64,000 nt of DNA. It comes from Methylotenera sp. RIFCSPLOWO2_02_FULL_45_14 (GTDB taxonomy: Bacteria; Pseudomonadota; Gammaproteobacteria; Burkholderiales; Methylophilaceae). Position numbers and translations under genes: made by a program. Positions 1 to 64,000 of this stretch are shown here, in pieces (the first letter of the stretch is position 1; the number at the start of each line of letters is the position of its first letter). The stretch covers positions 166,167-230,166 of the forward strand of contig MHBU01000031.1 in assembly GCA_001803395.1 (NCBI GenBank), written 5' to 3'. The notes below the pieces were generated by a model. That model was not told where the DNA came from. It did no database searches and worked only from the letters and a program-made list of their open reading frames with translations.

Positions 1-161
1 TCACCGCCGCCTGCATTGCCACTCACGCCGTCTGCCACTGCCATGAGCGCGCCTTTAATGCTCAATTGTTCACTCACTGGTGTGACCACACCAACGTAAT
101 CTTCGTTACGTATCCGTGGCCCTGTCAGGCTAGATTGACCAATCGTGAATTGAAGTGACAT
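1..161 (-). CDS. PP2C-type protein phosphatase (probably kinase/phosphatase fusion), 5' end only
   Basis: Reading leftward from the ATG at 161, about 53 codons are present before the window edge. The peptide contains RIRNEDYVG and then ALMAVADGVSGNAGGG, the first metal-binding motifs of PP2C-family serine/threonine phosphatases (the RNEDY and DGVxG aspartates). In other proteobacterial nitrate clusters a bifunctional PP2C phosphatase plus Ser/Thr kinase sits next to the nitrate transporter, so a C-terminal kinase domain is likely but lies outside the window. It starts only 22 bp after nasA with an AAGGA upstream, so it is probably the next gene of the same operon. The substrate is unknown. 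Confidence 0.75.
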   Translation of the reverse strand, partial: MSLQFTIGQSSLTGPRIRNEDYVGVVTPVSEQLSIKGALMAVADGVSGNAGGG

Positions 162-183
162 GGCTGTATTTTAATCCTTGATA

Positions 184-1389
184 TTAAACTTTAGCAGTCG
201 TTGCTGTTCCCCAAGTTGTACGCCATCTGGTTTTAACGCCAGCTAAACCTATCATTGCTAATACAGCAAGACCTGCAAAAATTATCAAACCCATTTGATA
301 GCTACCGGTAGTTTGCTTAAAGTAACCTAAGCTCGCCGCTAAATAGAAACCACCCACGCCGCCCGCCATGCCTACTAAACCAGTCATCACGCCAATTTCT
401 TTGCGGAAGCGTTGCGGTACCAATTGAAACACTGCACCGTTACCCATGCCCAATACCGCCATTACGGGAATGATAATGGCTAATGCCAGTTGGTAGTTAG
501 GCTGGCCAAAACTCATGACAAATAACAATATTGCAGCAATCGTGTACATCACGAGCAGGGTGCGTATGCCACCGACCTGGTCTGCAATCATGCCGCCAAT
601 TGGGCGTACCAGCGAACCCGCAAATACGGCAGCAGCAGTGCAATAGCCTGCTTTAACTGCACCTAAGCTGTACAGGTCATTAAAGTAAATGGTGAGGCTT
701 GAAGCTAAACCCACAAAACCACCAAAAGTGACGCTGTAAAAAAACATAAACCACCAGGCGTCTTTGTCTTTTAAAATGGCGGCGTATTGGCTTAAAGACT
801 TGGCTGGCGGTGTATCTGGGCTATCTTTTGCAAAAATCATATAGACAGCCAAAGCGAACCCTAGTGGAATTAACGCCAAACCAAACACATTATTCCAGCC
901 ATAAGCAACGGCTAAACTAGGCGCAAATAATGCGGCAAACACCGTGCCAGAATTACCCGCACCAGCAATGCCAAGCGCAGTACCTTGATGTTCTGGTGGA
1001 TACCAACGGCTAGCCAGCGGCAACGCTACTGCAAAAGCCGCGCCTGCAAAACCTAAACCTAGCCCCAACATCAAGGCCTGTTGAAACGTTTCTATGCTGT
1101 GTAACCAAGCGAGAGTCAAACTTAAAATCACGATGATTTGCCCGATTAAGCCAGCTTTCTTAGGTTTAATATGGTCCACCAATACGCCCATTACAATACG
1201 CAGCAATGCGCCTGCCAGCACAGGTGTTGCTACCATCAAGCCTTTTTGCGTTGATGTAAGTTGTAAATCAGTGGCCATTTGCACGGCCAGTGGGCCAAGC
1301 AACACCCACACCATAAAACTTAAATCAAAATACAAAAATGCCGAGAGTAACGTTGGTGTGTGACCGGCTTTCCAAAAGCTGCTTTTCAT
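184..1389 (-). CDS. nasA: NarK/NasA-type MFS nitrate/nitrite transporter
   Basis: This 401-residue protein has about 12 hydrophobic segments. It carries both nitrate-signature stretches of the NNP family, AGAGNSGTVFAALFAPSLA near residue 142 and GMGNGAVFQLVPQRF near residue 315, and the RPxGGxxxD loop motif (VRPIGGMIAD near residue 260). Inner-membrane nitrate uptake or nitrite exchange is the expected role. It lies between nirB and the PP2C gene on the same strand. An inverted repeat separates it from nirB, so it may be partly uncoupled from nirB transcription. An ABC-type nitrate importer (nrtABD) in the same block means the cell has two uptake routes. Length is normal for bacterial NasA. 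Confidence 0.93.
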   Translation of the reverse strand: MKSSFWKAGHTPTLLSAFLYFDLSFMVWVLLGPLAVQMATDLQLTSTQKGLMVATPVLAGALLRIVMGVLVDHIKPKKAGLIGQIIVILSLTLAWLHSIETFQQALMLGLGLGFAGAAFAVALPLASRWYPPEHQGTALGIAGAGNSGTVFAALFAPSLAVAYGWNNVFGLALIPLGFALAVYMIFAKDSPDTPPAKSLSQYAAILKDKDAWWFMFFYSVTFGGFVGLASSLTIYFNDLYSLGAVKAGYCTAAAVFAGSLVRPIGGMIADQVGGIRTLLVMYTIAAILLFVMSFGQPNYQLALAIIIPVMAVLGMGNGAVFQLVPQRFRKEIGVMTGLVGMAGGVGGFYLAASLGYFKQTTGSYQMGLIIFAGLAVLAMIGLAGVKTRWRTTWGTATTAKV

Positions 1390-1420
1390 GTAACTTTCCT
1401 TACTATTGATTTATTTAACT

Positions 1421-1494
1421 TGTCATTCTGAGCATAGCGAAGAATCCAGTGCGACGCGATGTTTTTCTGGATTCTTCGCTATGCTCAGAATGAC
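1421..1494. repeat. Dispersed inverted repeat, 'GTCATTCTGAGC' family
   Basis: Arms 1421-1449 and 1467-1494 are nearly perfect reverse complements around a 17-nt spacer. The core GAGCATAGCGAAGAATCC recurs at 25757-25829. It lies between nirB and nasA. Similar elements are widespread in bacterial intergenic DNA. It may act as a hairpin or attenuator between the two genes; that is inference. Confidence 0.85.
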
Positions 1495-1507
1495 GGGGTG
1501 GTGGGTT

Positions 1508-3961
1508 TTACACCGTAATGGTTTCAAATTCTTTATGGTTTTCGCGGTTTTGTACGCGCTCACCCCAAGGTTCTACCGCGCCCTGCAAGGCATATAACAA
1601 GCGCTCATAAGCCGCTTTACGGCCTTCAGAATCTTCCAATATGCGTTGCTTTACGTATTCCAAACCCACACGCTCAATCCAATGCACGGTGCGGTCTAAA
1701 TAACGCGCTTCTTCGCGATAAATTTGAATAAATGCACCTGAATATTCCAGTACTTCGTCATGGCTTTTAACTTTACATAGAAACTGTGCAGCTTCGGTTT
1801 TTATACCGCCGTTACCGCCTACATAAATTTCCCAGCCAGAATCCACGCCGATAATGCCAACATCTTTAATGCCAGACTCTGCGCAGTTACGCGGACAACC
1901 TGAGACCGCAAACTTCACCTTATGCGGCGCCCACATGTGATCAAACGCTTTTTCAATATCAATACCCATTTGTGTTGAGTTTTGCGTACCAAAACGACAG
2001 AATTCTGAGCCCACACACGTTTTTACCGTACGAATCCCTTTGGCATAAGCATAGCCTGATGGCATGTCGAGGTCTTTCCACATGCCGACTAAGTCTTCTT
2101 TTTTTACCCCCAGCAAATCAATACGCTGACCACCTGTGACTTTCACCATGGGCACGGCATATTTATCAGCCACATCGGCAATTTTACGCAGTTGGTCAGG
2201 CGTAGTAACACCGCCGTACATACGCGGAATCACCGAATAAGTACCGTCTTTTTGAATATTGGCATGTACACGCTCGTTAATAAAACGTGATTGCGGATCA
2301 TCCACCGCCTCATGCGGCCAAGTTGAAAGTAAATAATAATTAAGCGCTGGTCTGCAAGTTGCACAGCCATTCGGTGTGCGCCAGCCCATGCCTTTCATTG
2401 CGGCTGGAATGTTTAAGTATTTGTGAGTACGAATCTCTGCGCGTACTTCTTCATGGTTTTTGTCCGAGCAACCGCATACCGCCTTGCTGGTAGAGGGCGG
2501 CGCGTAACCACCGCCCAAGGTGCTCGCTAAAATTTGCTCAACCAAGCCTACACAAGAACCACAGCTTGAACCGGCTTTAGTTTGCTTTTTCACGTCATCA
2601 ATGGTGAACAGGCCTTGGTCTTGAATCGCTTTCACAATGGTGCCTTTACACACACCATTACAGCCGCACACTTCCATTTCGTTGGTCATGGCGGCAGCTT
2701 TATCTTGGCCTTGGTGGCCAGTATTGCCGAGTGAGTCTTGCCCAAACATCAACGAATCGCGAATCTCGTGAATCGGTTTGCTATCTCTAAGCATTTGAAA
2801 ATACCACGAACCATCCGCGGTATCCCCATAAAGCACGCTGCCAATGATTTTGTCATTTTTGATGACGAGCTTTTTGTAAACCCCGCCAACTGCATCGTGT
2901 AAAACTATCTCTTCGCGGCCATCATCAGCACCTTCACTGCAGGCAAAATCACCAGCACTGAATAAATCAATGCCTGTGACTTTTAATTTGGTTGAAGTCA
3001 CTGAGCCTTTATATAAGCCAATACCAAAATTCGCCAAATGTGTTGCGCAGACTTTAGCCATTTCAAACAGCGGTGCGACCAAGCCATAAGAAATTCCGCG
3101 GTGCGCTACACATTCACCTACGGCATAAATGCGCGGGTCGTAGGTTTGCATGGTGTCATTCACCACAATGCCTTTATTGCAATAAATACCCGCCGATTCT
3201 GCCAGCGCAAAATTGGGGCGTATGCCTACCGCCATCACTACCAAATCAGCCGCGATTTCCAAGCCATCGGTAAAACGCGCGGTTTTGACACGGCCGTTGC
3301 TATCACCCATCAATAGCTCGGTATTTTTTTGCAGTAAAAAGTTAAGGCCTTTTGCTTCCAGGTTCTTTTGCAGCATCTTGCCTGCGGTTTTATCGAGCTG
3401 CTTTTCTAATAGCCACTCGTTTCTATGTACCACGGTCACTTCCATACCCTGAATTTTGAGGCCATTTGCCGCTTCTAAACCCAGCAAACCGCCGCCAATC
3501 ACTACCGCATGTTTGTGTACTTTTGCAGCATCTATCATGTCATTGGTGTCTTTGATATCGCGATAACCAATGACACCCTCTAAATCTTTACCAGGGATAG
3601 GCAACATGAATGGTTTAGAACCAGTAGCTAACAATAACCGATCATATTCAGCACTGGCACCATCTTCTGCATAGACCACACGGTTTTTACGATCAATTTT
3701 ATTGATGCGCGCACTAGTACGTAGCGTGATGTTGTGCTCTGCATACCATTCACGCGTATTTAAAATGATGTCATCAATGGTTTGCTCGTTCGCCAATACG
3801 GGCGACAGCATAATACGGTTGTAGTTAGGGTAGGGCTCATCACCAAATACGGTAATGTCGTAAATGTCGGGTGCAATTTTCAGCAGCTCTTCAACAGTGC
3901 GCATGCCCGCCATGCCGTTACCTACTACCACTAGTTTCATTTTTTGCATTTTTTTTACCAT
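1508..3961 (-). CDS. nirB: Assimilatory nitrite reductase [NAD(P)H], large subunit
   Basis: This 817-residue cytoplasmic enzyme reduces nitrite to ammonium using NAD(P)H, FAD, Fe-S clusters and siroheme. The N-terminal FAD-binding motif (VVVGNGMAG) is followed by a second dinucleotide fold (VVIGGGLLGLEAA). Two cysteine-rich BFD-like regions lie near residues 430-480 and 490-545. The siroheme/4Fe-4S cysteines are TCVGSEFC near 649 and SGCPRNC near 689. The first of three close Met codons is used here; the third (MKLVVVG) matches the usual family start, and no strong ribosome site decides between them. A sigma-54 promoter lies 43 bp upstream. No small subunit (nirD) gene follows inside the window. 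Confidence 0.96.
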   Translation of the reverse strand: MVKKMQKMKLVVVGNGMAGMRTVEELLKIAPDIYDITVFGDEPYPNYNRIMLSPVLANEQTIDDIILNTREWYAEHNITLRTSARINKIDRKNRVVYAEDGASAEYDRLLLATGSKPFMLPIPGKDLEGVIGYRDIKDTNDMIDAAKVHKHAVVIGGGLLGLEAANGLKIQGMEVTVVHRNEWLLEKQLDKTAGKMLQKNLEAKGLNFLLQKNTELLMGDSNGRVKTARFTDGLEIAADLVVMAVGIRPNFALAESAGIYCNKGIVVNDTMQTYDPRIYAVGECVAHRGISYGLVAPLFEMAKVCATHLANFGIGLYKGSVTSTKLKVTGIDLFSAGDFACSEGADDGREEIVLHDAVGGVYKKLVIKNDKIIGSVLYGDTADGSWYFQMLRDSKPIHEIRDSLMFGQDSLGNTGHQGQDKAAAMTNEMEVCGCNGVCKGTIVKAIQDQGLFTIDDVKKQTKAGSSCGSCVGLVEQILASTLGGGYAPPSTSKAVCGCSDKNHEEVRAEIRTHKYLNIPAAMKGMGWRTPNGCATCRPALNYYLLSTWPHEAVDDPQSRFINERVHANIQKDGTYSVIPRMYGGVTTPDQLRKIADVADKYAVPMVKVTGGQRIDLLGVKKEDLVGMWKDLDMPSGYAYAKGIRTVKTCVGSEFCRFGTQNSTQMGIDIEKAFDHMWAPHKVKFAVSGCPRNCAESGIKDVGIIGVDSGWEIYVGGNGGIKTEAAQFLCKVKSHDEVLEYSGAFIQIYREEARYLDRTVHWIERVGLEYVKQRILEDSEGRKAAYERLLYALQGAVEPWGERVQNRENHKEFETITV

Positions 3962-4003
3962 CTTTGTAATCTAAATTGACGTTCAGCCTACTTATAGACA
4001 TTA

Positions 4004-4019
4004 AGCAAATCATGTGCCA
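4004..4019 (-). promoter_or_regulatory. Sigma-54 promoter of nirB
   Basis: On the minus strand the sequence is TGGCAC-ATGAT-TTGCT, matching the -24/-12 consensus TGGCAC-N5-TTGCW exactly. Transcription would start near 3994, leaving a leader of only about 30 nt before nirB. An NtrC-type element lies about 85 bp further upstream. Confidence 0.85.
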
Positions 4020-4094
4020 TCATTTTTAATATTAAAAAATTCTATAATATCCAATGAGTTGGATGTTTATGACACCTCTGTAGCCATTAGCTAA

Positions 4095-4142
4095 GCGCTT
4101 AAAGTGTGCTGATGCACCAAGATGGAATCCCGCAATGGTGCA
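4095..4142. promoter_or_regulatory. NtrC-type enhancer region upstream of nirB
   Basis: GCGC-TTAAAGT-GTGC at 4095-4109 matches the NtrC pattern GCAC-N7-GTGC with one mismatch. It is followed at once by TGATGCACC (4110-4118) and a GGTGCA half-site at 4137-4142. The same order (GCRC-N7-GTGC, then WGATGCACC, then GGTGCA) occurs before nasT at 9960-9998. The position relative to the sigma-54 site is typical for an enhancer. Confidence 0.6.
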
Positions 4143-4190
4143 TTTTTCTGCTCTGCGACATAGTGCTCAATTCAATGCTGCTCATGAGGG

Positions 4191-5606
4191 CTAAAACGTG
4201 TACATTCCTGTCACCCAGATGATTTCTTTATCACCTTTACGAGCTGCACCTTTTAAGGTGGAGCCATACACATCGTCTTCGTTAAATTTGGCATATTCCA
4301 ATTTTCCAGTAACGTTGGCAGTGAATGGATAAAGCACGCTGGCATCAAATTCAGTGCCATATTTGTCGCCCAACTTGCCTATAGATTGAAACTTCTCATC
4401 GGATTTGAACACATGGTACTCGACATAGAGCTTGATTTTTTCGATGCTGCCAGCAAAGGTAATAAAGGTGTCTTTTATACCTTGACGCGGTGTGGTAAGG
4501 AACTGGTCTGCCCAGCCTTGAAACAGGTGATTAGTGCCGAGTGGGGTTTGGAACGCGTATTTGCCACCATTACTAGAAAGCTTTTCGTGATCAATTCTGA
4601 GCGACCAGACGTCAACCATGGCGCCACCGCCTAGTTTGAAGTAATGTGCGTTTATTAACGGGCTGCCGCCTGCGTAATCATCCTGTTTGGCATATTCTGC
4701 GGTGTAGAGTACTTTCCAGTTGTCGTTGATTTTACGCACGCCATCCAAGCGTGCGCCAAAAGTTTTCGAACTGGCATCTGCCATTGGAACAGCGGTTGGA
4801 GGGGAGTCCGTGCTATTCCCTAACCCGTTACCACCTTGAGCGGCAGCGCTGGGTTTTGTAGGGTCACCATTATTTTGGCTTAAATTGGCAGCATCAATAA
4901 AATAACCATAACCCACCAATGATTCACTAGGCGAGATGCGGTATTTGGCATTCAATATATCAATATTGCCATCACGCAGTTCGGTATTGATTTGGCGCAC
5001 CTTATCAAAGTGTGCGGCAAATATTTCGGTATCTGCAATGCTTTTATTCAGCACAGAAAACCCGTCAAACACCTGCATGTTCTGGCGGAAGCCAATGTCA
5101 CCAATAAAGCGTACGTTATCCAGGTTTAGCTGTTGACGACCCAAACGTAACTTGGTGTTTTTAATGCCGGTCCAATCTACATAAAGTTGGTTGATGTCGG
5201 TATAACCCGGGTCAACAATATTCGGGTAGTTGCTTTTACCCGGCTCGCTTAAATTACCTCGTCTATCGTTGAAGTTGTCATTAAATTCGTGCACATCAGT
5301 GAGTTGTGCGGCAAAGCTAAAATTGTGGAAAGGTGCCGTTTGCCAGCCAATTAAACTGCGTAATGTGAAAGCATCGGCAGAGTCTAATTTTTTAGTCGCA
5401 TTAGGCGCTGGCTGAAAAGCTTCTTGATCAACGTTTTCATAACGTAATCTAAAGTTGGTTAATGGTTTACCTTGTTTAATAGAGTCCAATAATGTGTATT
5501 CTGCTTCTGGTGCATCTTCTGCCAAGGCTGATTGCGCCATGCTCGCAAAAGCCAGAGCTGTACAAATCATCACTAAATTGCGCTTAAATGTTGCATTGGG
5601 TTTCAT
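4191..5606 (-). CDS. Alginate_exp-type outer-membrane porin
   Basis: The product has a signal peptide (basic KRN, hydrophobic VMICTALAFASMA, cleavage near SALA-ED) and then long alternating beta-strand sequence ending in an aromatic residue (GMYTF), as in outer-membrane barrels. The RLRYENVDQ and RLGRQQLNLDNVRF stretches resemble the alginate-export porin family. It lies 60 bp after nrtD on the same strand, and its terminus abuts the nirB regulatory region. An anion or nitrate entry role is suggested by context only. The start at 5606 gives a tidy signal peptide; an in-frame ATG at 5621 adds five residues. Confidence 0.8.
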   Translation of the reverse strand: MKPNATFKRNLVMICTALAFASMAQSALAEDAPEAEYTLLDSIKQGKPLTNFRLRYENVDQEAFQPAPNATKKLDSADAFTLRSLIGWQTAPFHNFSFAAQLTDVHEFNDNFNDRRGNLSEPGKSNYPNIVDPGYTDINQLYVDWTGIKNTKLRLGRQQLNLDNVRFIGDIGFRQNMQVFDGFSVLNKSIADTEIFAAHFDKVRQINTELRDGNIDILNAKYRISPSESLVGYGYFIDAANLSQNNGDPTKPSAAAQGGNGLGNSTDSPPTAVPMADASSKTFGARLDGVRKINDNWKVLYTAEYAKQDDYAGGSPLINAHYFKLGGGAMVDVWSLRIDHEKLSSNGGKYAFQTPLGTNHLFQGWADQFLTTPRQGIKDTFITFAGSIEKIKLYVEYHVFKSDEKFQSIGKLGDKYGTEFDASVLYPFTANVTGKLEYAKFNEDDVYGSTLKGAARKGDKEIIWVTGMYTF

Positions 5607-5666
5607 GATTGGTTCTTTCATAGTTGTAAAAAATAATTGTTGTAAGCATGTATTGATCTAGCGGGG

Positions 5667-6494
5667 TTAAGCGGCTTGTTTGGCATGGCGCTCATATAAA
5701 AAGCGCAACACTTCGCTACGTAAATGGTTGTAATCTTTATTTTCTGCAAGATCTAAACGTGTTCTTGGCCGTGGTAAATTCACCTCTAAAATCTCGCCAA
5801 TCCCAGCGGATGGGCCGTTGGTCATCATCACCACGCGGTCTGACAGCAATATTGACTCATCTACATCGTGCGTTACCATGACTGCGGTACAACCGGATTT
5901 CGCCATAATTTTCATGAGTTCATCTTGCAGGTTAGCGCGGGTTAACGCATCTAATGCGCCAAAGGGCTCATCTAATAACAGCACTTTGGGTTCCATGGCT
6001 AAAGCGCGTGCAATGCCAACGCGTTGCTTCATGCCGCCTGAAATTTCATTAGGGCGCTTGTCTGCCGAGTGTGACAAACCAACCAGCTCAATCGCCGCAT
6101 GTGTGCGTGCTTCGAGTTGCGCTTTAGATTCTCTTGATTTTGAACTGACACCAAACACGCGTTCTACTGCTAAGTAAACATTTTCATAACAAGTGAGCCA
6201 AGGCAATAATGAGTGGTTTTGAAAAACAACTGCACGCTCAGGTCCTGGGCCAGCTATTTCTCTGCCAGCACAAAACAGCAGCCCTTCCGTTGGTTGCAAT
6301 AAGCCTGCGACTAAGTTCAACAACGTAGATTTACCACAACCTGAGTGACCAATAATTGAAACAAATTCACCTTCTTTAATGTTTAGGTTAATGTTGTTAA
6401 GTGCGTTGAATGTGCCTTTTTTAGTAGAGAATGTCATATCGACATTTTCGAGCTGCACATATTTCTCAGCGTTTGCTTTTTCTACTTTTTCCAT
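5667..6494 (-). CDS. nrtD: Nitrate ABC transporter, ATP-binding protein
   Basis: This 275-residue ATPase has Walker A GHSGCGKST (near residue 50), the Q-loop FQNHSLLPW, the ABC signature SGGMKQR and Walker B VLLLDEPFGALD. It is most like the NrtD/SsuB/TauB group that energises oxyanion and organic-anion import. Position directly after nrtB (38 bp) and within a nitrate cluster supports nitrate as substrate. The start is preceded by AAGGA. There is no NrtC-like fused substrate-binding domain, so a single ATPase probably dimerises. Confidence 0.92.
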   Translation of the reverse strand: MEKVEKANAEKYVQLENVDMTFSTKKGTFNALNNINLNIKEGEFVSIIGHSGCGKSTLLNLVAGLLQPTEGLLFCAGREIAGPGPERAVVFQNHSLLPWLTCYENVYLAVERVFGVSSKSRESKAQLEARTHAAIELVGLSHSADKRPNEISGGMKQRVGIARALAMEPKVLLLDEPFGALDALTRANLQDELMKIMAKSGCTAVMVTHDVDESILLSDRVVMMTNGPSAGIGEILEVNLPRPRTRLDLAENKDYNHLRSEVLRFLYERHAKQAA

Positions 6495-6532
6495 AATAAT
6501 TCCTTATAGGATAGTGCGTTATTTACCGTAAA

Positions 6533-7471
6533 TTATTCGTAACTAAACTTTTTAGCCATTTGCGTGAGTGCCAGTTCTAACAGCAAACCAACAACACCAA
6601 CTACAAAAATCGCGATAATGATGTGTTCTACATTTAGGTTGTTCCACTCATCCCACACCCAAAAGCCAATGCCAACGCCACCTGTGAGCATTTCTGCCGC
6701 CACGATTACCAACCATGCCACACTGATAGAAAGACGTATGCCAGTCATCATGTAAGGCAACGCAAAAGGAAACAGTATTTTCGTCACAATTTTCCACTCG
6801 CTCAAATTCAGCACCTTGGCCACATTCATATAATCTTGCGGCACTTTGCTAACCCCTACCGCAGTGTTGATAATCATCGGCCATACGGCTGAAATAAAGA
6901 TCACCCAAATTGCCGCAGGATTGGCTGCTTTGAACACCAACAAGCCGATAGGCAGCCACGCCAGTGGCGATACTGGACGTAATAAGCTAATGACTGGCGC
7001 GGTCATGCGTGCTGCAAATTTAAACCGGCCAATAATGAACCCCATCGGAATGCCGACCAACGCAGCCAAGCTAAAGCCCAAGGCTACGCGTTGCAATGAA
7101 GCCAAAATGTTCCAACCCACGCCCATGTCGTTTGGACCATGGTCGTAGAATGGATCACTGAATAGCTGAACGGCAGAGTGCCATGTTTTTAGCGGCCCAG
7201 GCAGGTTTGGTGATTGATGTGAAATCAATGTCCAAATTGCAAGTAACAATAAGATGCCAAAAACAGGCGGGAGCAGCCATTTAAAAAACTGATAAGTTTT
7301 AATACTCAGGTTGTTTGGTTTTAATTGGCTTGATTGGGTTTTGGTAATCCTCGCTACGTTTTCAATCGCTTCATTTTTGTTTTCAGTCATTGCAACTCCT
7401 TTACTTACCATCGTATCTTTGCTTTGCATGATGCTTTTTAAGCTCTCTTTACTGATGCTGATCGCGCTCAT
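6533..7471 (-). CDS. nrtB: Nitrate ABC transporter, permease
   Basis: This 312-residue inner-membrane protein has about six membrane segments. The permease-ATPase coupling loop lies around VGVSKVPQDYMNVAKVLN, and the C-terminal part matches the BPD_transp_1 family of NrtB/SsuC type. The first 60 or so residues are an unusually long polar, cytoplasmic extension. The ATG at 7471 is supported by AGAGGA just upstream. It lies between nrtA and nrtD; the gap to nrtA holds an inverted repeat (7558-7629) that could tune expression of the membrane subunits relative to the binding protein. Confidence 0.92.
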   Translation of the reverse strand: MSAISISKESLKSIMQSKDTMVSKGVAMTENKNEAIENVARITKTQSSQLKPNNLSIKTYQFFKWLLPPVFGILLLLAIWTLISHQSPNLPGPLKTWHSAVQLFSDPFYDHGPNDMGVGWNILASLQRVALGFSLAALVGIPMGFIIGRFKFAARMTAPVISLLRPVSPLAWLPIGLLVFKAANPAAIWVIFISAVWPMIINTAVGVSKVPQDYMNVAKVLNLSEWKIVTKILFPFALPYMMTGIRLSISVAWLVIVAAEMLTGGVGIGFWVWDEWNNLNVEHIIIAIFVVGVVGLLLELALTQMAKKFSYE

Positions 7472-7557
7472 AAATGTTCCTCTTAATAGAATTTAATTTT
7501 CAACTTTCGGCATACCAGCGAGCAGTGCATTACGCTGTATGAAGCGTTTTTAATGTA

Positions 7558-7629
7558 GGAGCGATCTTCAGATCGCGAAAGCAATGATGGTTGATTGCAA
7601 TGTCATCTTCGCGATCTGAAGATCGCTCC
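7558..7629. repeat. Inverted repeat between nrtA and nrtB
   Basis: Arms GGAGCGATCTTCAGATCGCG... (7558-7579) and their reverse complement (7608-7629) are perfect over 22 bp with a 28-nt spacer. Each arm is itself partly palindromic (GCGATCTTCAGATCGC). Inside an operon this usually acts as an mRNA-stabilising hairpin. No second copy was seen in the window. Confidence 0.85.
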
Positions 7630-7649
7630 ACATAAGTTGTTGTAAGTCT

Positions 7650-8951
7650 TTAAGCTTTAATTTTGAAAGAAGCCGCATAAGCCGCAGGGTTTTTGCCATC
7701 CCAAACCACGCCATCCATCAGCTTGCTACTGCGCATCACATCTTTAGGCACACTAATACCGAGTTGTGATGCCGCTTCTGAGTACAGTTTCACTTGATTC
7801 ACTTTGGTCGCAATGGCTAAGTAGTCAGGGTCTGATTTGAGCAAGCCCCAACGTTTATGTTGGGTTAAGAACCACATGCCGTCAGATAAGTACGGAAAGT
7901 TAACTTTGCCATCACCAAAGAATTTCATGAAATTTGGATCTTTCCATTTTTTGCCGATACCGTTGTCATAATCACCAATGAAGCGGCCTGCAATCACCTC
8001 TTCAGGTGCATTCACGTAAGCTTTACCAGAAATTAGTTTGGCTACCTTGGCGCGATTTTCAGTTGCTTCGATATACCTGCAAGCATCCAGAATTGCCATA
8101 ATCATGGCACGTGAGGTATTGGGGTTGTTTGCCACAAATTCTGCCGTAGTGCCTAATACTTTTTCAGGGTGATCGACCCAAATATCTTGTGATGTCGCCA
8201 CACTGAAACCTACCTTGTCGTAAATTGCACGCGCATTCCAAGGTTCACCTACACAGTAGCCATCCATATTGCCGATGCGCATGTTGGCGACCATCTGTGG
8301 TGGCGGCACTACAATGTTTTTAACATCTTTAACTGGGTCAATACCATTAGCCGCAAGCCAATAATTTAGCCACATGGCGTGCGTACCGGTAGGGAATGTC
8401 TGCGCAAAGGTATAATCGCGGTTTTCGTTATCGAGTAAGCGTTTTAAGCTTCTGCCGTCTTTAACGCCTTTTTCTTTGAGCTGGTTAGATAACGTAATGC
8501 CTTGGCCGTTATGGTTTAAATTCATCAATACCGCCATGTCTTTTTGTTTGCCACCCACACCTAACTGCACGCCATACACCAAGCCATACAACACATGCGC
8601 CGCATGCAATTCACCATTCACTACTTTGTCGCGCACGGCCGCCCATGAGGCTTCTTTTGATGGGGTGATTTTGATACCGTATTTCTTATCAAAACCCATT
8701 TCAGCAGCTACAACAATGGGCGCGCAGTCAGTCAATGGAATAAAACCAATTTTTACTTCGGTAATTTCTGGTGCATCGGAGCCAGCTGCCCAAGCGTTGG
8801 TTTTAATTGCAGTAGGTACCAGCCCCATTAGCGCAGCCGCACCAAAGGCGCCAGCCGCAGTGTTGCGAAAAAAGTCGCGACGACCAGCGTCAACTATGTT
8901 AGTTACAGTATTTTTAATGTTTTTATCGGATGTATTGTCGTTACTGCTCAT
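7650..8951 (-). CDS. nrtA: Nitrate ABC transporter, periplasmic substrate-binding protein (Tat-exported)
   Basis: The product is 433 residues. It begins with a twin-arginine signal (AGRRDFFRNTAAGAFG, then a hydrophobic stretch), so export is probably by Tat. The mature part begins VKIGFIPLTDCAPIVVAAE, typical of the NrtA/CmpA nitrate/bicarbonate-binding family, and includes TFPTGTHAMWLNYWLAANG. The ATG at 8951 is chosen over one eight codons earlier because TAAGGAGATAACC sits directly before it. Expression should depend on the terminator/ANTAR leader immediately upstream (9029-9175). Confidence 0.93.
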   Translation of the reverse strand: MSSNDNTSDKNIKNTVTNIVDAGRRDFFRNTAAGAFGAAALMGLVPTAIKTNAWAAGSDAPEITEVKIGFIPLTDCAPIVVAAEMGFDKKYGIKITPSKEASWAAVRDKVVNGELHAAHVLYGLVYGVQLGVGGKQKDMAVLMNLNHNGQGITLSNQLKEKGVKDGRSLKRLLDNENRDYTFAQTFPTGTHAMWLNYWLAANGIDPVKDVKNIVVPPPQMVANMRIGNMDGYCVGEPWNARAIYDKVGFSVATSQDIWVDHPEKVLGTTAEFVANNPNTSRAMIMAILDACRYIEATENRAKVAKLISGKAYVNAPEEVIAGRFIGDYDNGIGKKWKDPNFMKFFGDGKVNFPYLSDGMWFLTQHKRWGLLKSDPDYLAIATKVNQVKLYSEAASQLGISVPKDVMRSSKLMDGVVWDGKNPAAYAASFKIKA

Positions 8952-9028
8952 GGTTATCTCCTTAAAATCAATCAAATTTCCTAAAAATTTATCACCTGAA
9001 AACTTAAAATCTAATCATTTTTGCCAAC

Positions 9029-9093
9029 AAAAAAGGCGTCTGATAAGAAGCTAATTTCCGATTAAAGAATTTAGTTCTTATCAAGACGCCTTT
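9029..9093 (-). terminator. Attenuator terminator in the nrtA leader
   Basis: Read on the minus strand, AAGGCGTCTTGATAAGAA pairs with TTCTTATCAGACGCCTT with one bulged base, and the 3' arm runs into six T's. It lies 78-142 bp upstream of the nrtA start and downstream of nasT, so it would stop transcription before nrtA unless overridden. Its 5' arm overlaps the last ANTAR hairpin (9082-9099). Confidence 0.85.
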
Positions 9094-9175
9094 GTCTTGT
9101 ACTACTTTATGCGAGCCTGCTTTGGCTCTATTTTGTTGTTAACTATACATAAAAGTCCATCGTTGGATTTTTATG
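9082..9175 (-). promoter_or_regulatory. ANTAR (NasT-responsive) RNA leader with three hexaloop hairpins
   Basis: Three hairpins are visible in the minus-strand RNA. Hairpin 1 (9148-9175) has an 11-bp stem with one mismatch and loop AACGAU. Hairpin 2 (9113-9128) is GAGCC/GGCUC with loop AAAGCA. Hairpin 3 (9082-9099) is CAAGAC/GUCUUG with loop AAAGGC. All loops are six bases with A at position 1 and G at position 4, the signature bound by ANTAR antiterminators. Hairpins 2 and 3 are 13 nt apart, and hairpin 3 uses bases of the terminator's 5' arm, so the two are mutually exclusive. Hairpin 1 is extra to the usual pair. Confidence 0.85.
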
Positions 9176-9247
9176 CCATACCGCTAATTTACATCTACTT
9201 CGTTAAACCTAGAAAAAACAATTTTATGAACAACAGCCGTTTTCAGG

Positions 9248-9823
9248 TTAAAGCAACAACGCTGCTGCTTGCACTATTTGCTTTGACAATGTACCTATGC
9301 GCATGTTTTTTTGCATCGCCATCGTACGCAACATGCTATAAGCCTCATTTTCATCAATTTTTCTTTGCTTCATCAGCAAGCCTTTTGCGCGTTCAATCAC
9401 CTTACGCTCACTAAGCTTGATATTCGCCTCGCTTAACGCTTTACGCAGATGCTTAAATTCTTCAAAACGCGCTATCGCCGCATCAATCACAGGCTGTAAA
9501 CGCTCATTCGGTATACCGCCAACCACGTATGCACAAACACCTGCTTGCGTAGCCAATTTAATCTGTTCTTTATCACCATCGTGCGTAAACATCATAATGG
9601 GCCGAGGCTCATTCATCGTCATCACGCAAATATTCTCTAAAGTATCGCGACTAGGTGAATCAGTATCAATAATCACAATGTCGGGCTGTAGCTTACAGCA
9701 GGCATCATTTAAGTTAACGGTATCTTTTAGATGCGCAATCACCTGATACCCGTTGTCAATCAAAGATTGCTTGAGGGGTTTTGTGCGCTCTAAATCGCCA
9801 TCAACAATCATTACTCTTAACAT
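9248..9823 (-). CDS. nasT: NasT-type ANTAR response regulator (transcription antiterminator)
   Basis: The 191-residue product has an N-terminal receiver-like domain (MLRVMIVDGDLERT, IVIIDTDSPSRDTL) and a C-terminal ANTAR RNA-binding domain in its last 55 or so residues (KVIERAKGLLMKQRKIDENEA, AYSMLRTMAM). NasT binds paired hexaloop hairpins and prevents termination ahead of nitrate-assimilation genes. Such hairpins lie just downstream (9082-9175), before nrtA. The start at 9823 matches the family; upstream in-frame codons to 9874 overlap the sigma-54 promoter. No nasS gene, the usual nitrate-sensing partner, is adjacent. Confidence 0.92.
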   Translation of the reverse strand: MLRVMIVDGDLERTKPLKQSLIDNGYQVIAHLKDTVNLNDACCKLQPDIVIIDTDSPSRDTLENICVMTMNEPRPIMMFTHDGDKEQIKLATQAGVCAYVVGGIPNERLQPVIDAAIARFEEFKHLRKALSEANIKLSERKVIERAKGLLMKQRKIDENEAYSMLRTMAMQKNMRIGTLSKQIVQAAALLL

Positions 9824-9857
9824 AGTAAGTAAAATCCATTCATTGCTTAAAAGTATA

Positions 9858-9873
9858 AGCAATATCTGTGCCA
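9858..9873 (-). promoter_or_regulatory. Sigma-54 promoter of nasT
   Basis: On the minus strand the sequence is TGGCAC-AGATA-TTGCT, an exact match to the -24/-12 consensus. The predicted start is near 9848, 25 nt before the nasT ATG. The transcript could continue through the ANTAR leader into nrtA. Confidence 0.85.
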
Positions 9874-9959
9874 ATAGTTATTAAACCATCTAACCTGATG
9901 ATTTAATATCTAAATTTATATTAATATATGATTTTTATGGCGCTGTAAAGGTGGAGTGC

Positions 9960-9998
9960 GCACCTATAAAGTGCAGATGCACCTCTCTATTTCGGTGC
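9960..9998. promoter_or_regulatory. NtrC-type enhancer region upstream of nasT
   Basis: GCAC-CTATAAA-GTGC (9960-9974) matches the NtrC consensus GCAC-N7-GTGC. It is followed by AGATGCACC (9975-9983) and a GGTGCA half-site (9994-9999). The arrangement parallels the one before nirB. Its distance of about 90 bp from the sigma-54 site is typical of enhancers. Confidence 0.7.
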
Positions 9999-10052
9999 AT
10001 TGATTGATGCTGGTGGGCCACTAAATTCGACATTGCTACCAGGCGATTCTCC

Positions 10053-10093
10053 AAATGTATTAGCCCGTACCAAGGGTACGGGCTAATACATTT
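10053..10093 (-). terminator. Intrinsic terminator of rhlE
   Basis: Perfect 19-bp arms (10053-10071 and 10075-10093) around a 3-nt loop lie 30 bp after the rhlE stop. In the minus-strand RNA the stem ends in a short U run. The symmetry could let it act from either side. Confidence 0.75.
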
Positions 10094-10123
10094 ACTTTCG
10101 TGTATGGTCTTAGTGTTTAAATT

Positions 10124-11704
10124 TTAGCGACCTCTGCCACCGCTTCTGTGTGTGCTGTTTGGGTTGGTGTTGCTTCTGCCCGCACTGCCATGATTGGTGT
10201 TTTGACGATTTGGCTGATGGCGGTTAGGGCTAGGCGGCGCAAATAAAGCAGGTTGCGGCATAGCTTGATGCCGAGCAGCTTCAGATAAAAGTTTGCTTGG
10301 TGCGTTTTGCGCATTACCTTGAGCGTTACGTGGTTGTTGATTGCCAGACTTGTGTGATGGTCGTCCTTCTGCGCTCGATGTTGAAGGGTTTCTCGCTGGC
10401 TGCTTATCACGGCCTTGATTTCGAGCAGTTTTTTGACCAGCACCGTTTTCTGTATTGTTTGATGAGCCTTGCGGTTTGCGTTGTTGTTCACGCGGGCGAC
10501 CATGTGGCTGCCTTGGTGCGCGTGGCGCTTCAGGTTCAGGGTTTGCATTGGGCGTAAAACCTTCTACATGCACTTTGGGAATCTCACGTTTAATCAGTTT
10601 TTCAATATCTTTTAGTAGTTTGATTTCTTCGCGGTCAACGAGTGACACCGCAGCACCACTACTACCCGCACGCCCGGTACGGCCAATACGATGTACGTAA
10701 TCTTCCGGCACATTAGGTAATTCAAAATTAACCACTTGTGGCAATTGGTCAATATCCAAACCGCGCGCAGCAATGTCGGTCGCCACTAATACGCGCATGC
10801 TGCCATCTTTAAATTGCGCAAGGGCTTTAGTGCGCGCGCCTTGGCTTTTATTGCCATGAATCGCAGCGGCTTGAATATCATCTTTAATGAGTTTTTCAGC
10901 CAAGCGGTTTGCGCCATGTTTGGTACGCGTAAATACCAGTACTTGCTTCCAGTCGTGATGTTTAATCAAATGGCTCATCAAATCGCGTTTGTGCGCTTGA
11001 GGCACCATGTGCACAGTTTGTTCAACCAGCTCAGAAGCTGTATTGCGGCGCGCCACTTCAACAAAGCCTGGGTTATGCAACAAACCATCGGCTAAGGCTT
11101 TAATTTCGTCAGAGAAGGTGGCAGAGAACAGTAAGTTTTGGCGTTGCTTAGGCAGCATTGCCAATATTTTCTTGATATCACGAATAAAACCCATGTCCAG
11201 CATACGGTCGGCTTCATCTAATACCAAAATTTCAACGCCTGACAAATCGACGTTCTTTTGATTAGCGTGATCCAGCAGGCGGCCAGGGGTGGCGACTAAA
11301 ATATCCAGCGGCTTTTTTAAACGCGCAATTTGCGGGTTAGCATTAACACCACCAAAAATCACGGTAGAAGTTAACGGCAGATACTTGCCGTAAGTTTTTA
11401 CGGATTCTTCAATTTGTGCGGCAAGTTCACGCGTGGGTGTGAGCATGAGGCAGCGCGGGCGGCCTTTAGCAACTTCAGCTAAAGGTTTTTGGTTGAGTAA
11501 ATGCAAAATAGGCAAAGTAAAACCAGCGGTTTTACCCGTACCGGTTTGTGCGCCAGCCAGTAAATCGCCGCCGCTTAACACTTGCGGAATAGCTTTGGCT
11601 TGGATTGGGGTTGGTGTGGTGTAACCTGCGTCGTTAATCGCACGCAAAATGGGTTCGGATAAGCCTAACTCGTTAAAGTTAAGGGTGGTTGTTTCAATAG
11701 TCAA
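10124..11704 (-). CDS. rhlE: DEAD-box ATP-dependent RNA helicase, RhlE type
   Basis: This 526-residue helicase has a complete motif set: Q motif around [10 protein letters not shown], motif I AQTGTGKT, Ia [20 protein letters not shown], and [12 protein letters not shown]. After about residue 375 the tail is low-complexity and rich in Gln, Asn, Pro and Arg, as in RhlE-type proteins that bind structured RNA in ribosome assembly or decay. The start codon is TTG at 11704, with GGAG seven bases upstream and no ATG nearby. A long second-frame ORF inside the tail reflects its biased composition. The 5' region includes a foldable segment at 11908-11983. Confidence 0.93.
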
Positions 11705-12069
11705 AATAATGCTCCAGCTTGAGTTTAAGCCGACCTATTACTTGTTTATGAAGCAACACCAATCGAGGTAGGCAATTTTAATAATCATTCATGTGTGATT
11801 TTAGAAATCAGAAGGATTAGGATAAAGAGACCGCTACGCAGATTGGTTGGCGTAGGGAAACTGCATTATACGGTAGATTGAAATTAAAGCTAGTTTTGTA
11901 TTTTTTAGCGAGTGGAGCCCTATGCAAAGGCATTCAGCAACCTAAAAACAGATGCCCTAAAAGCCAATAGGGACGGGCTTCGCAGAGCATATGTTTTAAA
12001 GGTGATATTGGTGATATTCTCAATTTTATTGTAGTAACAATCAGTTTGTCTGCCGATAAATACCTCTTT
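11705..12069. other. Gap between rhlE and REP pair
   Basis: No convincing gene was seen on either strand. The region would contain the rhlE promoter and 5' leader. A foldable segment lies at 11908-11983, and a REP pair begins at 12070. Confidence 0.5.
11908..11983. other. Foldable segment upstream of rhlE, possible structured RNA
   Basis: Nested complementary pieces are present: GCGA/AGCCC at 11908-11920 with GGGCTTCGC at 11975-11983; CCCTAT (11918-11923) with ATAGGG (11967-11972); and GGCAT (11929-11933) with ATGCC (11951-11955). GGGC and ATAGGG compete for the same CCC. No known riboswitch or RNA family was recognised. It could be part of the rhlE leader (minus strand) or a separate RNA. 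Confidence 0.35.
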
Positions 12070-12149
12070 GTAGCCTCGATGAAACAAAGTGCAATCGAGG
12101 GATTTTACAATGGTTCAACCTTGATTACGTTTCACTTCATCGAGGCTAC
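12070..12149. repeat. REP pair (BIME-like), 'GTAGCCTCGATG' family
   Basis: A plus-oriented REP (12070-12100: GTAGCCTCGATG... ATCGAGG) and a minus-oriented REP (12119-12149, ending ...CATCGAGGCTAC) flank a short spacer. Each has the GTAG foot and imperfect palindrome typical of RAYT-associated REPs. The whole unit recurs, nearly identical but reversed, at 53520-53599. The RAYT gene is at 51269. Confidence 0.85.
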
Positions 12150-12165
12150 GCTGGCTTACGAATTT

Positions 12166-12654
12166 TTAATACGGGTGTTTTTGCCGCCAAACCCAGGGTG
12201 GCATTGGCTTTTTGGTTTTCCACAACCCTAATCTTTTTTGGCGTGCCATGGCTTCAGCGTTTAATGTGACGGCGTTGTTAGAGTATTTTGTGTTGTGCCA
12301 AGCCAAACCTCGCTCGACTAAATAAAGACCCGCATCAGCGTGGTTACATTCCAGCTTACCTAAGGTGCGATTGTATTTGTCAGTGCCAACTATTTGCGCG
12401 GTGACCATAATTTTGTCGCCCTTACAAAGTTTAGTCAGGGCGCGACGTGATTTTTTACCATAGGCTTGGTTGCGTTCAGGCGCATCGATATCGGTGAGGC
12501 GTAATTTGAGTTTACCCCTGGAATTTTTTAACTCAACCGTGTCACCATCATACACCTTGTTCACGGTGTAACTATTATCAGCCCAACTTGCCGTGGCTAA
12601 CAGTAACAACAAACCTGCAAAAACAAAGCGCGCTAAAGTCACTTGCAATGACAC
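12166..12654 (-). CDS. Secreted staphylococcal-nuclease-like (TNase) protein
   Basis: This 162-residue protein has a hydrophobic N-terminus (FVFAGLLLLLATASWA) and one SNase domain. The catalytic set is visible: VYDGDT, LRLTDIDAPE (Arg, Asp, Glu) and DKYNRTLG (second Arg). Hydrolysis of nucleic acid in the periplasm or outside the cell is expected. The start is GTG at 12654 with a weak ribosome site, so the start is uncertain by a few codons. It lies 25 bp after nadB on the same strand and may be co-transcribed. The protein ends in a basic tail (PPWVWRQKHPY). Confidence 0.85.
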   Translation of the reverse strand: MSLQVTLARFVFAGLLLLLATASWADNSYTVNKVYDGDTVELKNSRGKLKLRLTDIDAPERNQAYGKKSRRALTKLCKGDKIMVTAQIVGTDKYNRTLGKLECNHADAGLYLVERGLAWHNTKYSNNAVTLNAEAMARQKRLGLWKTKKPMPPWVWRQKHPY

Positions 12655-12679
12655 TTATAACGTCACCTTATAACGCCAC

Positions 12680-14338
12680 TTAGTGATGACCGAGGTGATG
12701 ACCATGCTCGTGCTCGTGTCCATGTTCGCGGTCAAGCAGGCTGTAATAGTTTGAAGGCTCAAGTACGGTGGGGATAGGTTCTAGCTCAGCATTGGGGTGA
12801 TCTTTACTGTAATGTAAGCCGCGACTTTCTTTGCGCTCCATGGCACTTTTAACGATAAGTTCAGCCACTTGCAGCAAGTTGCGCAGCTCAATTAAGTCAT
12901 TGCTGATTCTGAAGTTACTGTAAAACTCGTGTACTTCATCACGTAGCATGTGAATGCGGCGCAGCGCGCGGCTTAGGCGTTTATCGGTGCGCACAATGCC
13001 AACGTAGTTCCACATAAAGCGGCGCAATTCATCCCAGGTATGCGTGATGAGCACTTCTTCATCAGCATCTGTCACGCGGCTTTCATCCCAGTAGGGGAGC
13101 GTAGGGATTGCTGTGCTAGGTTGGCTTAGAATATCCTCTGCCGCAGCCTGACCAAATACTAAACACTCAAGCAAAGAGTTGCTGGCAAGGCGATTAGCGC
13201 CATGCAAACCCGTACAAGCAGTTTCACCAATCGCGTAAAGGTTGTTAATGTCGGTGCGGCCTTTGTCATCGGTCATCACGCCGCCGCAGGTGTAATGTGC
13301 AGCTGGCACTACGGGAATCGGCGTTTTGCTGATATCAATCCCTAACTCTAAACAGCGGCGATAGATGTTAGGAAAGTGTTCCTGAATAAATGCCAAAGAT
13401 TTGTGTGAAATATCCAGGTAAACGCAATCCAGGCCGCGTTTTTTCATCTCAAAGTCAATCGCACGTGCGACGACATCGCGCGGGGCTAGTTCTTCTCGTG
13501 GGTCATGTTCAGGCATAAATCTTGTGCCGTCTGGCAGTTTTAACAAGCCACCTTCACCGCGGACTGCTTCAGAAATTAAAAAAGATTTAGCATGTGGGTG
13601 GAACAAGCAAGTGGGGTGAAATTGAATAAACTCCATATTGGCAACCCTGCAGCCTGCACGCCATGCCATGGCAATGCCATCGCCGGTACTAATGTCCGGG
13701 TTGGTGGTGTAGAGATACACTTTTCCTGCACCGCCAGTGGCTAATACGGTATTTTGCGCGCCGATGGTAATTACTTTTCCTGTGCTGTTATCAAGCACAT
13801 AAGCGCCCAAGCACGCGTTGTTGTTAGAAAGCTGTGAGTGCATGTCTTTGACTTTGCGCGTGGTAATTAAGTCCACCGCAATATGATCTTCGAGCAAGGT
13901 GATATTCGGGTGCTGACGTACTTTTTCAGCGAGTGTGGTTTGTACCGCATGACCAGTGGCATCGGCTGCGTGAATAACACGACGGTGACTGTGACCACCT
14001 TCACGCGTCAAATGATAGCCACTGTTATCTTGCTCACGCGTAAAGCTCACGCCTTGTTCAATCAGCCACTCTATGGTCTCCCTGCCATGCTCGACCACTT
14101 TTTTAGTCACTGCGCTGTCACACAGCCCAGCCCCGGCAATGAGTGTGTCCTGAATATGTGCTTCAATCGAGTCGTTGTCATTCAGCACTGCGGCAATACC
14201 ACCTTGTGCCCAGTTGCTGGCAGTGTCGTTAATCTTACGTTTACTGACCAGGCATATTTTTTTATGCGTAGCAGTGCGCAGCGCAAGTGATAAGCCTGCT
14301 AGCCCGCTACCGATAATAAGAACGTCATATTGCTGCAT
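12680..14338 (-). CDS. nadB: L-aspartate oxidase
   Basis: This 552-residue flavoenzyme oxidises L-aspartate to iminoaspartate, the first step of de novo NAD synthesis. The FAD motif [12 protein letters not shown] is at the N-terminus. Family motifs include [45 protein letters not shown] and [20 protein letters not shown]. The last 15 or so residues are a His/Glu/Gly tail ([15 protein letters not shown]) not expected in this family. It is divergent from rpoE. NadA and NadC are not in the window. Confidence 0.95.
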
Positions 14339-14381
14339 GATTTGGGTTTGTAGTAAGTCGTTGTTGAGAGTGAAGCTTTAA

Positions 14382-14410
14382 TGAACTTATAAGAGTGTAT
14401 CGCGGTCTTT
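14382..14410 (+). promoter_or_regulatory. Candidate sigma-E autoregulatory promoter
   Basis: TGAACTT (14382-14388), a 16-bp spacer and GTCTTT (14405-14410) resemble the sigma-E pattern GGAACTT-N16-GTCTAA. It lies about 85 bp before rpoE, where autoregulated sigma-E operons usually carry such a site. The -10 match is partial. Confidence 0.35.
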
Positions 14411-14494
14411 ATAAAAGGCAATAGCAATTGCTTAACAAAACTAATTTAACGCTTAAATGCTATATTTGTGGTGATAGTTAAAGGGACAAAATTT

Positions 14495-15253
14495 ATGATA
14501 CGACCCAGTAAAATTCAAGAATTAGCGCAATTTAGCTTCATTCAACCTGTAGCCCGAGGTTATACTTACGTCAGTGACAGACAGATAAGTAAAACTCAAC
14601 TTGAGAATACAAGGCCTACAGGAAATTTAATCGCAGTGACCACTACACCAACGCCTGGTAATCGTGAGATAGATCATGAGCTTGTATTGCGCGCTCAGCG
14701 TGGCGATAAACGAGCTTTTGGTTTATTGGTGGATAAGTATCAGCGCAAACTGGGACGCTTATTATCGCGCATGATCCGTGATCAATCCGAGATAGAAGAC
14801 GTGGTGCAAGAGTCTTTTATTAAAGCCTATCGTGCTTTACCTAACTTTCGTGGTGATAGCGCGTTTTATACCTGGTTGTATCGTATTGGTATCAATACGG
14901 CAAAAAACCACTTAGTTTCATTGGGGCGCAGGCCTACGGTAAGTACTGACATTGAAATTGACGATGTGGAAAACTTTGATAGTGGCGATGAGTTGCGCAC
15001 GACAGAAACGCCAGAATCCACCATGATGACCAAGCAAATTGCGCAAACGGTCAATGATACGGTTGAAAGCTTGCCAGAGGAGTTGCGCACAGCAATTACC
15101 TTGCGTGAAATTGAGGGTTTGAGCTACGAGGAAATTGCAACCGTTATGAATTGCCCAATCGGCACGGTACGCTCACGTATTTTTAGAGCACGTGAAACCA
15201 TTGCCCTTAAATTAAGACCATTGTTAGATACGCCAGATAATAAGCGTTGGTAA
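14495..15253 (+). CDS. rpoE: RNA polymerase sigma-E (ECF) factor
   Basis: The product is 252 residues. Region 2 (RMIRDQSEIEDVVQESFIKA, then FRGDSAFYTWLYRIGINTAK) and region 4 (LPEELRTAITLREIEGLSYE and CPIGTVRSRIFRARE) match RpoE/AlgU closely. It directs the envelope-stress response and is held by RseA. The ATG at 14495 follows AAGGGACAAAATTT. This leaves about 57 residues before the usual RpoE start region (REIDHELVLRAQRGDKRAF), a marked N-terminal extension; a GTG near 14636 would shorten it but has a poor ribosome site. It is first gene of rpoE-rseA-rseB-rseC-mucD. Confidence 0.95.
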   Translation: MIRPSKIQELAQFSFIQPVARGYTYVSDRQISKTQLENTRPTGNLIAVTTTPTPGNREIDHELVLRAQRGDKRAFGLLVDKYQRKLGRLLSRMIRDQSEIEDVVQESFIKAYRALPNFRGDSAFYTWLYRIGINTAKNHLVSLGRRPTVSTDIEIDDVENFDSGDELRTTETPESTMMTKQIAQTVNDTVESLPEELRTAITLREIEGLSYEEIATVMNCPIGTVRSRIFRARETIALKLRPLLDTPDNKRW

Positions 15254-15300
15254 TAGGGACAACATGCAAAAAATGAATGTATGCGTTTTAGGAGTGAATA

Positions 15301-15798
15301 ATGACTGAACAAATATCCGCTTTAATGGATGATGAGCTGGCAATTGAAGAGGCTACTCACATTCTCACATCGATGCAGTCTAGCAAGCAGGCAGCCGAGA
15401 CTTGGAGTCAGTATCATTTAATTGGCGATGCGATGCGGGGTGGTGCAGCACTTAGCCCTCATTTCAAACAGAACTTGATGCAAAAACTGGAGCTTGAGCC
15501 AACAGTATTAGCCCCTAACGCAATACAAGCCAAAGTGAGTAAGGTCGATCAATTGAAAAACAAGCTACCCGCTACTTGGTCAATCGCTGCGTCTTTTGCG
15601 GCAGTGATGGTGGTCGGTTGGATGGCGATGCAGGTGCAAACCCAACCTAATAATGAATTGGCGCCTATTGAAGTCGCAAAGGTAGAGCCTTCTGAACAGT
15701 CAATTCCGGCTGAGTATTTAATGGCTCACCAAGCATCAGCGCCTTCTGCAAGTTCGTATTATATTCAGTCAGTGAGTTATTCGGAGTCATCTCGATGA
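15301..15798 (+). CDS. rseA: Anti-sigma-E factor RseA
   Basis: This 165-residue protein has the RseA N-terminal domain (MTEQISALMDDEL, then TWSQYHLIGDAMRGG) that binds sigma-E in the cytoplasm. One membrane segment (WSIAASFAAVMVVGWMAM, near residues 95-112) and a periplasmic tail follow. In this family the tail is the site of DegS/RseP cleavage and RseB binding. The start follows TTAGGAGTGAATA. Its stop overlaps the rseB start (ATGA), implying translational coupling. Confidence 0.93.
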   Translation: MTEQISALMDDELAIEEATHILTSMQSSKQAAETWSQYHLIGDAMRGGAALSPHFKQNLMQKLELEPTVLAPNAIQAKVSKVDQLKNKLPATWSIAASFAAVMVVGWMAMQVQTQPNNELAPIEVAKVEPSEQSIPAEYLMAHQASAPSASSYYIQSVSYSESSR

Positions 15799-16793
15799 AG
15801 CGTTCTGGTCTGGCTCGTTTTTTCGCCAGTTCAAGCCCAGCGCTAGTGTTGGGCGTTATTTTATGCATGAGCTTTAATGTACAAGCCGCTACTGATGAAA
15901 ATGAGTGGGATGTACTACAGAAAGCCGCAGTAGCGGCACGCGCATTAAGTTACCAAGGTATATTTATCTGCCAAACTGGTCAGCAAGTTAAATCGGTTCA
16001 AATCACCCACCTTTTTGATGGTAAAAATGAATTTGCACGCAACGTGCTGTTAGATGGCTCTCCGCGCGAAGTGTTGAGCCAAGGTGGTGATTTGGTCATC
16101 TATAATCCCAAAAATGAAAAAATTGTGATTGAAAAGCGGCGTGGCCAGAATATGTTTCCCGCTGTATTGCCGGTGAATTTAGACGCTGTCAAAGAAAACT
16201 ATTCACTACGCTCTGGTGCGTTAGAGCGCGTTGCTGGGCGTCAGTCGCAAGTGTTGATTTTAGAGCCAAAAGACGGATTAAGGTACAGTTATCGGTTTTG
16301 GATAGATACCGAATATGGCTTGCTATTAAAGTCGGTGATGTTTAATAGCCGTGATGAAATTATGGAAAGTATTGCCTTTAATCAACTGGCACTACTAAGC
16401 AGTGTCGAGCTTGACTGGTTTAAACCTAAAATAGACCATAATAAAAATTATGAGATGGAAGATGAGCAGGTGGTCATTGCCGATAATGGTACACCAGTAG
16501 ATTGGGTCATCAAGGATTTACCTGCGGGTTACCGAAAAATAGATCAAATGACGCGTATGGTGAATGGCAAGCCTTACCCGGTTACCCATATTATATTTTC
16601 TGATGGATTGGCTTCTGTTTCTTTGTTTATTGAGCCTGCGCTTAAAGGTCATAAATCTAAAATTTTACTGAGAAGCGTAGGCAATACAAGTTTTTATACC
16701 AGCGTCAATAAAGGGCATCTCGTCACGGTAGTGGGTGAAGCGCCAGAAGCCACCATCGTACAAATTGCAAATGCTGTTGTGTTTAGAAAGTAA
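15795..16793 (+). CDS. rseB: Sigma-E regulatory protein RseB/MucB
   Basis: This 332-residue periplasmic protein starts with a signal peptide (ARFFASSSPALVLGVILCMS, cleavage near VQA-ATD). It has the MucB/RseB N-terminal domain (ALSYQGIFICQTGQQVKS) and the C-terminal domain (LPAGYRKIDQMTRMV). The family protects RseA from proteolysis until it senses mislocalised outer-membrane components. It overlaps rseA by four bases and lies 15 bp before rseC. Length is typical. Confidence 0.93.
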   Translation: MKRSGLARFFASSSPALVLGVILCMSFNVQAATDENEWDVLQKAAVAARALSYQGIFICQTGQQVKSVQITHLFDGKNEFARNVLLDGSPREVLSQGGDLVIYNPKNEKIVIEKRRGQNMFPAVLPVNLDAVKENYSLRSGALERVAGRQSQVLILEPKDGLRYSYRFWIDTEYGLLLKSVMFNSRDEIMESIAFNQLALLSSVELDWFKPKIDHNKNYEMEDEQVVIADNGTPVDWVIKDLPAGYRKIDQMTRMVNGKPYPVTHIIFSDGLASVSLFIEPALKGHKSKILLRSVGNTSFYTSVNKGHLVTVVGEAPEATIVQIANAVVFRK

Positions 16794-16808
16794 TGGTCGT
16801 TCATTGAT

Positions 16809-17342
16809 ATGATAGAAGAATATGCAGTTGTTACTGAGTGCGCAGATAACTTGGCGCTGATAGAAATTGAAAGACGCACAGCCTGTGGTTTGTGTGGTCA
16901 AAAACGCGGGTGTGGCAATGCAACTTGGGGAAAGTTACTTGGGCATAAAAGCCAAACAATCAGGGCTAAAAATGAAATTGGCGCTAAGGTAGGGGATAGC
17001 GTGGTGGTAGGGATAGATGAACGGGCATTGCTAAGTACGGTGTTTTATCTCTATATTGTGCCATTACTTAGTATGCTAATAGCTGCAGTTTTGGCAGACA
17101 TCACTTTTGATAATGAGTTTTATGTCATTTTGGCGGCAGCATCAGGCTTAGTGTTAGCTTTTTTGTGGGTAAAAGGTCACTTGAGGGGCTACGGTGACGC
17201 CAGCCATGCTTACAGCAGCCAATATCAAGCCGTGATTTTGCGGCAAGCGGATGATGCATCATCGTGTGAAAACTCTGCTAACGTTAATTGTAAAAATGAT
17301 GATGTCAATGGTGTGAAATTTCAAACTAAACGAGGTGAGTAA
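16809..17342 (+). CDS. rseC: RseC/MucC-family membrane protein
   Basis: The product is 177 residues. The cysteine motif ACGLCGQKRGCG, near residue 28, is the hallmark of the SoxR-reducing system/RseC family. Two membrane segments follow (LYIVPLLSMLIAAVLADIT; FYVILAAASGLVLAFLWV), then a Ser/Asn-rich tail. RseC modulates sigma-E signalling in some species and contributes to SoxR reduction in others; which applies here cannot be told. It lies directly between rseB and mucD, with a one-base junction to mucD. Confidence 0.88.
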   Translation: MIEEYAVVTECADNLALIEIERRTACGLCGQKRGCGNATWGKLLGHKSQTIRAKNEIGAKVGDSVVVGIDERALLSTVFYLYIVPLLSMLIAAVLADITFDNEFYVILAAASGLVLAFLWVKGHLRGYGDASHAYSSQYQAVILRQADDASSCENSANVNCKNDDVNGVKFQTKRGE

Positions 17343-18773
17343 ATGATGAAAAACTGGATTGCCGCAGTAGCTTTTAGCTTGATTTCTGCGGTTCATTTAA
17401 ACGGATATGCCAAAGATTTGCCAGACTTTACTGAGTTGGCTGAAAAGCAAGGACCTGCCGTGGTGAATATCAGCATCACACAAAGCATTCGCACTGCAAA
17501 CGCAATGCCGTTTCCTAGTATGCCTGGGGATGAGCAAATGCAGGAGTTTTTTAAGCGCTTTGGTATTCCAAACTTTCCAGGGCAAGGTGTTCCTGGGCAA
17601 AATGGTCAGCAGCCAGAGTATAAATCTCAGTCATTAGGTTCAGGCTTTATTATCAGCAGCGATGGTTACATTTTAACCAATGCACATGTAGTGTCAGAAG
17701 CGGATGAAGTGATTGTAAAGTTATCAGACAAGCGTGAATTTAAAGCCAAAATTATCGGCGCTGATAAACGCACAGACGTGGCATTGGTGAAAATTGAAGC
17801 CACTGGGTTACCTAAAGTGACAGCGGGCGACCCGGGTAAGCTTAAAGTGGGTGAGTGGGTGGCCGCGATCGGCTCGCCATTTGGGCTGGAAAACACCATG
17901 ACGGCGGGTATTGTGAGTGCAAAAGGTCGTGCGCTACCGCAAGAAAACTTCGTGCCGTTTATTCAAACAGATGTGGCGATTAACCCGGGTAACTCGGGTG
18001 GTCCTTTGTTTAATTTGGCGGGTGAAGTGGTTGGTATTAACTCGCAAATTTATAGCCGTAGTGGCGGCTCAATGGGCCTGTCATTCGCGATTCCTATTGA
18101 TGTTGCCCTTGATATTTCCAACCAGCTAAAAATGTCTGGAAAAATCACCCGTGGTTGGTTAGGCGTTGTGATTCAAGAGCTTAGTAAAGAACTTGCTGAA
18201 TCATTTGGTATGAAAAATACCAACGGCGCATTAGTGGCAGCCGTTGAAAAAAATGGCCCTGCTGATAAAGGTGGTCTAGAGGCTGGGGACGTCATCACTA
18301 AATTTGATGGCAAAGCTATTCTGACTTCGTCTGATTTGCCACGTGCGGTAGGCGCAGCTAAACCTGGTAAGGTTGTCGTTGTTGAGATTTTACGCAAAGG
18401 GAGTGAAAAGTCGCTCAAAATTAACGTGGGTGAAATGCCAACAGATGCAACTGAAGTAGCTCAATCTAGTCAGCCCGCGACTAAACCAGAACTTAATCGT
18501 ATTGGGTTGGTACTTAAAGAACTCACTGCACAACAAAAGAAAAAATTAAACGGCAAAAATGGTTTGTTAGTGATAGATGCACAAGGTGCAGTGGCGCAAG
18601 CTGGCATACGTCGTGGTGATGTGGTGTTAGGTCTTAATAACACTGAGGTGCAAAGTTTGGATCAATTTAATAAACATTTGGCAAGCTTTGCGGTGGGTAA
18701 AACTGTTGCGTTGTTGGTGTTGCGTGGTGAAAGCACGCTTTATGTGCCCGTGAAAATACCAGCTTCAAAATAA
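17343..18773 (+). CDS. mucD: Periplasmic serine protease, DegP/MucD (Do) family
   Basis: This 476-residue protein has a signal peptide (MMKNWIAAVAFSLISAVHLNG), a trypsin-like protease domain and two PDZ domains. The catalytic triad is His in LTNAHVV, Asp in KRTDVALVKIE and Ser in NPGNSGGPL. PDZ1 starts near residue 260 and PDZ2 near 380. It degrades misfolded envelope proteins. As last gene of the sigma-E operon it corresponds to mucD of Pseudomonas. A Gly/Pro/Gln loop (FPGQGVPGQNGQQ) lies before the catalytic His, as in Do-type proteases. Confidence 0.93.
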   Translation: MMKNWIAAVAFSLISAVHLNGYAKDLPDFTELAEKQGPAVVNISITQSIRTANAMPFPSMPGDEQMQEFFKRFGIPNFPGQGVPGQNGQQPEYKSQSLGSGFIISSDGYILTNAHVVSEADEVIVKLSDKREFKAKIIGADKRTDVALVKIEATGLPKVTAGDPGKLKVGEWVAAIGSPFGLENTMTAGIVSAKGRALPQENFVPFIQTDVAINPGNSGGPLFNLAGEVVGINSQIYSRSGGSMGLSFAIPIDVALDISNQLKMSGKITRGWLGVVIQELSKELAESFGMKNTNGALVAAVEKNGPADKGGLEAGDVITKFDGKAILTSSDLPRAVGAAKPGKVVVVEILRKGSEKSLKINVGEMPTDATEVAQSSQPATKPELNRIGLVLKELTAQQKKKLNGKNGLLVIDAQGAVAQAGIRRGDVVLGLNNTEVQSLDQFNKHLASFAVGKTVALLVLRGESTLYVPVKIPASK

Positions 18774-18854
18774 GCCTCTTTCATGGCAACACAGCAATCA
18801 ATAGATGCTAATACTTTGAATTTGCTGTAAAATCCGACAAGTTCAATAGCAACA

Positions 18855-18877
18855 AAGGGCGCCAAGTGCGCCCTTAT
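18855..18877 (+). terminator. Terminator after the sigma-E operon
   Basis: AAGGGCGC / GCGCCCTT with loop CAAGT, followed by ATTGTT. It lies 80 bp past mucD. Confidence 0.7.
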
Positions 18878-18882
18878 TGTTA

Positions 18883-18913
18883 AACAAGCTGCCTTAATTG
18901 ATGGCAGCTTGTT
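18883..18913. terminator. Second hairpin before lepA
   Basis: AACAAGCTGCC (18883-18893) pairs with GGCAGCTTGTT (18903-18913) around a 9-nt loop. It directly follows the first terminator, so the two may act in tandem or the second may fold in the lepA leader. Confidence 0.6.
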
Positions 18914-18964
18914 CATTGTTGCAGCAAAACGCTGCGATTAAATAGTCAATCTTTAAAAAATACC

Positions 18965-20758
18965 ATGAAAAACATTCGTAACTTCTCTATTATTGCCCAC
19001 ATCGATCACGGTAAATCCACTCTGGCTGACCGTATTATTCATCTATGCGGCGGTTTGGCTGACCGTGAAATGGAAGCGCAAGTGCTTGATTCTATGGATA
19101 TTGAGCGTGAGCGCGGCATTACCATTAAAGCACAAACGGCAGCCTTGGAATATAAGGCCGATGATGGCCAGATTTACCATCTGAATTTGATTGATACCCC
19201 GGGTCACGTGGATTTTAGTTACGAGGTCAGCCGCTCACTCTCAGCTTGTGAAGGCGCATTGTTAGTTGTAGATGCCAGTCAGGGCGTAGAGGCGCAAAGC
19301 GTAGCCAACTGCTATACCGCGCTTGATTTAGGCGTGGAAGTCACAGCGGTACTCAATAAAATAGATTTACCCTCCGCTGACCCGGAACGCGTGATTCAAG
19401 AAATTGAAGATGTGATCGGTATTGATGCCACCGATGCTGTGCGTTGTTCTGCTAAAACGGGTTTAGGGGTACATGATGTGCTGGAGGCAGTGATTGCTAA
19501 AGTGCCGCCTCCAGTCGGTAATGTGGATGGACCTCTCAAGGCATTGGTCATTGACGCATGGTTTGATAACTATGTGGGCGTGGTGATGTTGGTGCGCGTG
19601 ATTGATGGCGTACTAAAACCAAAAGATAAAATCCGTTTAATGGCAACGGGTTCCGAGCATCTGTGTGAGCAAGTGGGCGTATTTACGCCAAAATCATTAC
19701 AAAAAACCTCACTGTCTGCAGGTGAGGTTGGTTTTATCATTGCGGGCATTAAAGAGCTTGCTGCTGCCAAGGTGGGTGACACTGTGACATTAGCAACAAG
19801 GCCGGCAGCAGAGGCGTTGGCTGGTTTTAAAGAGGTGAAGCCGCAGGTGTTTGCGGGGCTTTACCCAGTAGAATCTAATCAGTTTGAGGCATTACGTACC
19901 GCACTTGAAAAGCTTAGTTTAAATGATGCTTCTTTATTGTTTGAACCTGAAAATTCGACCGCATTAGGGTTTGGATTCAGGTGCGGCTTTTTAGGCTTGC
20001 TACACATGGAAATCGTACAAGAGCGCTTGGAGCGCGAGTACGATATGGACTTAATTACTACTGCGCCTACCGTTGTCTATGAGTTATTGTTAAAAGATGG
20101 CACGGTTGTACAGATAGAAAATCCATCACGCTTACCAGAACCTTCACGCGTTGAAGAAACGCGTGAGCCTGTGATTACGGTCAATTTGTTGATGCCACAA
20201 GATTATGTTGGGCCAGTGATGACGCTTTGTAATAACAAGCGCGGCATACAAAAAAACATGCAATACATGGGTAGGCAAGTGATGCTGAGTTACGAAATGC
20301 CGCTCAATGAAGTGGTGTTGGATTTCTTCGATAAACTAAAATCTGTATCACGCGGCTATGCGAGTATGGATTACGAGTTTTTAGAGTTCCGTGCGGCAGA
20401 TTTAGTTAAACTTGATATTATGGTCAATGGCGAGCGCGTGGATGCGCTCTCCATGATTGTACATCGATCAACCAGTGTGCATCGTGGACGTGAAGTCGCC
20501 GCAAAAATGCGCGAGTTAATCCCACGCCAAATGTTTGATGTCGCGATTCAGGCTTCTATCGGTGCTAACATTATTGCGCGCGAAACCGTAAAAGCTATGC
20601 GTAAAAACGTGATTGCTAAATGTTATGGCGGTGATGTGTCACGTAAGCGTAAATTGCTAGACAAGCAAAAAGAAGGTAAAAAGCGCATGAAACAAGTGGG
20701 TAATGTAGAGATTCCACAAGAAGCATTCTTGGCTATTTTAAGAGTTGAAGATAAATAA
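18965..20758 (+). CDS. lepA: Elongation factor 4 (back-translocating GTPase)
   Basis: This 597-residue GTPase has G1 [10 protein letters not shown]3 DTPGHVD, G4 NKID and the LepA-specific C-terminal domain ([20 protein letters not shown], then [19 protein letters not shown]). EF4 acts on ribosomes under ionic or cold stress. Length and start are standard. The stop codon touches an inverted repeat (20759-20828), after which lepB begins; lepA-lepB linkage is conserved in proteobacteria. Confidence 0.97.
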
Positions 20759-20828
20759 CCCTTCGACAAGCTCAGGGAGCGGGTTCTTTTTTGAGCCGTC
20801 GAAGGTGCTCCCTGAGTCTGTCGAAGGG
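20759..20828. repeat. Dispersed inverted repeat, 'CCCTTCGACAAGCTCAGGG' family
   Basis: CCCTTCGACAAGCTCAGGG (20759-20777) and its near reverse complement ending at 20828 flank a 26-nt spacer. A truncated relative occurs at 53450-53516. This element is common in bacterial intergenic DNA. It sits immediately after the lepA stop. Confidence 0.85.
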
Positions 20829-20870
20829 CATGAGTTTACAAATTAGATAATGAGTTAGGATACATCAACA

Positions 20871-21650
20871 ATGATATTTGCATTATTCATGATTGTGATA
20901 CTAGTAATCACCGGGCTTGTTTGGCTGTTTGATATTTTTGTACTCAGCAAAAAACGCCCAGCAGGCGCAGATGAGCCGATTGTGGTTGAGTATGCTAAAA
21001 GCTTCTTTCCGGTGATTTTAGTGGTGTTTTTTGTACGTTCTTTTATTGTCGAGCCGTTTAAAATCCCATCAGGCTCCATGATGCCAACGTTGTTAGCGGG
21101 TGATTTTATTTTGGTGAATAAATTCACTTATGGCTTGCGGGTGCCTATTCTAAATAACACATTTATCGAGATGAATCATCCTAAACGCGGTGATGTGTTT
21201 GTGTTTCATTACCCACCAGAACCGTCGATTGATTATATTAAACGCGTGGTTGGTTTGCCTGGAGATAAAATTCGTTATCAAAATAAAAGATTAACGATTA
21301 ACGACCAGCCATTGCTAGTGCAAGATGGTCGAGATTATGAGTACGTGATGTCGGGGCTAAACTTTATGACGGCCAAGCAATACAGTGAGCAGTTAGGCGA
21401 TGTAAAGCATGATATTTTGGTGCATGATGTCATAGGTAATTATGATGCAGATGCTATTGGGGCTAAATTTGCAAATGATGAGGAAATTGTAGTCCCTGCT
21501 GGACATTATTTAGCGATGGGTGATAATCGAGATAACAGTTCTGATAGCCGTGTTTGGGGTTTTGTACCTGAAAGAAACTTAGTCGGTAAAGCATTTTTTA
21601 TCTGGATGAATTTTGATCAGGGTTCTAGAATAGGGTCTGTAATACGTTAG
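20871..21650 (+). CDS. lepB: Signal peptidase I
   Basis: The product is 259 residues. An N-terminal membrane segment (FALFMIVILVITGLVWLF) precedes the catalytic domain: Ser in PSGSMMPT (near residue 67), Lys in YIKRVVGLPGD (near 124) and the GDNRDNSSDSR box. It cleaves Sec and Tat signal peptides at the periplasmic face. The early basic and charged stretch suggests a second membrane segment around FFPVILVVFFVRSFIV, as in other betaproteobacteria. It lies between lepA and a DUF4845 gene. Confidence 0.96.
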   Translation: MIFALFMIVILVITGLVWLFDIFVLSKKRPAGADEPIVVEYAKSFFPVILVVFFVRSFIVEPFKIPSGSMMPTLLAGDFILVNKFTYGLRVPILNNTFIEMNHPKRGDVFVFHYPPEPSIDYIKRVVGLPGDKIRYQNKRLTINDQPLLVQDGRDYEYVMSGLNFMTAKQYSEQLGDVKHDILVHDVIGNYDADAIGAKFANDEEIVVPAGHYLAMGDNRDNSSDSRVWGFVPERNLVGKAFFIWMNFDQGSRIGSVIR

Positions 21651-21694
21651 TTTTTTTTATTGATACTAATCTGATTTAAGTGATGGAGATTAAA

Positions 21695-22075
21695 GTGCTT
21701 AATAGTTTAAATAATCGTAAAACGCAAGGCGGAGCGACCCTGCTTGGAATGCTTATCGTAGGCGCTATGATCGTGTTTGTTGCGCTTATTGCGATGAAAA
21801 TGGTGCCGGCCTATACTGAATATTTCTCAGTTAAACAAGCGCTTAAAGCGATGAAGCAAGAGTCGTTAAGCACTATGAGTAAAAGAGAGATAATGAATTC
21901 TTTTGATCGACGCGCATCAACGGGCTATATTGAAGTGGTAAAGGGCAGTGATTTGATCATTGAAAAAACAGTCGGTGGCGATACGGTGGTGTCAGTTGAA
22001 TATCAGGTCATTAAGCCTATTGCCGGCAATGTCAGCGTGTTAATTGATTTTTCAGCAAGTAGTGATGGTAAGTAA
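21695..22075 (+). CDS. DUF4845 membrane-anchored protein
   Basis: This small protein of about 126 residues has one N-terminal membrane segment (LLGMLIVGAMIVFVALIAM) after the motif QGGATL, and a short periplasmic domain. Genes of this family regularly sit between lepB and rnc in betaproteobacteria, as here; function is not established. The GTG at 21695 is chosen because GGAG lies six bases upstream; in-frame starts at 21680 (GTG) and 21683 (ATG) would add four or five residues. Confidence 0.8.
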   Translation: MLNSLNNRKTQGGATLLGMLIVGAMIVFVALIAMKMVPAYTEYFSVKQALKAMKQESLSTMSKREIMNSFDRRASTGYIEVVKGSDLIIEKTVGGDTVVSVEYQVIKPIAGNVSVLIDFSASSDGK

Positions 22076-22126
22076 GCGTCTTTTGCTATCGCATTTTTTT
22101 TCTAGTACCTTTTTATACCGCTAGGC

Positions 22127-22813
22127 ATGATGCATTCAGACTTATCAAGACGTTTAAGCTATTCATTTTTAAATGCGGATCTGCTCACACAAGCCTTAAC
22201 GCATCGTAGTTATGGTGCTCAAAATAATGAGCGCTTAGAGTTTTTAGGTGATGGCGCACTTAATTTTATTATTGCAAATCAGCTCTATCAACGCTTTCCT
22301 AAAATAGCTGAGGGTGATTTAAGCCGCTTGCGGGCGCAAATGGTCAAAGAATCGACTTTAAGTGAGATCGCATTGTCACTCAATTTAGGCGATACACTCA
22401 AAATGGGTGAGGGTGAGTTAAAAAGTGCGGGCTGGCGCAGGCCATCTATCTTGGCAGATGCGCTAGAAGCCATTATTGGTGCGGTGTATTTAGATGGTGG
22501 TTATGCCGCGGCTGAAGTCTTTGTATTGGGGCTTTACGCTAACAAGCTAGATTCCATTGACCCCAAAGTGATTGATAAAGATCCTAAATCATTATTACAA
22601 GAATTATTACAAAGCAGAAAAATAGCGGTACCTGAATACACCGTTACGCATACCAGCGGAGAAGCACATGCGCAGATGTTTGTGGTGGAATGTTTCGTTG
22701 AAAAGCATAGTATTCGCACAGTGGGCGAGGGTAATAGTCGCCGCATCGCAGAGCAGCAGGCTGCACAGCTGGCTTTGCTTGAATTAAAAAAAGTACGTAT
22801 TGGAAAAAATTAA
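22127..22813 (+). CDS. rnc: Ribonuclease III
   Basis: This 228-residue double-strand-specific endoribonuclease carries the signature ERLEFLGDGALNF near residue 36, the second metal-site acidic residues (LADALEAIIGAVYLDGG) and a C-terminal dsRNA-binding domain (DPKSLLQELLQ, then GEGNSRRIAEQQAAQLAL). It matures rRNA and mRNAs. The start is an ATGATG pair. It is followed 3 bp later by era, the conserved rnc-era pair. Confidence 0.96.
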   Translation: MMHSDLSRRLSYSFLNADLLTQALTHRSYGAQNNERLEFLGDGALNFIIANQLYQRFPKIAEGDLSRLRAQMVKESTLSEIALSLNLGDTLKMGEGELKSAGWRRPSILADALEAIIGAVYLDGGYAAAEVFVLGLYANKLDSIDPKVIDKDPKSLLQELLQSRKIAVPEYTVTHTSGEAHAQMFVVECFVEKHSIRTVGEGNSRRIAEQQAAQLALLELKKVRIGKN

Positions 22814-22816
22814 AAT

Positions 22817-23731
22817 ATGACAGACCTAGAAGTAAATTCAGAAGTAACATCTTCCGTCTTTAAATGTGGAACAGTAGCGATTGTTGGCCGCCCTAACGTG
22901 GGGAAATCAACGCTGTTAAATCACATTTTAGGCATGAAATTAGCCATTACCTCACGGAAAGCGCAAACCACGCGGCACCGCTTGTTAGGCATTCATACCA
23001 CGGATGATACGCAGTTTCTATTTGTCGACACGCCCGGTTTTCAGCAAAAACACCTGAATGCACTCAATAAAGGTTTAAACAAAACCGTGACTCAAGTGTT
23101 AACGGAAGTGGATGTTGTACTGTTTGTGATTGAGCCGATGAAATTGGGCGACGCAGATCGCAAAGTATTAGCATTACTTTCAGAAAAAACGCCGACGATT
23201 TTAGTGGTAAATAAATTAGACTTAATGGGTGACAAAGGTAACGTGTTGCCGTTAATTCAAGACTTTGACTTAGAGTTTCCGTTTTCAGAAATCGTACCTG
23301 TGAGTGCTAAAAAAAGCCTCAATTTAGACGAACTGTTACAAACTATACGCAAATACTTACCAGAGCAAGCCGCCGTTTATTCACAAGATGAACTCACCGA
23401 TAAAAATGAACGTTTTTTAGCTGCAGAGCTAGTGCGTGAGAAAATATTCAGATTATTAGGCGATGAAATCCCTTACTCAGTAGCCGTTGAAATTGAAAAA
23501 TTTGAAGTGGTAGGTAATCTACGCCGAATTTTTTGCGCCATTATTGTGGATAAAGACAGCCAAAAACCGATGATTATTGGCAAAGGCGGCGAGAAACTCA
23601 AACAAATTTCCACTGAAGCGCGGCAAGACATGGAAAAACTGTTTGGCGGCAAGGTTTACTTAGAAACCTGGGTAAAAGTTAAAGGCGGTTGGGCTGATGA
23701 CGCGCGGGCGTTAAAATCGCTAGGGTATTAA
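22817..23731 (+). CDS. era: GTPase Era
   Basis: This 304-residue GTPase has G1 [10 protein letters not shown]2 around [10 protein letters not shown]3 DTPGF, G4 NKLD and a C-terminal KH domain ([17 protein letters not shown], then [11 protein letters not shown]). It binds 16S rRNA and assists 30S assembly. It starts 3 bp after rnc and probably shares its transcript. Length is typical. Confidence 0.97.
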
Positions 23732-23822
23732 TTATCGCTTTATCTGGTTTATTGCTTATTTCGTGATGGTTTTTGTTTTTATCTGCATGCATCTGCGTTT
23801 ATCAGCGGCTAAATAAAAACTT

Positions 23823-24557
23823 ATGGCTTCAATCAGTACGCATCGTCAAGACAATCAAGCAGTTTATGTACTGCACACTTATCCGTTCAAAGAAACGAGC
23901 TTAGTGGTTGAGTTGTTCGCGCGTGATTTTGGGCGTGTAGCCACCACAGCAAAAGGTGCCAGGCGTCCACGCTCCGCCATGCGCGGTATGCTACAGGCAT
24001 TTCAGCCCATGCTGGCAACTTGGTCAGGCAAGCTGGAGCTAAAAACCTTGCATAGCCTGGAATGGAATGGCTGCTTGTTGCTGTTGCAAGGCGAGGCACT
24101 CATGTGCGGCTTTTACCTAAATGAGCTGCTGTTGAGGTTGCTGCCGCGTGAAGATCCACATGAAGCTCTATTTGAATATTATGCCGATACGTTAAAAACC
24201 TTAGCGAGTGGTGAAAATTTAGCCACCACCTTACGCCGCTTTGAGTTGAAGTTTTTGCAAGAACTTGGTTACGCCATACCATTGCAACTGGATATAAATG
24301 CAGCGCCAGTGTTAGCGTTGCAAAGCTATCGTTATGAAGCTGAACACGGCGCCATTCCGATCAATGGTGCGATAACTCGTTATGATAACGGCATACAGTT
24401 GTCGGGAAAAACATTAATTGATATGTCGAATGATGACTACACTAACCTACAAACACAACAGCAAAGTAAACAGTTAATGCGTTATTTGTTAGCGCACTAT
24501 TTGGGTGATAAACCCTTGCATACGCGGCAGTTATTGATCGATTTGCAAGGGCTTTAG
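23823..24557 (+). CDS. recO: DNA repair protein RecO
   Basis: The 244-residue product has the RecO N-terminal OB fold (YVLHTYPFKETSLVVELFARD) and GARRPRSAMRGMLQAFQPM, followed by the helical domain (MCGFYLNELLLRLLPREDPHEALF). It loads RecA with RecF and RecR. Its place between era and pdxJ is the conserved betaproteobacterial and gammaproteobacterial order. Confidence 0.95.
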   Translation: MASISTHRQDNQAVYVLHTYPFKETSLVVELFARDFGRVATTAKGARRPRSAMRGMLQAFQPMLATWSGKLELKTLHSLEWNGCLLLLQGEALMCGFYLNELLLRLLPREDPHEALFEYYADTLKTLASGENLATTLRRFELKFLQELGYAIPLQLDINAAPVLALQSYRYEAEHGAIPINGAITRYDNGIQLSGKTLIDMSNDDYTNLQTQQQSKQLMRYLLAHYLGDKPLHTRQLLIDLQGL

Positions 24558-24619
24558 TTTTTTAATTAGCCGCAGATGCAGATGCAGCTGTGGCAAAACT
24601 ATATTTTTAGGTTTTAACA

Positions 24620-25348
24620 ATGATTAAATTAGGTGTAAACATCGACCACGTAGCCACTATCCGCCAAGCGCGTGGTACTAAATACCCGAGTGTAGTGCAA
24701 GCGGCTTTACGTGCTGAGCAATCCGGGGCGGATAGTATTACGCTGCATTTGCGTGAAGACCGCCGTCACATGCAAGATGCAGATATTTTTGCACTGCGCC
24801 CGCTGTTGCAAACCAAGATGAATCTTGAGTGTGCAGTCACCGATGAAATGCTGGATATCGCGATTAAGGTAATGCCGCAAGATGTGTGCCTGGTGCCGGA
24901 GCGGCGCGAGGAGCGCACGACAGAAGGTGGGCTGGATGTGATTACCCATTTTGATAAGGTGAAGCATGCGGTACAGAAATTAAGCGATGCCGGTATTCGC
25001 GTTTCGTTATTTATTGCGCCAGATCTAGCACAAATTGATGCCGCAGTTAAAGCTGGCGCACCAGTGATAGAATTGCACACCGGTACCTTTGCAGACGCCC
25101 ATATCGATGCGGTACAAATGCTAGAGCTAGCGCGCATTGAGCAAGCGTTGCAACATGCTAAAGATGCACGATTGATCGTGAATGCAGGGCATGGTTTGCA
25201 TTATCATAACGTACATCTTGTTGCCAAATTGTACGGTTTTGAAGAGTTAAATATCGGGCATGCTATTGTGGCGCATGCTTTATTTGTGGGCTGGGATAAC
25301 GCGGTACACGAGATGAAAGCCTTGATGAAAGCGGCCGCGCCTAAATAG
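24620..25348 (+). CDS. pdxJ: Pyridoxine 5'-phosphate synthase
   Basis: The 242-residue TIM-barrel enzyme condenses 1-deoxyxylulose 5-phosphate with 3-amino-2-oxopropyl phosphate to form pyridoxine phosphate. Diagnostic stretches are [49 protein letters not shown] and [11 protein letters not shown]. It lies 62 bp after recO and just ahead of acpS, the usual pair. Confidence 0.97.
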
Positions 25349-25366
25349 GCTGTTGCGTATTTGAAT

Positions 25367-25744
25367 ATGATTTTTGGCATAGGTACAGATATCGTTGAAG
25401 TTTCGCGTATCGAGTCTTCAATTCAACAGTTTGGCGATGATTTTGCCAGGCGCATTTTGGCGGACAGCGAGTTCGCCAGCTATCAGCAATCACAAATAAA
25501 ATCCAGGTTTTTAGCCAAACGGTTTGCCGCAAAAGAGGCTTTTTCAAAAGCACTGGGTACAGGCTTGCGCGCACCTGCAACATTCCAGAATATTGCGGTT
25601 TCACATGATGATTTAGGTAAGCCCATTTTAGTGTTGGCACCAGAATTACAGGCTTTTTTGCAATCTAAACATATCACGCAAACGCATATTAGCATTAGCG
25701 ATGAAAAGAATCTGGCAGCCGCATTTGTGGTACTTGAAACATGA
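25367..25744 (+). CDS. acpS: Holo-[acyl-carrier-protein] synthase
   Basis: The 125-residue enzyme transfers phosphopantetheine from CoA to acyl carrier protein. Motifs are IFGIGTDIVEVSRIE (metal-binding Asp) and FLAKRFAAKEAFSKALGTG. The ATG at 25367 gives the standard N-terminus; a TTG two codons earlier is less likely. It starts 18 bp after pdxJ, and the stop is followed at once by a dispersed repeat. Confidence 0.95.
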   Translation: MIFGIGTDIVEVSRIESSIQQFGDDFARRILADSEFASYQQSQIKSRFLAKRFAAKEAFSKALGTGLRAPATFQNIAVSHDDLGKPILVLAPELQAFLQSKHITQTHISISDEKNLAAAFVVLET

Positions 25745-25756
25745 AATCACTTTGTT

Positions 25757-25829
25757 GTCATGCTGAGCATAGCGAAGAATCCATTGCGCAGTATCAACGT
25801 ACTGGATGCTTCGTTGCACTCAGCATGAC
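25757..25829. repeat. Dispersed inverted repeat, second copy of the 1421-1494 family
   Basis: GTCATGCTGAG (25757-25767) pairs with CTCAGCATGAC (25819-25829). GAGCATAGCGAAGAATCC is shared with 1421-1494. The inner right arm has diverged. It fills most of the acpS-tcdA gap and ends 11 bp before tcdA. Confidence 0.85.
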
Positions 25830-25840
25830 GGAACGGACAA

Positions 25841-26635
25841 ATGGCGGAATTTGATTTTGAGCGTCCAGACTTAAATCGCCGCTTCGGTGGCGTTTCACGG
25901 CTATATGGCATTGATGGTTTAGCCAAATTACAGGCTATGCATATTTGCATGATAGGTATCGGCGGTGTGGGCAGTTGGGCTGCCGAGGCCTTGGCGCGCA
26001 ATGCCGTGGGCACTATTACTTTAATTGATTTAGACAACATTGCAGAATCTAATGTAAATCGGCAATTACACGCGGTAGATGGTGCGTTTGGAAAAGCCAA
26101 AGTCACTGCCATGCGTGAACGTATTCTCAGTATTAACCCACTGGCAACCGTGCATGAGATTGAAGATTTCGTGACGATTGAAAACATCAATACGATGCTC
26201 AATCATGATTATGATGGCGTGATTGATTGTATTGATGACGCCAAAGCCAAGGCTGCTATTGCCAATTTCTGTAACGCCAAAAATATACCGTTAGTGATGA
26301 CAGGCGGAGCTGGTGGGCGCTTAGATGCCACGCGTATTCAACAAGCGGATTTAAGTGAAGTAAGCCATGACAAATTGCTTGCTAAGGTGCGTAATTTATT
26401 ACGCCGCGACTATGGCTTTAGCAATGGTCACAGCGCAAAAGGTAAGTCATCAAAGTTAGGCGTTCACTGTGTGTATTCCGATGAAAAAGTTATTCAGCCT
26501 GATCGTGCATGTGAGGTTGCTGATACGGCAATTACCGGGCTGAACTGTGCAGGTTATGGCTCGAGTGTATGCGTTACCGCGCCCTTTGGTTTTGTAGCAG
26601 CGGGCGTTCTGTTAAAGGGATTGCTGAATAAATAA
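25841..26635 (+). CDS. tcdA: tRNA threonylcarbamoyladenosine dehydratase
   Basis: This 264-residue ThiF/E1-like protein has the nucleotide-binding loop GIGGVGSWAAEALARN and the downstream LIDLDNIAESNVNRQ, then DCIDDAKAK. Family members (TcdA/CsdL) use ATP to cyclise t6A37 of tRNAs. Length matches the E. coli protein. The ribosome site is poor because a repeat ends just upstream. The gene after it, ppk, has its own control region. Confidence 0.9.
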   Translation: MAEFDFERPDLNRRFGGVSRLYGIDGLAKLQAMHICMIGIGGVGSWAAEALARNAVGTITLIDLDNIAESNVNRQLHAVDGAFGKAKVTAMRERILSINPLATVHEIEDFVTIENINTMLNHDYDGVIDCIDDAKAKAAIANFCNAKNIPLVMTGGAGGRLDATRIQQADLSEVSHDKLLAKVRNLLRRDYGFSNGHSAKGKSSKLGVHCVYSDEKVIQPDRACEVADTAITGLNCAGYGSSVCVTAPFGFVAAGVLLKGLLNK

Positions 26636-26727
26636 CTATTGGCAGCATCTAAAACTCTAAGCCTGTAAATTAAACGGTGCAAAGTTCTCAATACTGATTG
26701 CTCTAGTGATTATCTGAGTTAATAGCA

Positions 26728-26772
26728 ATTTCGTTACAATTTCATCCATTTGTCATAATTAGCGTGTAACAT
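26728..26772 (+). promoter_or_regulatory. Pho-box-like element and -10 of ppk
   Basis: Three 7-mers at an exact 11-bp period, ATTTCGT (26728), ATTTCAT (26739) and TTGTCAT (26750), resemble the PhoB unit CTGTCAT. Ten bases after the last unit lies TAACAT (26767-26772), the spacing seen between Pho boxes and -10 hexamers. The units are degenerate, so this is a candidate. Confidence 0.45.
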
Positions 26773-26800
26773 CAAATTCACATACCATTTGATAAAGTTT

Positions 26801-28882
26801 ATGCGTTTACCTTCCCCGCCTTTAAAACTACTCAATCGTGATATTAGCATCTTAGCGTTTAATGAACGCGTATTGAGCCTTGCACAAAATGCCGAATATC
26901 CCCTACTTGAGCGATTACGCTTTCTTTGTATCGTCTCTTCAAATCTTGATGAATTTTTTGAAGTGCGTGCCGCGCCGCATGTAGATGCAATGCGTGATGA
27001 TGAGAAACATACCGATATCAATGTGCAAAGTTATCAGGCGATTGCAGAGGCCGCACATGCGTTAGTCAATAAGCAATATCAAATTTTTAATACAGAGTTG
27101 ATGCCGGCACTTGCTGAGCAAGGCGTGCATTTAGTCTCGCATGGTGATCGTACCTTAGAGCAACGGCGCTGGGTGGCGCGTTATTTTGAATCCGATGTAC
27201 GCCCGCTGTTAGTGCCTGTTGCGCTTGATCCCTCACATCCTTTTCCACAGGTGGCTAATAAGTCACTTAATTTTATCGTGCTACTTGGCGGAAATGATGC
27301 GTTTGGTCGTAGTAACAATATCGCAATTGTGAGGGTACCTAGAGCGTTGCCACGCCTCATTAAATTGCCTAAAAACTTAAGTGCTAAGCAGCAAAAATTT
27401 ATTTCGTTATCAAGCGTGATTCGAGCGCACCTGGCAAGTTTATTTACCGGGCGAGACATGCTCAGTTTCTCGCAATTTAGAGTAACACGGCATTCAGATT
27501 TAGCGGTAGATGAAGAAGACGTCAAAAATTTACGTACCGCTTTAAGAAAAGGTCTTGTACAGCGTAATTTTGGTGAGGCGGTGCGTTTAGAAGTTTCGCA
27601 TAGTTGCGATGAAAAATTAGCCAGGCTTTTATTGCAACAGTTTGATTTGCCCAAGCAATCACTTTATCGCGTACAAGGCCCTGTGAATCTGGCGCGTTTG
27701 ATGCTACTGGCGGGTTTGGCGGAGGGCAACCATTTAAAATTTAAGCCGTATGAACCTAGAATCAGCCAGCAATTAGTACCCAATCAGTCATTTTTTACGC
27801 AGTTAAAACAGCGTGATATTTTAATTCATCAGCCGTATGAGAGCTTTGAATCGGTCATTGATTTTTTACATGAAGCCGTGCATGACCCTGATGTGCTATC
27901 TATTCAACAAACGATATATCGCACTGGTTCAGACCCGCGCATGCTTAAACTGTTACAAGAGGCGGTGCGGCGTGGCAAAGAGGTGATGGCAGTTGTAGAA
28001 CTAAAAGCCCGTTTTGATGAAGAGGCTAACATTAACTGGGCAGAGGCGCTTGAGTCCGTGGGTGCGCAGGTGGTGTATGGTATTGTGGGCCTTAAAACGC
28101 ATGCCAAAATGCTGTTAGTGATGCGCCGAGAAGATAAGCGTTTGAAATATTATGGGCATGTATCAACGGGCAATTACAATCCAGGAACAGCGCGACTTTA
28201 TACTGATGTCAGTATGCTTACGGCGGACATCCAAATAACCCGTGATATGGAGTATTTGTTCAGACATATTGCCAGCCAGGTTAAATTACCGCGTATGCAA
28301 AAACTATTGGTTGCGCCATTTAATTTACATCGGCAAATGCTCGCCAAAATCAGGGCGGCAGAGCTTGCTGCAAAGGCAGGTAAAACGGCACAGATTATCT
28401 TAAAAATGAATGCACTTACGGATGAAGCCTTAGTTAAAGGTTTGGTAAATGCAGGGCGTGCTGGCGTAGAGATTGATTTAATTGTGCGAGGTGCATGCAT
28501 CCTGCCTATTGACGCCCCTGGTTTGGATGGTCGTATTCGCGTTCGGTCTATTATAGGCAGGATATTAGAGCATTCACGTGTGTTTTATTTCAAAATTGAG
28601 CAAGAAGAAAACATGTGGTTATCCAGCGCAGACTGGATGAACCGCAATATGATGCGACGCGTTGAGATTGCATGGCCAATTGTGGATAGTGAAAATCGTG
28701 CCCGTATTTTGCAAGAGTGTTGTCAAATGTATTTGCAGGATAATCAGGATGCATGGCTACTAAACGCGGATGGCACCTATGTTTTGAGCGCACAATGCGC
28801 ATTACAGCCTAAATCAAAATCACATGAACAAACGCAAGCATTTAGCGCGCAACTGCAACTGATGCAAAAATATGCCGATTAA
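26801..28882 (+). CDS. ppk: Polyphosphate kinase 1
   Basis: This 693-residue enzyme makes polyphosphate from ATP. It starts with LLNRDISILAFNERVLSLA and FLCIVSSNLDEFFEVR. The two phospholipase-D-like catalytic domains include the autophosphorylated His in GLKTHAKMLLVMRRE (near residue 427) and a second His in RILEHSRVFYF. The ATG at 26801 is preferred to an upstream TTG. It is followed 21 bp later by sixA; ppx lies nearby on the opposite strand, so synthesis and breakdown genes cluster. Confidence 0.96.
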   Translation: MRLPSPPLKLLNRDISILAFNERVLSLAQNAEYPLLERLRFLCIVSSNLDEFFEVRAAPHVDAMRDDEKHTDINVQSYQAIAEAAHALVNKQYQIFNTELMPALAEQGVHLVSHGDRTLEQRRWVARYFESDVRPLLVPVALDPSHPFPQVANKSLNFIVLLGGNDAFGRSNNIAIVRVPRALPRLIKLPKNLSAKQQKFISLSSVIRAHLASLFTGRDMLSFSQFRVTRHSDLAVDEEDVKNLRTALRKGLVQRNFGEAVRLEVSHSCDEKLARLLLQQFDLPKQSLYRVQGPVNLARLMLLAGLAEGNHLKFKPYEPRISQQLVPNQSFFTQLKQRDILIHQPYESFESVIDFLHEAVHDPDVLSIQQTIYRTGSDPRMLKLLQEAVRRGKEVMAVVELKARFDEEANINWAEALESVGAQVVYGIVGLKTHAKMLLVMRREDKRLKYYGHVSTGNYNPGTARLYTDVSMLTADIQITRDMEYLFRHIASQVKLPRMQKLLVAPFNLHRQMLAKIRAAELAAKAGKTAQIILKMNALTDEALVKGLVNAGRAGVEIDLIVRGACILPIDAPGLDGRIRVRSIIGRILEHSRVFYFKIEQEENMWLSSADWMNRNMMRRVEIAWPIVDSENRARILQECCQMYLQDNQDAWLLNADGTYVLSAQCALQPKSKSHEQTQAFSAQLQLMQKYAD

Positions 28883-28903
28883 ACAATTTGGTAGGGAATA
28901 TGC

Positions 28904-29389
28904 ATGGCAAATCTAATCCTGTGGCGACATGCAGACGCTGAAGTTGAAAGCGCAAGTGGAAAAGACTGTGATCGCGCTTTAACTAAAAAAGGGCGTAAAG
29001 ATGCGGTAAAAATCGCCAAATGGCTTAATCAGCACCTGCCCGCCAATACCGAGATAATATGCAGCCCAGCACGACGATGCTTAGAGACTGCTGCCGCATT
29101 GCATGATCTGAATGGGGTTAAAATAAAAGTGGCGGAGTTTTTAAGCGTTGATAGTTCGGTTGAGCGTATTGCTAAAGAAGTCACAAATGCTGACAGCAGT
29201 AAAACGATATTATTGGTTGGGCACCAACCAAATCTAGGCATGCTAATCGCTAAATTACTGGGGTTGAGTGAAAGTACTTGTGTCGTTAAAAAGGGTGCTG
29301 CATGGTGGTTGCGTCAGCGATATATTGATGATGCCCAAAAAACGACACTGCAAACCTATTTATTTGCAGTGCAACACCCAGATATCTAA
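28904..29389 (+). CDS. sixA: Phosphohistidine phosphatase SixA
   Basis: This 161-residue protein of the histidine phosphatase superfamily has catalytic RHA (ILWRHADAE) at the N-terminus, CSPARRCLETA and the second His in LVGHQPNLGM. SixA acts on phosphohistidines, in E. coli on the PTS-Ntr phosphocarrier. It probably shares the ppk transcript. It converges with the lysine-rich gene 9 bp away. Confidence 0.9.
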   Translation: MANLILWRHADAEVESASGKDCDRALTKKGRKDAVKIAKWLNQHLPANTEIICSPARRCLETAAALHDLNGVKIKVAEFLSVDSSVERIAKEVTNADSSKTILLVGHQPNLGMLIAKLLGLSESTCVVKKGAAWWLRQRYIDDAQKTTLQTYLFAVQHPDI

Positions 29390-29398
29390 TCGTTCAAA

Positions 29399-29833
29399 TT
29401 ACTTCTTTTTAGGTCTGCCAGTTTTAATCGCCGGCACTTTGCTCAAGGCTGCTTTTAAAGCTGCATCTGTCATGGCCGTCAGGTGCATAATGCCCGCGCG
29501 GAGTAGCTCACTTTTTTTCACAGGCTGACCGAGTTTAGCTAGGCGGTCTTTTAAAACAGCAAACTGCGCGTATTCTGTTTTAGGAATCGTAAAGCTGTCG
29601 CGTTCCATTTTAAGTTTTGGTGTTTTTTCTTTTACAGGTTTTGCCACTTTTGTTTTATCAGTTTTAGGGCTAGCTACTTTTCTGGTTACAGCTTTAGTGG
29701 CTGCACTAGATGCAGCGGGGTTAGCCGTGACAGTTTTTGTCACAACGGTTTTGACTGTAACTGGCTTTGCTGGTTCAGATTTTTTAACTGGTGCATTTAA
29801 TGCAGCAGCTTGTATGGGGTTAATTTTTGACAT
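29399..29833 (-). CDS. Lysine/alanine-rich putative DNA-binding protein
   Basis: This 144-residue protein is not a named family that I can assign. Residues 15-75 are a low-complexity Lys/Ala/Val/Thr stretch like histone-H1-type tails (PAKPVTVKTVVTKTVTANP). Residues 78-125 form a more ordered segment (FTIPKTEYAQFAVLKDRLAK, then KKSELLRAGIMHL) that resembles a ribbon-helix-helix fold. The end, TGRPKKK, resembles an AT-hook. The start has AGGA seven bases upstream. A 37-bp palindrome lies just before the ribosome site, which fits autoregulation. Confidence 0.7.
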   Translation of the reverse strand: MSKINPIQAAALNAPVKKSEPAKPVTVKTVVTKTVTANPAASSAATKAVTRKVASPKTDKTKVAKPVKEKTPKLKMERDSFTIPKTEYAQFAVLKDRLAKLGQPVKKSELLRAGIMHLTAMTDAALKAALSKVPAIKTGRPKKK

Positions 29834-29843
29834 GATTGCATCC

Positions 29844-29880
29844 TAATTAAACGGTATAAACAGTTTATACCGTTTAATTA
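29844..29880. promoter_or_regulatory. 37-bp perfect palindrome, candidate operator
   Basis: TAATTAAACGGTATAAAC (29844-29861) and its exact reverse complement (29863-29880) surround one central base. It lies about 10 bp upstream of the lysine-rich gene's start, directly before its ribosome site. It could be an operator, or an mRNA hairpin that blocks translation. Confidence 0.6.
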
Positions 29881-30044
29881 GCATTGCAAATGAAATATTT
29901 ATGACAATTTAAGTACATGACTTTTGCGATTGAGTTTATGCTTTGTAATAGTGACAGCATTATCTGATTGATTCGAAAAACTAATGCAAGATTAGGTTTC
30001 TTGTTAGTTGATGATTATGAATCATAATTTTCGACCCCTATGCA

Positions 30045-30221
30045 CTAAATTTTCTTGCCACCAGGTCCTGCAAAAAACCAAATAATCATGCCTGCAACAG
30101 GGAATATCAGGACACAAAGAATCCACAGTATTTTCTCAGTACCAGATGCTGAACTTTGTATTATTTTGATAATTGCAAATATATCAAGCACAAGAACGAG
30201 CAAACCAATGATGGAATACAT
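30045..30221 (-). CDS. Small PLDc_N-domain membrane protein
   Basis: This 58-residue protein has two membrane segments (IIGLLVLVLDIFAIIKII and ILWILCVLIFPVAGMIIWFF) joined by SSASGTEK and ending AGPGGKKI. The spacing and the KILWILCVLIFPVAG...WFFAGP pattern fit the PLDc_N family of small membrane proteins, named for the N-terminus of cardiolipin synthases. A strong ribosome site, AAGGGGAAATAAA, precedes the ATG at 30221. It lies alone in an otherwise empty 600-bp gap and is below many annotation length limits. Function unknown. Confidence 0.8.
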   Translation of the reverse strand: MYSIIGLLVLVLDIFAIIKIIQSSASGTEKILWILCVLIFPVAGMIIWFFAGPGGKKI

Positions 30222-30432
30222 TTTATTTCCCCTTTGTCTATATGTATATTAGTTGTAAATTTCGATCATACCAGCTTAAACGCAATTTTAATGGCTGTAT
30301 TTGGCCCAGAGATGCATGGTTACTTTCAAATCAAGTTTCTTAAAAGCTGGCGTTCACCAATTCAAAATAACAAATCAATATAAATAGTGATTTCTGGCCA
30401 AATCAACAATGAAAATCATATAGCTAAATCGG

Positions 30433-31953
30433 TTAAATACTAGCCGTTTCAAAACGCCAAGCTGTTTTTTGCCAAGCAAGCGTTTCTTCATCTAGTAAAT
30501 AATTTGATTGCGGGTATTTTTCTGTCCAGGATTTTGCTACTGACAGCACAATTGTATTGTTTGCGATGAGCAGTTGCATGCCACGCAAATTAGGCGTTTG
30601 TCGTGCGTGGCATAAAATAACCGCTAGGCGCAAACATATCAGTTGCATGATAAAAATACGGTCAGAAAAATCAGCCTCTAATCGCTTTAATTTGCCGCGA
30701 TGTCCTAATATCAACAAGCTCAGGCGATGAAGTTCACTTTGAGCGAACCCAGGTGGCTCGGTATGCTCCAGTATGTATGCGCCATGCAAATGTGCGTCTA
30801 TGGGTGAAATAAAGCTGCCTATTTCATGCAATAAAGCCGCCCAGCGTAATTTTCTGGCATGCGGTCGACGTTCACTTGCTGCAAAATTGACATCTTCACT
30901 AATTTTTTCAAATAGCTTTTCTGCAACCTCTGCTACTGTATTGGCTTGATTTTCATCCACGTCAAATTTGCGCGCTAAATGTTGCACGGAAGCATTTCTT
31001 AAATCCAGTATGTCGTCTTCGCGCGCTAGCATGTCATAAAGCAAGCCGTGTCTTAATGCACCTTTTGCCACATGTAGTGTTTCAATTTTCAAAAACTCAA
31101 ACACGGCTATCAGGATAGATAGCCCGCCACCAATCACTGGTTTGCGGTCTTCTTTTAGGCTATCAAGACGCAGTTTGTCAGCATAGCGTGCGCGCAGCAG
31201 TTCTTCACGTAGCCAGTACAAATCTTGCTTAGTCACCATGTCCACAGGTCTGCCGTATTGCACTAAAACATCGGCTACTGCGCCCACCGTGCCAGAGGCA
31301 CCATAGGCAACATCCCATTGATTATGATTGAAATTGGAACCTAAGGTTTCAAAGATGGATTCAGCCGCAAGCTCCGCACGAGAGAAAGCCTTTTCGGTAA
31401 ACTCACCTGTAGCGAAATGTTTAAGTGACCATGCAACAGAACCTACGTGCAATGAGGCGGTGTGCTGCGCTTCAAAACCATGACCCAAAATAAATTCAGT
31501 AGAGCGACCACCGATATCAATCACCAGTCTTTTTTCATTGGATTGAGGCAGAAACCGATTGACGCCTTGGTAAATGAGCCGTGCTTCTTCTACACCTGAA
31601 ATCACTTCTACATCAAAGCCTAATGCCTTTTTAGCCAGTTTAAGAAATGCATCGCGGTTATTGGCCTCACGCAACGTTTGTGTTGCTACGGCGCGTACGT
31701 GAGAGGCATCAAAACCTTGCAAGCTCTCACCAAATCTAGCTAAACAGCGAACACCGCGCTCTATGGCTTCGGGTGTAAGGTTGTGATCTTCATCTAAATC
31801 CCCACCTTGGCGCACCGCTTCTTTTAAGTACTCCACACGCTGGATATGGCCGCTATCCAAGCGACCAATTTCAAGTCTAAAGCTATTGGAGCCTAGGTCA
31901 ACTGCGGCGAGTAAAGCTTTGTCAACAGGTGGTTTGGTTGAATTAGTTTGCAT
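30433..31953 (-). CDS. ppx: Exopolyphosphatase
   Basis: This 506-residue protein of the Ppx/GppA family has the actin-like phosphate loop LAAVDLGSNSFRLEIGRL at the N-terminus and the second loop VIDIGGRSTEFILG near residue 145. A C-terminal HD-like helical domain follows (LRWAALLHEIGSFISPIDAH). It releases phosphate from polyphosphate ends; a guanosine-pentaphosphatase role cannot be excluded. It is transcribed away from htpG and lies 1.5 kb from sixA. Confidence 0.93.
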   Translation of the reverse strand: MQTNSTKPPVDKALLAAVDLGSNSFRLEIGRLDSGHIQRVEYLKEAVRQGGDLDEDHNLTPEAIERGVRCLARFGESLQGFDASHVRAVATQTLREANNRDAFLKLAKKALGFDVEVISGVEEARLIYQGVNRFLPQSNEKRLVIDIGGRSTEFILGHGFEAQHTASLHVGSVAWSLKHFATGEFTEKAFSRAELAAESIFETLGSNFNHNQWDVAYGASGTVGAVADVLVQYGRPVDMVTKQDLYWLREELLRARYADKLRLDSLKEDRKPVIGGGLSILIAVFEFLKIETLHVAKGALRHGLLYDMLAREDDILDLRNASVQHLARKFDVDENQANTVAEVAEKLFEKISEDVNFAASERRPHARKLRWAALLHEIGSFISPIDAHLHGAYILEHTEPPGFAQSELHRLSLLILGHRGKLKRLEADFSDRIFIMQLICLRLAVILCHARQTPNLRGMQLLIANNTIVLSVAKSWTEKYPQSNYLLDEETLAWQKTAWRFETASI

Positions 31954-32087
31954 GATTTAAGGGCTTTTATTGAGTATTTTAAAAACAGTATTATTGTTTA
32001 TTGTGTAATTATAGTTTGAAAGTTTGATGACGATGCCAAATATAATTGGCTAAATACGAAGCTAATCGCTGGTTTAGTTGTTTCATG

Positions 32088-32115
32088 CTTGAAAAACTTA
32101 AGATGATCCCCACAT
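32088..32115 (+). promoter_or_regulatory. Sigma-32 heat-shock promoter of htpG
   Basis: CTTGAAA (32088-32094), a 13-bp spacer and CCCCACAT (32108-32115) match the heat-shock consensus CTTGAAA-N13-17-CCCCATNT with one mismatch. It is about 42 bp before the htpG start. Confidence 0.8.
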
Positions 32116-32156
32116 AGTTTTTATTGTTATTTTCCCCAACATCAGGAGCTTAATCT

Positions 32157-34058
32157 ATGTCCGCAGAGACTGCACAAAAAGAGACTCAACCCAAAGAATC
32201 AATGGCTTTTCAGGCAGAGGTCAAACAGCTGCTGCAATTGATGATTCACTCACTGTATAGCAACAAAGAGATTGTGTTACGTGAGTTGATTTCCAATGCA
32301 TCAGATGCCGCCGATAAATTACGTTTTGAAGGTTTATCAAACGGCGCATTGTATGAAAACGATAGTGAGCTAAAAATCCGCATTGCGTTTGATAAAGCCG
32401 CACGCACGGTTTCTATTTCAGATAACGGTATTGGTATGAGCCGCGATGAGGTGATTGTCAATATCGGTACCATTGCAAAGTCCGGCACTAAAGAGTTTTT
32501 TAATGCACTTTCCGGTGACCAGGTAAAAGATGCGAATTTGATCGGTCAGTTTGGTGTGGGTTTTTATTCAGCGTTTATCATTGCCGATAAAGTAACCCTG
32601 ACTACTCGTCGCGCAGGGGTTGCTGAAGCAGTGCGTTGGGAATCATCAGGCGAGGGCGATTACACAATAGAAGCTGCTGATAAAGCAACGCGCGGTACTG
32701 AAGTTGTATTGCATTTGCGTGAAGGTGAAGATGAATTTTTAAGTGATTGGAAGCTTAAATCGATCATCCGTAAGTATTCAGACCATATTACTTTGCCTAT
32801 CGTGATGAAGAAGTCTGAATGGAAAGACGGTACTGAAGTGGCTACCGATGAAGATGAAACCGTGAATAAGGCTTCTGCATTGTGGGCGCGTAATAAAAAT
32901 GATATTTCTGAGGAGGAATATCAAGAGTTTTATAAGCACGTTTCACATGACTTTGAAAACCCGCTGGCTTATACCCACAGTCGTGTTGAAGGTAAGCAAG
33001 AATATATTTCATTGCTTTATATCCCTAGCAAGGCACCGTTTGATTTGTATGACCGTGAGCGTCGTCATGGTATTAAGCTTTATGTAAAACGCGTGTTTAT
33101 TATGGAAGACGCTGAAAAGCTGATGCCACAATATCTGCGTTTTGTGCGTGGCGTGATTGATACGTCTGATTTGCCGTTAAATGTGTCACGTGAGATTTTG
33201 CAATCTAGCCGTGATGTAGAGGCGATTAAAGCAGGCTCCGTGAAAAAAGTATTAGGTCTGCTAGAAGATATGGCGGAAAACAAGCCCGAAGATTACGCTA
33301 AATTCTACAAAGAGTTTGGCCGCGTATTAAAAGAAGGCCCAGGCGAAGATTTTGCTAATAAAGAAAAAATCGCGGCGTTATTGCGCTTTGCTTCTACGAA
33401 GGCTGATACAGACGCACAGGATGTGTCACTTAAAGGCTACGTTGCGCGTATGCAGCCAGAACAGGATGTGATTTATTACATTACCGCTGATAGCTTTGCT
33501 GCGGCACAACATAGCCCGCATTTGGAAATCTTCCGTAAAAAGGGTATTGAAGTGTTGCTGATGAGCGACCGAGTGGACGAGTGGTTATTGGGTAGCTTGA
33601 CTGAGTTTGAAGGTAAGAAATTACAATCAATTGCCAAAGGTGACTTGGATTTAGGCAAGCTGGAATCTGACACTGAAAAAGAGATTCAAAAGAAAATTGA
33701 AGAAGAAGCCAAATCATTAGTGGAAAGAATCAAGCAAACATTGGGTAGCCAAGTAAAAGATGTGCGTGTGACCCATCGTTTAACAGATTCTCCAGCGTGT
33801 TTAGTGAGTGATGCACAAGATTTGTCAGGTAATTTAGCACGTATGTTAAAGGCCGCAGGTCAAAATGCGCCAGAGGCTAAGCCTATCCTGGAAATTAACC
33901 CAGCGCACAAGTTGGTGAAACGCCTTGAAAGTGAAACTGCGGATGATTTATTTGGTGATTTAGCGTATGTGCTGTTTGATCAAGCCTTACTGGCTGAAGG
34001 TGGTACGCTGGATGACCCTGCCAGCTTTGTTAAACGTATGAATAGCTTGATTAGTTAA
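32157..34058 (+). CDS. htpG: Molecular chaperone HtpG (Hsp90)
   Basis: The 633-residue Hsp90 begins with the GHKL ATPase domain: [24 protein letters not shown] and [11 protein letters not shown]. The middle domain contains [13 protein letters not shown] with the catalytic Arg downstream, and a C-terminal dimerisation domain follows. It assists protein folding under heat stress, consistent with the sigma-32 promoter just upstream. The ribosome site CAGGAG precedes the ATG. A terminator follows at 34074. Confidence 0.97.
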
Positions 34059-34073
34059 CTATTAAGTTCGGTA

Positions 34074-34106
34074 AAAAAACCGCCTTGCGTGAGCTTGGCG
34101 GTTTTT
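34074..34106 (+). terminator. Terminator of htpG
   Basis: AAAAAACCGCC (loop TTGCGTGAGCTT) GGCGGTTTTT lies 16 bp after the htpG stop. It is symmetrical and may also serve from the other side. Confidence 0.85.
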
Positions 34107-34202
34107 GCATTTTTGCACAAAGAGACATTTTTCTTGCGTGACAATTTAAGTAAGCTGACTTCTTTTTGAAGTAAACTCAAAAGGCTCAACGCGTTACATG
34201 GA

Positions 34203-34496
34203 CTATAAATTTGGCTTGTTAAACATTTTCATATCCTGTGATAAATGTTTACTGATAACAGCAGGCAGCATTTTGGGCGATTTAATGCGCAATTGTTTAT
34301 TGATATTCATCCTGGCAAATACCACTTCAATATCTTTGGCGCTTACGCCAAATACCTCTGCAAGAAATTTAACCATATGATCAGTGGCTCTGCCTGCCAC
34401 CGGGGCAGTGGTGACACTTACTTTGAGTTGATTGCCTTTTGGTTTGCCAATAGCATTCAGCTTTGCGCTAGGGGTGCTGAGAATATTGAGTACCAA
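34203..34496 (-). CDS. DUF167 (YggU) family protein with unclear start
   Basis: The sequence STPSAKLNAIGKPKGNQLKV, TTAPVAGRATDHMVKFLAE and LRIKSPK is that of the DUF167/YggU family. The listed start is TTG at 34496. Similarity to the family extends upstream of it (SFCAWDDETLVLNI), but that stretch has no ATG, GTG or TTG before an in-frame TAA about 15 codons up. Either the TTG is used, with GGGA ten bases upstream, or the true start has been lost and the gene is decaying. The role of the family is not established. Confidence 0.65.
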   Translation of the reverse strand: MVLNILSTPSAKLNAIGKPKGNQLKVSVTTAPVAGRATDHMVKFLAEVFGVSAKDIEVVFARMNINKQLRIKSPKMLPAVISKHLSQDMKMFNKPNL

Positions 34497-34538
34497 TGTT
34501 TCATCATCCCAAGCACAGAAAGATTTTATGACTAATTT

Positions 34539-34738
34539 TTAGGGGGTTAAATCAGCATGCAAATTAGAGGTTGTGTTTTTAGCTTTGGCTTCATTAGACT
34601 TTTTATTCATAAGTTAGCTCCAAATGTTTGCTCCCATTCAGAATGAGTAGTATGTGTTTTTAGGCGCTGCATGATTTTTAGATGACGTTTTTTGAATTGT
34701 TCTTGGAAATCTTTGAGTCGAATTGCAGGGTTTGTCAT
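34539..34738 (-). other. Gap with two overlapping small ORFs
   Basis: On the minus strand an ATG at 34738 opens 43 codons (MTNPAIRLKDFQEQFKKRHL...) to a stop at 34607. A second ATG overlaps that stop (ATGA) and opens 23 codons to 34539. The first is basic and hydrophilic. The start has no clear ribosome site. No family was recognised; either could be real or chance. Nothing else was seen between 34497 and 34798. Confidence 0.3.
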
Positions 34739-34798
34739 ATTTTAATCGTGATAAAATCTAGTGGTAGTTAAATTAGTCAACCAAAACAAGGTGATTCT

Positions 34799-35152
34799 GT
34801 GACCAAAAATAGTCAAGTCATTCGATTTTTTCGCACACGTATTCCTACCTTTGAATGTACGCCAGGCTGCCATGACTGCTGTGGACCTGTAACAGCCTCT
34901 TCAGAAGAAATATCCAGACTGCCAGTAAAAAGCGATTTAGAGCATGATCAGGCGCTGGCAGAGTTAAGCTGCCCATATCTGGGTAAGCATGGATGCCAGG
35001 TTTATGGCGAGCGCCCCTTGATTTGTCGTTTGTTTGGAACCACACCTCATTTGCCTTGCCCAAACGGCAGAAGACCCACGGTCATGATTGAGCCGGAAAT
35101 AGAGCGCAAAATCCACTGCTTTCTTGCTGAAACGCGCCAAGTGTTGCTTTAA
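34799..35152 (+). CDS. YkgJ-type cysteine-cluster protein
   Basis: The 117-residue protein has FECTPGCHDCCG near residue 18, LSCPYLGKHGCQVYGERPLIC near 62 and later cysteines. This is the pattern of the YkgJ/CxxCxxCC zinc- or iron-binding family. The start is GTG at 34799 with AAGGTG upstream. Molecular role is not established. It stands alone between small unrecognised ORFs. Confidence 0.85.
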   Translation: MTKNSQVIRFFRTRIPTFECTPGCHDCCGPVTASSEEISRLPVKSDLEHDQALAELSCPYLGKHGCQVYGERPLICRLFGTTPHLPCPNGRRPTVMIEPEIERKIHCFLAETRQVLL

Positions 35153-35493
35153 TACGCGAACCTAAAATCGGTTAAATTGATTTCCAGCTGTTATATTTGC
35201 CCACACATTAACGCAAACTGTAATCAAACAAATTCTCTCGTTGTTCGAAGCTGCAAGCCTCCTAAAATTGTTGAGCAATCACGTTATTGCGTTTCACTAA
35301 GCGGTGTATTTTTTGAATATCTTCGCTTTTAATTGCACGGGCGGCGGCACTCACTAATCGAGTACCAATGCTTTGGGGGTGTCCGTTTGCCGCACATCAA
35401 TATTGCCAGCGACTTCCCATAGTTTGATTAGCTTAGGATAGTCTCTTTCACGTATTGAATCTAAAACAACCGGTTGCCTCATCGTCCATTCAC
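35153..35493 (-). pseudogene. Remnant downstream of the RHH gene
   Basis: On the minus strand an ATG at 35482 opens 42 codons (MRQPVVLDSIRERDYPKLIK...) that resemble the start of a GNAT acetyltransferase (the ERDYPKLIKLWE pattern) and stop at 35354. A second open stretch in another frame follows to about 35265 (SIGTRLVSAAARAIKSEDIQ...). The two may be pieces of one frameshifted gene or of unrelated decayed genes. The remainder to 35153 shows nothing. Confidence 0.35.
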
Positions 35494-35673
35494 TTAGTTA
35501 TTAAGCGGCATGCGGGCAATTTGTTCAGGACTGCCATATTGTTGAACGTAATCCCGAATCATCTGACGCACGACTTGTGATGGCGTCAAATCACGTAATG
35601 TACAGATTTCATCAAATATCTGCTTTTTAGTTGGGTCAATTAACAATGTGAGTCGGGCAGTGCGATTTTCCAT
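35494..35673 (-). CDS. Small ribbon-helix-helix (CopG-like) protein
   Basis: The 59-residue product MENRTARLTLLIDPTKKQIF... has a short beta strand (TARLTLLID) followed by two helices (PTKKQIFDEICTLR; TPSQVVRQMIRDYVQQYG). This is the ribbon-helix-helix arrangement of CopG-like repressors and type II antitoxins. No strong ribosome site is visible. The stretch just downstream looks like a decayed partner gene, so this may be an orphaned antitoxin. Confidence 0.6.
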   Translation of the reverse strand: MENRTARLTLLIDPTKKQIFDEICTLRDLTPSQVVRQMIRDYVQQYGSPEQIARMPLNN

Positions 35674-35745
35674 AAGGTTGCTTTCATTTAATGTTAATCT
35701 TATGTTAATATAATTAACGCTTAATCACAAACTTAATTTTTAATC

Positions 35746-37362
35746 ATGATTGCTATTCTCGAAGCAAAGCGTGCTGGTCTGCTATCAAGGGGTCATTGGC
35801 TCAACAATGTCTTAGCCGGCGTGATTGTCGGCGTTGTTGCGTTGCCGTTAGCGATGGCGTTCGCTATCGCGTCTGGCGCTAAGCCTGAGCAAGGTCTTTA
35901 TACGGCGATAGTGGCGGGCGGTTTGACCTCGTTATTCGGCGGTAGCCGATTGCAAATTGCCGGCCCTACTGGGGCTTTCATCGTGATTCTGGCAGGCATC
36001 ACTGCCAAGTACGGCATTGAAGGTTTGCAGGTAGCGACGCTGATGGCAGGGATTATGCTCATGTTGATGGGGCTAACGCGACTGGGCGGTGTCATTAAGT
36101 TTATTCCAGACCCTGTTATTGTTGGCTTTACCAGTGGTATCGGCATCATTATTTTTGTTGGTCAGTGGAAGGACTTTTTTGGATTGTCACCAGTAATAGG
36201 TGTTGAGCATTTTCATGAGAAGTTCTGGCATCTGATACAAGCCTTTCCGAGTTTGCAACTTGAATCTACCGTACTTGGGTTGCTGACGCTGGCGGTTCTT
36301 ATACTATCTCCGCGTGTATTTAAGCGCATCCCATCACCGCTGGTAGCAATGGTAGTTGCTACGGTAGTGCAGTGGTTCTTTCATTTTGAACACGTGGCTA
36401 CTATTGGCAGCGCTTTTGGTGGAATTCCACAAACCTTGCCACACTTTCAAGTGCCTTCGGTAACGTTTTCTGAAGTATTGAAATTGATCGGCCCAGCTTT
36501 TACTATTGCCCTATTAGGCGCCATTGAATCGCTGCTATCAGCCGTGGTGGCAGATGGCATGACTAGTACCAAACATGACTCCAATCAGGAGCTGGTCGGT
36601 CAAGGCATTGCCAACATCTTTTCACCGCTGTTCGGCGGCTTCGCCTCCACTGGTGCTATTGCTCGTACCGCCACCAATATCCGTAACGGCGGAACCAGTC
36701 CATTAGCAGGTCTCGTTCATGTGGTCACGCTTGTCATCATCGTGTTAGTACTGGCGCCATTAGCCTCTCATATTCCGCTGTGTGCGCTATCAGCCATTTT
36801 ATTTGTCGTGGCTTACAACATGAGTGAGTTGCACCGTTTTTCTCACATGGTACGTACTGCACCAAAGCCAGATGTGGCGGTATTGATAATTACATTTGTG
36901 TTGACGGTGTTTGGTGATTTAGTCATCGCCGTCAACATTGGTGTGTTGCTGGCTTGTTTGCTGTTTATGAAGCGTATGTCTGAGGCTGTTGTTATTAAGC
37001 AGCAGACACATGAGAAATTGATATTAGAAATTGATAATAAAGATTTTCAACTTCCTCCTAAAACGGTTGTATTCGATATTGAAGGACCATTTTTCTTTGG
37101 TGCCGCACAACATCTTGAAAGCGCGCTGGAGAGTGTTCACGGACACGCTGAGATATTAGTGTTGCGTTTAGGCAAGGTGCCATTTATCGATGCCACTGCG
37201 ATGCAATCACTATGGGGTTTGCTTGATACTTGCAGGCGACATAAAACGCGTTTGGTATTGTGTGAGCCACGACCCAATGTGTTTAACAAATTAAAACTGG
37301 CTGGGTTAGTCGCACAGATTGGTCCGGAAAACATGCTGGAACATATCTATCAACTTCATTAG
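35746..37362 (+). CDS. SulP-family anion transporter with STAS domain
   Basis: This 538-residue membrane protein has the SulP signature region (NNVLAGVIVGVVALPLAMAF) and 10-12 hydrophobic segments to about residue 410. A cytoplasmic STAS domain follows (TVVFDIEGPFFFGAAQHLES, then VPFIDATAMQSLWGLL). SulP proteins move sulfate, bicarbonate or other anions; the substrate here is not evident. No carbonic anhydrase or sulfate-assimilation gene is adjacent. A degenerate receiver-like ORF follows 17 bp later. Confidence 0.93.
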   Translation: MIAILEAKRAGLLSRGHWLNNVLAGVIVGVVALPLAMAFAIASGAKPEQGLYTAIVAGGLTSLFGGSRLQIAGPTGAFIVILAGITAKYGIEGLQVATLMAGIMLMLMGLTRLGGVIKFIPDPVIVGFTSGIGIIIFVGQWKDFFGLSPVIGVEHFHEKFWHLIQAFPSLQLESTVLGLLTLAVLILSPRVFKRIPSPLVAMVVATVVQWFFHFEHVATIGSAFGGIPQTLPHFQVPSVTFSEVLKLIGPAFTIALLGAIESLLSAVVADGMTSTKHDSNQELVGQGIANIFSPLFGGFASTGAIARTATNIRNGGTSPLAGLVHVVTLVIIVLVLAPLASHIPLCALSAILFVVAYNMSELHRFSHMVRTAPKPDVAVLIITFVLTVFGDLVIAVNIGVLLACLLFMKRMSEAVVIKQQTHEKLILEIDNKDFQLPPKTVVFDIEGPFFFGAAQHLESALESVHGHAEILVLRLGKVPFIDATAMQSLWGLLDTCRRHKTRLVLCEPRPNVFNKLKLAGLVAQIGPENMLEHIYQLH

Positions 37363-37379
37363 CGAGAGGAAAGTGATCA

Positions 37380-37667
37380 GTGAACAACAAAGCATTGGTG
37401 ATACAAGACAGTCAAACAACCTCGTTTGACGATAACACATTCATGACCAGCAGAAATCTGGTGGCCGAATATTGCAGCACAGGATCAAGTGCTTTGTCCG
37501 CAATCACAACGGCACGCTATCGATGTGTAGTGGTGTCTATGGATATGCAGCGAGAAGATCCGATAGCCATTATTGGCGCGCTGCGCGGTGCTGAAAACAC
37601 ACTTGGTTTATCTCCGCTCAGATATTGGTTACAGGCAGAGTTCGTCAGCCGACACAGTCGGAAATGA
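37380..37667 (+). CDS. Short, degenerate receiver-domain-like protein
   Basis: The 95-residue product from GTG at 37380 opens with KALVIQDSQT and has CVVVSMDMQREDP near residue 50, which resembles the phospho-acceptor strand of response regulators (DMQ after hydrophobic residues). The acidic pair expected near the N-terminus is missing, and it stops about 25 residues short of a full receiver domain. GAGAGG lies 11 bases upstream. It could regulate the SulP transporter or be a fragment. The rest of the gap to 37850 holds nothing recognisable. Confidence 0.4.
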   Translation: MNNKALVIQDSQTTSFDDNTFMTSRNLVAEYCSTGSSALSAITTARYRCVVVSMDMQREDPIAIIGALRGAENTLGLSPLRYWLQAEFVSRHSRK

Positions 37668-37853
37668 CTAAATTCAACATCAGTGCACAGATTTGGTCGT
37701 ACCATTTGAAGTGATCATCATCACGTCATTTACGCCCGCCATAAATACTTTTGCAAAGGTTTCACTCAGTTAAATGTCTAGGTACTATTGAGTTGCCCTT
37801 TAGTTATTTGGTAATGCCAATTTAACTTTTACAAAAGCCGGTGCATTTTTTGC

Positions 37854-37859
37854 TAGAAT
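37854..37859 (+). promoter_or_regulatory. Candidate extended -10 promoter of glgP
   Basis: TGCTAGAAT (37851-37859) fits an extended -10 (TGN-TAGAAT). A start near 37866 would exclude the ATG at 37858 and favour the ATG at 37891 as translation start. Confidence 0.35.
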
Positions 37860-37890
37860 GGCGTGTATTCATCACTACAAGACCTGCAAA

Positions 37891-40407
37891 ATGAAAACGT
37901 CAAATGAAACAACAGCAAAATCAAAAAAAACGCTTAAAGCTAAAGCGAGTGTTATTCCTAAGCTCACGCCGATTCATCAATCTTTACAAAATCATTTGAT
38001 TTTCTCAAGCTTCAAGACTAGCAATGCTGCTACGCCTAGAGATTGGTATGAAGCCGCCAGTTATACAGTGCGAGACCATGTGGTGGCACGTTGGATTAAA
38101 ACGGCGGAATCTTATTATCGTGATGATCCTAAGCGCGTTTATTATTTATCATTAGAGTTCTTAATCGGCCGTATGTTGAGTAATGCTGCACTAAATTTGG
38201 GCGTTAATGATGAGTTGAAAGAAGGTTTGGCATCATTAGGACACTATTTAGAAAACACCGTGGAATTAGAAACAGATGCCGCATTGGGTAATGGTGGCCT
38301 AGGTCGGCTTGCTGCATGCTTCCTGGATTCTATGGCAACCATGGATATTCCAGCGGCAGGCTATGGCATTCGTTATGAATACGGCATGTTCAGGCAATCG
38401 ATTGAAAATGGCCAGCAGGTTGAAAACCCTGATAACTGGTTGCGTTATGGCAATATTTGGGAGTTTCAACGCCCTGAGGCTACCTACGGCATCAAATTTT
38501 ACGGCCATGTGTTGAAGTATCCAACGGATGATGGCGAAGTGGAACGTTGGGTGGATGCTGAACACGTGGTGGCAATGGCCTATGATGTGCCAGTCCCTGG
38601 CTATGGTACTGATACCGTAAACAACTTGCGTTTATGGTCAGCCAAAGCTGCGCGTGAGTTTGATTTAAAGCATTTTAATGATGGTAATTATGAAAAAGCG
38701 GTTGAAGAACGTAATGCTACAGAGAGCATTTCTAAAATATTGTATCCAAACGACGCTTCGGTGTTGGGTAAAGAGTTGCGCTTAAAACAGCAGTATTTCT
38801 TTGTATCTGCCTCTATTCAAGATATTTTACGTCGCTTTTTAAACACGCATGAAATGAAGAAACAAGCGGATTGGAAAATCCTGCCAGAAAAAATCGCCAT
38901 TCAACTCAATGATACGCATCCAGCCATTGGTGTGGCTGAAATGATGTATCAATTAGTAGATGTGCATGCGTTACCTTGGGCTTTTGCTTGGGAATTGGTA
39001 GGTAAAATTTTTGCTTACACTAACCACACGCTCATGCCAGAAGCCTTAGAAACTTGGACGGTTGATTTGTTTGGCCGTTTATTACCCCGCCATTTAGAAA
39101 TTATTTATAAAATCAACTTTGAATTTTTACACATGGTAAATCATCACTTCCCAGGTGATGCTGATTTGCTCAAACGTGTATCAATTATTGATGAAACTAA
39201 TGGTCGCCGTGTGCGCATGGCGCATTTGGCGGTAGTGGGTAGTCATACCGTTAACGGCGTTGCGGCACTGCACAGCGAGTTATTGAAGCAGCATCTTTTT
39301 GCAGATTTTGATCGTATTTACCCTGGAAAATTAACCAATGTGACCAATGGCATTACCCCTCGCCGTTGGTTAAATCAGGCTAACCCTGGATTAACTGCAC
39401 TGATTGAAAAGGCCATTGGTGCGGGCTTCAAAAAAGACCTCACGCAAATTAAAAAAATCACGCCTTTAGCAGATGATGCAGATTTTAGAAAAGCCTTTGC
39501 GGCGGTAAAGTATGCCAATAAAGTAAGATTGGCCGCAAAAATTGAACAAAAAACAGGCATTAAACTTAACACCAATAGTTTGTTTGATGTGCAAATTAAA
39601 CGTATTCACGAATATAAACGCCAATTGCTTAATGTATTGCACGTGATTACTTTGTATAACCGCATTCGTAGTGGCGAAAAAGGTATTACGCCACGCACTA
39701 TTATTTTTGGCGGTAAAGCGGCGCCCGGTTATTGGATGGCAAAACAAATCATCCGCTTAATCAACGATGTTGCGGCAATTGTGAATGAGGATGTTGCCGT
39801 TGGTGATCAACTCAAAGTGGTGTATTACCCTAATTATGAAGTTTCAGCCGCTGAAATTTTATTCCCGGGCAGTGATTTATCTGAACAAATTTCAACTGCG
39901 GGTACCGAGGCAAGCGGCACCGGCAACATGAAAATGGCTTTAAATGGTGCGCTCACCATTGGTACATTGGATGGCGCCAATGTTGAAATTAAAGAAGAAG
40001 TGGGTGACGAAAATATCTTTATTTTTGGCTTAACAACCCCGCAAGTGGCTGAAATGAAAGCCAGTGGTTATACCCCGCGTGATTATTACCATAGTAATTT
40101 AGAGTTAAAACAAGTGCTGGATATGATTGCGAGTGGCTATTTCTCAGTGGATGAACCAAACCGCTATCAAGCGATTGTTGATAATTTGTTGAACAATGAT
40201 CAATATTTACTTTTAGTGGATTACGCCAGTTACATAGATGCGCAAGATAGAGTAGGTAAATTGTATCAACACCAGGATGAATGGACGCGTATGGCGATTT
40301 TGAATGTGGCCAATATGGCCAAGTTCTCAAGCGATCGTGCTATTGGTGATTATGCTAATAATATTTGGCATGTGACGCCAAACGTAAAAGCTAAGACAAA
40401 AAAATAA
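37891..40407 (+). CDS. glgP: Glycogen/starch phosphorylase
   Basis: This enzyme of about 838 residues releases glucose 1-phosphate from alpha-glucans. It has the family stretches RVYYLSLEFLIGRMLSNA, ALGNGGLGRLAACFLDSMA and QLNDTHPAIGVAEMMY. The PLP-binding region is GTEASGTGNMKMALNGALTI, with the Schiff-base Lys in NMKMA. The N-terminal 25 residues are Lys/Thr-rich. An in-frame ATG at 37858 adds 11 residues but overlaps a probable -10 box. No glycogen synthase or branching enzyme lies in the window. Confidence 0.95.
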   Translation: MKTSNETTAKSKKTLKAKASVIPKLTPIHQSLQNHLIFSSFKTSNAATPRDWYEAASYTVRDHVVARWIKTAESYYRDDPKRVYYLSLEFLIGRMLSNAALNLGVNDELKEGLASLGHYLENTVELETDAALGNGGLGRLAACFLDSMATMDIPAAGYGIRYEYGMFRQSIENGQQVENPDNWLRYGNIWEFQRPEATYGIKFYGHVLKYPTDDGEVERWVDAEHVVAMAYDVPVPGYGTDTVNNLRLWSAKAAREFDLKHFNDGNYEKAVEERNATESISKILYPNDASVLGKELRLKQQYFFVSASIQDILRRFLNTHEMKKQADWKILPEKIAIQLNDTHPAIGVAEMMYQLVDVHALPWAFAWELVGKIFAYTNHTLMPEALETWTVDLFGRLLPRHLEIIYKINFEFLHMVNHHFPGDADLLKRVSIIDETNGRRVRMAHLAVVGSHTVNGVAALHSELLKQHLFADFDRIYPGKLTNVTNGITPRRWLNQANPGLTALIEKAIGAGFKKDLTQIKKITPLADDADFRKAFAAVKYANKVRLAAKIEQKTGIKLNTNSLFDVQIKRIHEYKRQLLNVLHVITLYNRIRSGEKGITPRTIIFGGKAAPGYWMAKQIIRLINDVAAIVNEDVAVGDQLKVVYYPNYEVSAAEILFPGSDLSEQISTAGTEASGTGNMKMALNGALTIGTLDGANVEIKEEVGDENIFIFGLTTPQVAEMKASGYTPRDYYHSNLELKQVLDMIASGYFSVDEPNRYQAIVDNLLNNDQYLLLVDYASYIDAQDRVGKLYQHQDEWTRMAILNVANMAKFSSDRAIGDYANNIWHVTPNVKAKTKK

Positions 40408-40419
40408 GCAGCGTACTTA

Positions 40420-40453
40420 ACTTACAAGTAATCCTAACTTACAAGTAATCCTA
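40420..40453. repeat. Two tandem 17-nt units after glgP
   Basis: ACTTACAAGTAATCCTA occurs twice in a row (40420-40436, 40437-40453), directly before the terminator hairpin. It is probably a slippage duplication. Confidence 0.8.
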
Positions 40454-40483
40454 AGACTTTAGACTTTTAGTCTGGGTTTTTTT
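40449..40483 (+). terminator. Terminator of glgP
   Basis: AGACT...AGTCT with flanking CC/GG pairs, followed by seven T's ending at 40483. Confidence 0.65.
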
Positions 40484-40574
40484 AAAGCTTAGCCTAAATT
40501 ATTGTTACTTTTAATTAAATGACATAAATTTACGTTAAGCTTTAATTTTTGGTATTTGTTAATTGGAGATGGTC

Positions 40575-41258
40575 ATGCGCCTTTTTATTGCAGCTGTAAG
40601 TTTTGCTTTGTTTGTTGGCCATGCTAATGCACTGGGTGTCAGTGATTTAACCAATGCCGAAGCCAGTAGCGGGCTTAAAGCCGCGCTGATTCAGGGAGCA
40701 GATAAGGCCGTTAATCAATTAAGCGCAACGGATGGGTTTTTTGGTAATAAAGAAGTCAAAATTCCGTTACCCGATACCCTGAAAAAAGCTGAGAGAACCA
40801 TGCGCATATTGGGGATGGGTAAGCAGGCGGATGAATTGGTGCTGAGAATGAACCGTGCGGCAGAGGCGGCGGTGCCTGAAGCAAAAGCATTATTAGTGGA
40901 TTCAGTCAAAAAAATGAGCGTAACCGATGCTAAAGCTATTTTGACAGGCAGTGATGATGCTGCAACGCAATACTTCAAAAAAACCACATCAGCACCCATG
41001 GCCGAGAAATTTCTGCCTATTGTTAAAAAAGCCACTGAAGATGTGCAGTTGGCTCAGCAATATAATAAATTTGCACAAATGGGCAATAAGGTTGGGTTGG
41101 TGAAAAAAGACCAGGTCAACTTAGAGCAATATGTTACTCAAAAAACGCTTGATGGCGTGTATTTAATGATGGTAAAAGAAGAAGCCGCCATCCGTAAAGA
41201 CCCGGTAGGGCAAACAAGTAATCTTCTGAAGAAAGTGTTTGGCGCATTAAATTATTAA
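40575..41258 (+). CDS. DUF4197 family secreted protein
   Basis: This 227-residue protein has a signal peptide (MRLFIAAVSFALFVGHANA) and an all-helical body with FFGNKEVKIPLPDTLKKAER, VTDAKAILTGSDDAATQYFK and GVYLMMVKEEAAIRKDP, which matches DUF4197. Function is unknown; location is probably periplasmic. The ATG at 40575 is chosen because GGAG lies six bases upstream. It stands alone between glgP and purL. Confidence 0.85.
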   Translation: MRLFIAAVSFALFVGHANALGVSDLTNAEASSGLKAALIQGADKAVNQLSATDGFFGNKEVKIPLPDTLKKAERTMRILGMGKQADELVLRMNRAAEAAVPEAKALLVDSVKKMSVTDAKAILTGSDDAATQYFKKTTSAPMAEKFLPIVKKATEDVQLAQQYNKFAQMGNKVGLVKKDQVNLEQYVTQKTLDGVYLMMVKEEAAIRKDPVGQTSNLLKKVFGALNY

Positions 41259-41407
41259 GTCTAGTTGAAGTAACGATTCAGTGAGTTCTATAAATTCACA
41301 TCTAAACTAGCAATTTCAATCAGCGGCAATGGTCAATTTAGGCTTAATTGTCGCTAATCTGTTAAAATTCTGCTTTATTCAAACCATTGATATTTAGCTG
41401 AGTTTTA

Positions 41408-44400
41408 ATGAGCCAATCTAAACCCAATCCCCAAATGATTAGTTTGCGCGGTAGCGCTGCTTTATCACCTTTTCGCGTTGAAAAAATCCAAAACAAATTA
41501 AACGATATTTGTCCGAATATTGGGCATTTATATGCTGAGTTTTGGCATTTTGCATGGGTTGATAACGCTGCGATAACAGCAGAGCAAGCAAGTAAGCTTA
41601 ATCAAATTTTGACTTACGGCCCAAGTCTTCAGGCAGAAGATCCGCAAGGCGAGCTGATTTTAGTGTTGCCCAGAGTGGGTACGATTTCACCATGGGCATC
41701 GCGTGCTACCGATATTGTGCAGCACTGTGGTTTGCCCGAGATTGCGCGTGTGGAGCGCGGCATTGCTTATTATGTGCAAACTAAAAATGGACAAGCTTTA
41801 ACGGCTGCAGAGCGCCAACAACTGTTGCCTTTAATTCACGACCGCATGACGGAATCTGTATTTTCTCAGTTGCAGGATGCCGCAAAACTTTATCATACAG
41901 CGTCACCTGTGCCATTAAGTACAGTGGATATTTTGCAGGGTGGTAAAGCGGCGCTTAATCAGGCCAATAGCGAGATGGGATTGGCATTATCATCAGATGA
42001 AGTGGATTATCTCGTTGATAATTTTACGAGAATGCAACGCAACCCAACCGATGTTGAATTGATGATGTTTGCACAAGCCAACTCTGAGCATTGTCGACAT
42101 AAAATCTTTAATGCAGACTGGGTGATTGATGGTGAACAGCAAGAGCTGTCGCTATTCGGCATGATACGTAATACGCACAAGCTTAACCCTGGTAACACGG
42201 TGATGGCTTACTCCGATAATTCTTCTATCGTCGCCGGGCAAAACCCGGGGCAAGCCACTAAACGCTTTTATCCAACCGATAATGGTGCGTATGGCTATCT
42301 TGAAGAAGAAATGCATTACCTCATGAAGGTGGAAACGCATAACCACCCGACTGCTATTTCACCTTTCGCCGGTGCGGCCACAGGGGCGGGTGGCGAGATT
42401 CGTGATGAAGGCGCTACTGGCAGCGGTTCTAAGCCTAAAGCGGGGTTGACGGGCTTTTCAGTTTCTAATTTAAATATCCCAAACTTTAATCAACCGTGGG
42501 AATCAAGTAGCTACGGCAAACCAGGACGTATCGCTTCACCGTTGCAGATTATGGTAGATGGCCCGCTTGGAGGCGCGGCTTATAACAACGAGTTTGGTCG
42601 TCCTAACATTGCAGGCTATTTCCGCACGTTTGAGTTGGAAGCCCAAGATGCCAATGGCAAAGCCGAAGTACGTGGCTACCACAAGCCCATTATGTTGGCT
42701 GGCGGCATCGGTAATATTTCTGCCAAACATTCTAAAAAGAACCCGATTCCAGCAGGCGCGGCTTTAGTGCAACTGGGTGGTCCAGCCATGTTGATCGGCC
42801 TTGGTGGCAGTGCGGCATCGAGCATGGATACAGGCAGCAATGTTGAAAACCTGGATTTTGATTCGGTACAACGCGGCAACCCTGAGCTGGAACGCAGAGC
42901 GCAGGAAGTGATTGACCGTTGCTGGCAGTTGGGTGAAAACAATCCAATTTTAAGCATTCACGATGTAGGCGCAGGGGGTATTTCAAATGCTTTTCCTGAA
43001 CTTGTGAATGATGCAGGCGTAGGTGCAATTTTTCAATTACGTGATGTACACAATGAAGAGCCTGGTATGTCGCCACGCGAGCTATGGAGTAACGAGGCGC
43101 AAGAGCGTTACGTAATGGCAATTGCGCAAGCAGATTTGCCGCGTTTTAAAGCGATATGTGAGCGCGAGCGTTGCCCGTTTGCGGTGGTGGGTGTTGCCAC
43201 TGAAGCACGCCATTTAACCGTGGCAGATAGTCATTTTGATAACAAACCTGTGGATATGGATTTATCGGTATTGCTCGGTAAACCACCAAAAATGACACGT
43301 GATGTTAAAAGCACCGCAAAACAATTGCGCGCTTTTGAACCCAGCAAAGTTGATTTAAAAGAAGCCGCGGCGCGTGTATTAAGATTGCCTGGTGTCGCTG
43401 ATAAAACTTTCTTGATTACGATTGGTGACCGTTCCGTAACCGGTTTAGTGGCGCGTGAACAAATGGTTGGACCGTGGCAAGTGCCTGTGGCTGACGTGGC
43501 GGTGACGCTTGCGGGCTTTGAGACGTATATTGGTGAAGCGTTTGCTATCGGTGAAAAAGCGCCGTTAGCTCTCGTGAATGCGCCGGCATCAGGCCGTATG
43601 GCCATTGGTGAGGCAATCACCAATATTGCCGCCTGTTTCATTGATGATTTAAGTAATTTGAAATTATCTGCCAACTGGATGGCGCCAACAGGGCATGCGG
43701 GTGAAGATGCGGCCTTGTATGAAACCGTAAAAGCGGTTGGTATGGAACTTTGCCCGCAACTGGGTATTAGTATTCCCGTCGGCAAAGATTCCATGAGTAT
43801 GAAGACGGTGTGGAGTGAGGTGGGAGCCAATGGGGAGCTCGAAAGTAAAGCGGTTACCTCGCCAATTTCATTGGTAGTAACGGCATTTGCTACAACGCCA
43901 GATGCACGTAAAACCCTGACGCCACAGCTACAAACCAATGTGGCCTCTAAGTTAATCGTGATCGATTTGGGCGCAGGTAAAAATCGTATGGGCGGTTCTA
44001 GTTTGGCGCAGGTTTATGGTGAGGTGGGCGATGTGGCACCTGATGTGGATGATGCTAATCAGCTTAAACACTTCTTTAACACCATCCAGCAATTGAATAA
44101 AGCGGGAAAAATTCTAGCGTACCACGACCGTTCAGATGGTGGTTTATTTACCACCTTGGTTGAAATGGCGTTTGCAGGCCACTGCGGGTTAAATGTTGAT
44201 GTTTCAAGCTTGCCAGGCGGCATTGTCGAAGTGCTATATAACGAGGAACTAGGTGCGGTTATTCAAGTGCCGGCGCAAGATGCACCAGCCATCGTTGCGC
44301 AATTTAACGGCTTGGCACATGTGATTGCTGAGGTAACCGAGGCTAACCAAATCGAAATTAAGCAACACAGCAAGATCATGTTCAGTGACACCCGTGTCAA

Positions 44401-45361
44401 TTTGCATCGCATGTGGTCTGAAACCACCTACCAAATGCAAAAGCTACGCGATAACCCAGTGAGTGCGCAGCAAGAATATGACAAATTACTCAATGTAAGT
44501 GACCGAGGTTTGTTTACGGAGCTGACATACAATCCAAGTGACAATATCGCAGCGCCTTATATCAATACTGGTGTTCGTCCTAAAATGGCGATTTTACGTG
44601 AGCAGGGCGTCAATGGACATGTGGAAATGGCAGCTTCGTTTGATCGCGCAGGCTTTGCCACTTTTGATGTACACATGAGTGACATTATTGCTGGCCGTGT
44701 ATCGCTGCAAGAGTTTGCTGGGCTTGTGGCCTGTGGTGGTTTTTCTTACGGTGATGTACTCGGTGCAGGTGAAGGTTGGGCAAAATCTATTTTATTTAAC
44801 ACGCGTGCACGCGATGAGTTTTCAGCGTTTTTTAATCGCCAGGATAGCTTTGCTTTGGGTGTTTGTAACGGCTGCCAAATGATGAGCAATCTGCGTGAGT
44901 TGATTCCAGGTGCGGCACACTGGCCGCATTTTGTGCGCAATAAATCTGAGCAGTTTGAGGCCAGGCTTGCCATGGTAGAGGTTTTAGAGTCGCCTTCACT
45001 ATTTTTTAACGGCATGGCGGGTAGCAAAATGCCGATTGCAGTGGCACATGGTGAAGGTTTTGCCGAGTTCTCAAAAGAACCTTCTCAAACAAACGCTGTC
45101 AATGAATTGTTGGCGAAAAAATTAGTGACCATGCGCTTTATTGATCATGCGTCAACACCCACTGAGGTTTACCCGTTTAACCCAAACGGATCACCGCAAG
45201 GGGTAACCGGATTAACCAGCACAGATGGGCGTTTTAGTATTATGATGCCACATCCTGAACGTGTGATTCGTAACGTGCAAAACACTTGGCAACGTTGCGA
45301 AGATGCCGAAGATAGCGCTTGGATGAGAATGTTCCGTAATGCAAGACGCAATATTGCATAA
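41408..45361 (+). CDS. purL: Phosphoribosylformylglycinamidine synthase
   Basis: This 1317-residue single-chain (large-type) PurL carries out the fourth step of purine synthesis with glutamine as amide donor. It has an N-terminal domain, two PurM-like synthase halves ([32 protein letters not shown]) and a C-terminal class I glutaminase with nucleophile Cys in GVCNGCQMM (near residue 1155) and His/Glu in PHPERV. Length is normal for proteobacteria. It is apparently monocistronic, with an ankyrin gene 48 bp after it. Confidence 0.97.
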
Positions 45362-45408
45362 GTTAAAAGCTGTAAATTAAGTTGAAAATAACCTTGGAGA
45401 AAAGTAAC

Positions 45409-45894
45409 ATGAAATTCATTAGTACACTGTTGGCTACACTAGTTTTAAGTTTTTCTATCAATGCCATGGCGCTCACCGATGATGAGAATATGGAATTCGT
45501 AGAGGCTATCACAACTGGTAATTTGAAAATAGTCAAAAAATATGTAGGGGCTGATGCTAAAAATGCCAATGAGAAATCATTTGCATGGTCACCGGTACAA
45601 ATGGCGGCTAATAAAAACCAAATTGAAACCGTAAAGTATTTATTGAGCAAAGGTGCTGATATCAATTATGTACATCCTTTATCACATAACTCAGCGTTTC
45701 ATTTAGCCGTATTTAATGGCTTTGATGATATGGTTAAACTGTTAGCAAGTAGTGGTGCAAATGTTAACGAAAAATTAAAAGCAGAGGTGTCTATCCTTCG
45801 CCCCTTGAAAGATGCAGGTAACACACACATGGTGGAGTTGCTTACAAGCTTGGGCGTGACAGATGAAGGTTGCCAGGAAGAAAAATGTTTTTAA
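45409..45894 (+). CDS. Secreted ankyrin-repeat protein
   Basis: The 161-residue protein has a signal peptide (MKFISTLLATLVLSFSINAMA) and about three ankyrin repeats, clearest in SPVQMAANKNQIETVKYLLS, then SAFHLAVFNGFDDMVKLLAS. The C-terminus has two cysteines (GCQEEKCF) that could form a disulfide. It is likely periplasmic and used for protein binding; partner unknown. The ATG at 45409 follows TTGGAGA. A second secreted ankyrin protein is at 63012. Confidence 0.85.
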   Translation: MKFISTLLATLVLSFSINAMALTDDENMEFVEAITTGNLKIVKKYVGADAKNANEKSFAWSPVQMAANKNQIETVKYLLSKGADINYVHPLSHNSAFHLAVFNGFDDMVKLLASSGANVNEKLKAEVSILRPLKDAGNTHMVELLTSLGVTDEGCQEEKCF

Positions 45895-45897
45895 AAG

Positions 45898-45913
45898 TGT
45901 GACTTAGGTCACG
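45898..45913. promoter_or_regulatory. CRP-like palindrome upstream of fccA
   Basis: TGTGA-CTTAGG-TCACG matches the CRP-family half-sites TGTGA-N6-TCACA with one mismatch and lies 54 bp before fccA. A regulator of the CRP/FNR family is a guess. Confidence 0.35.
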
Positions 45914-45966
45914 CATTATTCATAAAAATTATTTAGAATGGGGTTTTAATTTACTTTCAAAATGCC

Positions 45967-46344
45967 ATGAAAAAAATAATTACCATGATGGTTTTGGCAA
46001 CATTATTGATAACCTCAGTAGCAAGCGCTGCTGAGGTTTTTGTTTTATCCGCAGACCAAAGTAACCATATACGTGTATTAGCCGCTTCTTGTGCCGCTTG
46101 TCACGGAACCAATGGCAATGGTGTTGATAAGGCGAAACTACTAGCCGGCATTGAAAAAACAGATTTTTTAACAAAAATGTTAGCCTTTAAATCAGGTGAG
46201 CGCGAGGCGACCGTCATGCATAGGCATGCTAGAGGTTTGAATACACAAGAGATAGAAGGCTTGGCAACCTATTTCTCATCGCAAATACCACGTCAACCAT
46301 CAGCGTTAACTTCACAAGTTTTAAATAAAAATCATGCAAACTAA
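45967..46344 (+). CDS. fccA: Flavocytochrome c sulfide dehydrogenase, cytochrome subunit
   Basis: The 125-residue protein has a signal peptide (ITMMVLATLLITSVASAA) and one c-type heme site, AASCAACHGTNGNG (near residue 40), with a probable Met ligand later (KMLAFKSGEREATVMHRHAR). This fits the small cytochrome subunit of FCSD. It passes electrons from the flavoprotein to the respiratory chain in the periplasm. It overlaps fccB by 11 bases, so the two are translationally linked. Confidence 0.85.
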   Translation: MKKIITMMVLATLLITSVASAAEVFVLSADQSNHIRVLAASCAACHGTNGNGVDKAKLLAGIEKTDFLTKMLAFKSGEREATVMHRHARGLNTQEIEGLATYFSSQIPRQPSALTSQVLNKNHAN

Positions 46345-47611
46345 CCGTCGCGATTTTATAAAGTTAGCGGGTGTTGGTTTAGGTTTAGGCCTGGCGAATG
46401 CAAGTTTGCCAGCTTTTGCCAGAGCAATCAAACTGCCGATTGGTCGCGTGGTGATTATCGGTGGTGGTTACGCAGGCGCAACCGCTGCCAAGTATCTGCG
46501 GCTATGGAGCTTAGGCGCCATTGAAGTGATTGTGGTTGAAGCCAATAAACAATTTGTATCGTGCCCATTAAGCAATTTGGTATTGGGTGGCAGCAAAAGC
46601 ATCAATGACTTAACTTTTGGTTACGATGCGCTTAAGGCAAACCATGGCATTCAATGGGTGCAGGATACGGTGACTGCCATTGATAGCACGGCAAAAAAAG
46701 TCACGATGCTGCGTGGTGACTTGACCTACGATAGATTGATTGTCGCGCCTGGGGTTGATTTTATTTATGATGATTTACCTATGCTGGCAAGTGCTGAAGC
46801 ACAACAACAAATACCGCATGCTTGGAAAGCAGGCTGGCAAACGGTAAATTTGCGTAAGCAATTAGAAGCCATGCCAGATGGCGGCGTATTTGTGATGAAC
46901 GTACCCAAAGCACCCTACCGTTGTCCACCTGGACCTTATGAGCGCGCGTGCCAGGTGGCGAGTTACCTCAAAGTGCACAAGCCAAAAAGTAAAATTATTG
47001 TATTGGATGCCAATGCAGAAATTATTTCTAAAAAAGGCTTATTTACTAAAGCCTGGGCTAATTTGTACCCAGGCATTGTAGATTACCGTTCCGATAGTAT
47101 GATTACAGGTGTGGATGTTGCGACCAAAACGGTCACCACGGATTTTGATAAAATAAGCGCAGATGTGCTTAATATCATTCCGCCACAACGTGCGGGCAAA
47201 ATCGCGCAAATAGCGAACTTGACCGAAAAAGACTACCCGTGGTGCGAAGTTAATTTTTTAACGTATGAATCCAAACTGGCGCAAAATGTACACGTGCTGG
47301 GCGACAGTGTTGCAGCAGGTCTGCCAAAATCCGCACACATGGCCACCAACCAGGCTAAAGTGTGCGCTAACGCGATTGTGCAATTGATGGCAGGCTTAGC
47401 GCCAGACCCGGCACCCGTATTCGCTAATACTTGTTATAGTTTTGTCACTGATAAATCTGCCATGCATGTGGCCAATGTGTATCGCTATGATGAAGCTAAA
47501 AAAATCATGATATCTGCTGAAGGTGGAGGTGTGTCGTTAGCCCCTTCTGACAAAGAAGGCGACTATGCGGCAAGTTGGGCACAAAACATTTGGACCGATG
47601 TGTTGACTTGA
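46334..47611 (+). CDS. fccB: Flavocytochrome c sulfide dehydrogenase, flavoprotein subunit
   Basis: The 425-residue protein has a Tat signal (NRRDFIKLAGVGLGLGLANA) and an FAD motif RVVIIGGGYAGATAAKYLR. VSCPLSNLVLGG carries the Cys that covalently holds flavin in characterised FCSDs. APYRCPPGPYERA and ANTCYSF carry the two cysteines of the redox-active disulfide. It oxidises sulfide to sulfur or polysulfide. No sox, sqr or dsr genes are in the window, so the source of sulfide is unclear. Confidence 0.88.
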   Translation: MQTNRRDFIKLAGVGLGLGLANASLPAFARAIKLPIGRVVIIGGGYAGATAAKYLRLWSLGAIEVIVVEANKQFVSCPLSNLVLGGSKSINDLTFGYDALKANHGIQWVQDTVTAIDSTAKKVTMLRGDLTYDRLIVAPGVDFIYDDLPMLASAEAQQQIPHAWKAGWQTVNLRKQLEAMPDGGVFVMNVPKAPYRCPPGPYERACQVASYLKVHKPKSKIIVLDANAEIISKKGLFTKAWANLYPGIVDYRSDSMITGVDVATKTVTTDFDKISADVLNIIPPQRAGKIAQIANLTEKDYPWCEVNFLTYESKLAQNVHVLGDSVAAGLPKSAHMATNQAKVCANAIVQLMAGLAPDPAPVFANTCYSFVTDKSAMHVANVYRYDEAKKIMISAEGGGVSLAPSDKEGDYAASWAQNIWTDVLT

Positions 47612-47649
47612 TTCTTAAATATACCCTTACGCTAGCACGACTCAAAAAA

Positions 47650-48855
47650 ATGCCTGATTATTTAACACAAAATATTCTCAAGCTAGTGACTTTGGCATTT
47701 TTGTTGGTTACGCCGTTAGCCATTGCCAGCCCTGATCTAACGCAGATCAAACTCCCCGCTGGTTTTAAAATTGAGATTTTTGCTGGCGTTGCTACTAAAA
47801 ATAGCGCGGCATTGCGCGGGGTTAGATTTATCGCGTTTGACGCAAAAGGCAATCTTTATGTTTCTGTAACAAAAGCGAATAAAGTGCTGATGCTGCCCGA
47901 TGCCGATCAAGACGGCATTGCCGATGAAGTAATCACCGTGGCAGAAAACTTAAATGCCCCACAAGGGTTAGCCTTTGTGGGAGATGATCTTTTAGTGGCT
48001 AATCAAAATGGCGTGGTCAAGCTTAAACAGGAAAACGGACAATGGTCAGCGCCGCAGCCATTGATAACAAACCTACCGGCTGGCGGGCATACCCTTAAAA
48101 ATATAAAGTTGGGTGCCGATGGTTTTTTATATATCAATGTAGGTTCAAGTTGCAATGTGTGCCTTGAAAATGACCCGTTGCGCGCAACGATATTACGCTA
48201 TACCGCAGCAGGCCAGCCAGCAGGTGCGCTAGTTACGTTAGGCCGTCACCAGCAATCAGCTGTTTGGGCGCGTGGTTTGCGTAATTCGCAAGGTTTTGCA
48301 TGGCACCCCGTAACAAAACAAATGTTTGCCACCAACAATGGGGCTGATAATCGCTCTGCTATTAAGAATGGCGCTGTGAATGACGAATTGCCGCCAGAAC
48401 ATTTAAATAAAATTGAAGCGGGTAAACATTACGGCTGGCCACATTGCTGGGCAGACCCCAGTAATCTGAATGCACAGGTGGAAGATCCAAATTTTAGAGC
48501 AGAGCCCAATTTTTGTAGCACCACACAGCCGCCTGCGATTACTTTTACCTCACATACCACGCCGATAGGCATCACTTTTTTAGATAAAACCAATTGGCCC
48601 GCTGAATATAAATCAGATGCCATTGTGGCAATGCATGGCTCTTGGAATCGTAAACAACCCGCAGGTTACCAGCTGGTTCGTGTAAAATTCAAACATCATC
48701 AAGCGCACGTGGCTGAAGATTTTGCAACAGGCTGGTTACAAAATAATCGGGCTTGGGGCAGACCCGTTGATGTAGCCGTTGGCGCAGATGGTGCGCTGTA
48801 TGTCACTGATGATAAACTAGATGCAATTTACCGCATTAGCTACCAAGGTAAGTAA
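47650..48855 (+). CDS. PQQ-type soluble aldose/sorbosone dehydrogenase-like beta-propeller
   Basis: The 401-residue protein has a signal peptide (ILKLVTLAFLLVTPLAIA) and a six-bladed propeller of the GSDH/sorbosone-dehydrogenase family: IKLPAGFKIEIFAGVA, APQGLAFVGDDLLVANQNGV, VGSSCNVCLENDPLRA, ARGLRNSQGFAWHP and AMHGSWNRKQPAGYQLVRV. Relatives oxidise sugars or aldehydes with bound PQQ, but not every member binds it. There is no CxxCH heme motif. The start at 47650 gives the signal peptide; an upstream ATG overlaps fccB. No clear ribosome site, so coupling to fccB is possible. Confidence 0.8.
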   Translation: MPDYLTQNILKLVTLAFLLVTPLAIASPDLTQIKLPAGFKIEIFAGVATKNSAALRGVRFIAFDAKGNLYVSVTKANKVLMLPDADQDGIADEVITVAENLNAPQGLAFVGDDLLVANQNGVVKLKQENGQWSAPQPLITNLPAGGHTLKNIKLGADGFLYINVGSSCNVCLENDPLRATILRYTAAGQPAGALVTLGRHQQSAVWARGLRNSQGFAWHPVTKQMFATNNGADNRSAIKNGAVNDELPPEHLNKIEAGKHYGWPHCWADPSNLNAQVEDPNFRAEPNFCSTTQPPAITFTSHTTPIGITFLDKTNWPAEYKSDAIVAMHGSWNRKQPAGYQLVRVKFKHHQAHVAEDFATGWLQNNRAWGRPVDVAVGADGALYVTDDKLDAIYRISYQGK

Positions 48856-48867
48856 GGAGTAAATAAT

Positions 48868-49464
48868 ATGAAAAAATACATCCCCCACATTTTGTTGGCA
48901 TTAATATTACTGTTGAATTTAAATGCAGAGGCCGATGAAGCCAGCGGCGCCAATAGCACTCCCAATATGCTGGTCTATATTCAGCCCGTGGAATATACCA
49001 ACCCCATCAAGTTATGGCATTACTACCGCGATTACTGGTTTTACCAAGGCCCGGTGGTAGAGCATTTAGCCATGCCTAAATTAACCCAACTATATGGTGC
49101 GGTGAGCCTGTGTGAAAGCAATCAATCCGCCAATACTTTGGTTTGGTTGCAACCTAGAATGTTTTATAACCCACAGGTACAAGTATTTTATGGCAAGGTA
49201 ACAGCCAATGTTTACACAGGGGTCGGTAAGCTTGTAGGTACTTATGTGGGGGAATCTAAGCAACATGGTTTTTTAGATATAAAACCAGATTATTGGATAG
49301 AAAAAGCCTACGCGCTGGCTATTGATGAAATGATAGGTAAAATGCAAGCTGACAACACTTTGCAAGCTTTAATCAATACGCCGCAAGCAAATAGTGCAAA
49401 TGCAGCCCCTTGCAGCATGGTAACTTTGCTGCCAACACCAAAAATCAGAGCCATGTCTTTCTAG
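48868..49464 (+). CDS. Unrecognised secreted protein
   Basis: This 198-residue protein could not be assigned. It has a signal peptide (YIPHILLALILLLNLNAEA) and a mature part rich in aromatic residues (IQPVEYTNPIKLWHYYRDYW, QPRMFYNPQVQVFYGKV). Two cysteines (SLCESN; APCSMV) lie far apart and could pair. It lies 12 bp after the propeller gene and 46 bp before the lipoprotein gene on the same strand. It is probably periplasmic. Co-location with fccAB suggests a shared process, nothing more. Confidence 0.75.
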   Translation: MKKYIPHILLALILLLNLNAEADEASGANSTPNMLVYIQPVEYTNPIKLWHYYRDYWFYQGPVVEHLAMPKLTQLYGAVSLCESNQSANTLVWLQPRMFYNPQVQVFYGKVTANVYTGVGKLVGTYVGESKQHGFLDIKPDYWIEKAYALAIDEMIGKMQADNTLQALINTPQANSANAAPCSMVTLLPTPKIRAMSF

Positions 49465-49510
49465 GAAAACTTTTAGAAAAGACTTTTCAGGAAAGAATTT
49501 AGGAGCAATC

Positions 49511-50389
49511 ATGCCACATACAAAAATAACATTAGCATCAATTTTCGTACTCAGTGCCTTAATCCTTGGTTGCCAGAGCATCTCAAAACCTATTGAATAC
49601 ACATCACAAAAAATTACCGGGTTAAAAACGCCGGAATCTGTCGTACAAGCCAAAGATGGCCGTATTTTTGTATCAGAAATCAACGGCTTTGGTAAAGATG
49701 GTGATGGTCAAATTACGGTGATTGACGCATTAGGTAAAGCCTCCATTTTTGCGAGCGGATTAGATGACCCCAAAGGGCTGGCAATGATTGGTCAAGATTT
49801 ATACGTAGCGGATAAAACAAAAATCTTAAAAATTACGCCAACTGGCAAAGTGAGCGTATTTGTTGCGGCAGAAAGCTTTCCAGTTACGCCATTATTTTTA
49901 AATGATTTAGAAGCTGACCCGCAAGGCAACTTATATGTGAGTGATAGTGGCGACCTGTTTAAAACAGGTAAAGGTGGCGCCGTTTATAAAATCAACCCAC
50001 AGGGCAGCGTACAGCTGCTCATTAACGACACACAAGACGCGCGTATTAAAGCCCCTAATGGCTTATTAGCAGATGACACCGGCAATGTATTGATCATTGT
50101 AGATTTTGCCTCTGGCATACTTTACAGCTTAAATACACGCACACAGGCTTTAACTGATATTAGTGAAGGTTTTGGCGGTGGTGATGGTGTAGTGCATCAT
50201 TCTAATGGCACCATGTACGTGAGCGATTGGAACAACGGTAAAGTGTTTAGCATCAATACCAAAGGTGATGTTGAACTGCTAAAAAGCGGCTATCAAGCAG
50301 CGGCAGATATTGCCATTACCAAAGATGAAAAATACATCATGGTGCCGGATATGAAAGCGGGCGAGCTGGATTTTATTTCGCTGCAATAA
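49511..50389 (+). CDS. Beta-propeller lipoprotein (SMP-30/NHL-like)
   Basis: The 292-residue protein has a lipoprotein signal (ASIFVLSALILGC, lipobox LGC). The mature part is a six-bladed propeller: TPESVVQAKDGRIFVSEING, DDPKGLAMIGQDLYVADKTK, FLNDLEADPQGNLYVSDSGD and APNGLLADDTGNVLIIVDFA. SMP-30/gluconolactonase relatives hydrolyse lactones. A propeller dehydrogenase encoded two genes earlier could make a lactone that this one opens, but that is inference. The start follows AGGAGCAATC. Confidence 0.82.
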   Translation: MPHTKITLASIFVLSALILGCQSISKPIEYTSQKITGLKTPESVVQAKDGRIFVSEINGFGKDGDGQITVIDALGKASIFASGLDDPKGLAMIGQDLYVADKTKILKITPTGKVSVFVAAESFPVTPLFLNDLEADPQGNLYVSDSGDLFKTGKGGAVYKINPQGSVQLLINDTQDARIKAPNGLLADDTGNVLIIVDFASGILYSLNTRTQALTDISEGFGGGDGVVHHSNGTMYVSDWNNGKVFSINTKGDVELLKSGYQAAADIAITKDEKYIMVPDMKAGELDFISLQ

Positions 50390-50398
50390 CAAAACTCA

Positions 50399-51190
50399 GT
50401 GAACGAATTAAGACAAAGCGCCTTGCACTGGCTGGCTGAGTGTAGCGTTAGCAACAAAACCGCAGGTGTTGCCGCGCTTAATCAGGCTTGGCTGGCAGGT
50501 CAAGTATGTCTTGATGTAAATACAGGAATTGCCGCAAACTTGGCGATTCCTGGTCATCCTGCTAAGCCAGAGTTAGTGTCGCCGCTAACCGTCAAAAAAC
50601 GCTCCATGCGCACCATTGAAGGCCGCGCGGCTTTAATCCACGCGCTGGCACATATTGAATTTAACGCCATTAACCTCGCTTTAGATGCTATTTGGCGTTT
50701 TGCCAATATGCCGCAGGACTACTATGCCGATTGGCTCAAAGTAGCGGCTGAAGAAGCTTATCATTTCAATTTGCTCAATAACCATTTGCAAACTATAGGT
50801 TACACCTATGGCGACTTTTCCGGCCATAACAGCCTGTGGGAGATGGCACAAAGAACGCAAGCGGACGTGCTAGCCAGGATAGCATTGGTGCCGCGCACCA
50901 TGGAAGCACGCGGTCTAGATGCCAGCCCACTGTTGCGCAATAAATTTGCGCAGATAGGCGATACGCAAGCCGCTGAAATTTTAGACATTATTTTACGTGA
51001 TGAAATTGGCCATGTGGCTATTGGCAACCGCTGGTTTAATTGGCTGTGTGAACAACGCGGGCTGGATTCGATAGCAGCTTATGATGGCTTAGCTAAACAG
51101 TATAGTGCACCTAAATTGCGTAAACCATTTAACCTGGAAGCCAGGCGCAAAGCCGGGTTTAGCGAGGCAGAATTGGCGTTGTTGGATTGA
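50399..51190 (+). CDS. DUF455 ferritin-like protein
   Basis: The 263-residue cytoplasmic protein has the di-iron carboxylate pattern of the ferritin-like DUF455 family: IEGRAALIHALAHIEFNAI, then VAAEEAYHFNLLNNHL and DEIGHVAIGNRWF. These supply the Glu, ExxH and DExxH ligands. Relatives are likened to the tRNA hydroxylase MiaE, but the reaction is not established. The start is GTG at 50399, nine bases after the lipoprotein stop. It is last gene before the REP/RAYT region. Confidence 0.88.
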   Translation: MNELRQSALHWLAECSVSNKTAGVAALNQAWLAGQVCLDVNTGIAANLAIPGHPAKPELVSPLTVKKRSMRTIEGRAALIHALAHIEFNAINLALDAIWRFANMPQDYYADWLKVAAEEAYHFNLLNNHLQTIGYTYGDFSGHNSLWEMAQRTQADVLARIALVPRTMEARGLDASPLLRNKFAQIGDTQAAEILDIILRDEIGHVAIGNRWFNWLCEQRGLDSIAAYDGLAKQYSAPKLRKPFNLEARRKAGFSEAELALLD

Positions 51191-51194
51191 GCAA

Positions 51195-51252
51195 GTAGCC
51201 TCGATGCAACGCAGCAAGTAGCCTCGATTTCGTTGCACTACATCGAGGCTAC
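51195..51252. repeat. REP copies upstream of RAYT
   Basis: A partial REP (GTAGCCTCGATGCAACGCAG, 51195-51214) is followed by a symmetrical element at 51218-51252 with perfect 11-bp arms GTAGCCTCGAT/ATCGAGGCTAC. It ends 16 bp before the RAYT gene, where family members usually flank their transposase. Confidence 0.88.
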
Positions 51253-51268
51253 GGTTAGACTTTGATAC

Positions 51269-51796
51269 ATGGTGCAATATAGACGCAATTTAGTAGCAGG
51301 CGGAACGTATTTTTTCACGGTGACGTTGATTGATCGCGATTCTGGTATTTTAACGCGATACATTGATGCGTTGCGAACATCAGTTGAGTGGGTAAAGCAA
51401 ACGCAGCTCTTTGAAATTGTTGCTTGGGTGGTGTTGCCAGATCACCTGCATGCAGTATGGACAATGCCAACAGGTGATTGTGATTATTCTAACCGATGGC
51501 GGATCATTAAATCACATTTTGTACGTAGCCTTAAGCGCCAAGGCGTATCAATCAGCATGCGTACTGATGCCTCAGCACTTTTATGGCAACGTCGATTTTG
51601 GGAGCATACCATTAAAGATGAGGATAATTTACGTCGTTGTGTTGATTATTGTTATATCAATTCCGTAAAACATGGTTTGGTAAAAGCAGTAGTAGATTGG
51701 CCATATTCCAGTTTTCATCGGGATGTTAAGCGTGGCATTTACCCAAGTGATTGGGCAGGGACAGTGCAAAATGAAGGCGGTTTTGGTGAGCCGTGA
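51269..51796 (+). CDS. REP-associated tyrosine transposase (RAYT, Y1 family)
   Basis: The 175-residue protein has the Y1/HUH pattern: YFFTVTLIDR, the metal-binding LPDHLHAVWTMP, the catalytic-Tyr helix DNLRRCVDYCYINSVKHGLV and the ending DWPYSSFHRDVKRGIYPSDW. This is the TnpA_REP group, domesticated single-strand transposases that act on REP hairpins. REP elements lie on both sides (51195-51252; 51828-51986) and in mirrored copies at 12070 and 53520. Full length and apparently intact. Confidence 0.92.
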   Translation: MVQYRRNLVAGGTYFFTVTLIDRDSGILTRYIDALRTSVEWVKQTQLFEIVAWVVLPDHLHAVWTMPTGDCDYSNRWRIIKSHFVRSLKRQGVSISMRTDASALLWQRRFWEHTIKDEDNLRRCVDYCYINSVKHGLVKAVVDWPYSSFHRDVKRGIYPSDWAGTVQNEGGFGEP

Positions 51797-51827
51797 AAAT
51801 ACATTTCGAGTCGCCTTTTGCTGTTTT

Positions 51828-51986
51828 GTAGCCTCGATGCAACGCAGTGAAATCGAGGGGCAATGTAGCAGATGTAAAAAAACCCACCGGAAGATGGGGT
51901 TTAGTTTTTGTAGCCGTGATGAAGCGAAGCGAGAATCAAGGGGAAGGTGACAATTCCCTCGATTTCACTGCGTTGCGTCGAGGCTA
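51828..51986. repeat. REP cluster downstream of RAYT
   Basis: Three REPs: 51828-51857 (plus, GTAGCCTCGATGCAACGCAG...), 51910-51942 (plus, diverged: GTAGCCGTGATGAAGCG...) and 51956-51986 (minus, ending GTCGAGGCTAC). The last ends 14 bp before the 3' end of the pilin gene. Confidence 0.85.
51876..51909 (+). terminator. Terminator-like hairpin within the REP cluster
   Basis: An A run and AAACCC...GGGGTTT flank a short loop, followed by TAGTTTTT. It is suitable for ending the RAYT transcript. Confidence 0.5.
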
Positions 51987-52000
51987 CGCTCGCTATTATA

Positions 52001-52414
52001 TTAAGTGCAGCTCTTAGGTAAGTATTTTGCAGCAAGCGAGCTAGCGCACGCCCATGTAACTGAGGCTGCGTTCAAGGTCGGCGTAAATGTTACGGTTTCA
52101 CTTGCTACTGCTGCGTTTGCAGTTGTGGCCATCGTTGCGATAATTACGCCATCAGCATCAACTGAAGTAACGCTCGCATATTTGCCAGTCGGATAGCTTG
52201 GTATCGTTGTAACTCCAGCCGTGCAAGTTCCAGCATCTATACACTGTTCAGCAACACCAACTTTCACGCCATCAACCATAACAAATGCTTCGGACACTTG
52301 CGCACGTGCAATATAATCTTGATATGCTGGAATAGCAATCGCTGCCAAAATACCAATAATCGCCACCACAATCATCAACTCAATCAAGGTAAAACCTTTT
52401 TGTACTTGTTTCAT
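52001..52414 (-). CDS. pilA: Type IV pilin major subunit
   Basis: The 137-residue prepilin has a short leader MKQVQKG cut before [20 protein letters not shown], with Glu5 present. The variable C-terminal domain has two Cys pairs ([25 protein letters not shown]). It polymerises into type IV pili for twitching or DNA uptake. AAAGGAAATTAAA precedes the ATG, and a sigma-54 promoter lies about 90 bp upstream, as for PilSR-controlled pilins. REP elements abut its 3' end. No other pilus genes are nearby. Confidence 0.93.
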
Positions 52415-52501
52415 TTTAATTTCCTTTGCGTAAAAAAATTTAAGTTACCGTACACATGCAAGCTCTTAACGTTGATAAGCTGCCGTGCTTGAAATGATAT
52501 A

Positions 52502-52517
52502 TGCAATAGGTATGCCA
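52502..52517 (-). promoter_or_regulatory. Sigma-54 promoter of the pilin gene
   Basis: On the minus strand TGGCAT-ACCTA-TTGCA matches TGGCAC-N5-TTGCW with one mismatch. The start would be near 52492, giving a leader of about 78 nt. Confidence 0.7.
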
Positions 52518-52530
52518 ACATTTTTAATGT

Positions 52531-52556
52531 AAAAAGCGGGGTTGCCCCCGCTTTTT
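52531..52556 (-). terminator. Terminator after the MxaD-like gene
   Basis: AAAAAGCGGGG / CCCCGCTTTTT (loop TTGC region) is a strong symmetrical hairpin, 130 bp past the gene's stop and just upstream of the pilin promoter. It insulates pilA. Confidence 0.8.
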
Positions 52557-52687
52557 AAATACATCACTGACAAAATTTGTCACTTTATGTGCAATTTAAG
52601 TCACTTTTAATTTTGAACTAACGTAAGGTTGTTACCAAAATTTCCACCAAGGTTTTTTGTTAGATAATGCGCCAGCTTCCTGGCCCG

Positions 52688-53224
52688 TTACTTTGACGAT
52701 TCGGCTGCCTTTTTTAGGCCTGCTAAACCGGCATCAAAAATGCCGTTAATGGCGTTTAATGCGGTTTCATCATCCTGACCTGCTGGAATTGGCGGGTTAA
52801 GCTTGTATAAGCGGTAAAAACGACCCACCCATTGCACGTTAGTTTCACCAGGGTTTGCACCTTTAGTGACTAACATGAACGCATTGTAATCGGTGAGTGG
52901 TAGTGGGCTGGTGATGATTTCGTAACGGATTTTCATGTCGGCATCATCAACACTACGTAGTTTTTCAACGATGGCGCCACCATCTTTGAGCGTTAAAGTT
53001 CTGAAAGTATCATCGCCTTTTTTCTCTAGTTTGGTGCTGGCAATGGCTGGGTGCCATTTTTGCATGTTGCCGAAATCTTTAACCAAAGCCCATACTTTTG
53101 CCGGGTCTGCTTTAATGGTGACAGATTTATCTACTTTGAGCGGTGATGGGCCGTGTGCGGCTGCCGTAAAAGAAACCAAACTTGCGCTTAAGCCAAGTGC
53201 GATTAACGCGAGGATTTTTTTCAT
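52688..53224 (-). CDS. MxaD-like periplasmic SRPBCC protein
   Basis: The 178-residue protein has a signal peptide (ILALIALGLSASLVSFTAAA, then HGPSP) and one SRPBCC fold: VDKSVTIKADPAKVWALVKD, FGNMQKWHPAIASTKLEK and VQWVGRFYRLYK. It resembles MxaD, a periplasmic protein linked to methanol dehydrogenase in methylotrophs; other polyketide-cyclase-like roles are possible. No methanol dehydrogenase genes are in the window. It is a lone gene, followed by a strong terminator. Confidence 0.75.
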   Translation of the reverse strand: MKKILALIALGLSASLVSFTAAAHGPSPLKVDKSVTIKADPAKVWALVKDFGNMQKWHPAIASTKLEKKGDDTFRTLTLKDGGAIVEKLRSVDDADMKIRYEIITSPLPLTDYNAFMLVTKGANPGETNVQWVGRFYRLYKLNPPIPAGQDDETALNAINGIFDAGLAGLKKAAESSK

Positions 53225-53449
53225 TCATTTTTCTCCAAAATTCTTTATTGATGGGTGAAATTATTCAAAAACAACCATGCATTATAAATGAAATTACATT
53301 TGATTGAATGCATTGGCGATTGTATTTGTGTTAACGATGTAGTTGGGGCTTGGTTGACAGGGGTGAGTGGGGTTGCGTTGATGTTTTTCCTTTGACGGGT
53401 GGTTCATGGGTTTGTTGCATGGCTCAAGGAGCGGTGGTGGTGGGTTGTT
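53225..53449. other. Gap upstream of the MxaD-like gene
   Basis: This would hold the promoter of the MxaD-like gene. No gene was seen. Beyond it, to 53681, the gap is filled by three repeat elements listed separately. Confidence 0.5.
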
Positions 53450-53516
53450 GCCCTTCGACAGGCTCAGGGAACGGGGTTAAAGTAGTCTCAATTACACTCA
53501 CTCCATTCCCTGAGCC
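53450..53516. repeat. Truncated 'CCCTTCGACAGGCTCAGGG' inverted repeat
   Basis: The left arm GCCCTTCGACAGGCTCAGGG is complete, while the right arm stops after TCCCTGAGCC; the expected TGTCGAAGGGC is missing. A REP pair starts four bases later. A complete family member is at 20759-20828. Confidence 0.75.
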
Positions 53517-53519
53517 AGC

Positions 53520-53599
53520 GTAGCCTCGATGAAGTGAAACGTAATCGAGGTTTAACCATTAAAAAATCCCTCGATTGCACTTTGTTTCATCAAGGCTAC
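53520..53599. repeat. REP pair, mirrored copy of 12070-12149
   Basis: The plus REP (53520-53550) and the minus REP (53568-53599) correspond almost base for base to the reverse complement of the 12070-12149 unit, including the spacer. Confidence 0.88.
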
Positions 53600-53623
53600 A
53601 AAGAAGTGAATTGAGCCACTCTT

Positions 53624-53678
53624 GTAGGAGTGACGCCTCGTCGCGATTGCACTACTTCGCGGCGGGTCGCCGCTCCTA
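53624..53678. repeat. 'GTAGGAGTGAC...CGTCGCGA' inverted repeat, copy 1
   Basis: GTAGGAGTGACGCCTCGTCG (from 53624) pairs imperfectly with CGGCGGGTCGCCGCTCCTA (to 53678). Copy 2 is at 55286-55344. It ends at the 3' end of the YVTN gene and could terminate it. Confidence 0.8.
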
Positions 53679-53681
53679 AAT

Positions 53682-54665
53682 TTATTGACTTAAAACAAAT
53701 TGCCCGAATGCGCGGCTTTTGTCGCCCGTTTTAATGGTGGTTATTAACTTATTTGTCTTGGTATCTATTACGCTTACATTATTGCTGCCCCAATTGGCCA
53801 CATAGGCGCGGTGGTTGGCGTGGTCCAGGCTGATGCCTTCCGGTGTGCTGCCTACATTGATGGTGGCTATGGTTGTTTGTGTGGCTAGATCCAGCACGGT
53901 TACGTTGTCGTCTTGCGTGTTGGTTACATATAGTGTTTTTTCATCCAGGCTAAATGCGGCGCAGTAGGGGTGGTAACCTACTTTTATGGTTTGTTGTGTA
54001 TTGGTTTGGGTATTGATAATGCTTACTGTGTCTTCTTGTACATTGACGCTCGCTAGTAAATTGCCGCTATTGCTTAACGCAAGGCCAAACGGGTGTTTGC
54101 CAACGCTGATGCGTTTTTTGGTGCTGAGCGTGGCGATTTCTATCACAGCAATGTCGTTACTATTGCGATTAGCTACATATAACCATTGGTTATTGGGGCT
54201 TACTATCAAGCCTGCTGGCGCATCACCTACGCTAACTTCTTGCATTAAGCTGGTTTGCGCTGTGTTAATAGCGAGTACGCGATTGTCAAACCAGTCGGCG
54301 ACATAGAGTGTTTTATGATCGGGCGATAACGCTAAACCTACTGGCGAGCCTTTTATTTTTATGGTGTCGATTAGTTTATTGGTTTGCGTGTTGATAATAG
54401 AAATGTTTTGGCTTTCAACATTTGAAATATAAGCGTGTTGCAATTTGGCTGATACCGCCACGCCAACAGGCGCTTTACCTACTTTAATGGTGTTAATGAC
54501 CTGGTTTGATGTAGTGTTAACGACAGATACGGTATTGTCACCTTGGTTGGTAATGTAGGCATATGAATTGTTGGGCCCTGAACTGCAGGAACTTAACAGG
54601 ATGCTGGCGATTGCAAGGGGCACAAAATAGTGTGTTTTAAATAGTGTCATGTGTTTTATATTCAT
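53682..54665 (-). CDS. YVTN beta-propeller lipoprotein
   Basis: The product is about 327 residues. A lipoprotein signal (FVPLAIASILLSSC, lipobox LSSC) is followed by seven near-identical repeats of 41-43 residues with the pattern [AL]Y[VI]xNxxxNxVxVI...TIxVGxxPxGxxxS. This makes a seven-bladed propeller. Such proteins are surface or periplasmic; the ligand is unknown. The start at 54665 (or 54650) gives a proper lipoprotein signal; the open frame extends further up but overlaps rppH. It is divergent from rppH. Confidence 0.85.
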   Translation of the reverse strand: MNIKHMTLFKTHYFVPLAIASILLSSCSSGPNNSYAYITNQGDNTVSVVNTTSNQVINTIKVGKAPVGVAVSAKLQHAYISNVESQNISIINTQTNKLIDTIKIKGSPVGLALSPDHKTLYVADWFDNRVLAINTAQTSLMQEVSVGDAPAGLIVSPNNQWLYVANRNSNDIAVIEIATLSTKKRISVGKHPFGLALSNSGNLLASVNVQEDTVSIINTQTNTQQTIKVGYHPYCAAFSLDEKTLYVTNTQDDNVTVLDLATQTTIATINVGSTPEGISLDHANHRAYVANWGSNNVSVIDTKTNKLITTIKTGDKSRAFGQFVLSQ

Positions 54666-54795
54666 TTTGTATTCAATTGATAGGCAATTGATATTCATTG
54701 AGGTTGATTTTAATTGGCTTTGTAGCAAATGGTTGCTTTCAATAATGCAAGAAATATGAAAAAATTGCACTAAATAATTAAGGCAGTAAATTGTT

Positions 54796-55281
54796 ATGTT
54801 AGATCGAGACGGGTTTCGCCCGAATGTTGGCATTATTTTATGTAATGCCAGCAATCAGGTATTTTGGGGTAAGCGTATCCGTGAGCATGCTTGGCAGTTT
54901 CCACAAGGTGGAATCAATTATGGCGAAAGCCCGGAGCAGGCCATGTATCGTGAACTGATGGAAGAAGTAGGCTTAAAGCCAGAGCATGTTAAAATTTTAG
55001 GTCGCACTAAAGACTGGCTCAGGTACGAAGTGCCCACCAGCTGGGTAAAACGCGAGTGGCGCGGCAGTTACCGAGGTCAAAAGCAAATTTGGTATTTGTT
55101 GCGTATGGTAGGGCGTGATAGCGATGTGTCGCTGCGCGCAACCAGCCATCCTGAGTTTGATGCTTGGCGCTGGAGCGAATACTGGGTGCCACTTGAAGAT
55201 GTGATTGAGTTTAAGCGCGGGGTATATGAGTCTGCGTTAAATGAGCTGGCGCCGCATTTGCATCATAAGGTTGTTAAGTAG
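54796..55281 (+). CDS. rppH: RNA pyrophosphohydrolase
   Basis: The 161-residue Nudix hydrolase starts [17 protein letters not shown] and contains the Nudix box [22 protein letters not shown] (near residues 37-59). It strips pyrophosphate from mRNA 5' ends and starts decay. Sequence and length match proteobacterial RppH well. It is followed by a dispersed repeat and converges with psd. Confidence 0.95.
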
Positions 55282-55285
55282 TCAT

Positions 55286-55344
55286 GTAGGAGTGACGACC
55301 CGTCGCGATTGTGCCATTGCTTCGCGACGGGTCGTCGCTCCTAC
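55286..55344. repeat. 'GTAGGAGTGAC...CGTCGCGA' inverted repeat, copy 2
   Basis: GTAGGAGTGACGACCCGTCG and CGACGGGTCGTCGCTCCTAC form nearly perfect arms of about 22 bp. It sits between the convergent genes rppH and psd and could terminate both. Confidence 0.85.
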
Positions 55345-55354
55345 AAACCCAAGC

Positions 55355-56221
55355 CTATGATTTAACCCCCATCATTTCACCCAACTTAATTGCTCTCGCT
55401 GATTGCCAATCGGCATTAAATTGTAGCGCATCTTTTTCAAACAACATCACTACGGTAGAGCCTAGTAAAAACCTGCCCATTTCATCGCCTTGTTTGAGGG
55501 TGATGTTTTGATCGGTATATTTCCATGCTCTGGTATTGCGAGTGCGCGGCGGGTTGATGATGCCATTTTTTGCAGTATGCCAAACCGTTGCCATGCTACC
55601 TACAATGGTGGCACCAACCAACACCACGACGAAATTGCCATGTGTGACTGAGGTAAACTCACATACCACACGCTCATTACGTGCAAACAAGCCTGGCACA
55701 CCCTGCGCGGTGGTCGGGTTCACGGAGAATAACGCGCCTGGCACATAGGTCATGCTTTTTAGCGTGCCATCGCAAGGCATGTGAATACGGTGATAGTCTT
55801 TTGGGCTTAGGTACAGGCAAGCAAAGTGACCGTTTTCAAATTTACCGGCTAAATTTTTATCGCCACCCACTAGCGCGGCAGTTGAGTAAGCATGCCCTTT
55901 AGCCTGAAAAATTTGGTCGGCTTCAATGTTGCCAAATTGGCTAATTGCGCCATCGACAGGGCAAATAAAAGCTGCTTTGGCGAGTGGGCGTGCGCCAACT
56001 TTTAACGGACGCGTAAAAAATTCATTAAAGCTTTGGTATGAAGTAATGTCAGGATTGGCTGCCTCAGCCATGTTGACGTTATAACGTTTTACAAACCAGC
56101 GAATAACAGCAGTGGTGACGTTGCCACCTTGTAAGTGCGCGAGCTTGCCAGCAAGCACGGTAATGGCTTGCTTGGGCATGATGTATTGTAAAAGTACTGT
56201 AATGTTTGTGTGCACGATCAT
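55355..56221 (-). CDS. psd: Phosphatidylserine decarboxylase proenzyme
   Basis: This enzyme of about 288 residues makes phosphatidylethanolamine in the inner membrane. It has VDGAISQFGNIEADQIFQAKG, the His region CLYLSPKDYHRIHMPCDG and the self-cleavage site LGST (GRFLLGSTVVMLF, near residue 255) where Ser becomes the pyruvoyl group. The ATG at 56221 is preferred; the frame extends seven codons further into a repeat. It lies 120 bp after ilvC behind a terminator. Confidence 0.94.
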   Translation of the reverse strand: MIVHTNITVLLQYIMPKQAITVLAGKLAHLQGGNVTTAVIRWFVKRYNVNMAEAANPDITSYQSFNEFFTRPLKVGARPLAKAAFICPVDGAISQFGNIEADQIFQAKGHAYSTAALVGGDKNLAGKFENGHFACLYLSPKDYHRIHMPCDGTLKSMTYVPGALFSVNPTTAQGVPGLFARNERVVCEFTSVTHGNFVVVLVGATIVGSMATVWHTAKNGIINPPRTRNTRAWKYTDQNITLKQGDEMGRFLLGSTVVMLFEKDALQFNADWQSARAIKLGEMMGVKS

Positions 56222-56240
56222 TCCAATTATCACCATTGTC

Positions 56241-56260
56241 ATTCCGACGGAGGTCGGAAT
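56241..56260. repeat. Short palindromic repeat ATTCCGAC...GTCGGAAT
   Basis: Eight-base arms around GGAG, followed by CCAGTGAG. It resembles widespread 'GTCATTCC..GGAATCCAG' intergenic elements. It lies just upstream of psd. Confidence 0.65.
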
Positions 56261-56287
56261 CCAGTGAGTTTATAAATAGACTCAATA

Positions 56288-56326
56288 AAAAAGGGCAAAC
56301 CGATAAACGCTTTGCCCTTTATTTTT
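56288..56326 (-). terminator. Terminator of ilvC
   Basis: AAAGGGCAAA / TTTGCCCTTT stem with A- and T-rich flanks, 15 bp past the ilvC stop. Confidence 0.85.
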
Positions 56327-56340
56327 AAACCAAATTACAG

Positions 56341-57480
<1,140 letters not shown>

Positions 57481-57972
57481 CTACACTTTCAAAATTCTAT
57501 CGCCACGCCCGATACCAGATGCGCCTGTGCGCACTGTTTCTAGAATCGCGGCTTTATCTAAACTTTCGATAAAAGCGTCTAACTTATTGCCTGAGCCGGT
57601 AAGCTCAATGGTAAAGCTGCCGTCGGCCACATCGATAATACGGCCACGGAATATATCGCACATGCGTTTCATTTCTTCACGGAACGCGCCTGTTGCTTTT
57701 ACTTTCACCAGCATCAGTTCGCGTTCGATGAATTTGCCATCATTTAAATCCAGCACTTTGACCACATCAATGAGCTTGTTGAGTTGCTTGATGATTTGCT
57801 CGATCACATCATCTGAGCCTGAAGTGACGATGGTCATGCGTGATAGCGTTGGGTCTTCAGTCGGTGCAACCGTAAGTGACTCAATGTTGTAGCCACGCGC
57901 AGAGAATAAACCTGCTACGCGTGATAAGGCACCTGCTTCATTTTCCATTAACAGTGAAATAATATGACGCAT
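57481..57972 (-). CDS. ilvH: Acetolactate synthase, small regulatory subunit
   Basis: The 163-residue protein has an N-terminal ACT domain (HIISLLMENEAGALSRVAGL, then FSARGYNIESL) and a C-terminal ALS_ss domain. It confers valine feedback on the catalytic subunit. It overlaps the ilvB stop by one base. Confidence 0.96.
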   Translation of the reverse strand: MRHIISLLMENEAGALSRVAGLFSARGYNIESLTVAPTEDPTLSRMTIVTSGSDDVIEQIIKQLNKLIDVVKVLDLNDGKFIERELMLVKVKATGAFREEMKRMCDIFRGRIIDVADGSFTIELTGSGNKLDAFIESLDKAAILETVRTGASGIGRGDRILKV

Positions 57973-59711
57973 TATAAATCCTCCGCGCCAATGTTGTTAG
58001 ACATGATCATTTCAGACAAACCTTTACCCGCTGCAATCATCGGAAACACATTTTCTTTTTGGTCGGTAATAAAGTCCATAAATACAAAGCGTGACTTCAT
58101 GTCAAACGCTTCTTTTAGCGCACCTTCTACGTCTTCAGGTTTGGTGATTTGCATACCCACATGCCCATAAGATTCAGCCAGTTTGACAAAGTCAGGCAAG
58201 CTATCCATGTAAGATTCTGAGTAGCGATTTTCATAGAAAAACTCTTGCCACTGACGCACCATGCCTAAATAGCGATTGTTGAGCAAAATCACTTTAATGG
58301 GCAAATGATATTGCTTGCAGGTTGAAAGCTCTTGAATATTCATTTGAATACTGCCTTCACCCGTGACACAAGCCACTTGCGCGTTAGGGTTGGCAAACTG
58401 ACAACCCATGGCGTAAGGCAAGCCTACGCCCATCGTGCCTAAGCCGCCTGAGTTAATCCAGCGACGTGGTTGATCGAATTTGTAATATTGTGCCGCCCAC
58501 ATTTGATGTTGGCCAACGTCAGAAGTTACATAGGCTTCACCTTTGGTGACTTCCCACAATTTTTCAATTACATATTGCGGTTTAATTAAACCATTGCTGT
58601 TGTCATAATTTAAGCAGAGTTTGCTACGCCATGCTTCAATTTGCTCCCACCAAGCTTTTAATGCGGGTGATTGCTTAGGTTTTTCTGCCGCAACCAGCTC
58701 GTTCATTTCAGCGAGCACGGATTTTACGTCACCGACAATTGGCACATCAACTCTTACACGTTTAGAAATGGATGACGGATCAATATCCACATGAATAATT
58801 GTGCGCGATTTATTGAAAAAATGCTCAGGGTTGCCAATCACGCGGTCATCAAAACGTGCGCCAACCGCGAGTAACACGTCACAGCCTTGCATCGCCATAT
58901 TGGCCTCATAAGTACCGTGCATGCCCAGCATGCCGACAAATTGTTTGTCGGTTGAAGGGTAGCCACCTAAGCCCATTAGTGTATTGGTGACAGGCACGCC
59001 TAACGCTTTAACCAGTTTAACCAAAGCTGCAGATGCATCACCCAGCACAACACCGCCACCGGTGTAAACCATTGGACGTTTAGCTTCAAGCAGTAACTTA
59101 ACAGCTTTTTTGATTTGACCGCTATGACCCTTGGTAACCGGATTGTATGAGCGCATCTCTACCGTGTCTGGGTAAATAAACGCGCTCAAATGGGCTGTAA
59201 TGTCTTTAGGAATATCCACTACCACAGGACCTGGACGACCAGTTCTGGCAATGTAGAAAGCCTTTTTCATGGTGATGGCAATGTCTTTGACATCTTTAAC
59301 CAAGAAGTTATGTTTTACACAGGGGCGAGTGACGCCAACCATGTCAACTTCTTGAAAAGCATCTAAACCAATAGCGGGTACAGGTACTTGGCCACTAATG
59401 ACCACTAATGGGATTGAATCCATGTAAGCAGTCGCAATGCCTGTGATAGCGTTGGTAGCCCCGGGGCCTGAAGTGACAAGCGCCACGCCCACCTCACCTG
59501 TAGCGCGCGAGAATGCGTCTGCCGCGTGAACGGCAGCTTGCTCGTGACGCACTAAAATATGTTTAAAGTGGTCTTGATTGTAAATCGCGTCATAGATGTG
59601 TAAAACCGCGCCGCCTGGATAGCCAAAAACGAATTTAACTTTTTCTTGTTCCAAGCAGCGGATAACAATTTCTGCGCCAGTGATTTGATGCGGATGTGCT
59701 GTATCTGCCAT
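57972..59711 (-). CDS. ilvB: Acetolactate synthase, large catalytic subunit
   Basis: The 579-residue TPP/FAD enzyme has the catalytic Glu region [17 protein letters not shown], the [20 protein letters not shown] motif and the TPP-metal site [18 protein letters not shown]. It condenses pyruvate to acetolactate or acetohydroxybutyrate. It is first gene of ilvB-ilvH-ilvC. A sigma-70-like promoter lies 40-70 bp upstream. Also named ilvI in some genomes. Confidence 0.96.
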
Positions 59712-59751
59712 AAATCTTTTTGATTTTTAATAGTTTATTAGGTAACCCTAT

Positions 59752-59780
59752 ACGATAACGGTTTGAGCGTATTTGGTCAA
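59752..59780 (-). promoter_or_regulatory. Candidate sigma-70 promoter of the ilv operon
   Basis: On the minus strand TTGACC, a 17-bp spacer and TATCGT. It lies 40 bp upstream of ilvB. No leader peptide attenuator was seen. Confidence 0.5.
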
Positions 59781-59903
59781 GGATGAAAGTGTTAACAATG
59801 AAAGCGTTAGGATTAGGTAGTTTTGTGCAAATGCAGGTAATTGATGGTTGTAAACATCGTGGCTCACATTGAGTTTAAATTTATTGCAATTGAAATATCT
59901 AGA

Positions 59904-60740
59904 TTAAGTTGTAAACAAACTTACTATGCCATCCAAGCCTACAAAATTCAGCGCATAATTGGCTTGTTGCTGCACGATGGGTTTGGCATGGTAAGCCACG
60001 CCCACTGCGGCGGCTGACATCATTTTAAGGTCATTTGCGCCATCGCCTATAGCAATGGTTTGGTCAGGCGTTAGGCCTAGATCATTACGTAGTTTTACTA
60101 GCGCTTGTGCTTTGCGGTCAGCATCTACGATGTCACCTAATATATGGCCGGTAAGTTTTCCATCAATCACCTCAAAGCTGTTGGCAACTGCATAATCTAG
60201 CCCAAGTAGCGTTTGTACATGGTTGGCAAATAAAGTGAATCCGCCAGAAACTACCATGGTTTTAATGTTGTTGGCTTTGCATGCGGCAATCCACTCACGT
60301 GCGCCAGGATTGAGTTTCAGCCGTTCATCAATAACGCGTTGTAGTGCGCTTTCATCCAGGCCTTTAAGTAAGGTTACGCGTTGTTTTAAGCTGGTTGCAA
60401 AGTCAATTTCACCGCGCATGGCACTTTCGGTAATGGCTGAAACCTGCGGTTTCAAGTTCATCATGTCGGCAATTTCATCAATACACTCAATGTTAATCAG
60501 CGTGGAATCCATGTCCATGACACAAAGGCCAAAGTTTTTAATATGTTGCTTATCATCTACGTAGGCGCAATCAATGTGCTGGTCTGCACAAAATTGTTGT
60601 ACGGTAGGCAATGGTGACTGATTGGCTAAGTAGTAAGCATGCTGCGCAATTTGTACAAATTGAACACTGGTACTACATAGCTGATGAATGTGGGCTAAAT
60701 GTGAAACGCTAATGGCTGAGCCTTGAACAACTAAACGCAT
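59904..60740 (-). CDS. serB: Phosphoserine phosphatase
   Basis: The 278-residue HAD-family enzyme makes serine from phosphoserine. HAD motif I is VMDMDSTLINIECIDE (nucleophile Asp near residue 75), motif II VVSGGFTLF and motif IV GDGANDLKMM. The N-terminal 65 residues form a small regulatory-type domain. It is monocistronic and divergent from sucC. Confidence 0.95.
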   Translation of the reverse strand: MRLVVQGSAISVSHLAHIHQLCSTSVQFVQIAQHAYYLANQSPLPTVQQFCADQHIDCAYVDDKQHIKNFGLCVMDMDSTLINIECIDEIADMMNLKPQVSAITESAMRGEIDFATSLKQRVTLLKGLDESALQRVIDERLKLNPGAREWIAACKANNIKTMVVSGGFTLFANHVQTLLGLDYAVANSFEVIDGKLTGHILGDIVDADRKAQALVKLRNDLGLTPDQTIAIGDGANDLKMMSAAAVGVAYHAKPIVQQQANYALNFVGLDGIVSLFTT

Positions 60741-60882
60741 AAATGAATAACTTTTGTTATAAAAATTTAATTATACACTTGCACATAACCTTTATTTTAA
60801 CTCACCGAATCACATTACTTTGCTAGCGCATTTGTCTGAATTGCGAGAAAATGTGCGTAACCTTTAATTAGAGCTATTTTTT

Positions 60883-62046
60883 ATGAATTTGCATGAATAT
60901 CAAGCTAAAACGCTGTTACAAAAATACGGCATTCCTGTGCCGCGTGGGCAAGTGGTTGCAGTGGCTAAAGAGGCGGTGGCAGTGACTACTGAAATTAACA
61001 GTGACGCTTGGGTGGTAAAAGCCCAAGTGCATGCGGGTGGTCGTGGTAAAGCCGGTGGCGTTAAACTGGTTAAATCGGCGACGGAAGCGCAAAATGTGGC
61101 GAGCGAATTATTGGGTAAAACATTGGTGACTTACCAAAATGCACCTGATGGTCAGCCTGTTAATCAAGTGCTGATTGAAGAAACGTTGCCAATTGCACGT
61201 GAGCTTTATCTTTCTATGCTGGTTGATAGAACTTTAGAACGGATTGTGGTGGTGGCATCCGTCGCAGGTGGTATGGATATTGAAGAAATCGCGCAAACCA
61301 GCCCTGAGAAAATCCTGCAAGAAGTATGTGACCCACTCAATGGTTTAGTAGATTTTCAGGCACGTAATTTAGCGTTTAAGTTAAATTTAATAGGTGATCA
61401 AGTGGGTGCTTTTGCCAAGTTACTTAAAGGCTTGTACCGCTTGTTCAAAGAAAATGATTTGGCATTGCTGGAAATTAACCCGTTAGTGGTGACAACGGAT
61501 GGCAAGCTATATGCGTTAGATTGCAAAATGAGCGTAGATGATAACGCCCTGTATCGCCAAAAAGCTTTGGCCGAGCAGCGTGATTGGAGTCAAGAAGATA
61601 GTAAAGAGGCGATTGCGCATCATGCGGGCTTAAATTACATTGCGTTAAACGGCAACATTGGTTGCATGGTAAACGGCGCGGGGCTGGCAATGGCGACCAT
61701 GGATTTAATTAAATTACACGGCGGCGCACCTGCTAATTTCTTGGATGTAGGCGGTGGTGCTACGGCTGAAACTGTAGCCAAAGCCTTTAAGATTATTTTG
61801 GCGGATAGTAATGTTAAGGCGATTTTAGTGAATATCTTTGGCGGCATCATGCGCTGCGACATCATCGCGGAAGGCATTATTACCGCGGTGAAAGAAGTCG
61901 GTATGAAAATTCCTGTCATCGTGCGTTTAGAAGGTACCAATGTGGATTTAGGTAAAAAAATGTTACAAACAAGCGGGCTCAATATTATTTCAGCGGATGG
62001 TTTGACTGATGCGGCACAACAAGCGGTGAAAGCGGTGGCAGTATGA
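60883..62046 (+). CDS. sucC: Succinyl-CoA synthetase, beta subunit
   Basis: The 387-residue ATP-grasp subunit starts [20 protein letters not shown] and contains [29 protein letters not shown] and [12 protein letters not shown]-like [16 protein letters not shown]. With SucD it interconverts succinyl-CoA and succinate. It overlaps sucD by four bases (ATGA). No 2-oxoglutarate dehydrogenase genes are adjacent. Related malate thiokinase is an alternative, but the sequence reads as SucC. Confidence 0.95.
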
Positions 62047-62921
62047 GTATTTTAGTCAATAAAAACACCAAAGTGCTTTGCCAAGGCTTTACCGGCAAGC
62101 AAGGTACATTTCATTCTGAGCAAGCGCTCGCTTATGGCACAAAAATGGTGGGCGGTGTTACGCCAGGCAAGGGTGGGCAGTTACACCTTAATTTGCCAGT
62201 ATTTAACACCATGCGTGAAGCGGTGCACACTACGGGTGCAAATGCGAGCGTGATCTACGTACCACCAGCGTTTGCGGCGGATTCAATTTTAGAAGCGTGC
62301 GACGCGGGTATTGAGCTGATTATATGTATCACTGAAGGCATTCCAGTGTTGGATATGCTCAATGTAAAAGCCGCTTTGAGGGCGACTGGCACTAGATTGA
62401 TTGGACCCAATTGCCCAGGCGTGATTACACCTGATGAATGTAAAATTGGTATTATGCCGGGCAGTATTCACTTGCGTGGTAAGGTAGGCGTGGTTTCGCG
62501 CTCTGGTACGCTTACTTATGAGGCTGTGCATCAAACTACCGCGTTGAAATTAGGCCAAAGCACCTGCGTGGGCATTGGTGGTGACCCGATTAAAGGCCTG
62601 AATTTTATTGAGTGTTTGCAAATGTTTGAAGCCGATGATGAAACTGAAGCCATTATTATGGTGGGCGAAATTGGCGGCTCAGATGAAGAAGCCGCAGCTG
62701 AGTTTATTAAAAGTAATGTGACTAAACCTGTAGCCGCCTACATTGCCGGGCAAACTGCGCCAGCAGGCAAGCGCATGGGGCATGCCGGGGCGATTATATC
62801 GGGCGGTAGCGGTAAAGCTGCAGATAAAATTCGCGCACTGGAGCTTGCGGGGGCAGTAGTGGCTAGTTCACCCGCAGGGCTGGGTGAAGCTGTGCTTGCG
62901 GCCATCAATAACAAAAAATAG
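62043..62921 (+). CDS. sucD: Succinyl-CoA synthetase, alpha subunit
   Basis: The 292-residue subunit has the CoA-binding N-terminus ([20 protein letters not shown]), [11 protein letters not shown] and the phosphorylated His in [14 protein letters not shown] (near residue 246). It is translationally coupled to sucC. It is followed by tandem repeats and an ankyrin gene. Confidence 0.96.
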
Positions 62922-62970
62922 CTATAACCAAAAATAGCTATAACCAAAAATAGCTATAACAAAAAGTAGC
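62915..62970. repeat. Three tandem copies of a 16-nt unit
   Basis: AAAAATAGCTATAACC occurs about three and a half times in a row, beginning within the sucD stop region. TAGCTA is itself palindromic. The last copy is diverged (AAAAAGTAGCC). Confidence 0.85.
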
Positions 62971-63011
62971 CATTAAATTTTTACTAAGAAAGAGATTTTT
63001 TAATCAATCAC

Positions 63012-63965
63012 ATGTTTATTTTACTCAAACGTTTTATCGCCTTATTTTTAATGTCATTCATTGCAATGCCGCAAGCAGTGGCTGTTGAAGATATTTCTTA
63101 TCTACTTACAGCGGCTTCTAAAGGTAATTTAGCGATGGTGAACGCCATGCTGGATAGTGGTGCTAGCGCTAATACAAAAGATGAAGATGGCGTTACTGTG
63201 CTTATGTATGCAGCGCGTAAAGATAAAGCCGATGTAGCATCTGCGCTTATTAGCAAAGGTGCTGATGTCAATGCCAAAGATAATAGTGGCTGGACTGCGC
63301 TTATGTATGCTGCCAAGAAAAACCACGTTGCTTCCGTTAAAGTGTTGTTAGAAAAGGGCGCTGATTCTAAAGTTAGAGATAGTGCAGGTTGGAGCGCGTT
63401 TGGGTTGGCGGCGGTGGCAGGTTTTTCACAAACTGTTGAGCTGCTGGTGAAGCATGGTGCGGATGTAAATACAAAGAGTGATGATGGAAAAACTGTGTTG
63501 ATGCACGCTGCTAAAAGTGGGGACATTGCCACTGTAACAGTGCTTGTAGATAACAAAGCAGACTTACTCGCGCGTGATAAATTAGGTGCTACAGCCTTGA
63601 TGATTGCCGCACGTGAAGGTCATGCCCCTGTGATAGATTTATTAATTCAGCGTGGCGCGGTAGTGAATCAAAAGGATTTTTCAAAATGGACAGCGCTGAC
63701 CTGGGCGGTTAAAAAGTCACAACTAGAAGCGGCTAAAGCGTTAATTGCGGCGGGTGCTGATGTGAATAATTTAGATTCTGAAGGCACGCCGTTATTGCAT
63801 ATTGCCGTGGATAAAGGCCAAACGGAGATGGTTAAGTTACTGCTTGAAAATAATGCAAAAGTGAAAGCCAAAGACCAATACGGTTTAACTGCTTTGGTGT
63901 ATGCGCTTAAAGGCCAGCATACGGAGATTATTAAGCTGATTAAAGATGCTGGTGGTAGTTACTAA
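63012..63965 (+). CDS. Secreted ankyrin-repeat protein
   Basis: The 317-residue protein has a signal peptide (LKRFIALFLMSFIAMPQAVA) followed by about eight ankyrin repeats of 33 residues, e.g. DGVTVLMYAARKDKADVASA, SGWTALMYAAKKNHVASVKV and FSKWTALTWAVKKSQLEAAK. Probably periplasmic and a protein-binding scaffold; partner unknown. It follows sucD by 90 bp with tandem repeats between. Nothing recognisable follows to the window end. Confidence 0.9.
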   Translation: MFILLKRFIALFLMSFIAMPQAVAVEDISYLLTAASKGNLAMVNAMLDSGASANTKDEDGVTVLMYAARKDKADVASALISKGADVNAKDNSGWTALMYAAKKNHVASVKVLLEKGADSKVRDSAGWSAFGLAAVAGFSQTVELLVKHGADVNTKSDDGKTVLMHAAKSGDIATVTVLVDNKADLLARDKLGATALMIAAREGHAPVIDLLIQRGAVVNQKDFSKWTALTWAVKKSQLEAAKALIAAGADVNNLDSEGTPLLHIAVDKGQTEMVKLLLENNAKVKAKDQYGLTALVYALKGQHTEIIKLIKDAGGSY

Positions 63966-64000
63966 ACTTGCTTTTTAGTTTTCAATGCGCATTAGTTTTT

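Follow-up and report, generated by a model that had tools for sequence, protein, structure and literature searches.

A candidate NasT-responsive ANTAR attenuator with a third conserved hairpin between nasT and nrtA in Methylotenera and its relatives

Introduction

The ANTAR RNA element has been defined as a dual one (Ramesh et al. 2012, PMC3369931). Work on EutV indicates that the length of the linker is critical, a 20-nt extension abolishing activity, and in 2022 the earlier model, in which a single dimer spans both hairpins, gave way to one in which the dimer visits them successively, contacting one hexaloop at a time in a proposed sequence of a recruitment and then an antitermination hairpin (Walshe et al., PMC8934654). 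The same work mentions mycobacterial ANTAR target RNAs outside the dual motif. In the nitrate assimilation system of Paracoccus denitrificans, NasS holds the ANTAR protein NasT until nitrate or nitrite binds (PMC3795266), and nitrate assimilation is expressed even in the absence of nitrate when nasS is mutated (PMC3795266, PMC5424462).

A stretch of 64,000 nucleotides from a Methylotenera genome (contig MHBU01000031.1; hereafter the window) raises the question of what one hairpin more would do in such a leader. The genome (2.1 Mb, 98% complete, 35 contigs) carries, between nasT and nrtA, three hairpins whose six-base loops have A at position 1 and G at position 4 (A1/G4). Here, their conservation, the placement of the promoter and the candidate nitrate sensors are followed through the family Methylophilaceae and other families of its order.

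Results

The nasT-nrtA leader

The minus strand of the locus reads, in order, a sigma54-like promoter, nasT, three hairpins (H1 to H3, with a linker between H2 and H3), a terminator, nrtA, nrtB and nrtD:

9858-9874, minus strand: sigma54 (-24/-12) promoter-like site TTGGCACAGATATTGCT, matching 12 of 13 consensus positions and ending 34 nt before the nasT ATG
9248-9823, minus strand: nasT, 191 aa, receiver-like and ANTAR RNA-binding domains (PF03861, E 4.3e-17; PF00072, E 4.6e-8)
9147-9176, minus strand: H1, the extra upstream hairpin, hexaloop AACGAU (A1, G4), loop 9164-9159, stem covarying in relatives
9113-9128, minus strand: H2, GAGCC-AAAGCA-GGCUC, loop 9123-9118, corresponding to P1 of the published dual motif
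9100-9112, minus strand: H2-H3 linker, 13 nt
9082-9099, minus strand: H3, antiterminator hairpin CAAGAC-AAAGGC-GUCUUG, loop 9093-9088, corresponding to P2 and overlapping the 5' arm of the terminator
9029-9093, minus strand: intrinsic terminator ending in UUUUUU, mutually exclusive with H3
7650-8951, minus strand: nrtA, the gene next after the attenuator, encoding a nitrate-binding protein whose Tat-type signal reads RRDFF (PF13379, E 1.3e-107)
6533-7471, minus strand: nrtB, nitrate ABC permease (TIGR01183, above cut-off)
5667-6494, minus strand: nrtD, nitrate ABC ATPase (TIGR01184, above cut-off)

An initial annotation of this DNA had named the gene just upstream as the ANTAR protein NasT and those downstream as nrtABD, and the profile matches confirm both, the REC-ANTAR architecture of nasT included (its domain search used the longer frame 9874-9248, and the start codon was set at 9823 by eye). 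The AAGGAG ribosome site of nrtA lies at 8963-8958 on the minus strand. Beyond nrtD, the same strand carries a porin-like gene, nirB and then, by the look of the ORF, a narK-type transporter. A sigma54-like site at 4020-4004 (minus strand) stands just 5' of nirB, which may thus be served by a separate nitrogen-regulated promoter within the cluster; another such site, at 52518-52502 (minus strand), lies 5' of an ORF resembling a type IV pilin (52414-52001).

The three A1/G4 hexaloops had been annotated exactly, in letters and in position, as had the 13-nt linker of the H2-H3 pair and the overlap of the last hairpin (9099-9082) with a strong terminator (9093-9029). The H1 stem has 11 pairs and one mismatch, with three consecutive pairs under the loop, an A-C mismatch and eight pairs more, and in the predicted fold of the window its loop A1 pairs with U6, leaving a loop of 4 nt. 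The stretch from the nasT stop to H1 (9250-9177, minus strand) is about 45 nt longer than in the closest relative (L004). The leader folds at -64.9 kcal/mol versus -43.3 +/- 3.7 kcal/mol in shuffles (z -5.8; 0 of 200 as stable), and its minimum-energy fold is the terminator conformation, from which H3 is absent, as expected of an attenuator. When the 140-nt core was dinucleotide-shuffled 5000 times, 4913 of the products lacked such an A1/G4 hairpin and the other 87 contained a single one; two together never arose. Judged by this anatomy (tandem A1/G4 hairpins, an exclusive terminator and a linked ANTAR gene), the leader belongs to the ANTAR kind, and homology, linkage and architecture point to the NasT type.

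The RNA-family search that had been suggested for this leader came back empty: across the whole window, nothing reached the gathering score in Rfam 15, a negative with little bearing on function. Weak matches at 8700-9700 to four unrelated families (mir-302, STnc40, snoZ101, sR18) were set aside as chance. Because the Rfam search yielded nothing, a model of the triple hairpin, R1, was built.

Conservation in the closest relatives

Seventeen nasT-nrtA spacers were compared, that of the window and those of 16 NasT relatives obtained by a protein search of genome contigs. Loss of A1/G4 in relatives had been named in the initial annotation as the outcome that would speak against it; both positions are kept in H1, H2 and H3 of all 17 spacers, the search pattern for H1 itself having demanded A1/G4, and H1, which had been described as an additional hairpin, is real and conserved across relatives. 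Just three consecutive pairs stand under the H1 loop before the mismatch in the window, L004, L017 and L019. The distance between the loop starts of H2 and H3 is 30 nt in the window, 30-33 nt in 16 of the 17 spacers and 46 nt in L017, and that between H1 and H2 varies from 27 to 53 nt.

In a MAFFT alignment of the 17 spacers, 86.3% of the cells are paired and 14 of 23 pairs have changed on both sides (H1 11/12, H2 2/5, H3 1/6). The covariation score, 0.327, compares with 0.185 +/- 0.017 in column shuffles (0 of 500 as high) and with at most 0.109 in slid structures, figures to be read with L010 misaligned in H1, H1 cells paired in 74% and shuffles that ignore relatedness. The misplaced L010 row is also part of model R1; the ungapped A1/G4 counts are free of this fault.

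A wider survey of leaders

The survey drew on 80 stretches of Methylophilaceae DNA and a further 40 belonging to other families of the order. Of 187 Methylophilaceae genomes, 64 gave a match to NasT at more than 200 bits, and 59 of these 64 contribute one leader each; G018, G100 and G130 were left out, together with G010 and G028, whose sole locus is of the nasT-nasS kind. Since the 59 include the genomes of the first 17 spacers, the two sets are not independent. The 40 order-level loci, with 42 nasT copies, were chosen among the higher-ranking of 102 non-Methylophilaceae genomes in which NasT was matched. All Methylophilaceae leaders but L087 (58 of the 59) have an NrtA-family match behind nasT.

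Of the 113 spacers that follow an ANTAR gene, 104 contain H3 with a downstream inverted repeat and a T-rich tail, namely 59/59 Methylophilaceae NasT, 8/8 NasR, 4/4 nasT-nasS and 33/42 order-level spacers. Eight of the 113, all order-level, showed no H3 (L100, L104, L118, L120, L123, L128, L135, L137), and L121, also order-level, would be the 105th H3-bearing spacer and was excluded by eye as doubtful. At least two A1/G4 hairpins lie upstream of H3 in 46 of the 59 Methylophilaceae leaders (two in 45, three in 1) and in 15 of the 33 order-level ones (two in 12, three in 3). At the cut-offs used, a single one was counted in 13 of the 59 and 17 of the 33, and none in 1 of the 33, so that H1 is dispensable in general. 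NasR leaders have one (7) or two (1), and nasT-nasS leaders none (3) or one (1).

The zone of H1, which begins 174 nt and ends 38 nt ahead of the H3 loop, was scanned for hexaloop stems of at least 4 pairs without demanding A1/G4; in leaders with a long linker, this zone also covers H2. A1/G4 was found in 42 of 63 such stems in Methylophilaceae (1.5 expected), 23 of 62 in other families (2.1 expected) and 9 of 20 in NasR leaders (0.5 expected). In 58 Methylophilaceae leaders, a control zone past the terminator had it in 2 of 32 stems. Because A1/G4 exceeds both expectation and control zone, we conclude from these counts that H1 is probably under selection as an ANTAR loop.

With the border between near and far hairpins placed, by our own choice, 36 nt from H3, both were present in 42/59 Methylophilaceae and 13/33 order-level leaders, and neither in 0 and 1, respectively. 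A far hairpin alone was seen in 11/59 Methylophilaceae, 10/33 order-level and 8/8 NasR leaders, several of these cases (L046, L056, L057, L061, L136) being triples with a longer linker, and a near hairpin alone in 6/59 and 9/33, among which L020, L023 and L024 do have an H1 that missed the cut-off for want of G-C pairs. Some far-only leaders (e.g. L112, L108, L111, L075) carry a plain, motif-less hairpin between H1 and H3.

At E <= 2e-4, R1 matched in 55 of 187 Methylophilaceae genomes, 50 of them with a NasT match above 200 bits; the other five (G101, G104, G106, G107, G131) have a match to the ANTAR part of another protein. Weaker matches (E 0.0009 to 0.0085) were seen in about 13 genomes.

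Placement of the promoter

Each of the 16 close relatives has a site like that before nasT in the window, standing 22-51 nt ahead of where the match to nasT starts. Sites were called sigma54-type when at least 10 of 13 positions agreed, GG and GC being fixed, with the -24/-12 consensus; 18 of 2080 shuffled 200-nt windows reached this threshold. All 59 Methylophilaceae leaders carry such a site upstream of nasT, and one of the 59, L050, has it in the nasT-nrtA spacer. Order-level leaders have it in the spacer (30/33), upstream of nasT (26/33) or in both places (23), and all 8 NasR loci have it in the nasR-nrtA spacer, the upstream test being uninformative for these 8, where the blast match begins inside the gene. 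A sigma70 promoter in the spacer was considered and set aside as less likely, no sigma70-like match being listed on the minus strand of the nasT-nrtA spacer of the window. Sigma54 promoters had been predicted earlier for proteins of this group, nasT among them, mainly in beta- and gamma-proteobacteria (PMC12316311).

It had been proposed initially that NasT controls read-through from its own transcript into nrtABD. The proposal gains support here: because a sigma54-type site precedes nasT and the spacer is without one in 58 of 59 leaders, that of the window among them, nasT probably controls the read-through of its own transcript, and in Methylophilaceae nrtABD probably depends on a transcript that starts before nasT.

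NasS, NrtA and NasR

A cytoplasmic, signal-less NasS was not found in the window genome, whose single PF13379 (NMT1_2) protein at E <= 0.001 is NrtA, with its twin-arginine signal; on this gene content, the system of the window falls outside the definition of a NasS-NasT pair. Across the window's genus (52 genomes), NrtA/NasS-like matches score at least 314 bits and all others at most 67 bits, a clean gap, and a signal-less NasS-like protein occurs in 4 of the 52 (G009, G026, G010, G028), each time directly behind a nasT. At four loci of the genus (L080, L081, L082, L083), nasT is followed by an H3-like hairpin with a terminator and then by a signal-less NasS-like gene, and the near hairpin is without the A1/G4 motif.

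For 60 of the 64 NasT-bearing Methylophilaceae genomes (a hand count), no signal-less NasS-like protein is known at E <= 1e-60, a threshold at which an alpha-type NasS could go unnoticed in other genera, that of Paracoccus scoring 3.6e-57. Three of these 60 (G018, G091, G123) have zero PF13379 matches at the same cut-off, and two (G083, G165) encode an additional PF13379 protein, which in both cases shows an RR signal motif. In other families, a Tat-type signal was recognized by script in 30 of 38 nasT-linked NrtA-like genes and by eye in three more (L100, L109, L129); it was not seen in those of L120, L123, L125, L126 and L130, some of whose products may be NasS. Some of the 40 order-level genomes encode further PF13379 proteins (E <= 1e-50), and all 11 with a readable start carry the RR motif, one more (L154) being cut by a contig end. 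In Caballeronia, nasT is followed immediately by a signal-less NasS.

In a tree of NrtA, signal-less NasS-type proteins fall inside the NrtA clade in several places, which hints that NasS arose several times (4 changes, of which well-supported branches force at least 2), in a tree where the NasS branches are long and L107 and L126 are possibly falsely joined. This nesting fits with an NrtA able to partner NasT.

At eight Methylophilaceae loci (L076, L078, L079, L095-L099), NasR stands in the place of NasT before nrtA. NasR is a NIT-ANTAR protein, the NIT domain having been checked in two of the eight (L079, L097), and the far A1/G4 hairpin of its leaders lies 80-151 nt before the H3 loop.

Other ANTAR genes and unlinked leaders

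The window genome has two ANTAR genes, the second on contig C7 (L002, G000), where its neighbour is a histidine-kinase-like ORF containing a run of N. One R1 match was found in this genome at E <= 0.01. Five other Methylophilaceae genomes contain seven R1 matches away from nasT; three of them (L037, L040, L042) have three A1/G4 hairpins each, and four (L045, L058, L063, L068) have two, the last being H3, with a third hairpin called in L045 sitting in the terminator. The genes behind the seven encode dCache, PAS-GGDEF, GGDEF-EAL and PilJ-Hpt proteins and a formate/nitrite transporter with cyanase, which suggests that NasT, if it is the protein that reads them, acts also in trans in some species.

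Discussion

The leader resembles the dual motif of EutV/eutP, NasR/nasF and AmiR/amiE in its tandem short stems, A1/G4 hexaloops, a last hairpin that overlaps the terminator and nitrogen genes downstream, and it differs in having three conserved A1/G4 hairpins where the dual motif has two (PMC3369931). Its H2-H3 linker of 13 nt lies above the 5-12 nt of eut linkers and just below the 14 nt that were too long for eutP (PMC3369931), although NasT may differ in this respect. Like the window, the Paracoccus denitrificans NasS-NasT system pairs a NasT-type ANTAR protein with nitrate assimilation under an attenuator; there, NasS follows nasT and hairpins HI and HII precede nasA, whereas in the window nrtA follows nasT with the leader between them (PMC3795266, PMC5424462). 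Applied to the Paracoccus nasS-nasA spacer as a positive control, the same scan returned two A1/G4 hairpins with loop starts 25 nt apart, compared with 30 nt for H2 and H3 in the window, a count of hairpins that agrees with the HI and HII mutated earlier (PMC5424462). An additional G4 hexaloop beside a dual motif is also found in the EutX/Rli55 RNA (Walshe et al., PMC8934654), which is a sequestering small RNA, as opposed to the attenuator of a protein gene to which H1 belongs. The NasR leaders of Methylophilaceae share with the window an nrtA preceded by overlapping A1/G4 hairpin and terminator, as well as a far A1/G4 hairpin in 8 of 8, and they differ in the one-component sensor, the sigma54-type site in the spacer and the lack of a near A1/G4 hairpin. 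H1 would suit the part of one more recruitment hairpin, but the eut data do not account for how far from H2, and how variably, it is spaced. A three-hairpin ANTAR leader was not found in a literature search that covered few subscription papers.

The reading that we consider likely is a NasT-responsive ANTAR attenuator with one docking hairpin more than the textbook motif. Transcription would start at the sigma54 promoter, presumably activated by NtrC under nitrogen limitation, and would run through nasT into the leader. As long as active NasT is missing, the terminator would form from the H3 sequence and nrtABD would stay off. Active NasT would bind H1 and H2 as they emerge and then be handed on to H3, where it would block the terminator and let the same transcript continue into nrtABD. 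H1 would most likely be a second recruitment site that loads NasT earlier, which would make a dimer likelier to be nearby when H3 appears.

It is unlikely, if worth keeping in view, that H2 and H3 form an ordinary dual ANTAR motif and that H1 is a plain structural hairpin untouched by NasT, be it a 5' stabiliser or a remnant of the nasT 3' end. Such a role would suit the nearly constant H2-H3 spacing beside a variable H1-H2 spacing, the 9 of 33 order-level leaders that keep the near hairpin alone and the Paracoccus denitrificans nasS-nasA spacer with just two A1/G4 hairpins. However, a plain hairpin would not be expected to keep an A1/G4 hexaloop, as do 42 of 63 stems in the H1 zone where 1.5 were expected, and the far hairpin occurs without the near one in 10 of 33 order-level leaders (a few of them long-linker triples) and in 8 of 8 of the NasR type. 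That the second ANTAR protein, in place of NasT, reads the leader seems very improbable: the gene exists beside a histidine-kinase-like ORF, yet it is unlinked while nasT adjoins the leader, and leaders accompany NasT in 50 of 55 genomes, a count made for NasT among the ANTAR genes, which makes no clean exclusion. Hardly credible at all is a terminator that merely ends the nasT transcript, with nrtA under its own promoter and the A1/G4 loops due to chance. A spacer of about 300 nt is roomy enough for a promoter; against this stand the 0 of 5000 shuffles with two such hairpins, the conserved loops and covarying stems, and a spacer without a sigma54-type site in 58 of 59 leaders and, in the window, without a sigma70-like match on the minus strand.

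A separate issue, compatible with the attenuator explanation, concerns the signal. NasT might not be gated by nitrate, sigma54 and NtrC making nasT and the dose of NasT alone opening the operon after a feed-forward delay, a possible although doubtful reading. It draws on nasT being the first gene behind the promoter, on a genome in which NasS was not seen and NrtA is the one NMT1_2 protein, and on a receiver domain of NasT that presumably is without the phosphorylation-pocket lysine (AYVVGG, read off the unaligned sequence). The replacement of NasT by the nitrate sensor NasR in related genomes suggests instead that nitrate gating is wanted, and gating by nitrate is normal in Paracoccus according to the nasS mutant (PMC3795266, PMC5424462). 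It is rather unlikely, and put forward as a speculation, that the leader is a self-loading relay, NasT from the transcript's first gene being caught at H1 and passed to H2 and H3, with the folded cytoplasmic precursor of NrtA, a transporter subunit exported by Tat, replacing NasS as the nitrate gate; if that precursor were the gate, opening of the attenuator would make more of its own sensor. The gate of NasT here may be the NrtA precursor, dose alone or something else.

As far as the literature was searched, the conserved third loop and a NasS-less operon that appears to control itself are new. Leaders with H1, H2 and H3, with H1, a plain hairpin and H3, or with H2 and H3 exist in nature, mostly before nrtA, and offer a ready series for testing the hand-off of NasT. 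The NasS-less nasT-nrtA operons question the assumed partnership of NasT and NasS in beta-proteobacteria, and the unlinked leaders hint at a NasT regulon that reaches beyond nitrate assimilation and may include c-di-GMP genes.
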